Shown: positions 1 through 64,000 of the stretch, in pieces | Layout: every line of letters starts with the position of its first letter | Position numbering within the stretch: position 1 is the stretch's first letter | DNA from: Denitratisoma oestradiolicum | GTDB taxonomy: Bacteria; Pseudomonadota; Gammaproteobacteria; Burkholderiales; Rhodocyclaceae | Direction: 5' to 3' | Assembly (NCBI RefSeq): GCF_902813185.1 | Contig: NZ_LR778301.1 | Location: forward strand, 3,328,001-3,392,000 | Length of the DNA stretch: 64,000 bases | Position numbers and translations under genes: made by a program | The notes under the pieces: generated by a model | Told to the model about the DNA's origin: nothing | What the model saw: only the letters and a program-made list of their open reading frames with translations | Databases searched by the model: none

Positions 1-137
1 AACAGCACCACGGTCAGGGCAATCCAGATCGCCGGCGCTGCCCGGAACAGACGCCAGCCCTCGGCCAGCCACTGCATGGCGCGCTCGACGCCAACGGTCT
101 TGGGTTCTTGAGTCTGCATTGTCGCGGCTGCGTTCAT
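1..137 (-). CDS. BPSS1780-like membrane protein, N-terminal part only
   Basis: The reading frame runs off the left edge, so only about 45 N-terminal residues are visible. The ATG at 137 is preceded by a GGGAG box at good spacing. The peptide has a polar start followed by AMQWLAEGWRLF and then the beginning of a hydrophobic stretch (APAIWIALTVVLL). This resembles the N-terminus of the BPSS1780-type membrane proteins found beside DUF2782 and polA in betaproteobacteria. It starts only 4 bases after the DUF2782 stop, so the two are probably co-transcribed. Function is unknown; the family name rests on a short segment and context. Confidence 0.55.
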   Translation of the reverse strand, partial: MNAAATMQTQEPKTVGVERAMQWLAEGWRLFRAAPAIWIALTVVL

Positions 138-141
138 GGCA

Positions 142-489
142 TCACTCCCAGGTTCGAATTACCCACATGGGAGGTTGCACACTGGGGCCCATATTGTCAC
201 GCCGGGCCCAGACGCCCTTCCCATCCTCGTCCAGCAAATAGTAGGGAACGCCATGGCGGGGCGTTACCTTGATCATGTACAGACGGCCATTGACCCGATA
301 TTCCTCGACCTTGTCCTCGCCCTTCTTGGTGATGGTCACCTGGGGCTCCAGTTCCTGGTCCAGGGACACGCCCGCCGGAGGGGGCGGCACTTCGGGCAGG
401 GGTTGCAGGTTGTCCGGCCGCTTGGCGGCGCCATCGGCCCAGGCAGAGAGGGAAACGACCAGCAACAGAGGAAGCAGCAGGCGACGCAT
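142..489 (-). CDS. DUF2782 family secreted protein
   Basis: A 115-residue protein with a clear signal peptide (MRRLLLPLLLVVSLSAWA, predicted cleavage near residue 18). A proline-rich linker follows (PLPEVPPPP), then a small basic/acidic domain with EEYRVNGRLYMIKVTPRHG and a C-terminal YLLDEDGKGVW segment. These are hallmarks of the DUF2782 family, which is characteristically found next to polA in betaproteobacteria. It is exported, probably periplasmic; no biochemical role is known to me. It lies 47 bases after the LOG-family gene and 4 bases before the BPSS1780-like gene, so the three leftward genes likely form one operon. Confidence 0.85.
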   Translation of the reverse strand: MRRLLLPLLLVVSLSAWADGAAKRPDNLQPLPEVPPPPAGVSLDQELEPQVTITKKGEDKVEEYRVNGRLYMIKVTPRHGVPYYLLDEDGKGVWARRDNMGPSVQPPMWVIRTWE

Positions 490-536
490 TCGGGGTTCCT
501 TTCAGGATGCTGACCGATTCTAGCAGAGGGCCGGAA

Positions 537-1265
537 TCACAAATTGAGCAGCAGCTCGTGTTCGGCGGGCAGGTAGGAAAAGCCCCGGGTCTCGTAGTGC
601 CGGAAAATAGCCTCCACCACCGCCTCGGGTTCGTCGATCACCTGCAACAGGTCCATGTCCTCGGGATGGATCATTCCCTCATTCACCAAGCGCTCCCGGA
701 ACCAGTCCACCAGGCCGCCCCAGAACTTGCTGCCCACCAGAATCATCGGAATCTTCGGTGACTTCCCGGTCTGGATCAGGGTCAGGGCCTCCAGCAACTC
801 ATCCAGGGTGCCGAAGCCGCCGGGCATCACCACATAGGCCGAGGCCAGCTTGACGAACATGTACTTGCGGGCGAAGAAGTGGCGAAAGGTCTGGGAAATG
901 TCCTGGAAGCGATTTTCCTGCTGCTCCATGGGCAACTGGATATTGAGGCCGATACTGACGCTCTTGCCGTGGAAGGCCCCCTTGTTGGCCGCTTCCATGA
1001 TGCCGGGGCCACCGCCGGAGATCACCGAAAAGCCCGCATCGGAGAGCAAACGGGCGATTTTTTCCGTCCAGTGGTAGTACTCGCTATCCGGAGACACCCG
1101 GGCACTGCCGAATATGGAAACCGCCGGCCGCACCTGGGACAGGCGCTCAGTGGCCTCCACGAACTCTGCCATAATGCCGAACACCCGCCAGGCCTCCCGG
1201 GCGTTGGACGCTGGCGGCGTGGCCCAGGGGCCCGTCGTCTCCGGCAGTTTGTCTTTTGCGCTCAT
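537..1265 (-). CDS. LOG family protein (TIGR00730 Rossmann fold)
   Basis: A 242-residue protein of the LOG/TIGR00730 family. Both family signatures are present: GGGPGIMEAANKGA (nucleotide-binding loop, about residues 83-96) and PGGFGTLDELLEAL (about residues 149-162). Family members cleave nucleoside 5'-monophosphates such as cytokinin riboside monophosphate to the base and ribose 5-phosphate; the substrate here cannot be read from sequence. The ATG at 1265 has a GGAGATGAA box just upstream. The frame stays open much further upstream, but that part is antisense to polA and has no family similarity. The start codon is only 9 bases from the divergent polA start. Confidence 0.9.
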   Translation of the reverse strand: MSAKDKLPETTGPWATPPASNAREAWRVFGIMAEFVEATERLSQVRPAVSIFGSARVSPDSEYYHWTEKIARLLSDAGFSVISGGGPGIMEAANKGAFHGKSVSIGLNIQLPMEQQENRFQDISQTFRHFFARKYMFVKLASAYVVMPGGFGTLDELLEALTLIQTGKSPKIPMILVGSKFWGGLVDWFRERLVNEGMIHPEDMDLLQVIDEPEAVVEAIFRHYETRGFSYLPAEHELLLNL

Positions 1266-1274
1266 TTCATCTCC

Positions 1275-4028
1275 ATGTCCAAGCTTCTTCTCGTCGACGG
1301 GTCTTCGTACCTCTATCGTGCCTTCCACGCCCTGCCCGACCTGCGCAACCGGGCCGGGGAACCCACCGGAGCCATTTACGGCGTCATCAGCATGCTGCGC
1401 CGCCTCGAGGCCGATCATAGCGCGGACTTCCGGGCTGTGGTGTTCGATGCCAAGGGCAAAACCTTCCGCGACGACTGGTATCCGGCATACAAGGCCCAGC
1501 GCCCCCCCATGCCCGAGGATCTGGTGGCCCAGATCGAACCCCTGCATGCCTGTGTGCGCGCCCTGGGCTGGCCCATCCTGATGATCGAAGGGGTTGAGGC
1601 CGACGACGTCATCGGCACCCTGACCCGGCAGGCCAGTGAGCAGGAGATCGACTGCATCGTCTCCACCGGCGACAAGGACCTGGCCCAGTTGGTGAATTCC
1701 CGGGTCCGGCTGGTGAACACCATGAGCAACGAGATGCTGGACGAGGCCGGCGTACTGACCAAGTTCGGTGTCCCCCCGACGCGCATCGTGGACTACCTGA
1801 CCCTGGTGGGAGACACGGTGGACAACGTGCCCGGCGTGGAAAAGGTGGGGCCCAAGACCGCCGTCAAATGGCTGAACCAATACGGTTCCCTGGATGCCAT
1901 CATCGAACACGCCGCCGAGATCAAGGGAGCGGTGGGGGACAACCTGCGCCACCACCTGGACTTCCTGCCCCTGGGGCGCAAGCTGGTCACCGTGGCCTGC
2001 GATCTGGAACTGCCCCTGGCGCCGACGGACCTGTCGCCGCAAGCTCACGACAACGCCCAACTGGCCGAGTTGTTTGCCCGGCTCGAATTCAAAACCTGGC
2101 TCAAGGAAGTCGAATCCGGCGCCCTGGCGCCCCTGGCGGAGCGAAACAGCACAAGATCACCGGCCGCCGCCGAGTCCGTCCCGGCCAAAGCGGAAGCGCT
2201 GACGACCCTGGACCGTTCCGGCTACGAAACCCTGCTCGCCTGGCCCGACCTGGAGCGCTGGCTGCACAAAATCGAAGCCGCCCCCCTCACCGCCCTGGAC
2301 ACCGAGACCACCTCCCTGGACTCGATGCAGGCCCGGCTGGTGGGTATCTCCTTCGCGGTGGAGGAAGCCGGCAGAATCGCGGCGGCCTACCTGCCCCTGG
2401 GCCACAGCTATGCCGGTGCGCCGGACCAGTTGCCCCTGGCCGAAGCCCTGGAAAAACTCCGTCCCTGGCTGGAGTCCAACGCCCACCCCAAGCTGGGCCA
2501 GCACCTCAAATACGACCGCCACATCTTTGCCAACCACGGCATCAATTTGCGCGGCATCGTCGAGGACACCCTGCTCGAATCCTATGTCCTGGAGAGCGAC
2601 AAGAGCCACGACCTGGGCGCCCTGGCCTCCCGCCACCTGGGCCTGGCCACCATCGCCTACGACGACATCACCGGCAAGGGCGCCAAGCGCATCTCCTTCG
2701 CCCAGGTGGCCCTGGAACAGGCCGCTGAATACGGCGCCGAGGACGCCGACATCACCCTGCGGGTGCACCAGCACTTTGCCCCCCAGCTGGCGGCGGAGCC
2801 ACGGCTGGAGCGGCTCTACCGGGACATCGAGCTGCCTGCCGCCGAAGTGCTGTTCCGCATGGAGCGCAACGGCGTGTTGATCGACGTCTTTTCCCTGGCC
2901 CGGCAGAGCGACGAACTGGGCCGACGCCTGCTGCAACTGGAACAGGAGGCCCATGCCCTGGCCGGCCAGCCCTTCAACCTGGCCTCCCCCAAACAACTGG
3001 CGGAAATCCTGTTCACCCAACAGGGCCTGCCGGTGGTGAAGAAAACCCCTTCGGGCACTCCCTCCACCGACGAGGAGGTGCTGAGCCAACTGGCCGAGGA
3101 CTATCCCCTGCCCAAGCTGCTGCTGCAACACCGCAGCCTCAACAAGCTGAAGGGCACCTACACCGACAAGCTGCCCCAGATGGTCAATCCTGCCACGGGC
3201 CGGGTGCACACCAGCTTTTCCCAGGCGGTGGCGGTCACCGGCCGGCTCGCCTCCTCGGACCCCAATCTACAGAACATCCCCGTCCGCACCGAGGAAGGGC
3301 GGCGCATCCGCTCCGCCTTCATCGCGCCGCCGGGCCACGGCCTGGTCTCCGCCGACTATTCCCAGATCGAGCTGCGCATCATGGCCCATCTCTCCAACGA
3401 CGAACGGCTGTTGCAGGCCTTCGCCCAGGGGGAGGACGTGCACCGGGCCACGGCGGCGGAGATCTTCGGCATCACCCCCCTGGAAGTGGGCCCCGACCAG
3501 CGCCGGGCCGCCAAGGTGATCAACTTCGGCCTGATCTACGGCATGAGCGCCTTCGGCCTGGCCCGGGAGCTGGGCCTGGAGCGCAGCGCCGCCGCCGCTT
3601 ATATGGAGCGCTACTTCGCCCGCTACCCCGGCGTTGCCCGCTACATGGAAGAAACCCGCCAGGCCGCCCGGGACCAGGGCTATGTGGAAACCGTCTTCGG
3701 TCGCCGCCTCTGGCTGCCCGAGATCCGCTCCAGCAACGTGGGCCGCCGCCAGGGGGCCGAGCGCGCCGCCATCAATGCGCCGATGCAGGGCACGGCGGCG
3801 GACCTGATCAAGCTGGCCATGATCGCCGTACAGCGCTGGCTGGAGGAAACAGCCCTGCAATCCCGGCTGATCCTGCAAGTCCATGACGAACTGGTATTGG
3901 AAGTACCCGACGGCGAACTGGCCCAGGTCAAGACTGCCCTGCCCCGCCTGATGGGCGGCGTCGCCAGGCTGGCGGTACCCCTGCTGGTGGACGTGGGTGC
4001 CGGCCCCAACTGGGACGAGGCCCACTGA
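1275..4028 (+). CDS. polA: DNA polymerase I
   Basis: A full-length 917-residue DNA polymerase I for gap filling, Okazaki fragment maturation and repair. The N-terminal 5'-3' exonuclease domain covers about residues 1-290 (starts MSKLLLVDGSSYLYRAFHAL). The 3'-5' exonuclease domain keeps its catalytic acidic residues in LDTETTSLD (D342, E344) and YGAEDAD, so proofreading looks intact. The polymerase domain shows motif A DYSQIELR (D694), motif B RRAAKVINFGLIYG and motif C VHDELV (D871). The ATG at 1275 matches the conserved N-terminus, but no Shine-Dalgarno is visible in front of it. It diverges from the LOG-family gene with 9 bases between starts and converges on a GT25 gene 7 bases after its stop. 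Confidence 0.98.
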   Translation: MSKLLLVDGSSYLYRAFHALPDLRNRAGEPTGAIYGVISMLRRLEADHSADFRAVVFDAKGKTFRDDWYPAYKAQRPPMPEDLVAQIEPLHACVRALGWPILMIEGVEADDVIGTLTRQASEQEIDCIVSTGDKDLAQLVNSRVRLVNTMSNEMLDEAGVLTKFGVPPTRIVDYLTLVGDTVDNVPGVEKVGPKTAVKWLNQYGSLDAIIEHAAEIKGAVGDNLRHHLDFLPLGRKLVTVACDLELPLAPTDLSPQAHDNAQLAELFARLEFKTWLKEVESGALAPLAERNSTRSPAAAESVPAKAEALTTLDRSGYETLLAWPDLERWLHKIEAAPLTALDTETTSLDSMQARLVGISFAVEEAGRIAAAYLPLGHSYAGAPDQLPLAEALEKLRPWLESNAHPKLGQHLKYDRHIFANHGINLRGIVEDTLLESYVLESDKSHDLGALASRHLGLATIAYDDITGKGAKRISFAQVALEQAAEYGAEDADITLRVHQHFAPQLAAEPRLERLYRDIELPAAEVLFRMERNGVLIDVFSLARQSDELGRRLLQLEQEAHALAGQPFNLASPKQLAEILFTQQGLPVVKKTPSGTPSTDEEVLSQLAEDYPLPKLLLQHRSLNKLKGTYTDKLPQMVNPATGRVHTSFSQAVAVTGRLASSDPNLQNIPVRTEEGRRIRSAFIAPPGHGLVSADYSQIELRIMAHLSNDERLLQAFAQGEDVHRATAAEIFGITPLEVGPDQRRAAKVINFGLIYGMSAFGLARELGLERSAAAAYMERYFARYPGVARYMEETRQAARDQGYVETVFGRRLWLPEIRSSNVGRRQGAERAAINAPMQGTAADLIKLAMIAVQRWLEETALQSRLILQVHDELVLEVPDGELAQVKTALPRLMGGVARLAVPLLVDVGAGPNWDEAH

Positions 4029-4035
4029 GCAGGCC

Positions 4036-4809
4036 TCAACGGAACCGCACCGGCCTCCGCAGGTAGCGGTTCTTGATGCGGATGCGCCAGCGCCGATAGC
4101 TCTCGTACCAGCCTGGACGCCAACCGCGCCGGGTCGCAGGCCGAGCCCGCTTGGTCTCCCGACCACCGATCTCGGAGGGGTTCTGCTCCTCCGGCCGGGG
4201 TCTCACCACCGCCGGCAGCACGATGCGGATCGGCGTCACTCCCTTCAGACCCGGCGAGGAATACCACCAGTCGATGGGACACCACAGGGGGCGGGTCGCC
4301 GCCAACAAACGCCGGGCCGCCAAGGGAGTGATGTAGTAGCCCGTGGCGAGGAACTGGAGCTGATTCACGTAGGCCAGGCGATGCCCGCTGGGCAGCGACT
4401 GCTGGCGAAAAGCGTAGGACTGCTCGGGCCCCGGCACCAGCAGCACCACATCACCATCCCGCGCCAGCGATGGCAGCGCCGCCATCACGGCGGGCGCCTC
4501 GGGCGCCAGCACCGCGTCGTCTTCCAGCACCACCCAACCGGCATCGCCGCTATCGACCAGGGCCTGCCACACCCCCTGATGGGACAGGGCACAGCCGATC
4601 TCGCCCCGGCTCAGCTCCTTCCATCCGGTCGTCGCGGCCCGTGTCGGGCTATAGCAGACGGCAACTTCATCCTCACTCAACGCCCGACCATCCACGGCCC
4701 GGAAGAACTCGTGGGCGAGACCCAGGCCATCCAGTTGGGCGGCCATGAGCTGGCGGCGTTGCGCTGATCTTTCCAGATTGATAACGACGATTCTTGTTGT
4801 CGAATTCAC
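4036..4809 (-). CDS. Glycosyltransferase family 25 (LPS core type), copy 1
   Basis: A 257-residue GT25 (LgtB/LpsA-like) glycosyltransferase that probably adds a hexose to the lipopolysaccharide core. Family marks: N-terminal IVVINLERSAQRRQLMAAQL, the RGEIGCALSH segment near residue 70, and the acidic VVLEDDAVL motif near residue 95. The C-terminal tail is rich in Arg, Lys and Trp. The start is GTG at 4809 with an AAGGA box 5 bases before it. It is the most divergent of the three GT25 copies in this region; sugar specificity cannot be inferred. Confidence 0.85.
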   Translation of the reverse strand: MNSTTRIVVINLERSAQRRQLMAAQLDGLGLAHEFFRAVDGRALSEDEVAVCYSPTRAATTGWKELSRGEIGCALSHQGVWQALVDSGDAGWVVLEDDAVLAPEAPAVMAALPSLARDGDVVLLVPGPEQSYAFRQQSLPSGHRLAYVNQLQFLATGYYITPLAARRLLAATRPLWCPIDWWYSSPGLKGVTPIRIVLPAVVRPRPEEQNPSEIGGRETKRARPATRRGWRPGWYESYRRWRIRIKNRYLRRPVRFR

Positions 4810-4874
4810 TGCTGTCCTTCCTGCCCGCCGGAACGGCTACCAAGGTCTGGTAGGATTCCCAACTCCGGCACCGC

Positions 4875-5951
4875 ATGTTTATGACTGCGGCAAGCTTACC
4901 GCAATCCACCCATCGTCCCATGCCCCCTGGTCACCCCCGCATTCTGGTCGTGCGCCGCGACAACATCGGCGATCTGATCTGCACCACCCCCCTGCTCCGG
5001 GCTCTGCGCCAGCATTTCCCCCAGGCCTGGCTGGCCGTCCTGGTGAGCAGCTACAACCAGGACGTGCTGGCCGGCAACCCGGATGTGGATGAGATATTCG
5101 TCTTCCCCAAGCGCCAGCAGCGGGGGTTCCTGACCTCCCTGTGGCAGCGCCTGGGCCTGCTGCTGACCCTGCGCCGTCGTCACTTCGACGACATCCTGCT
5201 GGCCAATGGCGGCTGGCGCTATGCCCGGCAACTGGGCGGCCGGCGCATGATCGGCTTCCGCGAGCGGGACAACGGCCCCGGCCAGCAGCCCGACGTGGTG
5301 ATTCCCCTGCCCGACAGCCACCTGGTTCATGAAGTGCGCAAGATGGAAAAACTGGGCCTGGCCCTGGGGCTGCCCCGGGCCGATGGCCCCCTGCACCTGC
5401 TCCCCCAGGCGGAAGTGCTTGCCACCTTGAAAACACGTTTGATGCAGGCAGGTTACGACCCGGCCCGGCCGGCCATCGGTATCCACATCAGCTCCCGTCG
5501 GCCGGTACAGCGTTGGCCCGAGGAAAATTTCGCCGAACTGATCCGGCGCCTCCACGGGGCCGGCGTGGGCCAGTTCCTGCTCTACTGGTCCCCGGGCGCC
5601 GAGAACGACCCCCTCCATCCCGGAGACGACGAAAAGGCAGCGCGACTTCAAGCGGCCTGCGCCGGCCTGCCCCTGATCCCCTGCCCCACCTACCAAGTGA
5701 AGGAGCTGATCGCGGCCATGAGCCTGGCCGAACGCGTGGTGTGCAGCGATGGCGGCGCCATGCACGTGGCGGCCGGACTGGGCAAGCCCATCCTCTGTTT
5801 CTTCGGCGACAGCCACATCGAACAATGGCGCCCCTGGGGAGTGCCCCACGAAGTGCTGCACCATGACTCCAACCGGGTCGACGCCATCAGCGTCGATGCC
5901 GCCATCGAAGGCTGGCAGCGCCTGTCGGCCACCACCGGGACCGCCCTATGA
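4875..5951 (+). CDS. Glycosyltransferase family 9 (ADP-heptose:LPS heptosyltransferase-like)
   Basis: A GT9 protein of up to 358 residues, likely transferring heptose or a related sugar to the LPS inner core at the inner face of the cytoplasmic membrane. The N-terminal Rossmann domain begins ILVVRRDNIGDLICTTPLLRAL; the donor-binding domain contains VVCSDGGAMHVAAGLGKPILCFFG near residues 288-311. ATG codons at 4875, 4881 and 4920 are possible starts and none has a strong Shine-Dalgarno; 4920 gives the usual short N-terminus. Its stop overlaps the start of the methyltransferase by 4 bases (ATGA), so the two are translationally coupled. It diverges from GT25 copy 1. Confidence 0.85.
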   Translation: MFMTAASLPQSTHRPMPPGHPRILVVRRDNIGDLICTTPLLRALRQHFPQAWLAVLVSSYNQDVLAGNPDVDEIFVFPKRQQRGFLTSLWQRLGLLLTLRRRHFDDILLANGGWRYARQLGGRRMIGFRERDNGPGQQPDVVIPLPDSHLVHEVRKMEKLGLALGLPRADGPLHLLPQAEVLATLKTRLMQAGYDPARPAIGIHISSRRPVQRWPEENFAELIRRLHGAGVGQFLLYWSPGAENDPLHPGDDEKAARLQAACAGLPLIPCPTYQVKELIAAMSLAERVVCSDGGAMHVAAGLGKPILCFFGDSHIEQWRPWGVPHEVLHHDSNRVDAISVDAAIEGWQRLSATTGTAL

Positions 5952-6682
5952 AGATCAAGTCCAAGCGCATCAACAACGCCCTCTACATCCACAGGAGTGG
6001 CGGCACCCTGGCCACGATCCGCAACTACCTGGCCAGCGACAAGCGCCTGCGTGCCCGCCGCAGCGATCCCGATGTCGTCCGGATCATGGACGAGTTCCGC
6101 ACCGCCTGCGCCGGCCGCCAGTTCACCAATGGCTGGTTCGATCAGCACATCCCCTCCTGGCTGTCGATCTTTGCCGATTGCGGCCTGGCCCGGGAGCGGC
6201 CCCTGGACATCCTGGAGATCGGTTCCTTCGAAGGCCGTTCCAGCCTTTTCCTGTTGCGCCAGTTCCCCCAGGCCCGGCTCACGGCGGTGGATACCTGGCA
6301 GGGCAGCGACGAGCATTCCGTCGAGCAGAAGACCAGCCTGGGCGACCGCTTTGCCGCCAACGTGGCCGAACACCGGGCGCGCATCGAACAGCGGGTCGGT
6401 TCGTCCCTGACCATGCTGCCCCAGCTCGATAGCGAAGGCCATCGCTATGACCTGATCTATGTGGACGGTTCCCACCTGGCCGACGACGTGCTGCGGGACG
6501 CCATCAGCGCCTGGCGCTTGCTGAAGTCCGGCGGCGTGATGATCTTCGACGACTACCTGTGGTCCTACTACGAACAGCCCGACGACAATCCCTGCCGGGT
6601 GATCAACGCCTTCCTCGATCTCAAGGGCGCCGCCCTGGAACTGATCTCCGTGGGCTGGCAGGTCGCAGTGCGGAAACGCTGA
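5948..6682 (+). CDS. Class I SAM-dependent methyltransferase (Methyltransf_24 type)
   Basis: A 244-residue methyltransferase. The SAM-binding motif I is LDILEIGSFEGRSSLFLL (about residues 88-105), followed by an acidic VDTWQG and YDLIYVDGSHLADDVLRDA, the pattern of Methyltransf_24 proteins found in surface-polysaccharide clusters. It probably O-methylates a sugar of the LPS; the acceptor is unknown. It is coupled to the upstream GT9 through an ATGA overlap. Its last 62 bases overlap, in the opposite strand, the 3' end of the O-antigen ligase-like gene. Confidence 0.82.
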   Translation: MKIKSKRINNALYIHRSGGTLATIRNYLASDKRLRARRSDPDVVRIMDEFRTACAGRQFTNGWFDQHIPSWLSIFADCGLARERPLDILEIGSFEGRSSLFLLRQFPQARLTAVDTWQGSDEHSVEQKTSLGDRFAANVAEHRARIEQRVGSSLTMLPQLDSEGHRYDLIYVDGSHLADDVLRDAISAWRLLKSGGVMIFDDYLWSYYEQPDDNPCRVINAFLDLKGAALELISVGWQVAVRKR

Positions 6683-7850
6683 GGGCGCCAGCGCCGCGCT
6701 CCAGGGTTCCCAGCCACAGGCCCAACAGGCCGAACAACAGCCACAGGTGCTGCTTGTAGAAGAACAGGTCGGTGCTGTTCTTGACGAAAACGCCAGCCAG
6801 CAGGGCCAGGCCAGTGGCCACCAGGATCTTCTGATCCCCGCCTCCACCCTGACTGACCAAGCGCCAGGCCGGCACCCCAAACAGGGCTGCCAACAACAGG
6901 AGGCCAGGCCAGCCCAACTGATCGGCAAAGCTCAGCACGATATTGTGGGGATGACGCACCTCCGGCAGATCAGGAAAGGTCTGCAAGTACCAGGCGGCAT
7001 GCGTCTCCTTGCCATAGCCGACGCCCAGGGCCGGCCCCTGTTCCAGCTTTTCCACCACGCCCGAATAGAGCCGGACCCGATCCGCCGTGTGCAACAGGGG
7101 CAGATCCCGCTGCCTGGCCGCCAGGCCGGCCAAGGCCAGGACCACGACGATCATGGCTGCCAGCCCCGCCATCACCGGCAAACCATAACGACGCCAGACC
7201 CCGGGCCGGCTCAGCCCATAGCCCGCGGCCACCGTAACAATCACCAGCAGCACCAGCCAGAAAATCCGCGAGGCGCACAGATAGCCGCCGTAGAACCCCG
7301 CCGCCAGGCCCGCCAGAAGAAACAGGCGTTCCCCGGCCTGGCGGCCCCGGATGCACAGGGCGGCGCCGACCACCGGCAAGAAGATCAGGGCAGCGGTGGC
7401 GTAGTCGCCGCTGGCCGGCAACCAGCCCGCCTCCCAGATACCCATGGAATTTCTGGGCGCCAGGGCTGCAAGAGGCGCGCAGATCAGCAGAAAGACCGTG
7501 CCGGCCCAGGCTGCAATCCGCCAGGAAAGCCCGCCCCGTGCCAGGGTGTGGCCGGCCCAGAACAACAAGGCGGAACGGGGCACATCGGTCAGGGCCGCCT
7601 CCAGCGTGTAGGCCGGCTCCACCGACCAGGCCACAGAGGCCAGGGCCAGGGCCAGCCAGACTGCGAACAGGGCCGCCATGGGCCCCGGACGGCGGGGCGG
7701 CAACCGGCTCCAGGCCAGGGCCGCCGCCACCAGTACCCCCAGCAGGCTGGCGGAACGCAGGGCCGCCATATGACCCAGGGGCAGGCTGACGAAATGAATG
7801 AACAGGGCCACCCCACCCCAGCGCAGGATGGAATGCTGTTCCCTCACCAT
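6621..7850 (-). CDS. O-antigen ligase/polymerase family membrane protein (Wzy/WaaL-like)
   Basis: A 409-residue polytopic membrane protein with about ten hydrophobic segments (for example VALFIHFVSLPLG and FWLVLLVIVTVAAGYGL). A large periplasmic loop near residues 240-310 contains GVGYGKETHAAW and RHPHNIVLSFADQLGWPG; the conserved H-N-x-x-L-x region is typical of the WaaL/Wzy family (PF04932). It should join O-antigen or extra sugars to lipid A-core at the outer face of the inner membrane. Its ATG overlaps the stop of GT25 copy 2 by 7 bases, indicating coupling. Ligase versus polymerase cannot be settled from sequence. Confidence 0.85.
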   Translation of the reverse strand: MVREQHSILRWGGVALFIHFVSLPLGHMAALRSASLLGVLVAAALAWSRLPPRRPGPMAALFAVWLALALASVAWSVEPAYTLEAALTDVPRSALLFWAGHTLARGGLSWRIAAWAGTVFLLICAPLAALAPRNSMGIWEAGWLPASGDYATAALIFLPVVGAALCIRGRQAGERLFLLAGLAAGFYGGYLCASRIFWLVLLVIVTVAAGYGLSRPGVWRRYGLPVMAGLAAMIVVVLALAGLAARQRDLPLLHTADRVRLYSGVVEKLEQGPALGVGYGKETHAAWYLQTFPDLPEVRHPHNIVLSFADQLGWPGLLLLAALFGVPAWRLVSQGGGGDQKILVATGLALLAGVFVKNSTDLFFYKQHLWLLFGLLGLWLGTLERGAGALSVSALRPASPRRSVPGRRP

Positions 7851-8629
7851 GAGGAGACCTGGCGTTTGAGCCGCCCCAGGGGCTTGACCACGAGCTGGAA
7901 CCAGAATTTCTGATAGAGGTATTTACGCAGCCAGCGCCGCCAGCCCCGGATGGCCGGCGGGGAGAACCGTTCGCTGCCGATCTGGGAAGCATTGGCCACG
8001 GGTGCCGTGCCCACCGCATAGGGCACCACGCAGCGCACCGTCAGCAGGCCCTCGTCCATGAAGCCGCGCCAGGCATCGGGCACGATGCGCACCGGCTGCA
8101 GAGCCGCCAGCAGGGCCGCCGCGCCGGCCCGGGTGATCAGATAGGCGTGGGCACCCGCCGCCAAATGGGGCCGGGCCAGGCGATGAAGCCTATCCAGGCG
8201 CTCCGTGCCCCAGGCGCTGTAACGCTCCACATGGGAGAGCAGGATCGCCTCCGGTTTATCCGGGTCGAGCCGGGGCAGCAGTTTTTCCAGCAGGCCCGGC
8301 AGCTTGTGACCGATCAGGGCATCGTCTTCCAGCACCAGAGCCCAGGGCAGGTTCTCCGCCACGACGCGCTCATAGACCGCCAGATGGCTCAGAGCGCAGC
8401 CGATCTCTCCTGGCGTCAGTTCCCGCTCCCAGCGCCGGGCTGCTTCGGCGTCATAGATCCGGGCCAGGGTAACGGCATCCAGGGCACGGCCATCCACCGC
8501 CGGCACGATGCGGCACGCCGGCAGTCCCGGCAGGGCCAACTGGGCCTCCATCAACTGGCGACGGCCGCTGGCGGCGGGCAGATTGATGACAAATGCCTGA
8601 AGCGTAGCTTCCGCTGGGGTCTGGGTCAT
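7844..8629 (-). CDS. Glycosyltransferase family 25, copy 2
   Basis: A 261-residue GT25 enzyme. Visible motifs are AFVINLPAASGRRQLMEAQL, TPGEIGCALSHLAVYERVV and LVLEDDAL, then a HAYLITRAGAAALL segment. The ATG at 8629 is chosen because it gives the standard short N-terminus, although the frame is open further upstream (to 8716) and no strong Shine-Dalgarno is seen. The C-terminal tail (KYLYQKFWFQLVVKPLGRL) is clearly related to the tail of copy 3 at 13731-14519, so these two are paralogues. It is translationally coupled to the downstream O-antigen ligase-like gene. Confidence 0.87.
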   Translation of the reverse strand: MTQTPAEATLQAFVINLPAASGRRQLMEAQLALPGLPACRIVPAVDGRALDAVTLARIYDAEAARRWERELTPGEIGCALSHLAVYERVVAENLPWALVLEDDALIGHKLPGLLEKLLPRLDPDKPEAILLSHVERYSAWGTERLDRLHRLARPHLAAGAHAYLITRAGAAALLAALQPVRIVPDAWRGFMDEGLLTVRCVVPYAVGTAPVANASQIGSERFSPPAIRGWRRWLRKYLYQKFWFQLVVKPLGRLKRQVSSW

Positions 8630-8815
8630 GGGCAGGTGTAAGGCTCGCGCGCCCCGCCGCTCCGGTGGGCGGGGCAGAATGCATGATACTGCCTGCGCCG
8701 CAACCCGCACCATCACGGCCCACGAGGCATTACTCAGCCCACCAGCATCAGGATCAGCGCCGGGGCTACACCATCTTGGGGATATTTTTCACAGGCATTC
8801 TCCCAGGGCCTGTTC

Positions 8816-9259
8816 TCAATCGCCCTCCGGTCGTGCAGACACGACCTTCCAGCCCGATGGGCAACTGGGTACGTAGGGGTAATAGGCCCCAGCCGCCTCG
8901 CAGTAGTACCAGACCTGCTGGGCCGACTGGGGGGCCATGAGGACAGGCGGCTCCGCTTCCGCCGGCGGGGTGTACACCACCACCGGCGGGCGGTAAGGGT
9001 CCGGATAGGGATAGACCGGCCTTGGATAGAAATACCATATTCCGGCTGCTACCCACCACCAACCCAGATGACCGTTATGCCTGCCGTGATGCCAATTGCC
9101 ACCGCGCCAGCGGCCTACGTCGTGGCGCTCAAAATGATCGATGCGCCCTTCCCAGCCATGACGTCCCTTCGAGCCATGGCGCCCATCGGCCTGGACCGGC
9201 AATGCCATGCTGGTCAGCAGGGTTAACAGTGATAAGGAAAGCATCAGTCCGCGTTTCAT
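8816..9259 (-). CDS. Secreted Gly/Trp/Tyr/Pro-rich hypothetical protein
   Basis: A 147-residue exported protein: signal peptide MKRGLMLSLSLLTLLTSMALPVQA, a His/Gly/Arg-rich section (GRHGWEGRIDHFERHD), a WWWVAAGIWYFYP segment, a proline/tyrosine stretch, and a C-terminal motif YYCEAAGAYYPYVPSCPSGWKVV with two cysteines. This C-terminal motif recurs in many small uncharacterised betaproteobacterial envelope proteins. The ATG has a strong GGAGGTG box. It stands alone between LPS genes and diverges from the small ATP-repeat protein at 9485. I cannot assign a function. Confidence 0.8.
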   Translation of the reverse strand: MKRGLMLSLSLLTLLTSMALPVQADGRHGSKGRHGWEGRIDHFERHDVGRWRGGNWHHGRHNGHLGWWWVAAGIWYFYPRPVYPYPDPYRPPVVVYTPPAEAEPPVLMAPQSAQQVWYYCEAAGAYYPYVPSCPSGWKVVSARPEGD

Positions 9260-9484
9260 GGGACACCTCCAGCTTCAGGCGTTTCGCCAGTACCCGGATA
9301 ACGCAGCCCATGGAGGAAACGTTGCCTATCGTATGTAAGACCCTGTAAGTACTTGCTTCAGGAAATGCATTACAAAACCTTACCGTTCACCCGTCAGCAA
9401 GAACCTTCCTTTGCCGTTGTTCGGTCCACGGCCTGATGCCTCCAATTCAGGGTCGGGACCAAGGAACTCCATAGGAGATACAAA

Positions 9485-9742
9485 ATGTTCAAGAAGCTGA
9501 TCGTTGCCACTGCCATCGCCGGGCTGTCCTCCCTGGCCCTGGCTCAGGGCGCTGGCGCCCCGAAGCATGCCGGTTCCGCTACGCCTGCGACCCCTGCAAC
9601 CCCCGCCGTCCATGCCACCCCGGCGACGCCCGCTGTCGCAGCCACCCCCGCAACGCCCGCCAGCCCGGCGGCCCATGACGACATGGCTGCAAAACCCAAA
9701 GCCAAGCAGCACAAGAAAGCAAAGCGGCAGCACAAGAAGTAA
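9485..9742 (+). CDS. Small secreted Ala/Thr/Pro-repeat protein
   Basis: An 85-residue protein with a textbook signal peptide (MFKKLIVATAIAGLSSLALA). The mature part is low complexity: repeated ATPATPA units (about residues 31-60), then a Lys/Gln/His-rich basic tail ending KKAKRQHKK. An AGGAG box sits 7 bases before the ATG, and a hairpin terminator follows. The basic tail could bind nucleic acid or negatively charged cell-surface polymer, but this is only inference. Function unknown. Confidence 0.75.
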   Translation: MFKKLIVATAIAGLSSLALAQGAGAPKHAGSATPATPATPAVHATPATPAVAATPATPASPAAHDDMAAKPKAKQHKKAKRQHKK

Positions 9743-9761
9743 GCAACAAGCTGCTGTAGGG

Positions 9762-9787
9762 CAAACGGCTCCACAAGGAACCGTTTG
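9762..9787. terminator. Hairpin between convergent genes
   Basis: CAAACGG pairs with CCGTTTG, extended by TCC/GGA after one mismatch, with an ACAA loop. It lies between the converging small secreted protein gene and asnB, so it may end transcription from both sides. The following T-run is weak. Confidence 0.5.
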
Positions 9788-9813
9788 TCGTTTACATAGC
9801 CGGGACGAGTCGC

Positions 9814-11652
9814 TCAGGCACTCAGGCCGTGGCGCTCCAGCCAGAGCAGCAGCACCACCAGGGTGTAGGCCAGGCGCCGGGAGCCACGCCGGCTCAGGCC
9901 ATCGCGCCAGGCGCGCCGCGCTGCCCCGGCGTCGAGGAAGGGTGCCAGTTGCTCTATTCGTGTCAGCGCATCTTCGCAGCGCCCCCGCCATGGACCGTTG
10001 AAGAGTTTGTCCAGGGGCACGGAAAAACCGTGCTTGGGCCGATTCCACACGGTTTCCGGCAAATGGCGGCGGGCCAGTTCGGTGAGCAAGGCCTTGGTGC
10101 CGCCAGCGAAATGCGCCTCGGCCGGTAATCCCAGAGTCGCCTCCAGCACTGGCTGGCCCAACAGGGGAACCCGCACCTCCAGGCCATGGGCCATGCTGGC
10201 CCGGTCGGTCTTGGCCAGGCAGTTCTCCGAAAGATAGGTCCAGAGGTCGGCCCGCATCAGGGTGGCCGCATCCATCTTCCCGCCCAGTTCGGCGATCTGA
10301 TCCCGCCACAGGCCCAGGGTATTTTCGGGCCGTGCAGTCGCACGGATGTCCGGGGCCAGATAGGCGGCGAGATTCTTTCTGCCCACGGGCCACGGCCCCA
10401 GTTCGCCGCGCCGGTAGAGCAGCAGATCCTGACCCCACAAGCCGCGCCGCAACAGACCGGCGGGCAGCAGACCCGCTTCCACCAAACGTCGCAACAGGGC
10501 CTGGCCCGGCCGTTGCGGATGGCGATCCTCGGTGTCGAGGAAGCGTGGATAACCGCCGAACACCTCGTCGCCGCCGTCACCGCTGATGGCCACGGTGACA
10601 TGCTCTCGGGTGAGCCGGGCCAGGGCGTGGGTCATCACATAGGCCGGGTCCGCCAGGGGCTGGTCCAGGTCGTGAATGGTGGCAGCGAAGGTGTCGGCAT
10701 CAATGGCCGGCGCGTCGAGCACATGATGCTCGCAGCCGAAGGCCGCTGCCACAGCCTGGGCGTGGGCGCTCTCGTCGAAACCGGCATCGGCGAAGCGCAG
10801 GCTGAAGGTCTTCAGGGGCGCGCCGCCAGCCTCGGCCATGTAGCGCACCATCAGGCTGGAATCGATGCCGCCGGAGAGGAAGGCCCCCAGGGGCACGTCG
10901 GCCACCAGTTGCCGCTTCACACTCTCCCGGATCGCGGTATCGGTGCGGACCACCAGGGTTTCCCGGTCATCAGTACAGGGACGGGCGCGGGGAATGCTCC
11001 ACCAGCGGGAGGTCTCCAGGCGGCCGCTGGCCGCGTCGAAACGCAGACAGTGGGCCGGCGGCAACTGCTGCACGGCGGCGAGGAAGGTGTGGGGCGCCAG
11101 GGCCACCTGGAAGGCCAGGTAATCCCGCAGGGCCTCCGGGTCCAGGCGCCGGGGGAAATCCGGCAGGGCCAGGAAGGGCGCCAGGGTGGAGGCAAATACC
11201 AGTCCTCCGTCTACTGCTCCGTACATCAGGGGCTTGATGCCCAGGGCATCCCGGGCAGCGAAGAGCCGGCGTTCCATCCGGTCCCACAGGGCGAAGGCGA
11301 ACATGCCGTCGAGGCGCGGCAGCAGCCCCTCGCCCCATTCCCGGTAGCCCTGGAGCAGCACTTCGGTGTCGGAGCGGGTGGCGAAGACATGGCCCTTGCC
11401 TTCGAGCGCATTCCGCAGTTCGGCAAAGTTGTAAATCTCGCCGTTGAAAACGATGGTGTGGCGGCCGTCGGCCGAGGTCATGGGCTGATGGCCACCGGCC
11501 AGATCGATCACCGCCAGCCGGGTATGGGCCAGCACCGCCTCGCCCAGATCGAGCACGGTCTGCTCATCGGGGCCGCGGCTCTTGATGGCAGACAGCCCCA
11601 AGGCGGCATGGGCGCGCCAGCGGGTGCCGATGAAACCGAGAATGCCGCACAT
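9814..11652 (-). CDS. asnB: Asparagine synthase (glutamine-hydrolysing), LPS-cluster type
   Basis: A 612-residue two-domain enzyme. The N-terminal class II glutaminase domain starts MCGILGFIG with the catalytic Cys2 and contains RGPDE and FNGEIYNFAELR. The C-terminal synthetase domain has the ATP pyrophosphatase loop GAFLSGGIDSSLMVRYMAEA (near residue 250) and SGDGGDEVFGGYPRF. Family members amidate aspartate or, in polysaccharide loci, other carboxylates. Sitting last in a run of glycosyltransferases, it may amidate a sugar acid of the LPS, but free asparagine synthesis is equally compatible. It begins 1 base after the GT4 stop, so it is co-translated with that gene. Confidence 0.92.
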   Translation of the reverse strand: MCGILGFIGTRWRAHAALGLSAIKSRGPDEQTVLDLGEAVLAHTRLAVIDLAGGHQPMTSADGRHTIVFNGEIYNFAELRNALEGKGHVFATRSDTEVLLQGYREWGEGLLPRLDGMFAFALWDRMERRLFAARDALGIKPLMYGAVDGGLVFASTLAPFLALPDFPRRLDPEALRDYLAFQVALAPHTFLAAVQQLPPAHCLRFDAASGRLETSRWWSIPRARPCTDDRETLVVRTDTAIRESVKRQLVADVPLGAFLSGGIDSSLMVRYMAEAGGAPLKTFSLRFADAGFDESAHAQAVAAAFGCEHHVLDAPAIDADTFAATIHDLDQPLADPAYVMTHALARLTREHVTVAISGDGGDEVFGGYPRFLDTEDRHPQRPGQALLRRLVEAGLLPAGLLRRGLWGQDLLLYRRGELGPWPVGRKNLAAYLAPDIRATARPENTLGLWRDQIAELGGKMDAATLMRADLWTYLSENCLAKTDRASMAHGLEVRVPLLGQPVLEATLGLPAEAHFAGGTKALLTELARRHLPETVWNRPKHGFSVPLDKLFNGPWRGRCEDALTRIEQLAPFLDAGAARRAWRDGLSRRGSRRLAYTLVVLLLWLERHGLSA

Positions 11653-11653
11653 T

Positions 11654-12712
11654 TCAGCAGCCCTCCGCCAGCCGCTCGTAGGCCGCCGCCACCGCTGCCG
11701 GGCTGTAGGCCGAGAGGTCGGCCCGGGCCGGATCGGGAGGATGCTTCAGACAGCGATCCATGGCTGCTGCCAGGGCGGCGGCGTCTCCCGGGGGCACCAG
11801 GCATTCAGGAAATGCAGCGAGGATTTCCGCCGGCCCCGAGGGACAGTCGGTGGACAGGGCCGGTGTGCCGCAGAGCAGGGATTCGATCAGCACGTTGGGC
11901 AGGCCCTCGTGGTCGGAACAGAGCACTAGCAGTTCGGCCCCGGCGATCCAGGGATAGGGATTGGTCTGGAAACCCGCCACCAGCACCCGCCCTTCCAGCC
12001 CCCGGGCGGCAATCAGCGCCGTCAGGGCCGGATCGGGGGCTGTCAGCAGCACCAGCAGGGGCGCCTGCTCCAGGCGTCCCCAGGCCTCCAGCAGCAGGTC
12101 ATGGCGCTTCTGGGGCGCGAAGCGGCCCACATGGATCCCATAGGGCCGGCCCGGCAGGCCGCTGGCCGGTTCCGCCGCGGCGACACGGATGGCATGGCTG
12201 TCGAACAGATTGGGAATGGTGACGATCCGGGTATCGAGCCCCAACCCCTCCCGCAGATCGTCAGCCACGCCGGCGGACACCGCAATCAGGGGCCGGCTGC
12301 CGTAGAGGGCCCGATAGCGGGCCCGGCGCCGGGCGGCCTTGGTCGGCGGCAGCCGGGCCAGCTCCGCCGACAGGGTGTTGGCGATGCGGCAGCAGTGGCG
12401 GGGCAAGGCCGCCAGGGCGGTGACCTCGTCGGCGAAAGGCAGGGTGGAGACGATCAGGTCGAACGGTCCCTGCCGGTAGGCCCAGTGCTTCAGGCGCCAG
12501 GCCAGGCGGCGCCGGCCCAGCCAGCCCTTGGACACCGGGCCGTCGGCCAGCACCTCCAGATGCACTCCGGCAGGGGGACGATGTTCGATGTGGTTTTCCA
12601 GCAGCACCAGGCGGGCCTCATGACCCCGGGCCACCAGGGCCGCCGCCAGCTTGGCAACGGCCTTTTCGGCGCCGCCTCCGGCCAGATTGGTGACGACGAA
12701 GGCGAATCTCAT
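11654..12712 (-). CDS. Glycosyltransferase family 4
   Basis: A 352-residue GT4 enzyme, a retaining GT-B fold transferase of LPS core or O-antigen. The N-terminus MRFAFVVTNLAGGGAEKAVAKLA is typical; the C-terminal domain shows YGIHVGRFAPQKRHDLLLEA (donor-binding start) and the E-x7-E motif region SDHEGLPNVLIESLLCGTPAL. The ATG at 12712 overlaps the stop of the upstream GT9 gene by 4 bases and fits the family start; the longer open frame upstream is antisense noise. Sugar specificity is not predictable. Confidence 0.88.
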   Translation of the reverse strand: MRFAFVVTNLAGGGAEKAVAKLAAALVARGHEARLVLLENHIEHRPPAGVHLEVLADGPVSKGWLGRRRLAWRLKHWAYRQGPFDLIVSTLPFADEVTALAALPRHCCRIANTLSAELARLPPTKAARRRARYRALYGSRPLIAVSAGVADDLREGLGLDTRIVTIPNLFDSHAIRVAAAEPASGLPGRPYGIHVGRFAPQKRHDLLLEAWGRLEQAPLLVLLTAPDPALTALIAARGLEGRVLVAGFQTNPYPWIAGAELLVLCSDHEGLPNVLIESLLCGTPALSTDCPSGPAEILAAFPECLVPPGDAAALAAAMDRCLKHPPDPARADLSAYSPAAVAAAYERLAEGC

Positions 12713-13728
12713 CGCAGCCGGGGCGGATGATCGGCCAGCGCCCGCTCCACCTGGGCCAGCACGGCATCCACACTGATCTCGGCCATGGCGGAAGTCTCGC
12801 CGCAGCGCTCGCTGCCGGTGGCCGGATGATCGATCAGATAGGCCAGGGGATGGTCCAGGGGGCCGGTATGGGCCGCCGATGACAGGCAGTGGTACATGGC
12901 CACCATCGGGATGTCCCAGGTGCTCATCAGGTGGGTGGGTCCCGTGTCGATGCCCACGTAGCAATCGGTCAGCCCCATCAGGGCCGTGGTCTCCCGCAGG
13001 CTCAGCTGGCCAGCGAAGAGGCTGGCCCGGGACCCGAGCCGGCCCTTGAGCCAGACGGTGCGGGTCTTTTCCTCGGGGCCGCCAAAGATCAGGAAATGGG
13101 CTTGGGGCCAGCGTGTGGCAATCCGCTCGCAGAGTTCAGCGAAGTGTTCCACCGGCCAGTCCCGGTAGGCCTTGGTGGGAAAGCTGGCCACCTGGAGGCC
13201 GATCAGGGGCGAGGCCCGCCCGCAGCCGGCAGCGTCCAGCCGCGCCCGGGCGGCGGCCATCTCGACCTCGCTGGCCCGGTAGGCCAGGCGCAGGCCGTCC
13301 GGCGCCACCCCCAGGGCAGCGGGCAGGCGCAGCAACTGGCGCACCGCGTGTTCGCTCTGGAAGGCCGGCGGCTCCACACAGCGGTGGAGGCGGCGGTTGA
13401 GGGCCGCATCCTGCTGGCGGAAGGCCACCACCTGCCGTGCCACTCTCAGAGCGTAGGCCACCAGGGGTTGGTCGAAGTTGTACACCAAGGCCAAGTCGTA
13501 GGCCTTACCCCCCAGCCAGCCACGCCAGGGGGCGCTGTGCTTGGTGATGGTGCCGACCTGGGTGACAAAGGGCAGATGCCGAAACACTTCGGCCCGATTG
13601 GGATGGCCCAGCACGGTGATCTCCGCCTCCGGGTAAGCCTGGGCCACCGCCCGGATCGCCGGCGTGGCGAAAAGGGTGTCGCCGATGCGGGAGACGACAA
13701 TGAACAGGATGGACCGGGGCGCTGCCAT
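12709..13728 (-). CDS. Glycosyltransferase family 9
   Basis: A 339-residue GT9 heptosyltransferase-like protein. It begins ILFIVVSRIGDTLFATPAIRAV, the family's Rossmann start, and carries CYVGIDTGPTHLMSTWDIPMVAMY in the donor-binding domain near residues 255-278. It likely adds heptose or a related sugar to the growing core. It is coupled to the following GT4 gene by an ATGA overlap, and its own start lies 2 bases after the stop of GT25 copy 3. Confidence 0.88.
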   Translation of the reverse strand: MAAPRSILFIVVSRIGDTLFATPAIRAVAQAYPEAEITVLGHPNRAEVFRHLPFVTQVGTITKHSAPWRGWLGGKAYDLALVYNFDQPLVAYALRVARQVVAFRQQDAALNRRLHRCVEPPAFQSEHAVRQLLRLPAALGVAPDGLRLAYRASEVEMAAARARLDAAGCGRASPLIGLQVASFPTKAYRDWPVEHFAELCERIATRWPQAHFLIFGGPEEKTRTVWLKGRLGSRASLFAGQLSLRETTALMGLTDCYVGIDTGPTHLMSTWDIPMVAMYHCLSSAAHTGPLDHPLAYLIDHPATGSERCGETSAMAEISVDAVLAQVERALADHPPRLR

Positions 13729-13730
13729 GG

Positions 13731-14519
13731 CTACCAGGTTTCCGCCTGGGCGCGGATCAGCCGCAGGGGCCGCACCACCAACTGGAACAGGAACTTCTCG
13801 TAGAGTCGCTTGTGCAACCAGCGGCCCAGGGCCGAGCCCCCCGCCTCCCGCCGGCCGGCGGGACCGATCTGGGAGTCATGGGAGGCCGGTGAGCGGCCGA
13901 TGCCATAGGGCACCACCGCCAGCACCTCCACCCAGCGGGCGAAGTGGGGCCAGTCGTCGGCCACCACCGATACCCGGGGCATGGCCTGGAGCAGCGCCTG
14001 GGCGGCGGCCCGGTTGATCAGATAGGCATGGGCACCCCGGGTCTTCCAGGGCCGATAGAGCCGATGCAGCCGCGACAATTTCGCCACCGGCAGGCCCCGA
14101 TAACGGGGCACATGTTGGACCAGCACCACCCGGGGTTCGGCCACGTCCAGCAGGGGCTTGAGGCGGGCGATCACATCACCGCTCTCGGAACCCAGCACCG
14201 CGTCATCCTCCAGCACCAGGCCAGCGGTCAAGCCCCGATCCAGCACCGCCTGCCAAGCGGCCCGGTGGCTCAGGGCACAGCCGATCTCCCCCGCCGACAG
14301 GCTGCGGTGGGCATCGCGCCGGGCCGCCGCCTCGTCATAGCCCTGGGCCAGGGCGGCGGCGGGAAGAACACGGCCATCGACAGCATCTAGGAGGGTGTAG
14401 GTGGGCAGATGGGGCTGGTCCAGTTGGGCCGTCATCAGACGACGGCGCTCCGTGGCGCTGGCCAGATTGATGACGAAGGCGTGGATGCCGGCGAAGGCGG
14501 CGGCCTCCGGCTGGCTCAC
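13731..14519 (-). CDS. Glycosyltransferase family 25, copy 3
   Basis: A 262-residue GT25 enzyme with HAFVINLASATERRRLMTAQL, SAGEIGCALSHRAAWQAVL and LVLEDDAVLG, and the same kind of C-terminal tail as copy 2 (KRLYEKFLFQLVVRPLRL). The best start is GTG at 14519, which overlaps the TGA of the upstream GT4 as GTGA. The frame stays open for about 1.2 kb upstream, but that extension is the antisense of the GT4 gene and should not be included. Part of the coupled LPS run. Confidence 0.87.
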   Translation of the reverse strand: MSQPEAAAFAGIHAFVINLASATERRRLMTAQLDQPHLPTYTLLDAVDGRVLPAAALAQGYDEAAARRDAHRSLSAGEIGCALSHRAAWQAVLDRGLTAGLVLEDDAVLGSESGDVIARLKPLLDVAEPRVVLVQHVPRYRGLPVAKLSRLHRLYRPWKTRGAHAYLINRAAAQALLQAMPRVSVVADDWPHFARWVEVLAVVPYGIGRSPASHDSQIGPAGRREAGGSALGRWLHKRLYEKFLFQLVVRPLRLIRAQAETW

Positions 14520-15619
14520 CGACCCGCCTCCGCGAGCTGCCGGAAAATAGCCTCCATCCGGTCCAGCATCGCCTCCCGGGTGAAATTCGCCAGGGCCCGC
14601 TGCCGGGCGGCGGCGCCCAGGGCCTGGGCCCGGGCCGGATCGTCGATCATCACCTGCAGGGCCAGGCGCAGGGTCGCCGGGTCCTGGGGCGGCACCACCA
14701 AGGCCGAGGCATCGGCCTCCACCGCCTCGCAGATGCTGCCCACCGGCGTGGTGACGATGGGCAGGGCCGTCAGCATGGCCTGGACGATGGCCTGGGGCAC
14801 GCCCTCGTTGGCGTAGGAGGGCAGGCAGAAAATATCCATGGCCCGCAACCACTGCTCCGGGTCTTCCCGATGGCCGGCGAAAGTGACGCGGTCGGCCAGA
14901 CCCAGTTCCCGGGCCTTGTCTTCCAGCACGCCGCGCATGGGGCCATCCCCCACCACCAGCAGGTTCCAGCCGGGCCGCTCCAGGCCGGCATAGGCTTTCA
15001 GCAGATGCAGATGGCCCTTCCAACTGCGCAGGGTGGCGACGATGCCCAGGTAATGCGCGTCCTCCGCCAGCCCCAGGGCGCGACGGGCGGCGGCCTTGTC
15101 GGCCGGTCCGAAGCGGCTGTCGTCGATGCCCGTGGGCACCGAAGTGATCATGGCCGCCGGATAGCCGTTGCGGGCGATCAGCTCGCCCCGCAGCTTTTCC
15201 CCGGTGGTGACGATGTAGCGGGTGGCCTGGGTATAGAGCCAGCGGGTCAGGCCGTTGGTAGGTGTGGGCGCCGAGATGTGGCGGGTGCGCACTGTGGGCG
15301 GCGCATCCTTCCAGCCCAGGCCGGCCAGGGCAGTGAGCCAGGCATCGGTGGAGCTGTGGGTGTTCACCACATCGGGACGATGGGCCTTCAACCACGCCCG
15401 CAGGGCCCGGGCGCCCCTCAGCTTCTTGCGGGCGATGGGCAGGGCCACCACGGGCACGCCGAACTTGGTGGCCTCGGCGAAGATGCGGGACTCGGGCGGA
15501 CACAGCAGGGTGACCCGATGGCCGCGGCCGATCAGGCCCGAGGCTTCGGAGAGGATGCGCAGCTCCTGACCGCCCCAGCCACAGGAGGCTTCGGTGTGAA
15601 CGATGTGCATACCCTTCAT
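14516..15619 (-). CDS. Glycosyltransferase family 4
   Basis: A 367-residue GT4 protein starting MKGMHIVHTEASCGWGGQELRIL, a typical N-terminus for LPS-associated GT4 enzymes, with an internal alternative start at M4. The C-terminal domain contains LGIVATLRSWKGHLHLLKAY, LLVVGDGPMR and SYANEGVPQAIVQAMLTALPIV with the two conserved glutamates. Its ATG overlaps the msbA stop (ATGA) and its TGA overlaps the GTG of GT25 copy 3, so it is coupled at both ends. Confidence 0.88.
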   Translation of the reverse strand: MKGMHIVHTEASCGWGGQELRILSEASGLIGRGHRVTLLCPPESRIFAEATKFGVPVVALPIARKKLRGARALRAWLKAHRPDVVNTHSSTDAWLTALAGLGWKDAPPTVRTRHISAPTPTNGLTRWLYTQATRYIVTTGEKLRGELIARNGYPAAMITSVPTGIDDSRFGPADKAAARRALGLAEDAHYLGIVATLRSWKGHLHLLKAYAGLERPGWNLLVVGDGPMRGVLEDKARELGLADRVTFAGHREDPEQWLRAMDIFCLPSYANEGVPQAIVQAMLTALPIVTTPVGSICEAVEADASALVVPPQDPATLRLALQVMIDDPARAQALGAAARQRALANFTREAMLDRMEAIFRQLAEAGR

Positions 15620-17373
15620 GCCGTGTGCTCCAGGGCGTATTGCATCTTGTAGAGCTTGGCGTAAAGCCCGTCCTGGGCCAGCAGTTCAGCATGGCTGCCC
15701 TGCTCAATGACGCGGCCGTGCTCCATGACCACGATTTTGTCGGCCTTTTCGATAGTGGACAGACGATGGGCGATGACCAGGGTGGTGCGATCTTCCATCA
15801 GGTGTTCCAGGGCCGCCTGGACCTGGCGCTCGGATTCGGAGTCCAGGGCCGAGGTAGCCTCGTCCAGGATCAGCAGGGGCGCATTTTTCAGCAGGGCCCG
15901 GGCGATGGCCAGGCGCTGGCGCTGGCCGCCGGAGAGGCGCACGCCGTTTTCGCCGATCTGGGTGTCGTAGCCCTGGGGCATGGCCATGATGAAGTCGTGG
16001 GCGTAGGCGGCCCGGGCCGCCGCTTCCACGTCCGCCCGGGAGGCGCCGCGCAGGGCACCGTAGGCGATGTTGGCGGCCACGGTGTCGTCGAACAGCACCA
16101 CGTCCTGGCTCACCAGGGCCAGGTTGGCCCGCAGACTTTCCAGCCGCAGTTCCTCCAGTTCGTGGCCGTCGAGCAGGATGCGGCCCTCGTTGAGGTGATA
16201 GAAGCGGGGCAGCAGGTTGGCCAGGGTGGTCTTGCCACTGCCCGAGGGCCCCACCAGGGCCACGGTCTGGCCCGGCGCCACGTCCAGGTCGATGCCCGCC
16301 AGGGCCTCCCGTTCCGCCCCGGGATAACGGAAGCGCACCCCTTCGAAACGCAGCCGGCCCTCGGCACGGGCCAGGGTCACGGTACCCCGGTCGTCCTCGG
16401 GCTTCTGGTCCAGCAGGGTGAACACGCTTTCGGCGGCGGCCAGGCCCCGCTGCAGGGGCGCGTTCACGTCGGTCAGGCTCTTGATCGGCGCCAGCAGCAT
16501 CAGCATCGCGGTGATGAAGGAGACGAAGCCCCCCACCGTGGTCTGCTGCCCCGAGGACTGGAGCAGGGCGATATAGACCACCAGGGCCACGGCGATGGAG
16601 GCGAAGAACTGCACGATGGGCGTGGTGGCCGCCGCCGCCACGTTCTGGCGCACGGCGAAGCGGCGCAGGTCGTTGTTGGCCTTGCCAAAGCGCGCCAGTT
16701 CCTGGGGTTCGCCGTTATAGACCTTGACCACCTTGTTGCCGTCGATGGATTCCTGCAGCACCTGGATGATGGTGGCGTTGGTCTCCTGGCTGGCCCGGGT
16801 CATGGTCCGCAGGCGCTTGGAAAACCCGCGGATGGCGATGGCGATGCCGGGCACGATCAGGCCCATCAGCAGGGTCAGCCTCCAGTTGAGATAGAGCAGC
16901 CAGGACATCAGCCCCACCACCACCAGGGAGTCCCGCAGCACCGTGGTGATCACCGAGGTGGCGGCGGCGGCCACCGAGTTCACATCGGAGGCGATGCGGG
17001 TAATCAGGCGGCTCGACGGATTGCTGTGCAGATAGCCCAGGGGTAGCCGGATCAGGCGCTCGAACATCACTTCCCGGATGTCGCAGACCACCCGGTTGGA
17101 CACCCAGTTCATGCAATAGGAGGCCACATAGCCGAAGATGCCCCGAGCCAGGAAGATCAACACGATGAACAGGGGATAGCGGTACAGGTGCTGTTCGCCG
17201 CTACCGTTGAAGCCCTTGTCCAACAGGGGCTTCATCAGGGCAGGAAACAGGGGCTCGGTGGAAGCCGCCAGGATCATGGCCCCAATGGCGAAAGCCAGCA
17301 CCTTCCCATAGGGCCGCACGTACTGAAGCAGACGACGATAGAGAAGGGTACTCTGCTGCACGGAACCGGTCAT
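15616..17373 (-). CDS. msbA: Lipid A export ABC transporter, ATPase/permease
   Basis: A 585-residue half-transporter that flips lipid A-core across the inner membrane. About six transmembrane helices occupy residues 20-310. The nucleotide-binding domain follows with Walker A GPSGSGKTT (near residue 376), Q-loop LVSQDVVLF, signature LSGGQRQRLAIARALL, Walker B LLILDEATSALD and the H-loop IAHRLSTIEKAD. Length and motif order match MsbA (TIGR02203). It is upstream of, and coupled to, the glycosyltransferase run, which fits co-production of core and its flippase; in enterobacteria msbA instead sits with lpxK, which here is at 31690. Confidence 0.95.
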   Translation of the reverse strand: MTGSVQQSTLLYRRLLQYVRPYGKVLAFAIGAMILAASTEPLFPALMKPLLDKGFNGSGEQHLYRYPLFIVLIFLARGIFGYVASYCMNWVSNRVVCDIREVMFERLIRLPLGYLHSNPSSRLITRIASDVNSVAAAATSVITTVLRDSLVVVGLMSWLLYLNWRLTLLMGLIVPGIAIAIRGFSKRLRTMTRASQETNATIIQVLQESIDGNKVVKVYNGEPQELARFGKANNDLRRFAVRQNVAAAATTPIVQFFASIAVALVVYIALLQSSGQQTTVGGFVSFITAMLMLLAPIKSLTDVNAPLQRGLAAAESVFTLLDQKPEDDRGTVTLARAEGRLRFEGVRFRYPGAEREALAGIDLDVAPGQTVALVGPSGSGKTTLANLLPRFYHLNEGRILLDGHELEELRLESLRANLALVSQDVVLFDDTVAANIAYGALRGASRADVEAAARAAYAHDFIMAMPQGYDTQIGENGVRLSGGQRQRLAIARALLKNAPLLILDEATSALDSESERQVQAALEHLMEDRTTLVIAHRLSTIEKADKIVVMEHGRVIEQGSHAELLAQDGLYAKLYKMQYALEHTA

Positions 17374-17440
17374 GGGATCAGGGCTTCGGGAAAGGGCGGA
17401 TTATAGCCGCGCCACCTCACGGCGCCGGAAAGCCGCCGGC

Positions 17441-18562
17441 TCAAGGAAGTGTCCGGTAAAGCGCAATCAGTTTGCCCGTCATGTCGCTCAGGGAACAGGT
17501 TTCCGCGGCGGCGCGGGCGGCCTGGGCGCGGGCTTCGGCCGCGCCGGCCAGCAATCCGGCGATGGCCTCGGCCTGGGCCGCCGGGTCGAGAGCATCCACC
17601 ACGGCACCGCAATCGGGACTGACCAGTTCGGCGGCGCCGCTGCCGGGGCTGGTGAGAACCGGCAGGCCGCAGGCCAAGGCCTCCAGAGCCGCGTTGGGAA
17701 AGGGATCGTAGAGAGTGGGCAGGGCGAAGACATCGGCGGCGCCGTAACAGGGCCGCACGTCGGGCTGGCCGCCAAGAAAATGGGTGCGCCGGGCCAAGCC
17801 CAGACGAGCCGCCAGGGCCTGCATCGCCGCCGCCCGCTTGTCCTTGCCCACCACCAGCAAATGGACCTCGGCCGGGAGCCGGGCCAGGGCCGCCAGCAAC
17901 TGAGGCAGGCCCTTGCGCTCGAAGCCGGAGCCCACGTAAAGCACCACCGGCGCCTCCAGGGGAATACCCAGCTTCTGCCGCAACGATGCGCGATGCTCGG
18001 CGCGCAAGCCGGGATGGAAGTGATCCAGATCCACGCCGTTGTGGATCACATGGAGCCGGTCCATGGGCACCTGAAAACGCTGGGCGATGTCGTCCCGCAC
18101 CATGGCGGAATTGCAGATCACGGCCCGCAGGGCCGGATGGCGGAACATGGCGGCTTCCGCCGCCAGGATGTAGTGATGCCAGGGATGGATGCGGGTAGCG
18201 AGCCTTGCCAGGGGAGACTGCACCCGGGCCCGCAACTCCAGCCAGGTGGCATGGACGCCGTCCCCGGCGCGATAGACATGACAGCCCGGAATACGCTCGT
18301 GGCTCTGGACCAGATCGAACTCGCCCCTGGCGATGATGTTTTGCACGCCATGGGAAAAACCGGCGTCACGCCACAGGCGGCCGAGATGAAAAGGATTGCA
18401 GATGCGCACCGCACGACCTTCGGCAGCCTCGCTGGTCTTCCACTGACGGGTGATCAGGGTCACCGCGATTCCCTGCTGCTGGAGCGCCCCCAGAGCCCGC
18501 TCGACGAAACGCTCCGCACCGCCGTAGGGATTGTATTTCTGCCGTACCAGAGCCAACTTCAC
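17441..18562 (-). CDS. Glycosyltransferase family 4 (WaaG-like)
   Basis: A 373-residue GT4 protein beginning VKLALVRQKYNPYGGAERF, the typical start of LPS core GT4 enzymes such as the glucosyltransferase WaaG. The donor domain has VVLYVGSGFERKGLPQLLAAL and PTLYDPFPNAALEALACGLPVL. The start is GTG at 18562, overlapping the TGA of the upstream GT9 as GTGA. The longer open frame upstream has no homology. The gap of 67 bases to msbA is short enough for one transcript. WaaG identity is plausible but not proven. Confidence 0.87.
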   Translation of the reverse strand: MKLALVRQKYNPYGGAERFVERALGALQQQGIAVTLITRQWKTSEAAEGRAVRICNPFHLGRLWRDAGFSHGVQNIIARGEFDLVQSHERIPGCHVYRAGDGVHATWLELRARVQSPLARLATRIHPWHHYILAAEAAMFRHPALRAVICNSAMVRDDIAQRFQVPMDRLHVIHNGVDLDHFHPGLRAEHRASLRQKLGIPLEAPVVLYVGSGFERKGLPQLLAALARLPAEVHLLVVGKDKRAAAMQALAARLGLARRTHFLGGQPDVRPCYGAADVFALPTLYDPFPNAALEALACGLPVLTSPGSGAAELVSPDCGAVVDALDPAAQAEAIAGLLAGAAEARAQAARAAAETCSLSDMTGKLIALYRTLP

Positions 18563-19641
18563 GATTTCAGCAATTCCTCGCAGGCCTTCAGCACTTGTGC
18601 CACCGGCAGGGTCACCAGGCAGTCGCTGATCTTGCTGCCGCCGCAGCCATCCAGACCGCAGGGGCGGCAGGAGTGTTCGGTGCTGGACACCACCCGGTGG
18701 GGGGTCATCCAGGGGCTCCACTCCTTGTCGCCGGAAGGGCCGAACAGGGCCACCGTGGGAGTGCCCATGGCGGCAGCGATGTGCATGGGTGCAGAATCCA
18801 CACCGACGAAAAGCCGGGCCCGACCGGCCAGGGCGGCCAGTTCCCGCAGGGAGAGCCGGCCGGACAGGTCCACGAACTCGGCCCGGCTGCGGACCCGGAT
18901 CGCCGCCACCAGTTCCCGCTCCCGCTCGTCCGGGGCGGCGGTGAGTACCAGGGCGTGGCCCTGGCGATGGAGTTCATCGGCCAGGGCCGCCATGGACTCG
19001 ACGGGCCAGCATTTGAACAGCCAGCGGGAGGCCGGATGCAGGTGGATGAAGCTACCGGGAGCAAGCTTCGCCCCGCCCAGCAGGGCTTCCACCCGGGTCT
19101 CCGCCGCCCTACCCGGCACCAGCACCAGGCGGCGCGCCTCCGGTGCCGGGTGAAGACCGAGCACCCGCAGGGCATCCAGGTTCTTCTCCACCGTGTGGCG
19201 CAGGGCATGGCCGGGCTGGGCGTAGAGATGGCTGAAGCTGTTGCGCCAGAAGTCGCCCCGCCCTCGCTGCCGGGGCGCCACGCTCCAGCGGGGCCTGAGT
19301 AGCCGGGCCAGCCAGGCCCCACGCCGGTGTTCGGTGAGGTGAATCACCAGCTCGTAACCACGCCCCCGCAGAGCGGACAGCAATGCACCCTCGGCCCGCG
19401 CTTGCGCCAGCAGCCCCTGGCGCTTCCAGTTGCGGTCGATGACATGACACTGGGCGATGGCCGGATGCTCCTCCAGCATGGGGGCGGTATCGGCATAGAC
19501 CAGGGCGTCGATCTCGCAGCCGGGGGCTGCGGACTGGAGGGCCGAAAACACCGGGGAGGAAAGCAGTACATCGCCATGGTGGCGCAGTTTGATCACCAGG
19601 GCCCGGCGCAGGCCGGAAAAATCGATGGGGGTCTGTGACAT
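18559..19641 (-). CDS. waaQ: LPS heptosyltransferase III-like (GT9)
   Basis: A 360-residue GT9 protein. ALVIKLRHHGDVLLSSPVFSAL marks the N-terminal domain; LFVGVDSAPMHIAAAMGTPTVALFG marks the donor site, and a C-terminal cysteine-rich segment HSCRPCGLDGCGGSKISDCL is typical of WaaQ/RfaQ-type heptosyltransferases (TIGR02201). It is the first gene of the long leftward LPS run. The ATG at 19641 gives the usual start; the open frame continues to 19686 but adds a sequence without homology. Shine-Dalgarno is weak. Confidence 0.86.
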   Translation of the reverse strand: MSQTPIDFSGLRRALVIKLRHHGDVLLSSPVFSALQSAAPGCEIDALVYADTAPMLEEHPAIAQCHVIDRNWKRQGLLAQARAEGALLSALRGRGYELVIHLTEHRRGAWLARLLRPRWSVAPRQRGRGDFWRNSFSHLYAQPGHALRHTVEKNLDALRVLGLHPAPEARRLVLVPGRAAETRVEALLGGAKLAPGSFIHLHPASRWLFKCWPVESMAALADELHRQGHALVLTAAPDERERELVAAIRVRSRAEFVDLSGRLSLRELAALAGRARLFVGVDSAPMHIAAAMGTPTVALFGPSGDKEWSPWMTPHRVVSSTEHSCRPCGLDGCGGSKISDCLVTLPVAQVLKACEELLKS

Positions 19642-19728
19642 GGTGGCATTGTGCCAGAGGCCACACCTTGCAAGGCAGACAGCCATGGAGGCATAGTTGG
19701 AGCTTTATTCGAATCCCCAAACCATTCC

Positions 19729-20040
19729 ATGAACAAAGTACTGAAAGACCTGTGGAGTTTCGTGGCCCTGGCCCTAATCCTGATCGGCATCGGCAGCGTG
19801 TCCTTCCATCTGCTAAAGACCGACGGCTGGCTGGAGCAAATGGCGGGCAAATTATGGGATGCGCAAATCGAACATCCTCTGATCATGACCCCAATCATCC
19901 TGGGAGCCCTGGGCCTGGGCTGGGCCTGTCTAACCGGCCATCTAGTAATCGATGGCAAGAATCGCCTGGGAGACCTGGTGGTCTTCGCCCTGATGCTGGT
20001 GGGTGGCTACTACGTGCACTACTGGATGCAACTGATCTAA
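19729..20040 (+). CDS. Small membrane protein, hypothetical
   Basis: A 103-residue protein starting MNKVLKDLWSFVALALILIGIGSVSF. Three hydrophobic segments are visible (about residues 10-25, 50-68 and 83-97: LIMTPIILGALGLGWACL and LVVFALMLVGGYYVHYW), so it is an inner-membrane protein. The ATG at 19729 is preferred because the upstream part of the open frame is polar and without homology. It diverges from the waaQ-like gene and is followed by a GC-rich hairpin. I do not recognise the family. Confidence 0.65.
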   Translation: MNKVLKDLWSFVALALILIGIGSVSFHLLKTDGWLEQMAGKLWDAQIEHPLIMTPIILGALGLGWACLTGHLVIDGKNRLGDLVVFALMLVGGYYVHYWMQLI

Positions 20041-20065
20041 CGGGCATGCCCGTTGGCCCTCGTCC

Positions 20066-20111
20066 TCGCCCCCGCCTGGGGGGGCGAGCTTCGTGAGTCG
20101 CTGACGCGACT
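20066..20111 (+). terminator. Two GC-rich hairpins after the small membrane protein gene
   Basis: TCGCCCCC (20066-20073) pairs perfectly with GGGGGCGA (20080-20087); a second stem AGTCGC/GCGACT spans 20096-20111. The position between two converging genes suggests termination, but no T-run follows, so a factor-independent terminator is uncertain. Confidence 0.4.
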
Positions 20112-20125
20112 TGTACGTGACGGGA

Positions 20126-21061
20126 TCAGATCACGATGTAGCGGTGGGCACGTTCTTCCCGTGCCACCGCTTCGCGGACCTCACCCCGTGTGATGCTTAC
20201 CAGCAACACCGTCCAGCGCCGCCGGTCACGTCCCACCAGTTCTGGAAAAACAATACGTTCGGCGTTGGTTGGAGCGGCGTCCGTCGGGCACAGTACCCCC
20301 ATCGGATCTACGGTACGGGGGATCTGTTTCAGATAAAGAGCCGATTCCGGCGTCGCCAGCCACTCCGCCAGCGCCTGCAACTGGCGTTCCGGGGTTAGTT
20401 GCAGCACCAGTTTTTCCAGGTTCTGCTCGACCACTCGGGCCTCTTCACTACCCCGCCGCAGCCGCAGTTCCCCAGCCAATTCCTCCCGCTGCCGACGCAG
20501 GCTCGCCAGCCGTTCCGCGTACTGGTGCAACAGGCTGTCGAAAGCGGCCTGACGCAAACGCATCCGCACCGTCTCCAGGTCGGCTTCCAGGCTGGAGACG
20601 GTATGGTCGCTGAAATAGAGCAGTGTCTGGGGCACCTCCTGACGCAGCACATCGCCCATCATGGCGCTACCCAGCACCGACTTTTCATGGGCGCGCATGC
20701 CCAGCAGCCCGTAGCAGACCTGATCGTCCGGGCCAGGAGTGGCCTCCAGATGGCGCCGCACGTCCTCGCTACGCCCCAGGGTGACCAATATCTCGTCGCT
20801 GCTGCCGAAAAAGCAGTGAATCAGGGAATCCGTAGTGAAGCTGTGATGGCCGATGTCCCGGGGGCCAGGGATGGCATCCACCAGCCGGACACAGTAGTCC
20901 CGGGCACGGTCCACCGCCGGGGCCAACTTGTGTTGGTAGTCCGACAGAACCTTCAGCAGTGGTGCCGCTGTTTCCACCGCATGGTCTACGGCGCCAGCCA
21001 GTCCTTCCGCCAGGGGCGGTTCGGGTTCCAGCCAGTGACGAACCTGCTTGAGGAAATCCAT
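20126..21061 (-). CDS. Conserved-looking hypothetical cytoplasmic protein
   Basis: A 311-residue protein with no signal peptide or membrane segment. The N-terminal half is mixed alpha/beta; residues about 165-225 are Arg/Glu/Leu-rich and predicted coiled coil (LHQYAERLASLRRQREELAGE). A hydrophobic beta-rich C-terminus follows (RRRWTVLLVSITRGEV). The ATG has a GGTGG box. Codon use is like its neighbours and no frameshift is seen, so I regard it as a real gene, but I do not recognise its family or role. It is isolated, with 262 bases of non-coding DNA upstream (21062-21323) in which I see nothing clear. Confidence 0.7.
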   Translation of the reverse strand: MDFLKQVRHWLEPEPPLAEGLAGAVDHAVETAAPLLKVLSDYQHKLAPAVDRARDYCVRLVDAIPGPRDIGHHSFTTDSLIHCFFGSSDEILVTLGRSEDVRRHLEATPGPDDQVCYGLLGMRAHEKSVLGSAMMGDVLRQEVPQTLLYFSDHTVSSLEADLETVRMRLRQAAFDSLLHQYAERLASLRRQREELAGELRLRRGSEEARVVEQNLEKLVLQLTPERQLQALAEWLATPESALYLKQIPRTVDPMGVLCPTDAAPTNAERIVFPELVGRDRRRWTVLLVSITRGEVREAVAREERAHRYIVI

Positions 21062-21323
21062 GGATAAACCACCAGGGGGACGGAATGTCGAGAGTACAGG
21101 ATAGGAACAGGCTTGTCAGGATGCCGGCCGCGGATGCAGAGCTGGGCATCCACGCTCGGAACTCTCAGGTGGTGCGCCACACACAAGGCACTGCATGCAC
21201 ACGCTCTAAATTGCTGCCGATTCGACTCACTGTTCCGGCAGGGAATTCCATGCCGGAAAAATATTGGAAATGGCATCAGCTAATCCTCGGGCCACTATCT
21301 GACGACCGTCTGAACACCCAGTC

Positions 21324-23039
21324 TTATAGCTCCCGGGGAAAGATCGTGACCCCGCCCACCAGCGTGGCATCAACTTTCAAGTTCCGGAGCGCCTCAGGGC
21401 GCTTCCGGGGATCATCGCTCAACACCACCATATCCGCCAGCTTGCCAGGCTCAAGGGAGCCAATGCGATTTTCCTGATGAATCTGCCAGGCAGCGTCGAT
21501 GGTCATCGCCCGCAGGGCCTCCATCACCGTCAGGCGCTGCTCGGGACCGATCGGCTGGCCGCTGCTGGATAGCCGGTTCACGGTGCTCCACAGGAGAAGC
21601 CTAGGATTCATCGGCGCCACAGGCGTATCCAGATGCACACTGAAGCGCAGGCCCTTTTGTTTCGCCCAGCGAGTGGGGCTGATGTTGGCGGCCCGCTCCG
21701 GGCCCAGAAAAATGTCCCGGTGGCGATCTCCCCAGTAGTAAGTATGGGCGGAGAAGAAGCTGGGGATCACGCTTAGCCGGGCCATCCGGTCGAGTTGGTC
21801 CAGCCGTGCCGTCTGGGCATGGACCAGGATGTGACGGATATCAGGGCGTGTCGTTTCCTGCTGCGCGGTCTCGATGGCATCCAACACATTGTCGATGGCG
21901 GCATCGCCGTTACTGTGGATGGCCAACTGGATACCTGCCCGGTGGTAGCGGCCGATTTCCTCCACCAACTGTTTCTGGTCCATGGTCGGGAAACCCCGAT
22001 ATTCCGCATCGCCGTGATAGGGCACATGGTAGGGATGGCCGAGAAACCCCGTATAGCCCTGGATGCTGCCGTCGCTGAAGAACTTCACAGCCCCCAGATG
22101 CAGGCGATCGGTGTCGTAGTCGACAGCCTTGAGCTTGCCATCACGCAGCTCGGGGCCGAGGGAATTCCACATCGGCCAGAGCTCCAGCCTCATCGGGATC
22201 AAACCGAAGCGGCTGGCCCAGGCTAGGCCCTGGGCCGATCGGCGATCGGTAGCACCATTCTGGGCGGTCGTGATCCCTTGGGCCGCATATTCGGCGGCGG
22301 CCTGGCGAACCATGCGAACGAAATCCAAAGGACCGATTTGCATCGCCAGCTTTTGCATTTCAATGGCCGAATTCTCCTGGACCAGGCCGGTGGCCTCGCC
22401 CCGAGCGTCGCGCACGATCACCCCCCCCGGCGGATTGGGGCTTCCGGGGCCGATGCCGGCCAAGGCCAGTGCCCGGCTATTGGCTACCCCCATATGGCCG
22501 GAGATGTGCCAGACGTAGATCGGATGTTCGGTGGATATCGCATCCAGATCCTGGCGGGTGGGGTGACGCCGCTCCGCCAGCAGCGTGTCGTCGTAGCCAA
22601 AACCGAAGACCCATTTACCTTTGGCCGTCTCCGCGGCCTTGGCACCCATACGGGCCTGCAATTGGGCCATCGTCTCCAGGGTGCCGATGGGCGGGCTGTT
22701 CAGGTCCACACCGATGACAGCCAAACCCGAGGCGGGGAAATGGCCATGGGCATCCACAAAACCCGGCAGCAGGGCCTTGCCCGCCAGATCGTGAATCACG
22801 GCGTCCTTGCCATAGCGGGCCTTCAGGTCATCGCTGTCCCCGACGGCGACAATGCGCTCCCCTTCCACGGCCAGGGCACTGACCACCCGATCCGCCGGAT
22901 CCATAGTCAGTACCACGCCGTTGAGGAAAAGCTGACGTTGCGGCGGCTGGGGCAGAATGGTCTGCCAGAACAGCAAGGCCGCAACCGCAATCACGAGTAA
23001 GACTAGCGTCATTGCGACAATGGCAAGTTTGCGTTTCAT
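21324..23039 (-). CDS. Membrane-anchored amidohydrolase, YtcJ-like (Amidohydro_3)
   Basis: A 571-residue metal-dependent hydrolase. Residues about 5-27 form a hydrophobic N-terminal anchor or uncleaved signal (LAIVAMTLVLLVIAVAALLF), so the enzyme probably faces the periplasm. The catalytic region has the metal-binding HxH in LPGFVDAHGHFPASG, later histidines in IQLAIHSNGDAAIDNVLDAI and ILVHAQTARLDQ, and a C-terminal GSLEPGKLADMVVL typical of the family. Substrate is unknown. The ATG at 23039 is preceded by AGGATA; the open frame extends 15 codons further. It diverges from a PadR regulator across repeated operator half-sites and is likely its target. Confidence 0.87.
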   Translation of the reverse strand: MKRKLAIVAMTLVLLVIAVAALLFWQTILPQPPQRQLFLNGVVLTMDPADRVVSALAVEGERIVAVGDSDDLKARYGKDAVIHDLAGKALLPGFVDAHGHFPASGLAVIGVDLNSPPIGTLETMAQLQARMGAKAAETAKGKWVFGFGYDDTLLAERRHPTRQDLDAISTEHPIYVWHISGHMGVANSRALALAGIGPGSPNPPGGVIVRDARGEATGLVQENSAIEMQKLAMQIGPLDFVRMVRQAAAEYAAQGITTAQNGATDRRSAQGLAWASRFGLIPMRLELWPMWNSLGPELRDGKLKAVDYDTDRLHLGAVKFFSDGSIQGYTGFLGHPYHVPYHGDAEYRGFPTMDQKQLVEEIGRYHRAGIQLAIHSNGDAAIDNVLDAIETAQQETTRPDIRHILVHAQTARLDQLDRMARLSVIPSFFSAHTYYWGDRHRDIFLGPERAANISPTRWAKQKGLRFSVHLDTPVAPMNPRLLLWSTVNRLSSSGQPIGPEQRLTVMEALRAMTIDAAWQIHQENRIGSLEPGKLADMVVLSDDPRKRPEALRNLKVDATLVGGVTIFPREL

Positions 23040-23061
23040 GGAGAATATCCTGAAAGTTTTA

Positions 23062-23100
23062 ATACTCCGAACAGGAGTATACAAATACTCCTGGCAGGAT
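23062..23100. promoter_or_regulatory. Putative PadR operator: repeated ATACTCC half-sites
   Basis: ATACTCC (23062-23068) and GGAGTAT (23074-23080) form a perfect inverted repeat with a 5-base spacer. A third ATACTCC (23085-23091) follows in direct orientation 4 bases later, with a degenerate AGGA partner. The cluster lies between the divergent amidohydrolase and PadR genes, the expected place for an autoregulatory operator. The binding protein is inferred from position. Confidence 0.6.
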
Positions 23101-23104
23101 TATT

Positions 23105-23761
23105 TTGCAAGCCATGAAACCCTCCGCCGACCGGGCGCGGCTGACACCCACCTCCTACACCCTGCTGGGCCTGCTGGCCCGGCGACCTTGGTCCGCCTAC
23201 GAACTCAACAAGTACATGCAGCTCTCGGCCCTGCGCCGCATCTGGCCCCGGGCCGAGAGCCGCATCTACGAAGAGCCCAAGAAGCTCGTCGCTCTGCGCC
23301 TGGCAGCCTTGACGGAGGAATATCAGGGAGCCCGCAGGCGCAGCGTCTACCGCATCACCGCCGCCGGCCGACGCGCCCTGAGCGCCTGGTTCGCGGAGCC
23401 CGGCGCGGATCTGGTCTATGAATACGAGCCTCTAGTCAAGATTCTCAACGGCGACCATTGCGACAACAGCGCACTCGTGGCCCTGGTCGAGGAAGTACGT
23501 CGCCACGCCCGGGACGAGGCGCGCCAGGTGATCGCTGCCTGCGAGCAGATATTGGCTGAAGGCTGGCGGATCCCCGAGACCGCCGAGCACAACGGCCTGA
23601 TCATCGGTTTCATCCGGGAAAACATTGAAGCCCGGCTGCGCTGGGCGGATGCCGCTGAAAAGCGGCTCGGGGAGCGCCAGCGGGGCCGTTCCGAAACCGC
23701 CGAGGGCCGTGCCAGGCGCTGGTACCGAGAAGAGATCGAACTATTGAGGGCGCTGACGTAG
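23105..23761 (+). CDS. PadR family transcriptional regulator
   Basis: About 218 residues. The N-terminal winged helix reads TPTSYTLLGLLARRPWSAYELNKYMQ, then IYEEPKKLVALRLAA and RRSVYRITAAGRRAL, the wing region of PadR proteins. The C-terminal part is helical (Vir-like dimerisation type). The start may be TTG at 23105, which has AGGA 5 bases before it, or ATG at 23114, which is 14 bases from that box; the ATG omits only three residues. It likely represses itself and the divergent amidohydrolase. The inducer is unknown. Confidence 0.88.
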   Translation: MQAMKPSADRARLTPTSYTLLGLLARRPWSAYELNKYMQLSALRRIWPRAESRIYEEPKKLVALRLAALTEEYQGARRRSVYRITAAGRRALSAWFAEPGADLVYEYEPLVKILNGDHCDNSALVALVEEVRRHARDEARQVIAACEQILAEGWRIPETAEHNGLIIGFIRENIEARLRWADAAEKRLGERQRGRSETAEGRARRWYREEIELLRALT

Positions 23762-23898
23762 CTCGCCCTTCACCGTCTACCGCATGGGCTGCAAACGCAA
23801 AGGGGCCGGTGAGGAGGGTAGTTTTAGGAGGGAGATTCAGGCAACCAATGATCGGCGATGCATGCCAAGACGTCATCGATAGCATGGGTAAGGGCAGG

Positions 23899-23915
23899 AG
23901 CCGTTGCTAACGGCT
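23899..23915 (+). terminator. Weak hairpin between PadR and cNMP-binding genes
   Basis: AGCCGTT pairs with AACGGCT around a GCT loop. It lies between two converging genes and is followed by TTCG only, so termination is uncertain. Confidence 0.3.
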
Positions 23916-23923
23916 TTCGTCGC

Positions 23924-24448
23924 TTAATCTTTCACAATCTTGGTGACTGCTTTGGGCCGAGGTTTGGTCAGTGTCGCCGATGGCGAGACATCCCCTCCGT
24001 GTTGTACCTGAAAGACAACGAGATCTGTCGAGATTTTGAGTCGCGTGGCAAGTGTGCGGGAAATATTGCGATAGAGCTGGGCGGAAACTCGAGGTATACG
24101 AACCAGGCTTTCGTAATCAATCCTCAAAGTCGCAGTCGACTCAATGGCACGAATCGATGCCGTGCGCCCGCTATTTGCATCCAGGACCAGAGACATCTCA
24201 CCAAATGACTCGCCGGGTCCAAGCTTTACTAGAGAAACCGACCGGCCAGCACTCTTGCGAAATACCTCAACCTTTCCAGACAGAATGATATGCATCTGTC
24301 GGCCAGATTGTCCTTCCGTGAAAATCATGCTCCCTGCCTCGTAGGTACTACCGACAGTCTGCGTGAGAAAATCATCGAGATCGCCAGGGCCGAATCCCTC
24401 GAAAATACGGACTTCCGCTAAAAGTTTAAGAATGGTTGTGTTTTTCAT
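23924..24448 (-). CDS. Cyclic nucleotide-binding domain protein
   Basis: A 174-residue protein consisting of one cNMP-binding domain: LAEVRIFEGFGPGDLDDFL at the start, then the phosphate-binding cassette GESFGEMSLVLDANSGRTASIRA (about residues 78-100) with the conserved Glu and Arg. No helix-turn-helix follows, unlike CRP/FNR regulators; instead there is a basic tail (TKPRPKAVTKIVKD). It may be a cAMP- or cGMP-sensing partner protein. Its DNA is noticeably less GC-rich than its neighbours, suggesting acquisition. The gene stands alone. Confidence 0.8.
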   Translation of the reverse strand: MKNTTILKLLAEVRIFEGFGPGDLDDFLTQTVGSTYEAGSMIFTEGQSGRQMHIILSGKVEVFRKSAGRSVSLVKLGPGESFGEMSLVLDANSGRTASIRAIESTATLRIDYESLVRIPRVSAQLYRNISRTLATRLKISTDLVVFQVQHGGDVSPSATLTKPRPKAVTKIVKD

Positions 24449-24545
24449 GTTTTAACCGTCTGCGCAGGGCTCGGATCGATACTCGTACGGAGGGCTACTC
24501 TGGAAACAATCGGTTTTTATGTGGAACTCCAGGCCGAGAATCGGC

Positions 24546-24579
24546 CGAAAAAAATGGGCACCGGCCACGGTGCCCATTT
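24546..24579 (-). terminator. Rho-independent terminator of sodB
   Basis: A perfect 12-base stem (24552-24563 with 24568-24579; core ATGGGCACCG) with a 4-base loop. Read leftward it is followed by an uninterrupted run of T residues (the A-run at 24548-24554). It lies about 90 bases past the sodB stop. Confidence 0.85.
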
Positions 24580-24668
24580 CGATTACGACTTTTTTATTAC
24601 TTGGCGTGTCACGAAGAATTACGATTTTATTCCGCCTGTTACGGATTCATAATCGCAAAACAGCCACT

Positions 24669-25259
24669 TCAACCGGCGAAGTTCCTCTCAGCAAAGTCCC
24701 AGTTGGCCAGGGAGGTCAGGAAAGTCTCGACATACTTGGGCCGCAGGTTGCGGTAATCGATGTAGTAGGCGTGTTCCCACACATCGATGGTCAGCAGGGG
24801 CCTGCCCTCGCCGCTCTTGATGGGGGTACCTGCGGCGCCGGTGTTCACGATGTCCACGGAGCCGTCGTCCTTTTTCACCAGCCAAGTCCAGCCGGAACCG
24901 AAGTTGCCCACGGCGGAGGTCTGGAAGGCCTTCTTGAATTCATCGAAGGAACCCCACTTCTTGTTGATGGCTTCCAGCAGGGCGCCGCCGGGAGTGCCGC
25001 CGCCAGCGGGCTTCATGGAATTCCACAGGAAGGTGTGGTTCCAGACCTGGGCAGCGTTGTTGTAGACGCCGCCGGCCGGGGCCTTCTTGACGATGGCTTC
25101 CAGGTCCAGGCTCTCGAACTCGGTGCCCTTGATCAGGTTGTTCAGGTTGGTCACGTAGGCCTGGTGATGCTTGCCATAGTGGTACTCGATGGTTTCCTTG
25201 GAAATGTGGGGCGCCAGGGCATCCTGAGCATAGGGCAGCGCGGGAAGGGTATGTTCCAT
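24669..25259 (-). CDS. sodB: Superoxide dismutase [Fe]
   Basis: A 196-residue Fe/Mn-family superoxide dismutase that converts superoxide to hydrogen peroxide and oxygen in the cytoplasm. Metal ligands are visible: His in [12 protein letters not shown], His in [11 protein letters not shown], and Asp/His in [13 protein letters not shown]. The AAQVWNHTF segment favours the iron type. Length and start match SodB, with an AGGAG box 8 bases before the ATG. The gene is monocistronic, with its own terminator at 24546-24579. Confidence 0.96.
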
Positions 25260-25332
25260 GGTTTTATTCTCCTGTAGGTGTTGGGGATACTGAAAGGCAG
25301 ACTATTTTAGTCGGATATCACTGCCGGCACAA

Positions 25333-26649
25333 TCATTCTATATGCTCGATGCGTCCCCGTGCCCCACCCCGGGCGAAACTCAGCACGATGACATCCTCGG
25401 GGTGCAGTTGATTGCTGTCGGTAACGACATGGCCCAGGGCATCCCGCACGATGCTGTAGCCCCGGGCCAGGGTGGCTTCCGGATTGAGTGCCCCCAGGGT
25501 GACCTCCAGCCGCTCCAGAGCATGGCGCCGACGGTTCATCAAGCCTTGGGCGGCCCCCAGCAGACCTTGTCTGGCCAGGGCCAGATGCCCTCCCAAACGA
25601 ACCGGGGCCGGGCGCTGACGGGACAAACCCAGGGCCAGCTGAGACAAATGGGATTCCTCCCGACGCAGGCGACGGGCCACGGCCGCCGTCAGGCGGGTCT
25701 GGAGATGGGCCAGGTGCCGGCGGGAGCGCTCCAGGCGCTGGGCCGGGTGAAGTAGCCGTCCGGCCAGCAGATCCAGCTTCTGCATCCGCGCCTCCAGTTG
25801 CCGGCGCAGCAGGTGGCCCAGGGTGTCGGCCAGATCATGCAGCTCGTCCCGGGCCGCAAACCAGCCAGCGCTGGCCAGTTCCGCCGCCGCCGTGGGCGTG
25901 GCGGCCCGCTGGTCGGCAGCGAAATCGGCAATGGTGAAGTCGGTCTCGTGGCCCACCCCGCTGATCACCGGCATGGGCGCCGCGACGATGGCTCGTGCCA
26001 CGGTTTCCTCGTTGAAGGCCCAGAGATCCTCGATGCTGCCTCCGCCCCGGGCCAGCAGCAGCAGATCGCATTCCCGGCGGACGCTGGCGCTGGCAATGGC
26101 CTGGGCCACGGCGGAAGCGGCCCCCGCGCCCTGGACCAAGGTGGGATAGATGATCACCGGCAGATGGGGCGCCCGCCGCGCCAGGGTGGCCAGGATGTCA
26201 TGCAACGCAGCGCCCCTGGAGGAAGTGACTACCCCCAGGGCACGGGGAAAGCGGGGCAGGGTCCGCTTGCGGTCGGCGGCGAACAGGCCCTCCCGCTCCA
26301 GTTTTTCCTTGAGCCGGGCGAAGGCTTCGAAAAGAGCCCCCTGGCCGCTGCGGCGCAGGGCTTCCACGTTCAACTGGAAATCTCCCCGGGGCTCGTAGAG
26401 GCCCACCAGGACCTGGGCTTCCACCTGCTGGCCATTCTCCAGGCGCCAGGGCAGGGTCTGGGCCCGGGAACGGAACATCACGCAGCGAACCTGGGCACTG
26501 TCATCCTTGAGGGAAAAATAGACATGACCGGAAGCGGCCCGGGTCAGGTTCGACACTTCGCCGGCCACCCAGAGCAGGGGAATCTGGCTCTCCAGGGCCT
26601 GGCGGGCCAGGCGGTTGAGCTGACTGACAGTGAGGGGAGATGGCGTCAT
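25333..26649 (-). CDS. xseA: Exodeoxyribonuclease VII large subunit
   Basis: A 438-residue catalytic subunit of exonuclease VII, which degrades single-stranded DNA with the small subunit XseB. The N-terminal OB-fold starts LTVSQLNRLARQALESQIPLLWV (residues 5-100). The nuclease core contains ALGVVTSSRGAALHDIL, LLLARGGGSIEDLWAFN and PVISGVGHETDFTIADFAAD. A long helical C-terminal region is followed by ATLARGYSIV. The ATG at 26649 gives the normal start; open frame continues to 26745 without homology. No xseB is in the window. Confidence 0.95.
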   Translation of the reverse strand: MTPSPLTVSQLNRLARQALESQIPLLWVAGEVSNLTRAASGHVYFSLKDDSAQVRCVMFRSRAQTLPWRLENGQQVEAQVLVGLYEPRGDFQLNVEALRRSGQGALFEAFARLKEKLEREGLFAADRKRTLPRFPRALGVVTSSRGAALHDILATLARRAPHLPVIIYPTLVQGAGAASAVAQAIASASVRRECDLLLLARGGGSIEDLWAFNEETVARAIVAAPMPVISGVGHETDFTIADFAADQRAATPTAAAELASAGWFAARDELHDLADTLGHLLRRQLEARMQKLDLLAGRLLHPAQRLERSRRHLAHLQTRLTAAVARRLRREESHLSQLALGLSRQRPAPVRLGGHLALARQGLLGAAQGLMNRRRHALERLEVTLGALNPEATLARGYSIVRDALGHVVTDSNQLHPEDVIVLSFARGGARGRIEHIE

Positions 26650-26853
26650 GGGAATGGGGAAAGCGGGCGTGTCGGCATTGTATTTCATCCCCAACGGAGC
26701 CCCGCCCCTGGCCGACGGCGACCGTGAAACATGCGCCATTACCATGCCGATTCGTTAAACCATTGAATTTTCGTGGCCCGAAAAAACTGACCGGAATCGT
26801 TCGCGCTAAAAAATCTCCAGTCAGAAAGCCAGTTTAGGCGATTCATAACAGCG

Positions 26854-26888
26854 CTATTCACACTCTTATCCACAGATTTTGTGGATAA
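26854..26888. promoter_or_regulatory. Cluster of DnaA boxes
   Basis: A consensus DnaA box TTATCCACA at 26866-26874 is followed, 5 bases later, by its exact inverse TGTGGATAA at 26880-26888. A third site, CTATTCACA at 26854-26862, differs from the relaxed consensus TTATNCACA at one base. The boxes sit in a locally AT-rich stretch just upstream of the Sel1-repeat gene and between divergent genes. They could regulate transcription by DnaA or titrate DnaA. Confidence 0.65.
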
Positions 26889-26903
26889 AGCTTGGGGGCC
26901 TGA

Positions 26904-28913
26904 ATGATGATGCTTCCCCTGCCGATTTTCCCCATGAGTGCCTCCCTGATTTCCCTGCCTGCCGCCCAAGTCGTCGGTGCCCTGCGTGAGGTACTGGACA
27001 GCGACCTGGTGGCCCGTGGCGCAGCCCAGGGTCTGCAACTGCTGGGGCCGGTAGATGGATTCTGGCGGGAGCTGCCCCCCCTGGATCTGAGCCGCATGGC
27101 CCAGGCCGGCAACCCCATGGCCCAGGCGGAACTGGCCTGGCGCCATGCCGCTGGCGCGGGCGCCAGCCGCTCCTATGCCCAGGCCCTCCACTGGGCCAGC
27201 CGCAGCGCCGAGCAGCAGTGCGGCGCCGGGGAGGCGGTGCTGGGCTGGCTGCTCTATCACGGCCGCGGTCTACCCCAGGATGCCGGCGAGGCGGTGCGCC
27301 TGTTCGAATCGGCCACGGCCAGGAACGACACCCGGGGCATGACCTGGCTGGCCCTGTGCCTGCTGCGGGGCGATGGCATCGCACCGGACCCCATACGGGG
27401 ACGGGAACTGCTGGAAGCCGCCGCCTGGCGTGAAAGCCGGGATGCCCAATACTGGCTGGGACGCATGCTGTATTCCGGCGAGGGCTTGCCCCAGGACCCC
27501 CAGGGCGCCGCCCGCTGGCTGGCCCGGGCGGCGGACCAGGGGGACCCGGCGGCCACCGATCTGCTGGGACGTTGCCGCTTCTTCGGCCGGGGTCTGGCCG
27601 AGGATCGGGCCGAGGCGGCACGACTGTGGCGCATCGCCGCCGAACAGCAGATACCCAGCGCCATGTACTGCCTGGGCCTGTGCCTCTATGCGGGGCAGGG
27701 CCTGCCCCAGAACCATGGCGAGGCGGTGCGCTGGTTTGCCGAGGCGGCCAGGCGACAGATCACCGGCGCCATGTATTTTCTCGGCTACTGCCACAGCCAT
27801 GGCTGTGGCGTGGAACAGGACGGTGACCTGGGTATCGCCTGGTACCGGCGCGCCGCCAATCGGGGCCACCGGGAAGCCCAGTTCGAACTGGGGGAGAGTC
27901 ATGCCTTCGGCCGTGAGCTGGCCCAGGACATGGTCGAGGCGGTGCGCTGGTACCGGGCCGCGGCCCGCCAGGGCCACGCCCGGGCCCAGATCAAGCTGGG
28001 CCATTGCTACCGATGGGGAGACGGTGTCAGCGAGAGCAAGGATCTGGCGGCAACCTGGTACGCCCGGGCCGCTGCGGCCGGGGATGCCTCGGCCCAAGTC
28101 TGGCTGGGGGACTGCCACGAACATGGCGAAGGGGTGCCCGCGGATCGGGTCACCGCCGTGGAGCATTACCGGGCCGCCGCCGCCAGCGGCGATGCCCACG
28201 CCCAGGCCGAGCTGGGCCGCTGTTATCTCAACGGCATCGGGGTCCATACCAATCTGGCGCGGGGCGAGGAGTTGCTGCGACTGGCGGCCGAGGCAGGCTG
28301 GAGGCCGGCCCTGGGGGAGCTGGAACGCTACTGGTTCGCCCGGGCCGAAGCCTTCATGCAGGGACGGGGCGTGCCCCGGGACGAAAGCAAGGCGGCGGCT
28401 CTCTACCGCAAGGCCGGGGAACTGGGGCACCGGCGGGCCGCCTACATGATGGGCGAGTGCTATCGGGATGGTCATGGCGTGCCCCGGGACTACGCCCAGG
28501 CCATGACCTGGTATCGGCAGGCCGCCAGCCTGTTCGATGCCAAGATGGCCCTGGGAGACCTCTACTACGAGGGCAGGGGGGTAGCAAAGAATTTCCGGGA
28601 GGCCTATCGCTGGTATGAGCAGGCCCTGGCTCAGCATGAGGATGCCTACGTGCTCTATTGCGTCGGCTTCTGCCTGCTCCATGGCCAGGGCGTGAAACGG
28701 GACCCACGCGCCGCCCTGCGCCATCTGCGCCGGGCCGCCACCCTGGGAGACCTCAACGCCCAGTTCGAGTTGGGCAGCGCCTATTATCGAGGTGAAGGCG
28801 TCACCCGCAGCCCCCGCCTGGCCCTGAAGTGGCTGCGCCAGGCCGCTTACCACGGCTACGAAGAAGCCCGGACCTTTCTGGCACGACTGGAGCAGGGCAA
28901 GCACCCCGACTGA
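26904..28913 (+). CDS. Sel1-repeat (TPR-like) protein
   Basis: A 669-residue solenoid made almost entirely of Sel1-like repeats of about 36 residues, from roughly residue 60 to the end. Each repeat has the pattern A-x2-LG-x2-Y-x3-G-V-x2-D-x2-EA-x2-W-x2-A-A (for example AQIKLGHCYRWGDGVSESKD). No signal peptide or transmembrane segment is evident, so it is probably a cytoplasmic protein-protein interaction scaffold. ATG triplets at 26904, 26907 and 26910, or M11 at 26934, are possible starts. It converges with a J-domain protein 18 bases after its stop and lies just downstream of the DnaA boxes. Partner unknown. Confidence 0.85.
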   Translation: MMMLPLPIFPMSASLISLPAAQVVGALREVLDSDLVARGAAQGLQLLGPVDGFWRELPPLDLSRMAQAGNPMAQAELAWRHAAGAGASRSYAQALHWASRSAEQQCGAGEAVLGWLLYHGRGLPQDAGEAVRLFESATARNDTRGMTWLALCLLRGDGIAPDPIRGRELLEAAAWRESRDAQYWLGRMLYSGEGLPQDPQGAARWLARAADQGDPAATDLLGRCRFFGRGLAEDRAEAARLWRIAAEQQIPSAMYCLGLCLYAGQGLPQNHGEAVRWFAEAARRQITGAMYFLGYCHSHGCGVEQDGDLGIAWYRRAANRGHREAQFELGESHAFGRELAQDMVEAVRWYRAAARQGHARAQIKLGHCYRWGDGVSESKDLAATWYARAAAAGDASAQVWLGDCHEHGEGVPADRVTAVEHYRAAAASGDAHAQAELGRCYLNGIGVHTNLARGEELLRLAAEAGWRPALGELERYWFARAEAFMQGRGVPRDESKAAALYRKAGELGHRRAAYMMGECYRDGHGVPRDYAQAMTWYRQAASLFDAKMALGDLYYEGRGVAKNFREAYRWYEQALAQHEDAYVLYCVGFCLLHGQGVKRDPRAALRHLRRAATLGDLNAQFELGSAYYRGEGVTRSPRLALKWLRQAAYHGYEEARTFLARLEQGKHPD

Positions 28914-28931
28914 TCTGGAACGGGCCGGACA

Positions 28932-30314
28932 TCAACCGGCCGGACCCATCCCTTCGTCTTGCAAACCTGCCAGTCTTTGCCGGGCAGCAGCGATCTGGCG
29001 GTCCAGGTTCTCCGCCATTTCGTGCAACAGGTCCCGGTGCTGGCGACGGGCCATGCGAGTGGCCAGGAGCAGTTCGTAGAGCCGGGAGGCAAAGATCCGG
29101 TTGAGTTCCCCCTGAATATCGGCCAGGCGCCTTTGCAGCCGCTCCACCTGGCTCTCCAGGCCACCCCCGGCGGCCCGCGCCAGATCGTCGCCGGGCCGAC
29201 CTTCCTCCCAGAGCGCCAGCACTTCGCGCAGGGTGCCCTCGTCATTGTCCCGGTAGGCCCGGTTGGCCTCGGCCATCAGGCGGGTGCGCCAGCTCCGGTC
29301 CTCCTCGCTGCGGGCGCGGTCGGGATGAATCTTCTGGGCCACCTGACGAAACAGTTTTTTCAGTCCGCCCGAGGGCCTGAAATGGCGGGGCGCATCGCTG
29401 GCCGACTCCTCGTAACGGGCCTGTTCCCGTTGACTGCCTTCCGCGCGCGCACCGGCCTGGCGAGCTTCCTGACGAGCGGTTTCACTGGCCGGCGCACGAG
29501 CCGCCAACTCGGTGGCGATACGGGCCTGAAGACTGTCCAGTTCCACCAGACGGGTGCCGATCAGATCGTGATAGCGATGGGTGAACTCGGCCAGTTCGGC
29601 CTGGGCGGTGGCCAGTTCCAGTTCCAGTTCGGCGATATTGCGGGTCAGGGCATCCAGCTCCGCCCGCAGCCGGGCCTCCTCGTCCATCACCACCAGAGCG
29701 CCGAACTTCACCGCCCCCAGGGCCATGGTCAGGTGGATCACCCGGAGGCCGGGAAGGGACTGCACTTCGGCTGGCAGGTGCTCGGCCCCCAGCAGCAGCA
29801 GGCTGTCGGCCCTGCCCTGATGGAAGTCCAGTGCCCGCCGCCCCGTCACCACCCGCACCGGAAAAAGATGCGCCAGGGCGGCCGGCCAGGGTGCCCGATT
29901 GTCATTGCTGGCGCACCACTCCAGGGCCTGCCGCCAGTCGTCGGCCAGGCGCTCCACCCGGCTGCGCTGGGCGTCCCAGGCGGCACCGAAGGCATCCTCC
30001 TCGCAGCGGGTGAGGCGGCTCTTCAACAGGGCCAGACTGGCTCGCAGGGTGATCGGGGCAACGAAATCCGCCTCCGGCAACACCAGGCAGAGGGGGCGGA
30101 TGGCAATATCCAGCGCGGTAGACAGGTCCGCCAGCAGGCTGTCGTCCGGCGTCACCAACAACAGAGGGCGGTTCTCGGCCAGAGCCAGAGCGCAAAGCTC
30201 GGCCAGGACATCGATCACCTGTTCCGGCGCCGGCGCCGTGAACACGCGCCCCCCGGCCGCCGCGGCAGCGCTGCGGGACCACCACTGATGAGCGAGATCG
30301 GCGGCTGGATTCAT
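28932..30314 (-). CDS. J-domain protein with coiled coils
   Basis: A 460-residue protein. Residues 1-215 form a poorly recognisable N-terminal region; residues about 220-280 are coiled coil (LDALTRNIAELELELATAQ). A J-domain follows near residues 328-375: LKKLFRQVAQKIHPDRARSEE with the HPD tripeptide that activates DnaK ATPase. A second coiled coil closes the protein (LESQVERLQRRLADIQGEL). The J-domain in mid-protein and absence of Gly/Phe and zinc domains exclude DnaJ itself; it is a specialised Hsp70 co-chaperone. It converges with the Sel1 gene. Clients are unknown. Confidence 0.8.
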   Translation of the reverse strand: MNPAADLAHQWWSRSAAAAAGGRVFTAPAPEQVIDVLAELCALALAENRPLLLVTPDDSLLADLSTALDIAIRPLCLVLPEADFVAPITLRASLALLKSRLTRCEEDAFGAAWDAQRSRVERLADDWRQALEWCASNDNRAPWPAALAHLFPVRVVTGRRALDFHQGRADSLLLLGAEHLPAEVQSLPGLRVIHLTMALGAVKFGALVVMDEEARLRAELDALTRNIAELELELATAQAELAEFTHRYHDLIGTRLVELDSLQARIATELAARAPASETARQEARQAGARAEGSQREQARYEESASDAPRHFRPSGGLKKLFRQVAQKIHPDRARSEEDRSWRTRLMAEANRAYRDNDEGTLREVLALWEEGRPGDDLARAAGGGLESQVERLQRRLADIQGELNRIFASRLYELLLATRMARRQHRDLLHEMAENLDRQIAAARQRLAGLQDEGMGPAG

Positions 30315-30447
30315 GGGCCGCCGATTCTAACGGAAGGCGGAGCAGGCATCGGCGAGGAAAGTGGCACATCGACGCATGGCATTCCATGTCTCCAGAATGA
30401 AGCGCGGACGGCCCGCCTTGCCCTACGATGACGACGGCGCTAAAGCT

Positions 30448-30577
30448 CATGGTCACCAGCCCCCCCCCGAGAATGAAATGCGCCCAAGCAACGCATCCCA
30501 TCCCCGCCCCAGGGCGGGGCTACTCATCGGCTCGCTGCGCTCGATGGTCACACTCGGTTTCGTTGATGCTTTTTCAC
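30448..30577 (+). repeat. Dispersed repeat family 1, copy A
   Basis: About 130 bases, closely matching copies at 56146-56285 (reverse) and 61272-61469. Shared blocks include CATGGT at the left end, GAGNATGAAATGCG, GGGCGGGGCTACTCAT, GGCTCGC and CACACTCGG, ending in TTTTTCAC. A perfect hairpin CCCCGCCC/GGGCGGGG lies at 30502-30519. It ends about 40 bases before the exbB start. The rest of the 304-base gap (30315-30447) holds nothing I recognise. Confidence 0.8.
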
Positions 30578-30618
30578 GGTAAAGTGCAGCCTTCGTTTCA
30601 ACCACCGGGAGTCGTCGC

Positions 30619-31224
30619 GTGTTTTCGATCATTCAGGCCGCTGGCTGGCCCATCTGGTTCCTGCTGCTGGCATCGATCATTTCCGTTGCCCTGATCATCG
30701 AGCGGGCCACCAGCCTGCGCCGTGGCAAGATCGTGCCGCCGGGGCTGTTGCAGGCCGTGGTGGCGGAATATCGCCAGTCCGGGACCAGCGAGGCGATGGC
30801 CGCCCGCCTGGAAAGCCATTCACCCCTGGGCCGGGTGTTCGCCGCCGGGCTGCGCAATGTGAAGAGCTCCCGGGAGGTTATGAAGGAATCCATCGAGGAA
30901 GCCGGCCGGGGCGCAGCCCATGAGCTGGAGCGCTTTCTCACCACCCTGGGCACCATCGCCTCCATCGCGCCCCTGATGGGGCTGTTCGGCACCGTGGTGG
31001 GCATGATCGAAATCTTCGGCTCCGCCACCGGCGCCGGCAACAATCCCCAGCAACTGGCCCACGGCATTTCCGTGGCCCTCTACAACACTGGCTTCGGCCT
31101 CTTGATCGCGATTCCGGCGATGATCTTCTATCGCCACTTCCGCGCCCTGGTGGACAGCTTCCTGGTGGAAATGGAATTGCAGGCGGTGAAACTGGTGGAA
31201 CTGGTGCACGAGGAACGCAAATGA
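30619..31224 (+). CDS. exbB: ExbB/TolQ-type proton channel protein
   Basis: A 201-residue MotA/TolQ/ExbB protein, the channel of the TonB energising complex in the inner membrane. It has an N-terminal transmembrane helix (residues 8-26) and two more near residues 113-135 and 153-173, the latter with SVALYNTGFGLLIAIPAMI, which holds the conserved threonine. The start is GTG at 30619 with a GGGAG box 7 bases upstream. It overlaps exbD by 4 bases (ATGA). In betaproteobacteria this exbBD pair commonly precedes lpxK, as here. No tonB is seen. Confidence 0.92.
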   Translation: MFSIIQAAGWPIWFLLLASIISVALIIERATSLRRGKIVPPGLLQAVVAEYRQSGTSEAMAARLESHSPLGRVFAAGLRNVKSSREVMKESIEEAGRGAAHELERFLTTLGTIASIAPLMGLFGTVVGMIEIFGSATGAGNNPQQLAHGISVALYNTGFGLLIAIPAMIFYRHFRALVDSFLVEMELQAVKLVELVHEERK

Positions 31225-31640
31225 ACTTCCGCCGCGGGCTCAGCCGCGAGGAGCCGGAGATCAACCTGATCCCCATGATCGACGTGCTGCTGGTGATCCT
31301 GATCTTCCTGATGATCACCACCACCTATTCCAAGTTTTCCGGCCTGGAGATCAACCTGCCCACGGCCGACGCGCCAGCGGCTCAGGACCAACCGGGGGAG
31401 ATCGATGTGGCGGTGAGCGCCGGCGGTGAGGTGATGGTCAACAAGAGCCCCGTGGGCGGCAGCGAGATCGAGGCCATCGTCATGGCCATGAAGCGGGCCA
31501 CGGGGAACGGCAAGGACCCCCTGGTGATCATCAGCGCCGACGCCAAGGCCACCCACCAGCGGGTGATCGACGTGATGCAGGCGGCCCAGCAGGCCGGTCT
31601 GCCCCATATCTCCTTTGCCACCCAGCAGGCCCGGCCATAA
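31221..31640 (+). CDS. exbD: ExbD/TolR-type protein
   Basis: A 139-residue partner of ExbB: a short cytoplasmic start, one transmembrane helix with the conserved proton-path aspartate in INLIPMIDVLLVILIFLMI (about residues 14-32), and a periplasmic domain ending KATHQRVIDVMQAAQQAGL. Coupled to exbB by ATGA. It should transmit proton motive force to TonB at the outer membrane. The following lpxK begins 49 bases later. Confidence 0.92.
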   Translation: MNFRRGLSREEPEINLIPMIDVLLVILIFLMITTTYSKFSGLEINLPTADAPAAQDQPGEIDVAVSAGGEVMVNKSPVGGSEIEAIVMAMKRATGNGKDPLVIISADAKATHQRVIDVMQAAQQAGLPHISFATQQARP

Positions 31641-31689
31641 GGCCCATGCCGGCTAGGGTCTGTTCTCATGCAATCGACGGATCGCGTGA

Positions 31690-32697
31690 ATGAGAACAGG
31701 CACTAGGCTCTCCGCCCTCTGGCGTTCCCGGAGCCTGACGGCCTGCCTGCTGCTGCCCCTGGGACTGATCTTCGCCGCCCTCGCCGCCCTGCGCCGGCAA
31801 TGCTACCGCCTCGGCCTGCTGCCAAGGGCACGTCTGCCAGTGCCGGTGGTGGTGGTGGGCAACATCATCGCCGGGGGCGCCGGCAAGACCCCCCTGACCC
31901 TCTACCTGGCCCGGCGCCTCAGGGAGCTGGGCCGCCACCCGGGCATCGTCAGCCGGGGCTACGGCGGCACCGGCCGGGTGGCCGAGGTGCTGGGGAATGG
32001 CGATCCCGCAGTCGTGGGCGATGAACCGCTGCTGATGAAGCGCCGCTTCGGCGGCCCGGTCTTCGTCGGCCGGCGCCGGGCCGAGGCGGCCCGTGCCCTG
32101 CTGGCGGCCCATCCGGACTGCGACCTGATTCTTTGCGACGACGGGCTCCAGCATTACGCCCTGGCACGGGATATGGAAATCGCCGTGCTGGACCGGCGCG
32201 GCCTGATGAATGGCTGGCCCCTGCCGGCCGGTCCCCTGCGGGAGCCGCCGGCCCGGCTGAAGGAGGTTCAGGCCCTGGTGACCCAGGGGCTGGAGACCTG
32301 GCCAGAAAACACCGTACCGCGATTTTCCATGGTTCTGGAGGGAAGCCGATTTGTCCGTCTCGATGATTCGAACCGCCATTGCGAAAGCAGCGAACTGGCG
32401 GGGCTGCGCCTCCACGCCGTGGCCGGCATCGGCGAACCCCGCCGTTTCTTCGATCATCTGGAGGCCCTGGGCCTCTCCTTCACGCCCCACGCCTTTCCGG
32501 ACCATCATCCCTATACCCTGGCCGATCTGGACTTCAGCGGGGATGGAATCCTGACCACGGAAAAGGATGCAGTAAAATTCCCCGCCTTCCTCCCCCTGCC
32601 CGTCTGGGTGCTGCCGGTGGAGGCCCGACTCGAACCCGATCCGGCCCAGTGGGTGCTGGAATTACTGGAGAAGTCCCATGGACACCCGCCTGCTTGA
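31690..32697 (+). CDS. lpxK: Tetraacyldisaccharide 4'-kinase
   Basis: A 335-residue kinase that phosphorylates the 4' position of the lipid A disaccharide precursor at the cytoplasmic face of the inner membrane. An N-terminal hydrophobic helix (residues 14-34) is followed by [23 protein letters not shown] with the Walker A motif GGAGKT, then [11 protein letters not shown] and [32 protein letters not shown] and the conserved [11 protein letters not shown] are near the C-terminus. All family marks are present. Its 3' end overlaps the next gene by 20 bases. Confidence 0.95.
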
Positions 32698-32854
32698 GAT
32701 TCTTGTCTGCCCCCTGTGCAAGGGCCCCCTCGACTATCGCAAGCACCGCTCGGAACTGGTGTGCAAGCCTTGCCGGCTGGCCTATCCGGTCAAGGACGAC
32801 ATCCCGGTAATGCTGGAGGGCGAGGCCCGCCAGATGCCCGCCGACGAGGAGTGA
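32678..32854 (+). CDS. ycaR: Trm112/UPF0434 family zinc-ribbon-like protein
   Basis: A 58-residue protein, [20 protein letters not shown] at the start, with paired cysteines CPLC and CKPC and the conserved tail [18 protein letters not shown]. This is the Trm112p-like family that sits between lpxK and kdsB in many Proteobacteria. The ATG at 32678 has a GGAG box 7 bases upstream and overlaps the end of lpxK by 20 bases. Its precise function in bacteria is unclear to me. Confidence 0.9.
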
Positions 32855-32966
32855 GCCCCCCCTACCAGCCTCCACCGCCAAGCGGGGATGGGGCAAGCCC
32901 CTCCCCGCAGCGGGATGGAGACAACACCCCCTCCCACCCTCCCCCGCCAAGCGGGGGAGGTGACCA
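32855..32966. repeat. GC-rich palindromic stretch upstream of repeat family 3
   Basis: Between ycaR and the family 3 element lie further short inverted repeats, for example CCCCCGCCAAGCGGGGG (32941-32957) and GGGGCAAGCCCC (32891-32902). The stretch has no coding character. It makes the gap in this otherwise tight operon about 200 bases long. Confidence 0.55.
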
Positions 32967-33051
32967 GTCACCCCCTTCCTCGGGAAGGGGGAGGGGGGGA
33001 TGGCAGTCAGATTCCCCCCAGGGAAGCGCTGGCGCTTCCCTGGGGGGAAGG
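32967..33051 (+). repeat. Dispersed repeat family 3, copy 1 (two-hairpin element)
   Basis: About 85 bases matching 63559-63642. Hairpin 1 is CCCCCTTCC/GGAAGGGGG (32971-32991, TCG loop). Hairpin 2 is a perfect 18-base inverted repeat, 33012-33029 with 33032-33049, separated by only TG. Its right arm, ending GGGGGGAAGG, is the only candidate Shine-Dalgarno for kdsB, whose GTG starts at 33058. The ribosome-binding site therefore lies inside a very stable stem. Confidence 0.75.
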
Positions 33052-33057
33052 TTCAAA

Positions 33058-33819
33058 GTGGTTATTCCCGCGCGCTACGCCTCAATTCGGCTGCCGGGCA
33101 AGCCTTTGGCGGACATTGCCGGCCGACCCATGGTGGTGCGGGTGATCGAGGCAGCCAAGCGTAGCGGCGCCAGGGAGGTCTGGGTGGCTACGGATGACGA
33201 ACGCATCCGTACCGCCGTGGAGGCCCACGGCCACCAGGCCCTGATGACCCGCAGCGACCATGCCAGTGGCACCGACCGCATCGCCGAAGTGGCGGCGCAA
33301 CTGGGCTGGGGCGATGACGAGATCGTGGTCAATGTGCAGGGGGACGAACCCCTGATCGACCCGGCTCTGGTGGCCCGGGTGGCCAGGGCGCTGGAGGAGG
33401 ATCCGACGGCGGCCATCGCCACCGCCTGCCATCCGATCCGGGAGGCGGAAGAATTCTTCAATCCCAATGTGGTCAAGGTGGCACTGGACAGCGCCGGACG
33501 GGCCCATTACTTTTCCCGGGCGCCGATCCCCTACGCCCGGGATGCCTTCGTCCAGCGCCGGGACATCCTGCCCGAGGGCTTCCCGGCCCAGCGCCATATC
33601 GGCCTGTACGCCTACCGGGTGTCATTTCTCCGGCGCTATGGCACCCTGCCCCCGGCCCCCACGGAACAATGGGAGTCCCTGGAACAGTTGCGCGCCCTCT
33701 GGCATGGCTTCGCCATCCGGGTCGTCCAATGCGAACAGGCGCCACCGGCCGGCGTGGATACGCCGGAAGACCTGGAGCGAGTACGGCGGGCGTTTGACCC
33801 GGCCGGGAATTGCCGGTAA
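33058..33819 (+). CDS. kdsB: 3-deoxy-manno-octulosonate cytidylyltransferase (CMP-KDO synthetase)
   Basis: A 253-residue enzyme activating KDO with CTP for LPS inner core synthesis. It starts at [20 protein letters not shown], with the nucleotide-binding R-x6-GKPL pattern; [27 protein letters not shown] and [13 protein letters not shown] follow, and [12 protein letters not shown] is near the C-terminus. GTG at 33058 is chosen because no ATG lies near the family start and GGGGGGAAGG is 6-7 bases upstream. The usual start region (M-x-F-x-V-V) appears replaced by the family 3 repeat, which runs in frame into the gene. Otherwise intact. Confidence 0.94.
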
Positions 33820-34530
<711 letters not shown>

Positions 34531-34538
34531 GAATTTCC

Positions 34539-35660
34539 ATGAGCGTTCCCATGTCCGGCCCGATCAAACGCATCGCGATCTGCACCGGCGGCGGGGACGC
34601 CCCCGGTCTCAATGCGGTGATCCGCGCCGTGGTCATCGCCGCGGCCAACCGGGGCTGGGAGTGCTACGGCATCCGTGACGGCTTCAATGGCATCCTGTTC
34701 CCCGAGCGTTATCCGGAAGGCGGCGTGTTCCGCCTCACCCGCGACAAGGTCAGGGGCATCGGACATCTGGGCGGCACCATCCTGGGCACCACCAACAAGG
34801 GAAACCCCCTGCATTTCCCGATACAGATGCCTGATGGCACGACCCGGGATGTGGATCGATCCGACGAGATCCTGGAATTCTTCGCCATGAAGCAACTGGA
34901 TGCCCTGGTCTCCATCGGTGGCGACGGTTCCCTCACCATCGCGAATGCGCTGCACCAGAAAGGCCTGCGCGTCATTGGTGTCCCCAAGACCATCGACAAC
35001 GATCTGGACAAGACTTACACCACCTTCGGCTTCGACAGCGCGGTGAGCTTCGCCACCGAATGCCTGGATCGACTGCACAGTACCGCCGAGAGTCATCAGC
35101 GGGTGATGGTGGTCGAGGTCATGGGCCGTTATGCGGGATGGATCGCCCTGCATGCGGGCATTTCCGGCAGCGCCCACGCCATTCTGATCCCGGAGATTCC
35201 CTTCGACCTGGACAAGGTGGCGGAAAAGATACGCGCCCGGGACCAGGAAGGGCGGATGTACTCCATCGTGGTAGTTGCCGAGGGAGCCGAGCCCGCCCAT
35301 GGGGAAAGATCCGTCATCGCCGAGGCCGAAATCGGCCATGCCGAGCGCCTGGGTGGCATCGGTGAACGCGTTGCCAAGCGCCTGGCGGAGCACACGGGCA
35401 AGGAAACCCGCGTGGTCGTGCTGGGTCATCTGCTGCGCGGCGGCAGCCCGACCTCCTTCGATCGCCTGGCGGCAATGCGTTTTGGCACGGCCGCCGTTCG
35501 TGGCCTGGATGAAGGCAAGACCGGCGTCATGGTGGCCCTGGCCTTTCCCAACGTGGACTATGTGGCCTTGTCCGAGGTAGCCGGGCGCATGAAGGCGGTG
35601 CCCCTGGACAGCGACACCCTACAGACCGGACGGGACATCGGCATCAGCTTCGGCGACTGA
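34539..35660 (+). CDS. pfkA: 6-phosphofructokinase, predicted ATP-dependent (group III type)
   Basis: A 373-residue phosphofructokinase phosphorylating fructose 6-phosphate in glycolysis. Key segments: ICTGGGDAPGLNAVIRAVV, SIGGDGSLTIA and VPKTIDNDLDKTYTTFGFDSA. The Gly following GGD (equivalent of E. coli Gly104) indicates ATP as phosphoryl donor, whereas the Lys in PKTIDND (equivalent of position 124) is shared with PPi enzymes; this G/K combination is known from group III actinobacterial ATP-PFKs. MVVEVMGRYAGWIA and the C-terminal GHLLRGGSPTSFDRL are also present. It follows adk by 8 bases and converges with a second, PPi-type PFK. Confidence 0.9.
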   Translation: MSVPMSGPIKRIAICTGGGDAPGLNAVIRAVVIAAANRGWECYGIRDGFNGILFPERYPEGGVFRLTRDKVRGIGHLGGTILGTTNKGNPLHFPIQMPDGTTRDVDRSDEILEFFAMKQLDALVSIGGDGSLTIANALHQKGLRVIGVPKTIDNDLDKTYTTFGFDSAVSFATECLDRLHSTAESHQRVMVVEVMGRYAGWIALHAGISGSAHAILIPEIPFDLDKVAEKIRARDQEGRMYSIVVVAEGAEPAHGERSVIAEAEIGHAERLGGIGERVAKRLAEHTGKETRVVVLGHLLRGGSPTSFDRLAAMRFGTAAVRGLDEGKTGVMVALAFPNVDYVALSEVAGRMKAVPLDSDTLQTGRDIGISFGD

Positions 35661-35675
35661 CCCGCCGAGGACGAC

Positions 35676-36899
35676 TCAGCCTTCCGGCTTGAGAATCTTC
35701 GCCACCTTGTTGAGCCGCAGTCGATAGGCGTCGGGCATGCCCGAGCCCAGCAGGGGACGCAGATAGAGACGGAAGGCATCGGTGACGTCGGTGCCGCTGG
35801 CGGCGATGAACTCGTCCTCCATCACCCGGGTCTTGCCCGCCACGGCCTCCAGGGGGAGCAGGTGGTAATCCACCGAGTAGAACCCGGTACGCTTGATGGC
35901 GACGGAACCATCCCGATCCCCCCACATGGCGAACTGCACAGCCTTTTCCCCCACTTCCCGGGCCTCGCGCTGATCCACATCCGACACGCAGCCCATGAAG
36001 GAGCGCTGCAGATAGCCGAAGGTATCGCCCCGCACCCGCTTGATACCGAGCCGGGCCTTGATCTCCTCACACAGCAGGTCGGCCAGCGCCCCGGTGCCGG
36101 ATAGCTGGACATTGCCGTGGGCGTCCTTTTCCACCTGCTTGGCCAGCCGCGAGATGATGGGGGCACCGCTCTCGTCATGGATGCCCTCGGAGGCAGCAAT
36201 CACGCAGCGGCCATAGCGGTCGTAGGTGGCCTTGACCTCACCGATGAAGCGGTCGAGGTTGAAGGTGCGTTCGGGGATGTAAATCAGATGGGGACCGTCA
36301 TCCGGGAATTTCTTGCCCAGGGCGGAAGCCGCGGTGAGGAAACCGGCATGGCGGCCCATCACCACCGCCAGATAGACCCCGGGCAAGGCTGAGTTGTCCA
36401 GATTGGCCCCCATGAAGGCCTGAGCGACAAAGCGGGCGGCGGACGGGAAACCGGGAGTGTGATCGTTGCCGACCAGATCGTTGTCTATGGTCTTCGGAAT
36501 ATGGATGCAGCGCAGGGCGTAATCGGCCTTGCGGGCTTCCTCGCTGACGATGCGTACCGTATCCGAGGAGTCGTTGCCGCCGATGTAGAAGAAATAGCCG
36601 ATGCCATGGGCCTTGAGCACCCGGAAGATTTCCTGGCAGTACTTCAAGTCGGGCTTGTCCCGTGTCGAGCCCAGAGCCGAAGAGGGAGTACAGGCCACCA
36701 TCTCGATGTTGTGGCTGGTTTCTTGGGTCAGATCGAGAAACTCTTCCTTGAGAATGCCGGAGACGCCGTGATAGGCGCCATAGACCAGTTCCACATTGCG
36801 GAATTTGCGCGCCTCGAGGACCACCCCTGCCATGGACTGATTGATCACCGCCGTCGGGCCGCCCCCCTGGGCAACCAGCACTTTTCCGTGGGGCATCAT
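35676..36899 (-). CDS. pfp: Pyrophosphate-type 6-phosphofructokinase
   Basis: A 407-residue PFK of the PPi-using type: VLVAQGGGPTAVINQSMAGV, YIGGNDSSDTVRIV and IHIPKTIDNDLVGNDHTPGF. The Asp after GGN occupies the position that excludes ATP in PPi-PFKs, and Lys precedes TIDND. VVMGRHAGFLTAASAL is the substrate-binding segment. The enzyme works reversibly with PPi, so it can serve glycolysis and gluconeogenesis. The ATG at 36899 has AGGAG 7 bases upstream; the longer open frame has no homology. It diverges from the H+-pyrophosphatase, a partnership also known in Methylococcus capsulatus, where the two are co-transcribed. Confidence 0.88.
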   Translation of the reverse strand: MMPHGKVLVAQGGGPTAVINQSMAGVVLEARKFRNVELVYGAYHGVSGILKEEFLDLTQETSHNIEMVACTPSSALGSTRDKPDLKYCQEIFRVLKAHGIGYFFYIGGNDSSDTVRIVSEEARKADYALRCIHIPKTIDNDLVGNDHTPGFPSAARFVAQAFMGANLDNSALPGVYLAVVMGRHAGFLTAASALGKKFPDDGPHLIYIPERTFNLDRFIGEVKATYDRYGRCVIAASEGIHDESGAPIISRLAKQVEKDAHGNVQLSGTGALADLLCEEIKARLGIKRVRGDTFGYLQRSFMGCVSDVDQREAREVGEKAVQFAMWGDRDGSVAIKRTGFYSVDYHLLPLEAVAGKTRVMEDEFIAASGTDVTDAFRLYLRPLLGSGMPDAYRLRLNKVAKILKPEG

Positions 36900-37019
36900 G
36901 CGTGGACTCCTAGTCACCGAATGCGCATATTGTGCCCCGCTTCCCACCCCGATTGGGGCAGGGATGGGCGTTTTTTCATCCATCCGGCTGACAAACAAAT
37001 GGGGTTTATGCCATCATTC

Positions 37020-37039
37020 GGCGGCTGTAGTCAGCCGCC
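37020..37039. promoter_or_regulatory. Perfect 8-base inverted repeat in the pfp/hppA intergenic region
   Basis: GGCGGCTG and CAGCCGCC are separated by TAGT, about 75 bases before the hppA start and 120 bases before the pfp start. It could be a shared operator or an RNA hairpin in the hppA leader. No regulator is suggested by neighbours. Confidence 0.4.
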
Positions 37040-37114
37040 TGGTCAAGGTGGGGGTCCAGGCAAACAGGTTTCACCACTAATTCGTTAAACAACAAACATG
37101 GGGAGCTTTTGCGT

Positions 37115-39190
37115 ATGTCATCAGGACTGATGTTCGCCCTTGGGTGTGCCGTTTTGGCCATCATCTACGGCGCCATTTCAAGCAAGTGGATTCTGGCTCA
37201 ACCGGCAGGCAACGACCGAATGCGGGAAATTGCCGGCGCGATTCAGGAAGGCGCCCAGGCTTACCTTAACCGGCAGTACACCACCATCGGCATCGTCGGT
37301 CTGGTGCTGGCCATTTTGATCGGTGTTTTCCTTGATGCCAAGACGGCCATCGGCTTTGTCATTGGCGCGGTACTTTCCGGTGCCGCCGGTTATATCGGCA
37401 TGAATGTTTCCGTGCGCGCCAACGTGCGCACCGCCGAAGCGGCCCGTCACGGCGTGGGTCCCGCGCTCGACGTGGCCTTCCGTGGCGGCGCCATCACCGG
37501 CATGCTGGTGGTGGGCCTGGGCCTGCTGGGTGTGGCCGGCTACTACGTGTTCCTCAAGAGCAGCGGCGGCGACGCCGGCCTGGAGCACATCATCCATCCC
37601 CTGGTGGGTCTGGGCTTCGGCTCTTCCCTGATTTCCATCTTCGCCCGTCTGGGCGGCGGCATCTTCACCAAGGGCGCCGACGTGGGCGCCGACCTGGTGG
37701 GCAAGGTTGAAGCCGGCATTCCCGAGGACGACCCCCGCAACCCGGCGGTGATCGCCGACAACGTGGGCGACAACGTGGGCGACTGCGCCGGCATGGCCGC
37801 CGACCTGTTCGAGACCTACGCGGTCACCACCGTGGCCACCATGCTGCTGGGCGCCCTGCTGTTCAAGGCTCAGGGTGAGGCGGCCGTGACCTATCCCCTG
37901 GTACTGGGTGGTTTCTCCATCATCGCCTCCATCGTCGGTGCCTTCTTCGTCAAGGCGTCCCCTGGCGGCAAGATCATGAATGCCCTGTACAAGGGCCTGG
38001 CAGTGGCCGGCGTGCTGGCCCTGGCCGCCTTCTACCCGATCACCTCCTGGATCCTCGGTGACGGCCTGACCACCGCCGACGGCAAGTTGATCAGCTCCAC
38101 CGCCATCTACGGCACGGCGGTGATCGGTCTGATACTGACCGGCCTGATGGTGTACATCACCGAGTACTACACGGGCACGGAGTTCAAGCCGGTGCAGCAT
38201 GTGGCCGAAGCCTCCACCACTGGCCACGGCACCAACATCATCGCCGGTCTGGGCGTGTCGATGAAGGCCACGGCCTGGCCGGTGCTGTCGGTTTGCGCCG
38301 CCATCTGGGCCTCCTACACCCTGGGCGGCCTCTACGGTATCGCCATCGCCGCCACCTCCATGCTTTCCATGGCCGGCATCATCGTCGCCCTGGACGCCTA
38401 CGGCCCCATCACCGACAACGCCGGTGGTATTGCCGAAATGGCGGAACTGCCGGACAGCGTGCGCGCCGTGACCGATCCCCTGGATGCCGTGGGCAACACC
38501 ACCAAGGCGGTGACCAAGGGCTACGCCATCGGTTCCGCCGGTCTGGCCGCCCTGGTGCTGTTCGCCGACTTCACCCATGGTCTGGAGGCTGCTCATCCCG
38601 GCTTCCATTTCACCTTCGACCTGTCGAACCCGGCCGTGATCATCGGCCTGTTCATCGGCGGTCTGATTCCCTACCTGTTCGCCGCCATGGCCATGGAAGC
38701 GGTGGGCCGTTCCGCCGGCGCCGTGGTGATCGAGGTGCGTCGTCAGTTCAAGGACATCAAGGGCATCATGGAAGGCACGGCCAAGCCGGAATACGGCACC
38801 TGTGTCGACATGCTGACCAAGGCCGCCATCAAGGAAATGATGATTCCCTCCCTGCTGCCGGTGCTGGTACCGGTGGTGACCGCCTTCGGCATCAAGGCCC
38901 TGATGGGTCCGGAGGCCGGCGTCCAGGCCCTGGGCGGCGTGCTGATGGGCACCATCGTGACCGGCCTGTTCGTGGCCATTTCCATGACCACCGGCGGCGG
39001 TGCCTGGGATAACGCCAAGAAGTACATCGAGGACGGCCACTTCGGCGGCAAGGGCAGCGAAGCCCACAAGGCCGCGGTGACCGGCGACACGGTGGGCGAT
39101 CCCTACAAGGACACCGCCGGCCCGGCGGTGAACCCCCTGATCAAGATCATCAACATCGTGGCGCTGCTGCTGGTGCCCCTGCTGGTCTGA
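37115..39190 (+). CDS. hppA: K+-insensitive H+-translocating pyrophosphatase
   Basis: A 691-residue integral membrane pyrophosphatase with about 16 membrane helices that pumps protons while hydrolysing PPi. The substrate site is visible: [20 protein letters not shown] and [19 protein letters not shown], plus a second acidic cluster near the C-terminus ([20 protein letters not shown]). The sequence [18 protein letters not shown] carries Lys where K+-dependent enzymes have Ala, so it should be the K+-independent proton pump as in Rhodospirillum rubrum. ATG at 37115 has GGGGAG 9 bases upstream; a TTG two codons earlier is less likely. It is divergent from pfp, so PPi is both made useful and consumed here. 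Confidence 0.96.
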
Positions 39191-39198
39191 GTCTCAGC

Positions 39199-39278
39199 GG
39201 CAACGGTCCCAGGCCGTTGCCGTTTCAGCAAACAAGAAAGCCAGACGCAAGTCTGGCTTTCTTGTTTGCTGAAACGGC
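39199..39278 (+). terminator. Hairpin pair after hppA with a 28-base perfect stem
   Basis: First stem GGCAACGG/CCGTTGCC (39199-39221). It touches a second, perfect 28-base inverted repeat, 39219-39246 with 39251-39278, around a GCAA loop. The second arm contains CTTTCTTGTTTGCTG, a T-rich tract inside the stem rather than after it. Position suggests an hppA terminator that insulates metH. Confidence 0.75.
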
Positions 39279-39316
39279 CCCGGGCCGTGTTCTAAGCGAC
39301 CCTCCCCCTCTCACGC

Positions 39317-39322
39317 TATAAT
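39317..39322 (+). promoter_or_regulatory. Sigma-70 -10 element of metH
   Basis: A perfect TATAAT, unusual in this GC-rich DNA, ends 8 bases before the first conserved base of the SAH riboswitch, as expected for a transcript that begins with the aptamer. No good -35 hexamer is visible. Confidence 0.6.
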
Positions 39323-39330
39323 TCGCCCGC

Positions 39331-39412
39331 TTCCGAGGAGCGCTGCAAGGCGGTGGGCTGAACATCAGGCCCCGGCCCTAGGCTCGGAACTTTTATTCAA
39401 CGGCGCTCACCG
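39331..39412 (+). ncRNA. SAH riboswitch (S-adenosylhomocysteine)
   Basis: Matches the SAH riboswitch consensus: CCGAGGAGCGCTGCAA at 39333-39348, AGGCTCGG at 39380-39387 and AACGGCGCTCAC at 39399-39410. P1 pairs CCGAG (39333-39337) with CTCGG (39383-39387). The pseudoknot pairs GAGCGC (39338-39343) with GCGCTC (39403-39408). Known members switch on SAH-recycling genes such as ahcY and metH when SAH rises. It lies 75 bases before the metH start. Confidence 0.92.
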
Positions 39413-39486
39413 AACCTGGAATATCCGCCGGGACACAGGTGAGCCGCTTGAGCGCTCCGGTCCCGGTCATGGATTTGGAGATTGCT

Positions 39487-43194
<3,708 letters not shown>

Positions 43195-43209
43195 ACTTGA
43201 AACAGCATT

Positions 43210-43344
43210 TCCAGCCATAGGGATCACAGAGGGCACAGCATTGGGACGGGCTTACCGTGGTTCGTTCCATCACCCTACGGGTAATTGATTGACTGCCGGC
43301 AACTCACCGGGTTTCCTCTGTGATCTCTGTGTCCTCTGTGGCTA
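43210..43344. repeat. Dispersed repeat family 2, copy 1 (MITE-like)
   Basis: About 135 bases, matching 63331-63468. Ends are imperfect inverted repeats of about 28 bases built from CACAGAG units (left: AGCCATAG then ATCACAGAG; right: CTCTGTGTCCTCTGTGGCT). The middle shares CCGTGGTTCG and CACCCTAC. It starts 16 bases after the metH stop. No open reading frame is inside, so it would be non-autonomous. It takes up most of the gap after metH. Confidence 0.75.
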
Positions 43345-43410
43345 CCCATGGACCTGGTTGAAGAGCTCGGCGTAGGCCGTCTGAGAGAGGGCGTGCGGGG
43401 CGAATCTCAT
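43342..43410 (-). pseudogene. Possible truncated gene start (22 codons) behind an AT-rich palindrome
   Basis: Reading leftward from ATG at 43410 gives MRFAPHALSQTAYAELFNQV and then ends in a TAG formed at the edge of repeat family 2. The peptide looks like the N-terminal helix of a regulator or antitoxin-like protein, cut off by the repeat. No Shine-Dalgarno is seen and 22 codons are too few for identification, so this is tentative. Confidence 0.25.
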
Positions 43411-43421
43411 GACGTCGGCGA

Positions 43422-43453
43422 GTTACTATATTTTTTCAAGAAAATATAGTAAC
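43422..43453. promoter_or_regulatory. AT-rich 13-base perfect palindrome
   Basis: GTTACTATATTTT and AAAATATAGTAAC are separated by TTCAAG. It is strikingly AT-rich in a GC-rich chromosome and lies 12 bases upstream of the truncated leftward reading frame. It could be an operator left from a lost gene, or a hairpin terminator serving the converging metH and dehydrogenase genes. Confidence 0.5.
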
Positions 43454-43504
43454 TGGAGGAGGGGGAGGCGCCGCCCAACACGGCGCATTTCCCCGGTGCG
43501 CCGC

Positions 43505-45295
43505 TTACAGCGCCTCGTCCTCCAGGGCCAGGACGCTGGCGCCGCCGCCGATGATTACCTCGGTCAGGGCCGGGGCCTGGGGAAGCAGGTGTTCGGCGAA
43601 GAAGCGGGCGGTGGTGATCTTGGCGGGATGGAAGGCATCGGTCTCGCCGGCCTGGATACGGGCCTGGGCTGCCAGGGCGGCCCGGGCCATGGACCAGCCG
43701 CCGCAGACAATGCCCATCAGCTTGAGGAAGGGCACGGCGCCGGCCGCCACGACCCGCACATCGCTGTTGTAGTGGCCGACGATGTAATCCACGGCCTGCT
43801 CCGCCGCGGCGATGCCTCGGCCCAACTGGTGGGCGATGGCGGCGAATCCGTCGCCTTCCTGGCGTGCCGCCTCGATCCGGGTGGCCTGCATCATTTCCAG
43901 CAGGGCACGGACGGTGCTGCCGCCCTCCCGGGCGATCTTGCGGCCGATCAGGTCGTTGGCCTGGATGCCGGTGGTGCCCTCGTAGATGGTGGTGATGCGA
44001 ACATCACGGAGGAACTGGGCGGCGCCGGTTTCCTCGATGTAGCCCATGCCGCCGTGAATCTGCACCCCCAGGGAGGCCACTTCGATGCCGGTCTCGGTCA
44101 GCCAGCCCTTGACCACGGGAATCATCAGGTCCACCAGGGCCTGATTGCGGGCCCGTTCGGCGGCCTCGGGATGGTGCTGGGCCAGGTCATGGATGCCGGC
44201 CACGCTGTAGGCCAGGGCGCGCATGGCTTCCACCTGGGACTTCATGGTCATCAGCATGCGTCGCACATCCGGGTGATGGACGATGGCCACGGAACCCGCC
44301 GAACCCTCGATGGCGCGGCTCTGGATACGCTCCCGGGCATAGCCCAGGGCCTTCTGGTAGGCGCCCTCGGCATTGGCCAGGCCTTCCATGCCGACGGCAA
44401 AGCGGGCCGCGTTCATCATGATGAACATGTACTTCAGGCCCTCGTTCTCCTTGCCCACCAGGGTGCCCACGGCACCGCCGTTGTCGCCGAAGGCCATGAC
44501 GCAGGTGGGACTGGCGTGGATGCCCAGCTTTTCCTCGATGGAGACGCACCAGGCGTCGTTGCGCTCACCCAGGGTGCCGTCGGCATTGACCAGGAACTTG
44601 GGCACCACGAAGAGGGAGATGCCCTTGACGCCCTCGGGCGCGTCCGGGGTGCGGGCCAGGACCAGATGGACGATGTTGTCCGTCATGTCGTGGTCGCCCC
44701 AGGTGATGAAGATCTTCTGGCCGAACAGGCGATAAGTGCCGTCGCCCTGGGGCACGGCCCGGGTGCGGATGGCCGCCAGGTCGGAGCCGGCCTGGGATTC
44801 GGTGAGGTTCATGGTGCCGGTCCACTCACCGCTGATCATCTTCGGCAGGTAGGTGGCCTTCTGCTCCGGGCTGCCCACCAGTTCCAGGGCTTCGATGGCC
44901 CCCATGGTCAGCATGGGGCAGAGAGAGAAGGCGTGGTTGGCGGATTTCCACATTTCCGAGACCGCCGCCGCCACCAGCTTGGGCAGGCCCTGGCCGCCGT
45001 GGTCCGGCTGGCAGGGCAGGGCGGACCAGCCGTTGTCGGCGAACTGGCGATAGGCTTCCTTGAAGCCCTGGGGCGGCGTCACCCCCTTGTCCTGCCAATG
45101 GGCACCCTCCAGGTCGCCGCTGCGCTTGAGGGGGGCCAGCACGCCGCCGGCAAAGCGGGCGGCCTCGTCGAGGATGGCGTCCACCACTTCCGGAGTGGCT
45201 TCCTCGCAGCCGGGCAGGCGGGAAATGGCTTCCAGGCCGGCCAGTTCCTTCAGCACGAAGCGGATGTCCTTCAGGGGAGCGGTATAGGTGTTCAT
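43505..45295 (-). CDS. Acyl-CoA dehydrogenase, DmdC-like long form
   Basis: A 596-residue FAD enzyme of the long acyl-CoA dehydrogenase group (DmdC-like, with N- and C-terminal extension domains). Visible: NLTESQAGSDLAAIRTRA and KIFITWGDHDMTDNI (FAD/substrate loop), the helical C-domain, VQIHGGMGYIEETGAAQFLRD, and RITTIYEGTTGIQANDLIGR with the catalytic-base Glu region. It oxidises an acyl-CoA to the 2-enoyl-CoA; DmdC itself uses 3-methylmercaptopropionyl-CoA, but many relatives have unknown substrates. The ATG at 45295 is 8 bases after AAGGA; another ATG two codons earlier is too close. It lies 38 bases after icmF, so they form one operon. Confidence 0.9.
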   Translation of the reverse strand: MNTYTAPLKDIRFVLKELAGLEAISRLPGCEEATPEVVDAILDEAARFAGGVLAPLKRSGDLEGAHWQDKGVTPPQGFKEAYRQFADNGWSALPCQPDHGGQGLPKLVAAAVSEMWKSANHAFSLCPMLTMGAIEALELVGSPEQKATYLPKMISGEWTGTMNLTESQAGSDLAAIRTRAVPQGDGTYRLFGQKIFITWGDHDMTDNIVHLVLARTPDAPEGVKGISLFVVPKFLVNADGTLGERNDAWCVSIEEKLGIHASPTCVMAFGDNGGAVGTLVGKENEGLKYMFIMMNAARFAVGMEGLANAEGAYQKALGYARERIQSRAIEGSAGSVAIVHHPDVRRMLMTMKSQVEAMRALAYSVAGIHDLAQHHPEAAERARNQALVDLMIPVVKGWLTETGIEVASLGVQIHGGMGYIEETGAAQFLRDVRITTIYEGTTGIQANDLIGRKIAREGGSTVRALLEMMQATRIEAARQEGDGFAAIAHQLGRGIAAAEQAVDYIVGHYNSDVRVVAAGAVPFLKLMGIVCGGWSMARAALAAQARIQAGETDAFHPAKITTARFFAEHLLPQAPALTEVIIGGGASVLALEDEAL

Positions 45296-45333
45296 GGTCA
45301 TGATCCTTTCAACAATGGTGCGGTGTTCCCGCC

Positions 45334-48300
45334 TCAGGCGCTGCGCCGGTATTGTCCGCCCACTTCATAGAGGGCGCCGGAGATTTGTCCCAGGGAGCAG
45401 TGGCGTACCGCTCCCACCAGTACCTCGAAGACGTTGTCGTTGGCGATTACCGCCTGTTGCAATTTTCGCAGCCAGTCCGGGGAAGTGCCGGCATTGCGGG
45501 CCTGGAAGTCCGCCAGGCGGACAAGCTGGGACTGCTTCTCCTCTTCGGTGGAGCGGGCCAGTTCGATCTGGTCCGGCACGCCCTTGCCGTGGGGATTGAG
45601 GAAGGTGTTCACGCCGATGATGGGATAGGAGCCGTCGTGCTTCATGTGCTCGTAGTGCAGGGACTCCTCCTGGATCTTGCCGCGCTGGTAGCCGGTTTCC
45701 ATGGCCCCCAGCACCCCGCCCCGGGAGGAAATGGCCTCGAACTCCTTGAGCACGGCCTCTTCCACCAGGTCGGTGAGTTCCTCGATGATGAAGGCGCCTT
45801 GGTTGGGGTTCTCGTTCTTGGAGACGCCCCACTCCCGGTTGATGATGAGCTGGATCGCCATGGCCCGGCGCACCGACTCTTCGGTGGGGGTGGTGATGGC
45901 CTCGTCGTAGGCGTTGGTGTGCAGGCTGTTGCAGTTGTCGTAGAGGGCGATCAGGGCCTGCAAGGTAGTGCGGATGTCATTGAAGTCCATCTCCTGGGCA
46001 TGGAGGCTGCGGCCCGAGGTCTGGATGTGGTACTTGAGTTTCTGGCTGCGCTCGTTGGCGCCGTACTTGTGCTTCATGGCCACGGCCCAGAGGCGGCGGG
46101 CCACTCGGCCGATCACCGAATACTCCGGGTCCATGCCATTGCTGAAGAAGAAGCTGAGGTTGGGGGCGAAGTCATCGATGTGCATGCCCCGGGCCAGGTA
46201 GCTTTCCACATAGGTGAAGCCGTTGGCCAGGGTGAAGGCCAACTGGGAGATGGGATTGGCCCCCGCTTCGGCGATGTGGTAACCGGAGATGGACACCGAA
46301 TAGAAATTTCGCACCTGTTGATGGACGAAGAATTCCTGGATGTCCCCCATCATCTTCAGGGCGAATTCCGTGGAGAAGATGCAGGTGTTCTGGCCCTGGT
46401 CCTCCTTCAGGATGTCGGCCTGGACCGTGCCGCGGACGTTGGAGAGCACCCATTCGCGGATCTTCTCGGCCTCGTCCTCGGAAGGCTCGCGGCCGTTGTC
46501 GGCGCGGAACTTGTCGAGCTGCTGATCCATGGCGGTGTTGAAGAACATGGCCAGGATCATCGGCGCCGGGCCGTTGATGGTCATGGAGACGGAGGTGCTC
46601 GGCGCGCAGAGGTCGAAGCCCGAGTAGAGCACCTTCATGTCGTCCAGGGTGGCGATGGAGACGCCGGAATTGCCGATCTTGCCGTAGATGTCCGGGCGCC
46701 GATCCGGGTCGCAGCCGTAGAGGGTCACGGAATCGAAGGCGGTGGACAGGCGGTGGGCCGGCATGCCCTCGGAAACCTTCTTGAAACGGCGGTTGGTGCG
46801 GAAGGCGTCGCCCTCGCCGGCAAACATGCGGGTCGGGTCCTCGCCCTCGCGCTTGAAGGCGAAGACCCCGGCGGTATAGGGAAAGGAGCCGGGCACGTTT
46901 TCCCGCATCAGGAATTTCAGGGTCTCGCCCTCGTCCTCGAAGCGGGGCAGCACCACCTTGCGAATTTTGGTGCCGGAGAGGGACTCGTAAATCAGCCCGG
47001 TGCGGATCTCCTGGTCGCGGATCTTCACCACGTATTCGTCGCCGGCATAGGCCTTGACCAGGTCGGGCCACTGGGCCAGCAGCTTGCGGCTGTGGGGCGT
47101 CAGCTCGCCATCCTTGAGGGCGATCAGGTCATCGAAATCGGCGGCAGGCTTGTCGCAGCGCTCGAACAAACCCTTGGCGATGCGCAGGGACTGGCGCTCC
47201 CGGGCGATCCGGGACTGCTCGCCGACCTGCCGGTGATAGCCGCGCAGGGTGTCGGCAATCTCGGCCAGATAGCGGATGCGTTCCGCCGGCACGATGGCCC
47301 GGCCCTGGGAGGAGTGTCGTACCGTTACCGGGGGCAGCCTGCCGGCGGCGAGCTTGAGGCCCTGTTCCGCCAGTCGGGGTGCCAGGGCCTGGTAGAGGGC
47401 GGTGACGCCATCATCGTTGAAGCGACTGGCCTGGGTGCCGAACACCGGCATGTCGTCGGGGGCGCGGTCGAACTGTTCCCGGTTGCGCTGGACCTGCTTG
47501 CTCACATCGCGCAAGGCGTCCATGGCGCCCCGGCGGTCGAACTTGTTGATGGCGACAAAGTCGGCGAAGTCCAGCATGTCGATCTTTTCCAGCTGGCTGG
47601 CGGCGCCGAATTCAGGCGTCATCACATAGAGCGAGGTGCCCACGTGGGGCACGATGGCCGCATCACCCTGGCCGATGCCGGAGGTCTCGACCACCACCAG
47701 ATCGAAGCCCGCCAGCTTGCAGGCGGCGATCACTTCGGGCAGGGCGCGGGAGACTTCCTTGCCCGTGTCCCGGGTGGCCAGGGAGCGCATGTAGATGTTG
47801 GGATGCTCAATGGCATTCATGCGGATGCGGTCTCCCAGCAGGGCGCCGCCGGTGCGCTTGCGGGAGGGGTCGATGGAGATCACGGCGATCTTCAACTGGT
47901 CGTCCTGGTCCAGGCGGAAGCGGCGGATCAGTTCGTCGGTGAGGCTGGACTTGCCGGCGCCGCCGGTGCCGGTGATGCCCAGGGTGGGCACCGTCAGTGC
48001 GGCGGCCTGGGCGATCAGGTCGTCGCGCAGGGCCTGGGGCCAGGCCTCGTTCTCCAGGGCGGTGATGATCCGCGCCAGGGCGCGCCGGTCGCCGCTCGCC
48101 AGTCCGCTCAAGTCCTGGGGGGCGAGGGGGGACAGGTCCAGGTCGCAGCACTGGATCATGTGGTTGATCATGCCCTGGAGTCCCATCTTCCGGCCATCTT
48201 CGACGGAATAGAGATGGGTCACGCCGTAGTCCATCAGTTCGCGGATTTCCGCCGGCACGATGACGCCGCCGCCGCCACCGAAGACCTGGATGTTCTCCCC

Positions 48301-48591
48301 GCCCCGCTGCCGCAGCAGGTCGATCATGTATTTGAAGTACTCCACATGACCGCCCTGGTAGGAGGAGACGGCGATACCCTGCGCGTCTTCCTGGAGGGCC
48401 GCGTTCACCACCTCTTCCACCGAGCGATTGTGGCCCAGGTGGATCACCTCGACGCCGGTGGACTGGAGTATCCGGCGCATGATGTTGATGGAGGCGTCAT
48501 GACCATCAAAGAGGGAAGCGGCGGTGACGAAACGCACCTTGTTGTGGGGTTTGTAGGAAGCCGTGCCCTTGGATTTTGCGGATGTGCTCAT
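45334..48591 (-). CDS. icmF: Fused isobutyryl-CoA mutase (B12, G-protein chaperone and mutase domains)
   Basis: A 1085-residue IcmF interconverting isobutyryl-CoA and n-butyryl-CoA. Order: B12-binding domain (residues 15-150; [17 protein letters not shown] with the cobalt-ligating His), MeaI-type GTPase (about 200-410; [39 protein letters not shown]), linker, then the TIM-barrel mutase. Substrate residues are Phe in TAGVFAFK, where methylmalonyl-CoA mutase has Tyr, and Gln in [10 protein letters not shown], where it has Arg; this Phe/Gln pair is the isobutyryl-CoA signature. ATG at 48591 follows an AAGGGG box. The built-in GTPase guards cofactor loading. Confidence 0.94.
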
Positions 48592-48701
48592 GATCGATTT
48601 CCCCTTGGGGCGCCGCTTGTCGATTTCCGCCAACATCTGGGCGGCCCCATAGAAATGTTTAAAAACTCAGAAGTGGCGCAATCTTATGCAGCATAGCCAG
48701 G

Positions 48702-48715
48702 GAACACCAGTGTTC
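48702..48715. promoter_or_regulatory. Palindrome GAACAC-CA-GTGTTC between icmF and the AraC gene
   Basis: A perfect 6+6 inverted repeat with a 2-base centre, 32 bases before the AraC-type gene and 111 bases before the icmF start. Its place between a regulator and the operon it faces suggests an operator, although AraC proteins more often bind direct repeats. Confidence 0.4.
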
Positions 48716-48746
48716 AAACCGCCGCAGATCGTGCAAAATCAGCCAC

Positions 48747-49778
48747 ATGTCAGCTTCCTCCATTCCACGCCGCCGCACCACCGTTGCCATCGCCTTTGTG
48801 CGTGGCATGGTGGCGGGCATGGTCCATCGGGGTGATGACATCGGGCCCCTGCTGCTGGCGGAAAACATCGAGCCCGGCTGTCTGGCGGATGATGGTACCC
48901 GCGTACCCATCGAGCGCTACGCCGCGCTCTACAACCGCATCGTCGATACCATGGACGATGAAGGATTCGGCTTGTTCTCATCGCCCCTGCGCCTCGGCAC
49001 CCTGGAGTTTCTTTGCCGGGCAGCCATTACCGCCCCCGACCTGGGGAGCGCCCTGGAGCGCATCACCCGCTTCCTGAGGCTGGTGCTGCCGGATCTGGCG
49101 GTCGAACTGAAGCGCGAGGGGGGCTCGGCCTGCCTGGAAATCACGGAGTGCCGCCACCTCGTTATCGAGCGTCGTTTTGCCCTGGAATGGCTGCTGCGCC
49201 TGCTGCACGGCATGGCCTGCTGGCTGGCGGGTCGGGGCATTGCCCTGGATACCGTAGACTTTCCCTATCCCCGTCCCGCCCATGCCGATGACTACGCCAT
49301 GATCTACACCGAGCGCAGTCACTTCGACTGTCCCGTGATGTGTGCGCGCTTCTCGGCCAATCTGCTGGAACTGCCGATCCGTCGCGACGAAACGGCGTTG
49401 CTGAAATTTCTCGATGGAGCCCCGGGCAAGCTGACCCTGCTTTATCGTCGCGATCGTGAACTGGTATTGCGGGTGAGGGACATCCTGAGGCAGACGCTGC
49501 CGGACTGGCCCGATCAGAATGTCGTGGCGGCCCGACTGGGTCTGGCTCCCCGTACACTGCATCGGCGCCTGGCGGATGAAGGATCGAGTTTTCGCGCGAT
49601 CAAGGATGCCCTGCGGCGGGATCTGGCCCTGTCGCGCCTGACCAAGACGAGTCTACCCGTCGCCCGCATTGCCGCTGACCTGGGCTTTGCCGATCCCTCG
49701 GCGTTCTATCGGGCCTGCATGGTCTGGACAGGTCTGCCACCCAGTGGCTATCGGCGCATGAAGCTCAGGGGGCAGTAG
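48747..49778 (+). CDS. AraC family transcriptional regulator (OruR/ArgR-like)
   Basis: A 343-residue regulator. Residues 20-205 form the AraC_arabinose_bd_2-type ligand domain (PF12625 style: IEPGCLADDGTRVPIERYAALYNRI). The C-terminal double helix-turn-helix spans 240-335 with VVAARLGLAPRTLHRRLADEGSSFRAI and the second motif VARIAADLGFADPSAFYRACMVWTGLPPSGYR. It diverges from icmF-acyl-CoA dehydrogenase and is the obvious candidate activator of that operon; the inducer would then be a branched or short-chain acid or its CoA ester (inference). Confidence 0.9.
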   Translation: MSASSIPRRRTTVAIAFVRGMVAGMVHRGDDIGPLLLAENIEPGCLADDGTRVPIERYAALYNRIVDTMDDEGFGLFSSPLRLGTLEFLCRAAITAPDLGSALERITRFLRLVLPDLAVELKREGGSACLEITECRHLVIERRFALEWLLRLLHGMACWLAGRGIALDTVDFPYPRPAHADDYAMIYTERSHFDCPVMCARFSANLLELPIRRDETALLKFLDGAPGKLTLLYRRDRELVLRVRDILRQTLPDWPDQNVVAARLGLAPRTLHRRLADEGSSFRAIKDALRRDLALSRLTKTSLPVARIAADLGFADPSAFYRACMVWTGLPPSGYRRMKLRGQ

Positions 49779-49810
49779 TTCGGGCCGGCGCTGGGGAACG
49801 GTGCCCCAAA

Positions 49811-49845
49811 TAAAAACGTGCGGTGGAGCCTAAGCTCCCCGCACG
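49811..49845 (-). terminator. Rho-independent terminator of the histone H1-like gene
   Basis: CGTGCGG and CCGCACG pair, continued by GGAGC/GCTCC around a CTAA loop with one bulge. Read leftward the stem is followed by TTTTTATTT. It lies about 50 bases after the lysine-rich gene's stop. Confidence 0.8.
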
Positions 49846-49895
49846 CCCGGAAAACACGCGAACAGGAGGGAACCCGTCCGCGTGCGTCGATCCAA

Positions 49896-50672
49896 TTAAG
49901 GACGCGAGCCGGTCGGGAAAGGCCAGGCCGCCGCCGGATTCAGCGACGACTTCAACCCCGGCGCGGCAGCAGTCGATGGAGTCGACGCAGCGGGCGTGGG
50001 GGCAGCGGCAGGCTTGGCAGCAGCCACTTTCTTCGCAGCCGGCTTCTTCGCAGCAGCAGGCTTCTTGGCAGCGACCGGCTTCTTGGCAGCGACCGGCTTC
50101 TTCGCAGCAACCGGCTTCTTGGCAGCAACCGGCTTCTTGGCAGCAACCGGCTTCTTGGCAGCAACCGGCTTCTTGGCAGCGACCGGCTTCTTCGCCGCAG
50201 CAGGCTTCTTCGCCGCAGCAGGCTTCTTCGCAGCAACCGGCTTCTTGGCAGCAACCGGCTTCTTGGCAGCGACCGGCTTCTTCGCCACAGGCTTCTTGGC
50301 AGCGACCGGCTTCTTCGCCACAGGCTTCTTGGCAGCGACCGGCTTCTTCGCCACAGGCTTCTTGGCAGCAACCGGCTTCTTCGCAGCAGCAGGCTTCTTG
50401 GCCGCGACCGGCTTCTTCGCCACAGGCTTCTTGGCAGCAACCGGCTTCTTCGCAGCAGCAGGCTTCTTCGCCGCGACCGGCTTCTTCGCCACAGGCTTCT
50501 TCGCAGCAGCAGGCTTCTTGGCAGCGACGGGCTTCTTCGCAGTGGCGGGCTTCTTGGCGGCGACGGGCTTCTTCGCAGTGGCGGGCTTCTTGGCGGCGAC
50601 GGGCTTCTTCGCTACCGGTTTTGCCGCGGGCTTCTTAGCGGCGGGTTTCTTGGCTTTCTTTTGTTCAGCCAT
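49896..50672 (-). CDS. Histone H1-like lysine/alanine/proline-repeat protein
   Basis: A 258-residue, extremely basic protein. Starting MAEQKKAKKPAAKKPAA, it consists of about 35 KKP units in AAKKPVA-type repeats up to residue 215, followed by an Ala/Pro/Thr linker and a C-terminal LNPAAAWPFPTGSRP. This composition is typical of bacterial histone H1-like or AlgP-type proteins, which bind DNA or RNA through an unstructured lysine-rich tail. ATG at 50672 has a perfect AGGAGG box 6 bases upstream. It is monocistronic with its own terminator. Repeat number is probably variable between strains because the DNA is a near-perfect tandem array. Confidence 0.87.
   Translation of the reverse strand: MAEQKKAKKPAAKKPAAKPVAKKPVAAKKPATAKKPVAAKKPATAKKPVAAKKPAAAKKPVAKKPVAAKKPAAAKKPVAAKKPVAKKPVAAKKPAAAKKPVAAKKPVAKKPVAAKKPVAKKPVAAKKPVAKKPVAAKKPVAAKKPVAAKKPAAAKKPAAAKKPVAAKKPVAAKKPVAAKKPVAAKKPVAAKKPVAAKKPVAAKKPAAAKKPAAKKVAAAKPAAAPTPAASTPSTAAAPGLKSSLNPAAAWPFPTGSRP
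50036..50660. repeat. Tandem 15- to 18-base array inside the H1-like gene
   Basis: Units such as GGCTTCTTGGCAGCAACC and the shorter GGCTTCTTCGCCACA alternate about 35 times with few substitutions, encoding the KKP-containing repeats. Such arrays contract and expand by slippage or recombination. Unit lengths are multiples of three, so changes keep the frame. Confidence 0.85.
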
Positions 50673-50753
50673 GACGAACCTCCTAGGTGGATTAACGAAA
50701 GGAAACACCAGCAACTGTTCAAACTCAACCCGTACTTTGGGTTAGCGCGGATT

Positions 50754-50850
50754 ATTCATTGTTTCCAAGCGAGGGAAAGCAATGAATTCCTCACGTTTTT
50801 CTATCCATCATTGCGTTTATCTGCGGCATTGCGATTTTCATGAAAATGCC
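50754..50850. other. AT-richer, palindrome-rich intergenic DNA
   Basis: In the 302-base gap between the H1-like gene and ampD, ATTCATTG-TTTCC (50754-50766) pairs with GGAAA-G-CAATGAAT (50774-50787) with one bulge. ATTTTCATGAAAAT (50834-50847) is a perfect palindrome enclosed by GGCATT/AATGCC (50825-50850). A short rightward frame here (50782-51051) has no coding character. The promoter of the H1-like gene must lie in the right part of this gap's 50673-50760 section. Confidence 0.4.
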
Positions 50851-50974
50851 GTTGGTATTTACGCGGCAATGCTGTTTGGTGATGGATGCCCACCCATCCT
50901 AGTCTTGCGTGTCGGGAGCGCAAGTCGGACAAGGTATTGCGGGTGCTTTTCCGGGTGCGGCAGGATGCGGAGCG

Positions 50975-51511
50975 TCAGGAAATTCTCGACCAGTCGAAAT
51001 GGGGACCCGGGTCGGTCTTGCGCTCGGGGGCGATGTCGGAATGGCCGGTAATGGCGGCAATGGGATAACGCTGGCGCAGCGCCGCGATCAGTTCCGTCAG
51101 CACCTGATACTGGGCATCGGTAAAGGCCTGTTCGTCGCAGCCTTCCAGCTCGATGCCAATGGAAAAGTCGTTGCAGCGCTGCCGTCCCTGCCAGCAGGAG
51201 ACGCCCGCGTGCCAGGCCCTCAGTTCGCAGGGCACCCACTGGATCAACTGGCCGTCCCGGCGGATGAAGAAATGGGCCGAGACCCGCAGCCCGGCGATGT
51301 CCCGGTAGTAAGGATGGGCATCGGGGTCGAGGCGGTTGGTGAACAACTGCTCCACACCGGGGCCGCCGAATTCCCCCGGGGGCAGGCTGATCGCATGAAT
51401 GACCACCAGATCGATCACCTGCCCCACTGGTCGCGGGTCATGATTGGGTGAGAGCTGAATCGCCGCTTCCGCGATGCGTCCATCGGACGCTGCCGTCCAC
51501 GTCAGAGACAT
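50975..51511 (-). CDS. ampD: 1,6-anhydro-N-acetylmuramyl-L-alanine amidase
   Basis: A 178-residue cytoplasmic amidase of muropeptide recycling. It shows SPNHDPRPVGQVIDLVVIHA with the first zinc His, VSAHFFIRRDGQLIQWVP, NDFSIGIELEGCDEQAFTDAQY, and AITGHSDIAPERKTDPGPHFDW with the second zinc His and the zinc Asp. It acts on anhydro-muropeptides and so affects AmpR-type beta-lactamase induction where that exists. Its ATG overlaps the pilR TGA by one base (TGATG), so it is translated from the pilSR transcript. Confidence 0.95.
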   Translation of the reverse strand: MSLTWTAASDGRIAEAAIQLSPNHDPRPVGQVIDLVVIHAISLPPGEFGGPGVEQLFTNRLDPDAHPYYRDIAGLRVSAHFFIRRDGQLIQWVPCELRAWHAGVSCWQGRQRCNDFSIGIELEGCDEQAFTDAQYQVLTELIAALRQRYPIAAITGHSDIAPERKTDPGPHFDWSRIS

Positions 51512-52875
51512 CAGTCGTTCAGTCCAAGCCGTTCCATGCGATAGCGCAGGGAACGGAAGGTGACGCCGAGCAACCGGGCGGCGGCGGTGCGGTTGAAGCG
51601 GGTCTTTTGCAGCGCTTCCAGGATGGCCTGTCGCTCCACCCGGTCCAGGTGATCCTGGAGGGACAGTTGTCCCAGGGGCGGGACTTCCTGATTTTCAGCC
51701 GGCGGGATCAGGTTGAGGTCGCCGCTGTCGATGCAGTCCGTGGTGCGCAGGGCCAGGGCACGCTCCAGGATGTTCTCCAGTTCCCGCACATTGCCCGGGA
51801 AGGGATAATCAGACAATGCCCGGAGGGCGGCGGCGGTCAGGGACGGAGCCGGGTCCGATGCGGCCTGGGCGGCCAGCCGTTCGAGCACACGAGTCGCCAG
51901 CAAGGGGATGTCCTCGCGGCATTCGCGCAGGGCCGGCATGCGCAATTCGAGCACATTGAGGCGGAACTGCAAGTCCTGACGGAAACGACCCTGCTCCACC
52001 TGACGCCGCAGATTCTGGTGCGTGGCGCTGATCAGGCGGACATCCACCGACTCCTCCCCCGGACTGCCGACCCGGCGCACTTTCTTTTCCTGGATCGCAC
52101 GTAGCAATTTGACCTGCATGGACAGGGGCAGATCGGCCACCTCGTCGAGGAACAGGGTGCCGCCCTGGGCCACCTGGAAAAAACCGTCCCGGTCGGCGTC
52201 CGCACCGGTGAAGGCGCCCTTGCGGTAGCCGAAGAACTCGCTTTCCATCAGGTTTTCCGGAATGGCGCCGCAGTTCACCGGCACGAAGGGGCCCTGTTGG
52301 CGGGCACCCATGCGATGTATCAGCCGCGCCGCCAGTTCCTTGCCGCTGCCGGATTCACCGGTGATATGGACCGGCGCCTGGCTACGGGCCATGCGCTCGA
52401 TCAAATCCCGCGCCTCCGTCATGGCCGGGGACTGGCCCAAGAGGGATGGGGCGGCGATCTGTTCCCGCTGTTCCACCGCCACGGGAAGCTCCATTGCGCT
52501 TTTGACCAGGGCGCGCAACTGGTCCAGGGACACCGGCTTGGTCAGGTAGTCGAAGGCGCCCGCCTTGAGGGCCGAGACGGCATTCTCCGCGCTGCCGTGG
52601 GCCGTGATCACCGCCACCGGCATGTCCGGCACATGCTCGCCGATATGACGCACCAGTTCCAGGCCGTCGCCGTCGGGCAGGCGCATGTCGGTCAGGCAAA
52701 GATGGTGGCTGCCCTGGGCCAGCAGGCGCCGTGCCTCGGCCAGGGTGCCGACGCAATCGCAGCCCAGGCCCATGCGCGCCAGGGTCAGATCCAGCAGCTC
52801 CCGGATATCGGCCTCGTCGTCTACGACCAGCACCCTCAGCCGGGCCTTGCTCGCGCGTTCAAGATTCGTTGCCAT
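51511..52875 (-). CDS. pilR: Sigma-54-dependent response regulator PilR
   Basis: A 454-residue NtrC-family regulator. Receiver domain residues 14-125 (VLVVDDEADIRELL, phospho-Asp in LCLTDMRLPDGDG, Lys in YLTKPVS). AAA+ domain 145-370 with GESGSGKE (Walker A), the sigma-54 contact loop as ESEFFGYRKGAFTGA, where GAFTGA is intact, and GGTLFLDEVADL (Walker B). The Fis-type HTH is at the end (FNRTAAARLLGVTFRSLRYRM). It is expected to activate sigma-54 promoters such as pilA for type IV pili. ATG follows AGGAG at spacing 5 and overlaps pilS by 17 bases. Confidence 0.95.
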   Translation of the reverse strand: MATNLERASKARLRVLVVDDEADIRELLDLTLARMGLGCDCVGTLAEARRLLAQGSHHLCLTDMRLPDGDGLELVRHIGEHVPDMPVAVITAHGSAENAVSALKAGAFDYLTKPVSLDQLRALVKSAMELPVAVEQREQIAAPSLLGQSPAMTEARDLIERMARSQAPVHITGESGSGKELAARLIHRMGARQQGPFVPVNCGAIPENLMESEFFGYRKGAFTGADADRDGFFQVAQGGTLFLDEVADLPLSMQVKLLRAIQEKKVRRVGSPGEESVDVRLISATHQNLRRQVEQGRFRQDLQFRLNVLELRMPALRECREDIPLLATRVLERLAAQAASDPAPSLTAAALRALSDYPFPGNVRELENILERALALRTTDCIDSGDLNLIPPAENQEVPPLGQLSLQDHLDRVERQAILEALQKTRFNRTAAARLLGVTFRSLRYRMERLGLND

Positions 52876-54463
52876 TCCCTCTCCTGCCGATGATGCGGAA
52901 ATGCGCGCCGCCTTCGCCTTCCATCAGTTCCAGGCTGCCCCCGTTGGCGTCGCACAGCTCCCGTGCGATATAAAGTCCCAGGCCGGTGCCGCCGCTACGG
53001 GTAGTGAAAAACGGCTCGAAGACATGGAAGCGCCCCTCGCCGTCGATGCCGGGTCCGTCGTCCCGCACATGCAACTCCACCATGCCGTCGAGCCTGGCCG
53101 GCCGCGGAGTATCGATCAGGATGCTGCCGGGCCGTTCCTGACAATAGCGCATGGCATTGCCCACCAGGTTGAGCAGTACCCGGTTCAGATGCCCCCGATC
53201 GAAATACAGGATCAGTCCTGGTTCGATGCGGGACTCGACGAAATTGGCCGCCCGTGGCTCGATGATGGTGAACTCATCAAGGAAGGCCGCGACGAAATCG
53301 GCCAGAACAATGGGCTCGATATTGGCCCGGTCGCGCCGTCCCAGTTCGAGCACCTCGGTGACGATGCGATTGAGGCGCTGGGTGTTCTCGCCGATGATGC
53401 GGGTGAGGCGGATGCCCGCCTCGTTGCCGCTGTCCTCCGCCATCAGTTCGGCGGCATGGCTGATGGCCGCCAGGGGGTTGCGGATTTCATGGGCCATGTT
53501 GGCGGTCAGGCGGCCCAGGGCAGCCAGCTTCAACTGCCGCGCCTGGGCCTGAACCAGGATCAGGTCCTCCAGATAGAGCAGCGCCAGATCGCTTTCCCCC
53601 GGCGGCAGATAGCGTACCCGCAGGGAATGCCCTCCCGGCAGATCGAGAATGTCCGCCACCTCCCGACCGGCTTCCCGCCACTGGGGATAACGCCGGGACA
53701 GCTCGGTGGAAAAGTCCTTGAGGGTCGGCGCTTCCGGCACCCGATAGACATTGCAGAGAATCTCCGCCCGGGGATTGTGATGACGCACGGTGCCCTGGGC
53801 ATCCACCACCAGCACACCGTCCTGCATGTCCCGGATGATGCGTCGATTCAGGCGCGACTGGCCGTCGAGCTCGATACGGCGTTGCTCGGCCAGGGCTTCG
53901 TTGATCAGGGCACGACGAGCCAACAGGTGGGCGGAAATGGCCGTGCCAAAGAAACCGATACAAAGACCGGCGGCCCGGCTCAGGTCCTCCACGTCGGCTC
54001 CGCCCCCCAGCGTCCGGTAACCCTGTTCCAGCAGCACGACCAGGGAAGCCAGGGCCGCGTAGAACAGTACCAGCCGCCCCTGTCCCACCAGCCCGGCCGC
54101 TGCCAGCACCACCAGCAGCAGATAGCTCAGGCTGCCGTAGGCTTCGCTGCTGGCATGGCTCAACAGGGTGATGGCCAGAATGTCGATGCCGACCGCCGCA
54201 CTCAGTTGGCGGTTGAATCTGGAGCGCCGGGTCAGTCGGGGCAACAGCATCAGCAGCACAGCCCCGGCCAGATAAAAGCTGCTGACCCAGAACGCCATTG
54301 TCGGCGCCACACTTCCCAGGGTCTGGGGGCGACCAGACAGGTGGGTGGCGGCGACGAACACGGTTGCCATCACCAATCGGAACAGATTGAAGTATTGCAG
54401 GGACCGCCAGTAGGACTCGGGATTGGGAGGGGCGCTCCCGCCGGGTATGGGCGGGGAGCTCAC
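52859..54463 (-). CDS. pilS: Sensor histidine kinase PilS
   Basis: A 534-residue membrane kinase with six N-terminal hydrophobic segments (residues about 25-190), a PAS domain (about 210-310; MQDGVLVVDAQGTVRHHNP), HisKA with the phospho-accepting His in NMAHEIRNPLAAISHAAELM, and the ATPase domain (NLVGNAMRYC, DDGPGIDGE, GGTGLGLYIA). It should phosphorylate PilR. The best start is GTG at 54463, overlapping the TGA of the PP0621-type gene (GTGA). A TTG further upstream would add only residues antisense-like in composition. Confidence 0.94.
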   Translation of the reverse strand: MSSPPIPGGSAPPNPESYWRSLQYFNLFRLVMATVFVAATHLSGRPQTLGSVAPTMAFWVSSFYLAGAVLLMLLPRLTRRSRFNRQLSAAVGIDILAITLLSHASSEAYGSLSYLLLVVLAAAGLVGQGRLVLFYAALASLVVLLEQGYRTLGGGADVEDLSRAAGLCIGFFGTAISAHLLARRALINEALAEQRRIELDGQSRLNRRIIRDMQDGVLVVDAQGTVRHHNPRAEILCNVYRVPEAPTLKDFSTELSRRYPQWREAGREVADILDLPGGHSLRVRYLPPGESDLALLYLEDLILVQAQARQLKLAALGRLTANMAHEIRNPLAAISHAAELMAEDSGNEAGIRLTRIIGENTQRLNRIVTEVLELGRRDRANIEPIVLADFVAAFLDEFTIIEPRAANFVESRIEPGLILYFDRGHLNRVLLNLVGNAMRYCQERPGSILIDTPRPARLDGMVELHVRDDGPGIDGEGRFHVFEPFFTTRSGGTGLGLYIARELCDANGGSLELMEGEGGAHFRIIGRRGNGNES

Positions 54464-54693
54464 CGCCTCGGTCCCAGCCGACCATGCTGGGCACAGCAAT
54501 AGGGAAGACCGTCGTGCCCCAGGTGGACTTCACCAGCGGGGACATACAGGCCACAGTGGCTACAGGCCACCATGGCTTCGCCAGTAGGAGCGGCGGGTCC
54601 GGCCCGCCGACCGGACGCCAAGGATCGACGCCAGAGGGCGTAGACCAGCCAGACCACCAGTATCAACACCAACCACTTGCCCAAGTTCGCCAT
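54460..54693 (-). CDS. PP0621 family protein
   Basis: A 77-residue protein with one N-terminal membrane helix (LVLILVVWLVYALW), a basic loop, and a C-terminal zinc-ribbon-like part with CSHCG and YCCAQHG. This family, named for Pseudomonas putida PP0621, usually precedes pilS. Its stop overlaps the pilS GTG. Probably an inner-membrane protein with a cytoplasmic metal site; function unknown, perhaps linked to PilS. Confidence 0.85.
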   Translation of the reverse strand: MANLGKWLVLILVVWLVYALWRRSLASGRRAGPAAPTGEAMVACSHCGLYVPAGEVHLGHDGLPYCCAQHGRLGPRR

Positions 54694-54737
54694 CCTGTTG
54701 CCTGAATCGGGCGAAATGATACCCCGCCCTGGAGCCC

Positions 54738-56141
54738 TCAGTGCGGGGAACGGACAATGGTCACGCTACAGGGCGCTTCCTGTGACAGCCGCGAGGCAAC
54801 GCTGCCCAGTAAGGGGCGCAGCCCCCTTTCCAGAGCATTCCCCGGCGTGGAAGCGCCGATCAGGATGTGATCCACCCGGTTGATCCGGGCATAGTCGAGC
54901 AATGCCTGGGCGGGATCGTCATCCTCCAGCACATGGAAGGTCAGTCGTCCCTCATCGATACCGATGCCCCGTGCCCAGTGCCGCAATTCCACCAGGTACC
55001 GGATATGGGTCCGGCCACCGCTCTCCTCCACATAACTGCTGCCCAACAGCGGATGGGGCCGGATTACCGTCGCCAGGGCGATGCGTAAATACTCGTGGGC
55101 TTCGGCCGTGCGTCGGACCATTTCCTGCAAAGCCTCGGTCTGTTGCGGGTTGGGGGACTGGGAATCGACCCCCACCAGCACCATGGAGGCAGGAGCGCTA
55201 CGGCCCTGGGACGGACAGGGAGCCGGTTCGTAGCCGGCTGCCACCAGCCGGCGTTGCAGGCGGTGTAGCCAGTTGCCATGGGTGCTCAGGTGGCCCCGTG
55301 GCCCTACGGCGACCTGGGACGGATGGGCCAGATCGAAGGCCAACTGGGCGGCTGTGGCATAGCGCTTGCGGGCATCCACTTCCAGGCAGTGCAGGATGAT
55401 TTCCTGCAACCAGGGGGGCAGGTCGGGATTGACCAGCCGGGGCGGTGGAGGGGCCTCGTAGAGGCGGCGACGCAAGCCCCGCACGCTGTCGGGAGAGCCG
55501 AAGGGCATGCGCCCCGTGGCCAGCTCGTACAACATCGCCCCCAGGGCGAAAATATCGCTGCGGGGATCGCAGCGCAGGCCCACCACCTGTTCCGGCGCCA
55601 TGTAGGGCGCCGAACCAATGGGCTTGCGGAACTCTTCCGCCAGCAAATCGGGGAAATGGGCGTGGTGGGCCAGGCCCAGGTCGATCAGCACCACCTGGCC
55701 ATTGCGGCGGAACATCACATTGGAGGGCTTGAGATCCAGATGCACCAGCTTCTGTTGATGCAGGTGGTGTACCGCAGTGGCCACCGCCGCCATCCTTCTG
55801 GCCAGGGTCTCCACCGGCATGAGGCCCGCTTCAGCCAATTCTTTGAGGGAGTGGCCGTCGATGAACTCCATAGCCAGGTAGGGCAGCTTTTCCAGATCCC
55901 CGATGGCGGCCAGGCGCGGTACATGGGGTCCCGACAGGGCGCCCAGCATCATGCGCTCCACTTCGTAGCTCACCACCGCCACCGGATCGTCCCCCTGTCC
56001 CAGGCGTGGAACCTTGAGGATCAGCGGGTAAGCAGCCTCGCTGCCCTCGACGCGATAGAGCAGGGCCATGCCTCCCGCATGGACGCGGTTGATGACCCGC
56101 AGTCCATCAATCTCGTCGCCGGATTCCAGATAGGGATACAT
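54738..56141 (-). CDS. Ser/Thr protein kinase fused to a universal stress protein domain
   Basis: A 467-residue fusion. Residues 10-265 are a Hanks-type kinase: glycine loop variant RVHAGGMALLYRV, catalytic Lys in LILKVPRL, catalytic loop VHLDLKPSNVMF, a DLG in place of the usual DFG (VLIDLGLAHHA), and SAPYMAPEQVVG. Residues about 310-467 are UspA-like: VLVGVDSQSPN at its start and DHILIGASTPGNALERGLRP with GSVASRLSQEAPCSVTIV, the UspA nucleotide-loop pattern G-x2-G-x9-G-S as far as visible. The protein is soluble. Its target is unknown. Repeat family 1 copy B fills the leader directly before the ATG. Confidence 0.9.
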   Translation of the reverse strand: MYPYLESGDEIDGLRVINRVHAGGMALLYRVEGSEAAYPLILKVPRLGQGDDPVAVVSYEVERMMLGALSGPHVPRLAAIGDLEKLPYLAMEFIDGHSLKELAEAGLMPVETLARRMAAVATAVHHLHQQKLVHLDLKPSNVMFRRNGQVVLIDLGLAHHAHFPDLLAEEFRKPIGSAPYMAPEQVVGLRCDPRSDIFALGAMLYELATGRMPFGSPDSVRGLRRRLYEAPPPPRLVNPDLPPWLQEIILHCLEVDARKRYATAAQLAFDLAHPSQVAVGPRGHLSTHGNWLHRLQRRLVAAGYEPAPCPSQGRSAPASMVLVGVDSQSPNPQQTEALQEMVRRTAEAHEYLRIALATVIRPHPLLGSSYVEESGGRTHIRYLVELRHWARGIGIDEGRLTFHVLEDDDPAQALLDYARINRVDHILIGASTPGNALERGLRPLLGSVASRLSQEAPCSVTIVRSPH

Positions 56142-56145
56142 GGTC

Positions 56146-56285
56146 AGCGTAAGAAAGCATCAACGGAGCCGAGTGTGACGGTCGAGTGTGGCGAGCCGAT
56201 GAGTAGCCCCGCCCCGGGATGGGGGTAGGGGGCGTTCAATTTGCTTTGGCGCATTTCATCCTCGTGGGCGGTGCTGGCAACCATG
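56146..56285 (-). repeat. Dispersed repeat family 1, copy B
   Basis: About 140 bases, reverse complement of copy A in most positions; shared blocks include GAGGATGAAATGCGC, GGGCGGGGCTACTCAT, CGGCTCGC, GTCACACTCGG and GTTGATGCTTT. It fills nearly the entire space between the metallophosphoesterase stop and the kinase-UspA start and ends 4 bases before that ATG, in the same orientation relative to the gene as copies A and C. Confidence 0.8.
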
Positions 56286-56289
56286 CGCG

Positions 56290-57036
56290 TCAGCCCCCGG
56301 TTTCAAGCCGCCTGGCGAACTCCTCCGGCAGACCGGCCTGGCGGACCTTGCGGGCCGCCGACATGTGGTCGTAGGGGATACGATGGAAAGTCACCATGGC
56401 CCGGCCCACGTCCATTTCGACATAGCGTGCCGCCGGGTCTCCGTCTCGGGGCTGGCCGCAGGAGCCGACGATGGCCAGCCAGTGTCGATGCCGCCCCACC
56501 GGGATGGGAATGCCATAGGCCGGCATGAAGGGTTGAGGCCGATGGTCGGCCCCCATGTAATAGAGCACCGGATCATGCACATGCCCGGAAAAGATATGAG
56601 TTGCGTCGGTGGCATTCATGCTGGCGGCGGCGCGCAGGCTGTTGTCGATGTAGGTCCAGCGTTCCGGCGCAGCGGCACTGGCATGGACGAACAACATGCG
56701 GTCCTGGCGGATGTAAAGGGGCAGGTCAGCCAGGAAGCCGAGCATCTCCGTCGGCAGGCGTTCCCGAGTCCAGCGCACCGCCACGGCAGCAGCCTCGTTC
56801 ATCCGGTCCCGATCGTCGCCGGCCACGGCGGCATCGTGATTGCCCTTCACCGCCAGCGCCACGCCTCGGCGCACCAGTTCCATCACCCGCAACAGCACGG
56901 CCTCGGGGTCGGCGTTGTAACCCACCAGATCGCCGATGAAGATAAAGCGCTCAGCACCCCGGCTGCGGGCATGGGCAAGGCAGGCTTCCAGGGCCTCCAG
57001 ATTACTGTGAATGTCTGCCAGTAGCGCCAGCTTCAT
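56290..57036 (-). CDS. Calcineurin-like metallophosphoesterase
   Basis: A 248-residue phosphoesterase. The dimetal site is clear: LALLADIHSNLEAL (D-x-H), RFIFIGDLVGYNADP (G-D), VKGNHDAAV (G-N-H-D), then FVHAS and FSGHVHDP (G-H-x-H). It belongs to the YfcE/DUF4114-independent MPP group acting on phosphodiesters or phosphoproteins; the substrate is unknown. ATG at 57036 opens the conserved domain; the open frame runs on upstream without homology. It lies upstream of the kinase-UspA gene on the same strand, with repeat family 1 copy B between them. Confidence 0.85.
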   Translation of the reverse strand: MKLALLADIHSNLEALEACLAHARSRGAERFIFIGDLVGYNADPEAVLLRVMELVRRGVALAVKGNHDAAVAGDDRDRMNEAAAVAVRWTRERLPTEMLGFLADLPLYIRQDRMLFVHASAAAPERWTYIDNSLRAAASMNATDATHIFSGHVHDPVLYYMGADHRPQPFMPAYGIPIPVGRHRHWLAIVGSCGQPRDGDPAARYVEMDVGRAMVTFHRIPYDHMSAARKVRQAGLPEEFARRLETGG

Positions 57037-57114
57037 GTTGCGTTTCAAGGGTTGCCCGATCGAGGCATGATCGGCACAAGGTAGGCAATCCTGCTCATTT
57101 CCATCCTCCGCCAT

Positions 57115-57134
57115 CCCCGGGCCGGAGCCCGGGG
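57115..57134. terminator. GC-rich hairpin after the MHS transporter gene
   Basis: CCCCGGGC and GCCCGGGG pair perfectly around CGGA, 13 bases after the transporter stop. No T-run follows leftward, so it may act only as a stabilising or Rho-assisted structure. Confidence 0.4.
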
Positions 57135-57146
57135 CAGCGATTCACT

Positions 57147-58847
57147 TCATGCGTCGTGGTGGATCGCGCGATCCTTGGTCTCCGGCAGGAACAGAGTGCC
57201 CAGCACCGCCGTCATCACCGCAATCACAATGGGGTACCAGAGGCCATAGTAAATATCACCGGTCGCCGCCACCATCGCAAATGCCACCGTGGGCAGGAAG
57301 CCACCAAACCAGCCGTTGCCAATGTGATAGGGCAGTGACATGGAAGTGTAACGGATGCGGGCCGGGAAAAGTTCCACCAGCCAGGCGGCGATGGGACCAT
57401 AGACCATGGTCACATAGATCACCAGCACCGTCAGCAGCGCCAGCACCATGGGGATGTTGATCTTGTTGGGGTCCGCCTTGGCCGGATAGCCGGCGGTCTT
57501 GATCGCCTCATCCATCGCCTTGCCGAACTCGGCATTTCTGACCTTGAACTGGTCACCCGGCAGGCGGGTGCCCTCGAAACTGGTGATCACCTTCGGGCCG
57601 ACCCGGATCAATGCCACCGTGCCTGGCGCGGCCACCTCGTTGGCATAGGGAATGGATTTCTTCGCCAGCCAGCTCTTGGCCAGGTCGCAGGAGCTGGTGA
57701 ACTTGGCCTTGCCCACCGGGTCGAACTGGAAGGAGCACTGGGCCGGGTCCGCCACTACCACCACCGGATTGGTCTGCTGGGCCTTGAAGATGTCCGGATT
57801 GCCGAACTCGGTGATGGCCTTGAAGATCGGGAAGTAGGTCAGGGCGGCCATGATGCAGCCAATCATGATGATGGGCTTGCGGCCTATTTTGTCCGACAGG
57901 GCGCCGAAGATCACGAAGAAGGGCGTGCCGATGGCCAGGGAGCCGGCGATCAGCAGGTTGGCGGTCTGAGGGTCCACCTTCAGGGTCTGCAACAGGAAGA
58001 ACAGGGCATAGAACTGGCCCGTGTACCAGACCACCGCCTGACCGGCGGTGCCCCCCAGCAGCACCATGATGACGACCTTGAGGTTGTCCCAGCGGGCGAA
58101 GGACTCGGTGAGGGGCGCCTTGGAACCCTTGCCCTCGGCCTTCATCTTTTCGAAGATGGGTGACTCATTCAACTGCATCCGGATATAGACCGAGACGATC
58201 AGCAGCAGGATCGAGATCAGGAAGGGAATGCGCCAGCCCCACTCGTCGAATTCCTTGCCCAGGGTGATGCGACAGACCATGATCACCAGCAGGGAGAGGA
58301 ACAGACCCAGGGTGGCCGTGGTCTGAATGAAGCTGGTGAACAGGCCACGCTTGCCGGGGGGCGCATGCTCGGCCACGTAGGTGGCGGCGCCGCCGTACTC
58401 GCCGCCCAGGGCCAGGCCCTGCAACAGACGCAGGGAAATCAGGATGATGGGAGCGGCCATGCCGATCTGGGAGTAGGTGGGCAGCATGCCCACCACCGCC
58501 GTGGACAGGCCCATGATCAGAATGGTTACCAGGAAAGTGTACTTGCGACCGATCAGGTCGCCCAGTCGACCGAACACAATGGCGCCAAAGGGCCGCACCG
58601 CGAAGCCGGCGGCAAAGGCCAGCAGGGCGAAGATGAAGGCTGTGGTCTCATTGACGCCGGAAAAGAAATGCTTGCTGATGATGGCGGCGAGGGAGCCGTA
58701 GAGATAGAAGTCGTACCACTCGAACACGGTGCCCAGGGACGAGGCGAATATGACCTTGCCTTCTTCCCTGGTGATGCCCTTGGATGACTGTCCGGCTGCG
58801 GGTGGTGTACCCCTGCCGATTACCTGACTCGCTGACCCGTTAGCCAT
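57147..58847 (-). CDS. MFS transporter, metabolite:H+ symporter (MHS) family, with a large insertion
   Basis: A 566-residue permease. Family marks are SSLGTVFEWYDFYLYG (first helix), GRLGDLIGRKYTFL (loop 2-3) and LRLLQGLALGGEYGGAATYVAEHAP, which fit MHS carriers of organic acids such as proline, citrate or dicarboxylates. Twelve helices are visible, but between helices 8-9 and 9-10 a hydrophilic insertion of about 110 residues (about 350-460; FQFDPVGKAKFTSSCDLAKS with two cysteines) is present, making the protein longer than the usual 430. ATG has an AGGAG box 6 bases upstream. The neighbouring TctE/TctD-like system probably controls it. Confidence 0.88.
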   Translation of the reverse strand: MANGSASQVIGRGTPPAAGQSSKGITREEGKVIFASSLGTVFEWYDFYLYGSLAAIISKHFFSGVNETTAFIFALLAFAAGFAVRPFGAIVFGRLGDLIGRKYTFLVTILIMGLSTAVVGMLPTYSQIGMAAPIILISLRLLQGLALGGEYGGAATYVAEHAPPGKRGLFTSFIQTTATLGLFLSLLVIMVCRITLGKEFDEWGWRIPFLISILLLIVSVYIRMQLNESPIFEKMKAEGKGSKAPLTESFARWDNLKVVIMVLLGGTAGQAVVWYTGQFYALFFLLQTLKVDPQTANLLIAGSLAIGTPFFVIFGALSDKIGRKPIIMIGCIMAALTYFPIFKAITEFGNPDIFKAQQTNPVVVVADPAQCSFQFDPVGKAKFTSSCDLAKSWLAKKSIPYANEVAAPGTVALIRVGPKVITSFEGTRLPGDQFKVRNAEFGKAMDEAIKTAGYPAKADPNKINIPMVLALLTVLVIYVTMVYGPIAAWLVELFPARIRYTSMSLPYHIGNGWFGGFLPTVAFAMVAATGDIYYGLWYPIVIAVMTAVLGTLFLPETKDRAIHHDA

Positions 58848-58889
58848 GATGTCTCCTCTTTGTATGTGTATTGGCTACCCGCTTGCGGA

Positions 58890-58926
58890 GGTCCGATTCG
58901 CTCCGGATATTCTCCGTGCACGGACC
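58890..58926. promoter_or_regulatory. Nested inverted repeats upstream of the MHS transporter
   Basis: GGTCCG (58890-58895) and CGGACC (58921-58926) enclose a perfect palindrome TCCGTGCACGGA (58913-58924 overlaps the right arm). The site lies 43-79 bases upstream of the transporter ATG and is a candidate binding site for the adjacent response regulator. Confidence 0.4.
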
Positions 58927-58966
58927 ATCGGCAATTTCATCCTAGGCAGGGAGACTTACTTGCGGC

Positions 58967-60385
58967 TTACATCACAGGCGCGGCGGGAAGACTCACTCGC
59001 ACCAGGGTTCCCTTGCCGCCCATGGGGTTATCGATGGCGATGCTGCCCCGATGCAGCTCGCAGACTTCCTTGACGATGGAAAGCCCCAGGCCGCTGCCGT
59101 CGGTCTCTGTGCCCAGGGCCCGGTAGAAGCGTTCGAAGACGCGCTGCCGGTCTTCCTCCGGGATGCCGATGCCGGAGTCCTCGATCTCGATGCGACAGGC
59201 CTCGTGGTCACCACTGGTACGCACCGTGACCAACCCTCCCGGGGGGGTGTACTTGATGGCATTGTCGATCAGGTTGGTGAACATCTCGTGAAGCAGGAAG
59301 GGGTTACCCCTTACCCACAGGGGCAGACCTGGGGACTCGAAGCCCAGGTCGATGCGGCGCTCCAGTGCCCGGTCGGCCCATTCCTGGGCCACGACACGGA
59401 CCAGCTCATTCAGGTCCACCGGCGCAAAGTCCGCCTCGGCGCTGCTGCTGGCCTCGGCACGGGCCAGGGAGAGCAGTTGCTGGATGAGATGGGTGAGGTT
59501 CTCGGCGCTCAGGTCCACCTGCCGCAAACCCCGGCGCATGGCCTCGGAGGTGGTTTCGCCCAAGGCCAACTCGGTCTGGGTGCGCAGCCCCGTCAGGGGC
59601 GTCTTCAACTGATGGGCCGCGTCGGCGATGAAACGTCGCTGCACCTTCAGGTTGTCGTCGAGGCGGGCCATCACGTCATTGAGCGCCTCCAGGATGGGGC
59701 GGATCTCCATGGGAATGCCCTTCACGCTTATCGGTGCCAGATCGGAGGGCAGGCGGCTGTGCAGTTCCTGCTGAAGACGTTGCAGGGGAGTAATGCCATG
59801 GGTCAGCCCCAGGTAGACCAGCAGCACCGCCAGAGGCACGATAACGAACTGGGGCACGATGACCCCGGAGACGATGCTTGCCGCCAGCCCCAGCCGCTTC
59901 TTGCGAGTCTCCGCCACCTGGACCAGGACCGGCGCCTGGTCCGGGATCAGGGAAAGAAAACTGTAGGCCACCCGCACCTCGTCGTCCAGGATCGCGTCGT
60001 CACGGAACAGGACCACCGTTCCGTCCGTGACATCCGGGGCATCCACGGTCGGCAGGTCCTTGTCACCCGCCACCAGATGGCCGTCCGGACCGAGTATCTG
60101 GAAATACACCCGGTCCTTGCTGTCGGCGCGGAGGATCTCCCGGGCCGGGCCGGGGAAGTTGGCCGTCACCCGGCCCTGATTGACCGAGACCAGGCGGCTC
60201 AGGCCGCGCACCTCGGTGGCCAGTTGTTCGTCATAGGGCTGATTGGCAAGACTGTCCGCCACCTGGTAGGTCATCACCACACTGATGGCCCAGAGCAGCA
60301 TCAGCAGGGTCAGAATCCACAGCAGAATTTCTCCCAGCAGCGAGTTGAAGGCGTATTGCAGGCGGCGGAAACGCCGTTCAGGCAT
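58967..60385 (-). CDS. Sensor histidine kinase, TctE-like
   Basis: A 472-residue kinase. First membrane helix residues 19-41 (LLWILTLLMLLWAISVVM), periplasmic 2CSK_N/TctE-type sensor domain about 42-165, second helix about 170-192, HAMP linker, HisKA with RRFIADAAHQLKTPLTGLRTQ, ATPase domain with NLIDNAIKYTPPGG, DSGIGIPEEDRQRVFERFYR and GSGLGLSIVKEV. This architecture is found in tricarboxylate sensing TctE proteins. ATG at 60385 overlaps the response regulator by 8 bases. With the MHS transporter 119 bases downstream, carboxylate sensing is a reasonable guess. Confidence 0.9.
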   Translation of the reverse strand: MPERRFRRLQYAFNSLLGEILLWILTLLMLLWAISVVMTYQVADSLANQPYDEQLATEVRGLSRLVSVNQGRVTANFPGPAREILRADSKDRVYFQILGPDGHLVAGDKDLPTVDAPDVTDGTVVLFRDDAILDDEVRVAYSFLSLIPDQAPVLVQVAETRKKRLGLAASIVSGVIVPQFVIVPLAVLLVYLGLTHGITPLQRLQQELHSRLPSDLAPISVKGIPMEIRPILEALNDVMARLDDNLKVQRRFIADAAHQLKTPLTGLRTQTELALGETTSEAMRRGLRQVDLSAENLTHLIQQLLSLARAEASSSAEADFAPVDLNELVRVVAQEWADRALERRIDLGFESPGLPLWVRGNPFLLHEMFTNLIDNAIKYTPPGGLVTVRTSGDHEACRIEIEDSGIGIPEEDRQRVFERFYRALGTETDGSGLGLSIVKEVCELHRGSIAIDNPMGGKGTLVRVSLPAAPVM

Positions 60386-61052
60386 GGTCGGCGGGCTTTT
60401 CCAGACTGTAGCCCAGGCCCCGCAGGGTGGTGATGCGAACACCATAGGGCTCCAGTTTCTTGCGCAGTCGGTGCACATAGACCTCGATGGCGTTGGTACT
60501 GACTTCATCCCCCCAGCCACAGAGATGATCGGCCAGGTGCTCCTTGCTCACCAACCGTCCAACCCGCAACAGCAGCATTTCCAGCAGGGCCAGTTCACGG
60601 GAGGAAAGGTCCACCACCTGCCCGCCCACCGAGACCATCCGCTCCCCTTGGTCATAGGCCAGAGCCCCAACCTCGATCCGCTTCGGCTGGCCGGTGCCGC
60701 GCCGGGTCAGGGCCCGCACCCGGGCTTCCAGTTCCGGCAGGGCGAAAGGCTTGGTGAGGTAGTCGTCGGCGCCGGCATCCAGACCCCGCACCCTTTCCTC
60801 CACGCCATCCTGGGCGGTGAGGATCAGCACCGGCAGCGGCGACTTGCGCCCCCGCAGGCGCTTCAGCACCTCGATGCCCGAGAGCCGGGGCAAGCCCAGG
60901 TCCAGGATCAGCAGGTCGAACTGCTGAGTCAAGAGGGAGGTATCCGCATCGACACCGTTTTGCACATGATCGACGACAAACCCGGACTTGCGCAGGGAGC
61001 GCACCAGGCCATCGGCGATTATCCTGTCATCCTCCGCCAGCAGAATCCGCAT
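60378..61052 (-). CDS. OmpR-family response regulator, TctD-like
   Basis: A 224-residue regulator. The receiver (residues 1-118) has ILLAEDDRIIADGLV, the phospho-acceptor Asp in LLILDLGLPRLSG and Lys in YLTKPFALPEL. The winged helix (128-218) shows LSSRELALLEMLLLRVGRLVSKEHL and NAIEVYVHRLRKKLEPYGVRI. It is the first gene of the pair and overlaps the kinase start by 8 bases. A likely target is the MHS transporter downstream. Confidence 0.93.
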   Translation of the reverse strand: MRILLAEDDRIIADGLVRSLRKSGFVVDHVQNGVDADTSLLTQQFDLLILDLGLPRLSGIEVLKRLRGRKSPLPVLILTAQDGVEERVRGLDAGADDYLTKPFALPELEARVRALTRRGTGQPKRIEVGALAYDQGERMVSVGGQVVDLSSRELALLEMLLLRVGRLVSKEHLADHLCGWGDEVSTNAIEVYVHRLRKKLEPYGVRITTLRGLGYSLEKPADHA

Positions 61053-61271
61053 AAGACGAGACGATCCCTGTAAGTTGAACGTAAGTGTGGCGGACTACCG
61101 TTAGCCCGCTGTTCTCCTTTACGCGGTCTTCGGAGGCATCGGCTTCTGCAATGGAATCCGTGACCTCGGGGGGCGACCGAGACCCCTGTTAGGTTTGCCC
61201 CCTACCGTTTTTTCGACACGTAAAAAGTCTAGCACGGCGCCATCGACCCATCACAATCCATGATCAACGCG
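61053..61271. other. Non-coding stretch upstream of the response regulator
   Basis: This first half of a 446-base gap has no gene-like reading frame. One small hairpin, CTCGG/CCGAG (61165-61181), is visible. It must hold the promoter of the leftward two-component genes, but I could not pick out a convincing one. Confidence 0.4.
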
Positions 61272-61469
61272 CATGGTCGCCGACGCCACCCCCGAGGATG
61301 AAAATGCGCAAAGACAAATTGAACGCCCTCCACCCCCGTTCCACGGCCGGCTTCGGCGGCGCGAAGCCGTGCTTTGCGCAACCCCGCCTACGCCCCCTTC
61401 CCAGGGCGGGGCTACTAATAGGCTCGCTGCGCTCAATGGTTACACTCGGCTCCGGCGCAGATTTTTCAC
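61272..61469 (+). repeat. Dispersed repeat family 1, copy C (with insertion)
   Basis: The longest copy, about 198 bases, with the same left block (CATGGTCGCC, CCCGAGGATGAAAATGCG, ACAAATTGAACGCCC as in copy B) and right block (GGGCGGGGCTACT, GGCTCGCTGCGCTC, ACACTCGG, TTTTTCAC). About 55 extra bases lie between them around 61341-61395. It ends 29 bases before the start of the DUF294 gene, in the same direction. Confidence 0.78.
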
Positions 61470-61498
61470 GTTAACCTCTCCCCGGACGAGCGCTGACC

Positions 61499-63310
61499 AT
61501 GCCGAAATCCTTCAACTTCGCAGCCCCGCCCTTCGACAGCCTCGACTCCGCTGAGCGGGAACGGGTGCGAGCCGCCCTGGATATCGGCTACTACCGCGCC
61601 GGCGAGGTGATCCTGGATGCCCACGCATCCCCCGCCCATCTGCATGTCCTGATCAAGGGCGTCGTCCTTCAGCAGGTCGGCGACGAAACCGTGGCCAGCT
61701 ATGGCCGCGACGACTACTTCGACATGCGCGGCCTGGTGGCCGGCAACAGCAGCAGCCGCTTCGTCGCCGGCCAGGAAGTACTGACCTATCTGCTGCCCAA
61801 GGACATGATCCAGGAACTGATTTCCGCCAATGCCCAGTTCGGCGCCATGCTCTTTTCGGAGCTTTCCGAGAAGCTCGATGCCCTGGCCGAGCGGGGCGGC
61901 CGACGCGAACTGCATTCCCTGCTCACCGCACGGGTCTCCCAGGCCTTCGTGCGCCAGGCCTGCCATGTGGATGGCGATACCCCGGTGAGCGAAGTGGTAC
62001 GCCTGATGATGGAGCGAAAAATATCCTGCGTACTGGTGGATGACAGGGCGCGCCTGGGCATCTTCACCACCACCGACCTGCAAAAGGCCGCCATTTCCGG
62101 CCAGGACTGCGCCCGGCTCCGGGTCAGGGACTTTTCCAGCTTCAGGCTGGTCACCGTGCACAGGCAGGATTTCGTCTTCGACGCCCTGGTGGCCATGATC
62201 CGCAAGGGTATTCACCGCCTGGTGGTGCTGGACGGCGAGCGAATCTTCGGCATTCTGGAACAGCTCGACCTGTTGAGCTTCCTGGCCAACCACTCCCACA
62301 TCATCTCCTTGCAGATAGAGCAGGCGCACAGCGTGGCGGACCTGGAAGCGGTGGCGCCCCAGGTCCAGCGACTGATCGCCATCCTCGACGGCGGCGGGGT
62401 CAAGGTGGAACTGATCGCCCGGCTGGCCCAGGAACTCAATCGGCAGATTTTTGCCAAAGTCTGGCAGTTGGTGGCCCCCGCCGCGCTACAGGCCTGCAGT
62501 TGTCTGCTGGTGATGGGCAGCGAGGGCAGGGGCGAGCAGGTGCTGCGTACGGATCAGGACAATGCCCTGCTGATCGCCGATGACTACCAGGGCGCCGACA
62601 TCGAGGACGCATGTAATCACTTCAATCAGGTGCTGAAAAATTTCGGTTACCCGGAATGCCCCGGCAACATCATGGCCAGGAACCCCCTCTGGCGCCAGTC
62701 TCTGGGACGCTTCAAGGAAACCCTGCGGCACTGGGTCCATGAGCCCAGCGCCGAATCCCAGATGAACCTGGCCATCTTCATGGATGGGGCGGCGGTAGCC
62801 GGAGACAGCGAACTGCTGGAGGAAGCCCGAGCCCATCTGTTTTCTCTGGTCACTGACCACGCCGGTTTCTTCGGCCACTTCGCCCGAGCCATCGACATCT
62901 TTGACGAACCGGGACACTGGTGGTCCCGGGTACTGCATCTGGGTGCCGACGAAGGCGTCGTAATCGACCTGAAAAAGCAGGGCATCTTTCCCATCGTCCA
63001 CGGCGTGCGTGCCCTGGCCCTGGAAGGCGCCTTGAACCAGGTTGGCACCGTGGCCCGGCTTGAGGCCCTGGCCCAGACCCAGGTACTGGAGCGAGGCATG
63101 GCGGAGGAACTGACCCAGGCCCTCCATTACCTGATGGGCCTGCGCCTCAAGGCCGGCCTGCAAAGCCTCGCCCTGGGACAGTCCCCGGACACCCTGATCC
63201 GTCTCGACAGCCTCACGTCCTTCGAACGGGACATTCTCAAGGATTGCCTGCATCAGGTAAAACGCTTCAAGGCCCTGCTGCACCACCACTTCCACCTGGA
63301 GGCATTCTGA
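61499..63310 (+). CDS. cNMP-binding/CBS/DUF294 nucleotidyltransferase-like protein
   Basis: A 603-residue cytoplasmic protein. Residues 10-125 are a cyclic-nucleotide-binding-like domain, about 140-265 are two CBS repeats (VSEVVRLMMERKISCVLVDD and FDALVAMIRKGIHRLVVLDG), about 310-450 is the DUF294 nucleotidyltransferase-like domain with CLLVMGSEGRGEQVLRTDQDNALLI, which keeps the G-S and D-x-D-like residues of the GlnD-type fold, and 460-600 is the helical DUF294_C domain. Such proteins are signal-regulated nucleotidyltransferase-like regulators, often encoded next to a DnaQ-like exonuclease and acetate/solute symporters. Here the exonuclease follows after 339 bases of repeats. Confidence 0.9.
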   Translation: MPKSFNFAAPPFDSLDSAERERVRAALDIGYYRAGEVILDAHASPAHLHVLIKGVVLQQVGDETVASYGRDDYFDMRGLVAGNSSSRFVAGQEVLTYLLPKDMIQELISANAQFGAMLFSELSEKLDALAERGGRRELHSLLTARVSQAFVRQACHVDGDTPVSEVVRLMMERKISCVLVDDRARLGIFTTTDLQKAAISGQDCARLRVRDFSSFRLVTVHRQDFVFDALVAMIRKGIHRLVVLDGERIFGILEQLDLLSFLANHSHIISLQIEQAHSVADLEAVAPQVQRLIAILDGGGVKVELIARLAQELNRQIFAKVWQLVAPAALQACSCLLVMGSEGRGEQVLRTDQDNALLIADDYQGADIEDACNHFNQVLKNFGYPECPGNIMARNPLWRQSLGRFKETLRHWVHEPSAESQMNLAIFMDGAAVAGDSELLEEARAHLFSLVTDHAGFFGHFARAIDIFDEPGHWWSRVLHLGADEGVVIDLKKQGIFPIVHGVRALALEGALNQVGTVARLEALAQTQVLERGMAEELTQALHYLMGLRLKAGLQSLALGQSPDTLIRLDSLTSFERDILKDCLHQVKRFKALLHHHFHLEAF

Positions 63311-63330
63311 ATGGACCTAAAAACCGCAAA

Positions 63331-63468
63331 TCCAGCCATAGAGATCACAGAGGACACAGAGTCGGCGCGGGTCTGCCGTGGTTCGCCATTTCACCCTACA
63401 TGCGTGTCATTGCCCCCCCCTTGCAACTTACTGATCTTCCTCTGTGATCTCTGTGTCCTCTGTGGCTA
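63331..63468. repeat. Dispersed repeat family 2, copy 2 (MITE-like)
   Basis: About 138 bases, same organisation as 43210-43344: left end TCCAGCCATAGAGATCACAG, a middle with CCGTGGTTCG and TCACCCTAC, and right end CTCTGTGTCCTCTGTGGCTA. It begins 20 bases after the DUF294 stop, comparable to 16 bases after metH for copy 1. Confidence 0.75.
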
Positions 63469-63558
63469 ACTGAGGTTTTAAGTATGAAACGACCCCATGC
63501 TCACTGCGTTCGTTGCCCCCCGAGGGGGCGCATTACACAATCCGGAGCCGCAACCGCC

Positions 63559-63642
63559 GTCACCCCCTCCCTCGGGGAGGGGGCTGGGGGGAGTGTCCTC
63601 CAATTCCCCACGGGGTTCGCCTCGCGACCTCCGTGGGGAGGG
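63559..63642 (+). repeat. Dispersed repeat family 3, copy 2 (two-hairpin element)
   Basis: About 84 bases corresponding to 32967-33051. Hairpin 1 is CCCCCTCCC/GGGAGGGGG (63563-63583, TCG loop), differing from copy 1 by a T-A to C-G pair change. Hairpin 2 spans 63605-63639 (TCCCCACGG with CCGTGGGGA, inner TCGC/GCGA). The right arm ends GGGGAGGG, a Shine-Dalgarno-like sequence 8 bases before the GTG of the exonuclease gene. A CCCCCGAGGGGG hairpin lies just left (63514-63525). Confidence 0.72.
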
Positions 63643-63649
63643 TAGTCCA

Positions 63650-64000
63650 GTGAGCCTGCTGCGCCGCCTGCAAGGGCTCTGGTGGCGCCGGCGCTTGCTG
63701 CGCTCCGAGTTCCGCCACCTCTTCGACGAACCGCCGGACGGAGAATGGGTCGCCGTGGATTGCGAAACCACGGGCCTCGACACCGCTCGGGACGAGATCG
63801 TTTCCATCGGCGCGGTACCCATTCGGGGCCAGCAAATATTGACCAGCAAGCGGCTGGAATTGCTGGTCAGGCCCACTCTCGCCCCCAGCGCCTCCAGCAT
63901 CCGCATCCATCACCTGCGGGAAATGGACGTGCAGGGAGGCCTGGCGCCGGATGAGGCCATCCACCGTTTCCTGGAATTCGTCGGTCCCCGTCCCCTGGTG
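63650..64000 (+). CDS. DnaQ-family 3'-5' exonuclease, N-terminal part
   Basis: 117 codons, running off the right edge. Starting at GTG 63650 the protein reads VSLLRRLQGLWWRRRLLRSE, then WVAVDCETTGLDTARDEIVS with exonuclease motif I (D-x-E), then IHHLREMDVQGG, the region leading to motif II. It matches the epsilon-like exonuclease that accompanies DUF294 proteins. GGGGAGGG is 8 bases upstream of the GTG. Motifs II and III lie partly beyond the window. Confidence 0.85.
   Translation, partial: MSLLRRLQGLWWRRRLLRSEFRHLFDEPPDGEWVAVDCETTGLDTARDEIVSIGAVPIRGQQILTSKRLELLVRPTLAPSASSIRIHHLREMDVQGGLAPDEAIHRFLEFVGPRPLV

Follow-up and report, generated by a model that had tools for sequence, protein, structure and literature searches.

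Four described systems come nearest to the repeat analysed here: REP/RAYT, BRE, the TAACTGA repeats of Beggiatoaceae and the pneumococcal BOX. In REP/BIME systems, the rayt gene is flanked by two inverted REPs and the head reads GT(A/G)G, according to the accessible text (PMC2817692). The element shares with them, as portrayed there, short GC-rich palindromes, many copies, compensatory changes and inverted pairs (PMC2817692). Unlike REP/BIME, it sits at stop/start junctions with a Shine-Dalgarno (SD) sequence on the facing edge, and 0/21 Y1_Tnp loci carry it. BRE is similar in being about 90 bp long, GC-rich, tandem and present in Betaproteobacteria including one member of the Rhodocyclaceae, Azoarcus sp. 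EbN1 (PMC3110155, available portion); this portion, compared with the element by description only, describes no link of BRE to a start codon, an SD or an RTGA, in contrast to the element. BRE could be a relative of it. The TAACTGA direct repeats are likewise forward-oriented and immediately upstream of start codons, but they are 7-nt units with little SD character, for which the text consulted proposes a role as the binding site of a post-transcriptional regulator and no SD of their own (PMC4679880). The pneumococcal BOX, RUP and SPRITE repeats are also small, interspersed, probably parasitic, and sometimes give ORFs a stop or start codon; BOX differs in that the BOX-encoded ORFs treated there are without good SD candidates, and no preference for stop/start overlaps is described in the excerpted source (PMC3049150). 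As far as these partial sources go, none of the four systems both enters stop/start overlaps and bears an SD on the edge turned towards the gene, and an open-licence literature search found no description of SD-carrying repeats at stop/start overlaps.

The window, i.e., the 64,000 nucleotides analysed from the genome under study (Denitratisoma oestradiolicum, G000, 4.29 Mb), holds two copies of the element, at 32967-33051 in front of kdsB and at 63559-63642 in front of an exonuclease gene. An earlier note had described them as an 85-base element with two hairpins, whose end supplies the ribosome-binding site of the gene behind it, and both copies are indeed found there with two hairpins each. 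The true unit differs from these 85 bases, however, in comprising three hairpins and a G-rich tail, and the comparison of just two copies missed the main signal, a stop codon at the left side. According to the sequences compared, these are probably small, apparently non-autonomous mobile repeats that insert at RTGA overlaps, where their edge would replace the native SD.

With its three hairpins, the unit measures about 105-112 nt, and the first hairpin of the earlier note is its third, HC. Read side by side, the units follow the order TGAGC, HA, linker, HB, HC, tail CnGGGGGGAGGG, some seven bases (often TAGTCCA) and a start codon. HA has a variable stem and the loop core GGCCGYCC, HB takes the form GGA-stem-GAACC, and HC reads CACCCCCYTCC-TCG-GGARGGGGG and is followed by the G-rich tail. 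In the window, HC is CCCCCTTCC-TCG-GGAAGGGGG at kdsB (32971-32991) and CCCCCTCCC-TCG-GGGAGGGGG in the second copy (63563-63583). The T-A to C-G exchange between them, cited previously as compensatory, is genuine, since over 24 units this pair is C-G in 14, U-A in 9 and U-G in 1. The second hairpin of the earlier note folds at -37.6 kcal/mol in the kdsB copy and -28.2 kcal/mol in the second copy, and on inspection it is a decayed extra module in both; fuller extra modules, such as those at G000:C1:829391 and 2885435, contain a further HC. An intrinsic terminator was rejected by eye, as a T-run is absent after HC.

Conservation of the structure, which had been deduced from a single exchange, is borne out by strong covariation. 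Across the three stems of 24 aligned units, 94.0% of the cells are paired against 80.4% after shuffling, and 60 are double changes against 19.8, a value reached in 0/500 shuffles; sliding the stem partners abolishes the signal. This covariation lends support to the structure but does not amount to a probability, as the copies are related and hairpin arms can template each other. It could also be taken to mean that the stem-loops act as RNA, either as a regulatory 5' region or as an mRNA stabiliser, with alternate pairing that opens or closes the SD; the 5' arm, CCCTCCC, looks able to pair either with the HC arm or with the tail GGGAGGG. Such an RNA role is rather improbable, because the downstream genes have no common function (lpxA, fis, tolA, bioC, pccB, nudB and hoxU, among others), and covariation can also arise when hairpin arms copy one another or when the DNA acts as a single strand. 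No Rfam family reaches its gathering score in either window copy, and the five Rfam matches to a complete unit (L107, 1350-1560) all fall below it.

The recurrence of HC is far beyond chance: with up to 3 mismatches it has 82 matches in G000, against 0 for the reversed pattern. Many short palindromes, some of them in inverted pairs by inspection, are thus present as in REP/BIME. GGAG, which we take to count as a REP head tetranucleotide, precedes HB in most units, not HC. In G000, the repeat model R1 has 92 matches at E<=0.01. At E<=0.001, it has matches in 15 of 61 genomes (G000 included) and none among the scored candidates of the other 46; G001, of the same genus, holds at least 29 copies, G003 at least 56, G008 at least 60 and G012 at least 64, and the remaining genomes 1 to 13. 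This search scored no more than 64 candidates per genome and gives 63 for G000 itself, which makes its high counts lower bounds. Across the order, R1 was found in 6/399 genomes including G000, one of them (G118) from another family, and across the class in 1/369, which is G000 itself; the absences in both searches are soft, because only 9-10 candidates per genome were scored. On 37 of 67 named kdsB loci, R1 gave one weak match (L162, E=0.005). The plasmid records searched have no match to the element. The phage records have two weak ones, over 38 query bases (87-90%) of HC and tail, in the microviruses MZ364244.1 and MZ364246.1, perhaps a chance similarity of G-rich hairpins. Some copies stand in tandem: four nearly identical 113-nt units lie ahead of a carboxyltransferase gene (G000:C1:1645820-1646263), and five units lie at G000:C1:535174-535722. 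Both arrays have the appearance of variable-number tandem repeats located between genes. The elements at G000:C1:1083130 and 2659648 are the same, flanks included, over the roughly 250 nt read, which makes a larger duplication probable.

The placement of the element was classified for 120 arrays from 15 genomes, 44 from G000 and 76 best-scoring elsewhere, which is not a random draw. For G000, 15 of the 92 R1 matches were weaker than E=1.8e-5 and were left out of the array count; 65 of the 77 others were kept, after setting aside three rows without fetched sequence (126192, 633479 and 1758738), the duplicate copy 2659648, and eight composite, partial or weak rows, the kdsB copy being one of these. 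For the other genomes, 60 of 63 matches of one search were used (three partial or overlapping ones dropped), together with 25 of 36 from a further search, from which four of G185, a genome sharing its genus with G021, and seven weak or overlong ones were dropped. One L297 unit was added; L297 and L300 are near-identical loci, both counted and both classed as neither. Arrays were called forward when an upstream stop stands at the left edge and a start 2-12 nt past the tail (69-76 nt with an extra module), and reverse when the mirror image of this arrangement is found on the other strand. Gene names outside the Pfam-tested sets come from inspection of translations.

As the earlier note expected, the copies are not placed at random in distance or orientation. 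Of the 120 arrays, 53 are forward, with a stop on their upstream side and a start behind them, 24 are mirror images and 43 are neither, whereas random places in the fetched loci give 1.2% forward and 1.7% mirror-image. In the forward arrays, the first start codon comes 7 nt past the tail in 23, 6 nt in 11, at another distance of 2-11 nt in 13, and behind an extra module in 6, so that the G-rich, SD-like tail lies 6-7 nt ahead of a start in 34/53. The arrays that are neither at these thresholds count against the explanation; 25/43 of them do have a start codon 2-9 nt past the tail, but chance alone places one that opens 60 codons or more there at 14.2%. A pattern beginning TGAGC picked out fifteen left ends, which builds in the TGA itself, though not an ORF ending there; in 14/15 this TGA closes an ORF with a minimum of 100 codons, compared with 11.6% of 335 control TGAs, the fifteenth being a junction of tandem units. 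The right-end pattern stops short of the start codon, and 30 of its 39 matches were read: an RTG/TTG start follows in 21, another unit in 5 and an extra module in 4. Pfam families were found in 8/10 of the downstream proteins tested.

Many of these junctions are overlaps in relatives that lack the element there. Twenty-five downstream genes were looked up (22 plus lpxA, rarA, pccB and kdsB, with pccB in both sets), and for 14/25 junctions at least one relative lacking the element at that gene has a bare RTGA (ATGA or GTGA) overlap with ORFs checked on both sides: lpxA, rarA, nudB, hyfC, rseP, lysM, mnhG, bioC, hoxU, fis, tolA, cofC, kdsB and nit2. Thus, at these sites the element went into overlaps that already existed. 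The fabZ-lpxA junction reads ATCGAATGAGCGG in G001 against ATCGAATGAGCGcccc...gtccaATGAGCGG in G000, and that of mnhG reads gagccATGAGCGCGG against gagccATGAGCGCCG...gcgtATGACTGCC. After the two-sided ORF check, rarA in G008 was not counted as an empty site, and for nit2 and nudB the G000 arrays themselves are classed as neither. At 8/25 junctions the relatives read give no RTGA overlap or an unclear arrangement (pccB and fadJ, both with TGATG, flgF, ldcC, lptB, a glycosyltransferase-like gene, pilW and btuF), and 3/25 were not read.

Where the element is present, RTGA tends to flank it. Left and right tetranucleotides among the 53 forward arrays are A/A in 20, A/G in 12, G/A in 3 and G/G in 2. 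In G000, the left side is ATGA in 23/26 forward arrays, the other three having neither ATGA nor GTGA there, and the right side of those 23 is ATGA in 13, GTGA in 9 and TTGA in 1. A clean target duplication is not proven, because left and right are frequently mismatched. At bioC and lysM, the empty junction in G001 is ATGA, and G000 has ATGA on the left but GTGA on the right, a hint that the right copy is in part the element's own sequence.

It might be argued that these are ordinary REP/BIME-like palindromes that survive only where they do no harm, the RTGA overlap being one of the few operon positions at which an insertion that repeats 4 nt leaves both genes intact, in which case the junction pattern would be survivorship and the SD a by-product of G-rich arms. 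The palindromic units, tandem arrays and head-to-head pairs agree with this, and the flanking RTGA, a 4-nt repeat, would spare both genes. This explanation is unlikely, although it deserves weight, since ordinary intergenic space should be equally tolerant and yet 77/120 arrays lie at stop/start junctions. G-rich arms would pair with the anti-SD regardless, but tolerance does not predict an SD-like arm on the gene-facing edge unless SD function is selected.

That edge changes with orientation. Reverse copies face the downstream gene with their HA end. In the zone that reaches from 12 nt outside this edge to 14 nt inside it, CCTCC, the complement of GGAGG in the gene, is present in 14/24 reverse but 1/53 forward arrays (p=3e-8), or in 13/22 against 1/27 without G000 (p=2e-5). 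Conversely, the tail carries GGAGG in 22/53 forward and 1/24 reverse arrays (p=9e-4), a contrast that loses significance without G000 (6/27 against 1/22, p=0.11); all these tests overstate independence, given the kinship of copies from the same genome. The 14 reverse copies that have CCTCC are spread over 11 genomes, with differing surroundings, so they do not represent one lineage. The element tail pairs with the anti-SD at -11.6 kcal/mol, compared with -2.5 to -10.3 at ten empty sites; the native hoxU site is already a strong SD (-10.3).

On the explanation favoured here, these repeats insert at RTGA, above all at overlaps of a TGA stop and an RTG start; the sequences show the insertion into overlaps and the RTGA that usually stands on both sides afterwards. 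Both genes can so retain their own stop and start codons, and no change in either protein is required. Any native SD, buried in the upstream gene where the two overlap, is displaced by some 100 nt or more, and an edge of the element comes to stand in its place: in forward copies the tail GGGGGGAGGG/GGGGGGAAGG, which mostly lies 6-7 nt ahead of the start, and in reverse copies the HA arm (CCTCC, read as GGAGG). Judging from position and predicted pairing, ribosomes may well use these sites, and coupled translation would become independent initiation. If so, a parasite-like repeat has rewired the translation of core genes (lpxA, lptB, tolA, fis and perhaps kdsB), having found the one low-cost position inside a packed operon. 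A given gene pair, overlapping in one genome and parted by 112 nt with a new SD in another, would constitute a natural repeated experiment on the worth of coupling.

Single-strand transposons of the IS200/IS605 type have hairpin ends, no terminal inverted repeats and a fixed short flanking tetranucleotide. Inspection of the element revealed no terminal inverted repeats, its flanking tetranucleotide is near-fixed and its spread patchy, which together fit a single-strand mechanism acting in trans. Contrary to IS200/IS605, no transposase was found with it at the Y1_Tnp loci; set against a MITE of the DDE type, with its terminal inverted repeats and fixed-length target duplication, it has no terminal inverted repeat discernible by eye, and RTGA on both sides with frequent A/G mismatch. 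Its mobility would be provided in trans by an enzyme, perhaps a single-strand, IS200/IS605-like one. A link to RAYT was rejected: no R1 match (E<=0.1) lies within about 1.5 kb of any of 21 Y1_Tnp loci in the 18 genomes searched, the three of G000 included, and PF01797 has no match in four carriers (G004, G008, G030 and G033). A further step, which we advance tentatively and do not favour, is that the element is specialised for junctions, recognising RTGA, lying between overlapping stop and start with both proteins unaltered, presenting an SD downstream in either orientation and uncoupling the genes, and that the right RTGA may be borne by it. An element of this kind would carry its own SD and start codon.

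At the kdsB locus of the window, the operon genes run on the plus strand from lpxK (31690..32697; Pfam LpxK, E=5.7e-101) through ycaR, a Trm112-like gene (32678..32854; Trm112p on 32690-32851, E=4.9e-16), to kdsB. The TGA that ends ycaR (32852-32854) shares bases with the native GTG of kdsB, and the left side of the insertion is this GTGA stop/start overlap, GTGAGC at 32851..32856 (plus strand) with its GTG in the kdsB frame. L144, G030 and G002 have a GTGAGC or ATGAGC overlap at the ycaR-kdsB junction. The insert continues, by inspection, with a decayed palindromic repeat sequence (32857..32923, plus strand) and an inverted HC module, TCACCTCCCCCGCTTGGCGGGGGAGG plus a G-rich tail, on the minus strand (32924..32963), which forms a head-to-head pair with the HC module at 32968..33003 (plus strand; stem 32971-32979 / 32983-32991, tail GGGGGGGATGG). 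R1 matches this stretch at 32936-33003 (E=8.6e-6). The decayed extra module follows at 33011..33051 (plus strand) and, by fold and anti-SD duplex, its right end GGGGGGAAGG is the SD candidate. The regenerated RTGAGC is missing, and this copy is an old, eroded composite.

The plus-strand frame of kdsB from GTG 33058 spans 33058..33819 (Pfam CTP_transf_3, E=1.1e-59). The spacing of 7-8 bases attributed to both GTG codons comes close to the measured 6 nt (33051 to GTG 33058) and 7 nt (63642 to GTG 63650), and the right arm of the module holds up as SD candidate, with anti-SD pairing of -9.3 kcal/mol for GTG 33058 and -11.2 for GTG 63650; CTG 33040, the other in-frame candidate start, reaches -4.4. 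GTG 33058 is therefore a plausible start. KdsB could instead begin at GTG 32851, the native codon, with initiation coupled to the end of ycaR and the insert being read as a 69-codon Pro/Gly-rich N-terminal extension. This is a serious contender, albeit one we lean slightly away from. The two GTG codons are in frame over 207 nt without a stop, but chance can leave a frame open in GC-rich sequence, and another frame (32888-33145) is open too. The conserved FKVVIPAR begins at 33052, directly after the insert, so that a start at GTG 33058 would leave out what precedes V5, and most relatives keep an FxVVIPAR-type start. On the other hand, a long low-complexity extension is unusual for an essential enzyme, and GTG 33058 is well spaced from a good SD.

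The kdsB of G001 speaks for the upstream start. Just GTGAGTATGGGACGGGGGGCGGGGGGAAGG is left there, behind GTG AGT ATG and in frame ahead of TTC AGA GTA, with GTA as codon V5; as the remnant is in frame and V5 is not a GTG, the tail would be read there as KdsB protein. This remnant (L364, 307-360) translates as (VS)MGRGAGGR before FRVIIPAR. Gene callers should thus be aware that an element remnant at kdsB may be read as protein. As anatomy, the take-over of initiation by a mobile or copied element, proposed in the earlier note, is carried by the family-wide placement and the empty sites, whereas a kdsB start at GTG 33058 is not established: kdsB starts either there or at GTG 32851, the native codon, with translation running through the element. 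Take-over is supported by the family taken together, and the kdsB copy is its least certain example.

The second copy lies on the plus strand between a DUF294/CBS protein gene (61499..63310, Pfam) and an exonuclease gene (RNase_T, E=4.4e-12; 63650..64000, running past the window), both on the same strand. It consists of degenerate HA/HB, HC (63563-63583) and tail at 63512..63595 (R1 match, E=1.7e-8) and a decayed module 2 at 63603..63642, identified by fold and anti-SD duplex, which ends GGGGAGGG. The exonuclease gene begins with GTGAGC 7 nt past this tail; as its start sits behind the extra module, the copy is classed as neither. Elsewhere in the window, an SAH riboswitch is found at 39329-39415 (55.2 bits, E=1.9e-7), the sole Rfam match there. 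Immediately before the second copy, 63330-63470 contains a repeat-like inverted pair, agagatcacagaggacacagag ... ctctgtgatctctgtgtcctctgtgg.
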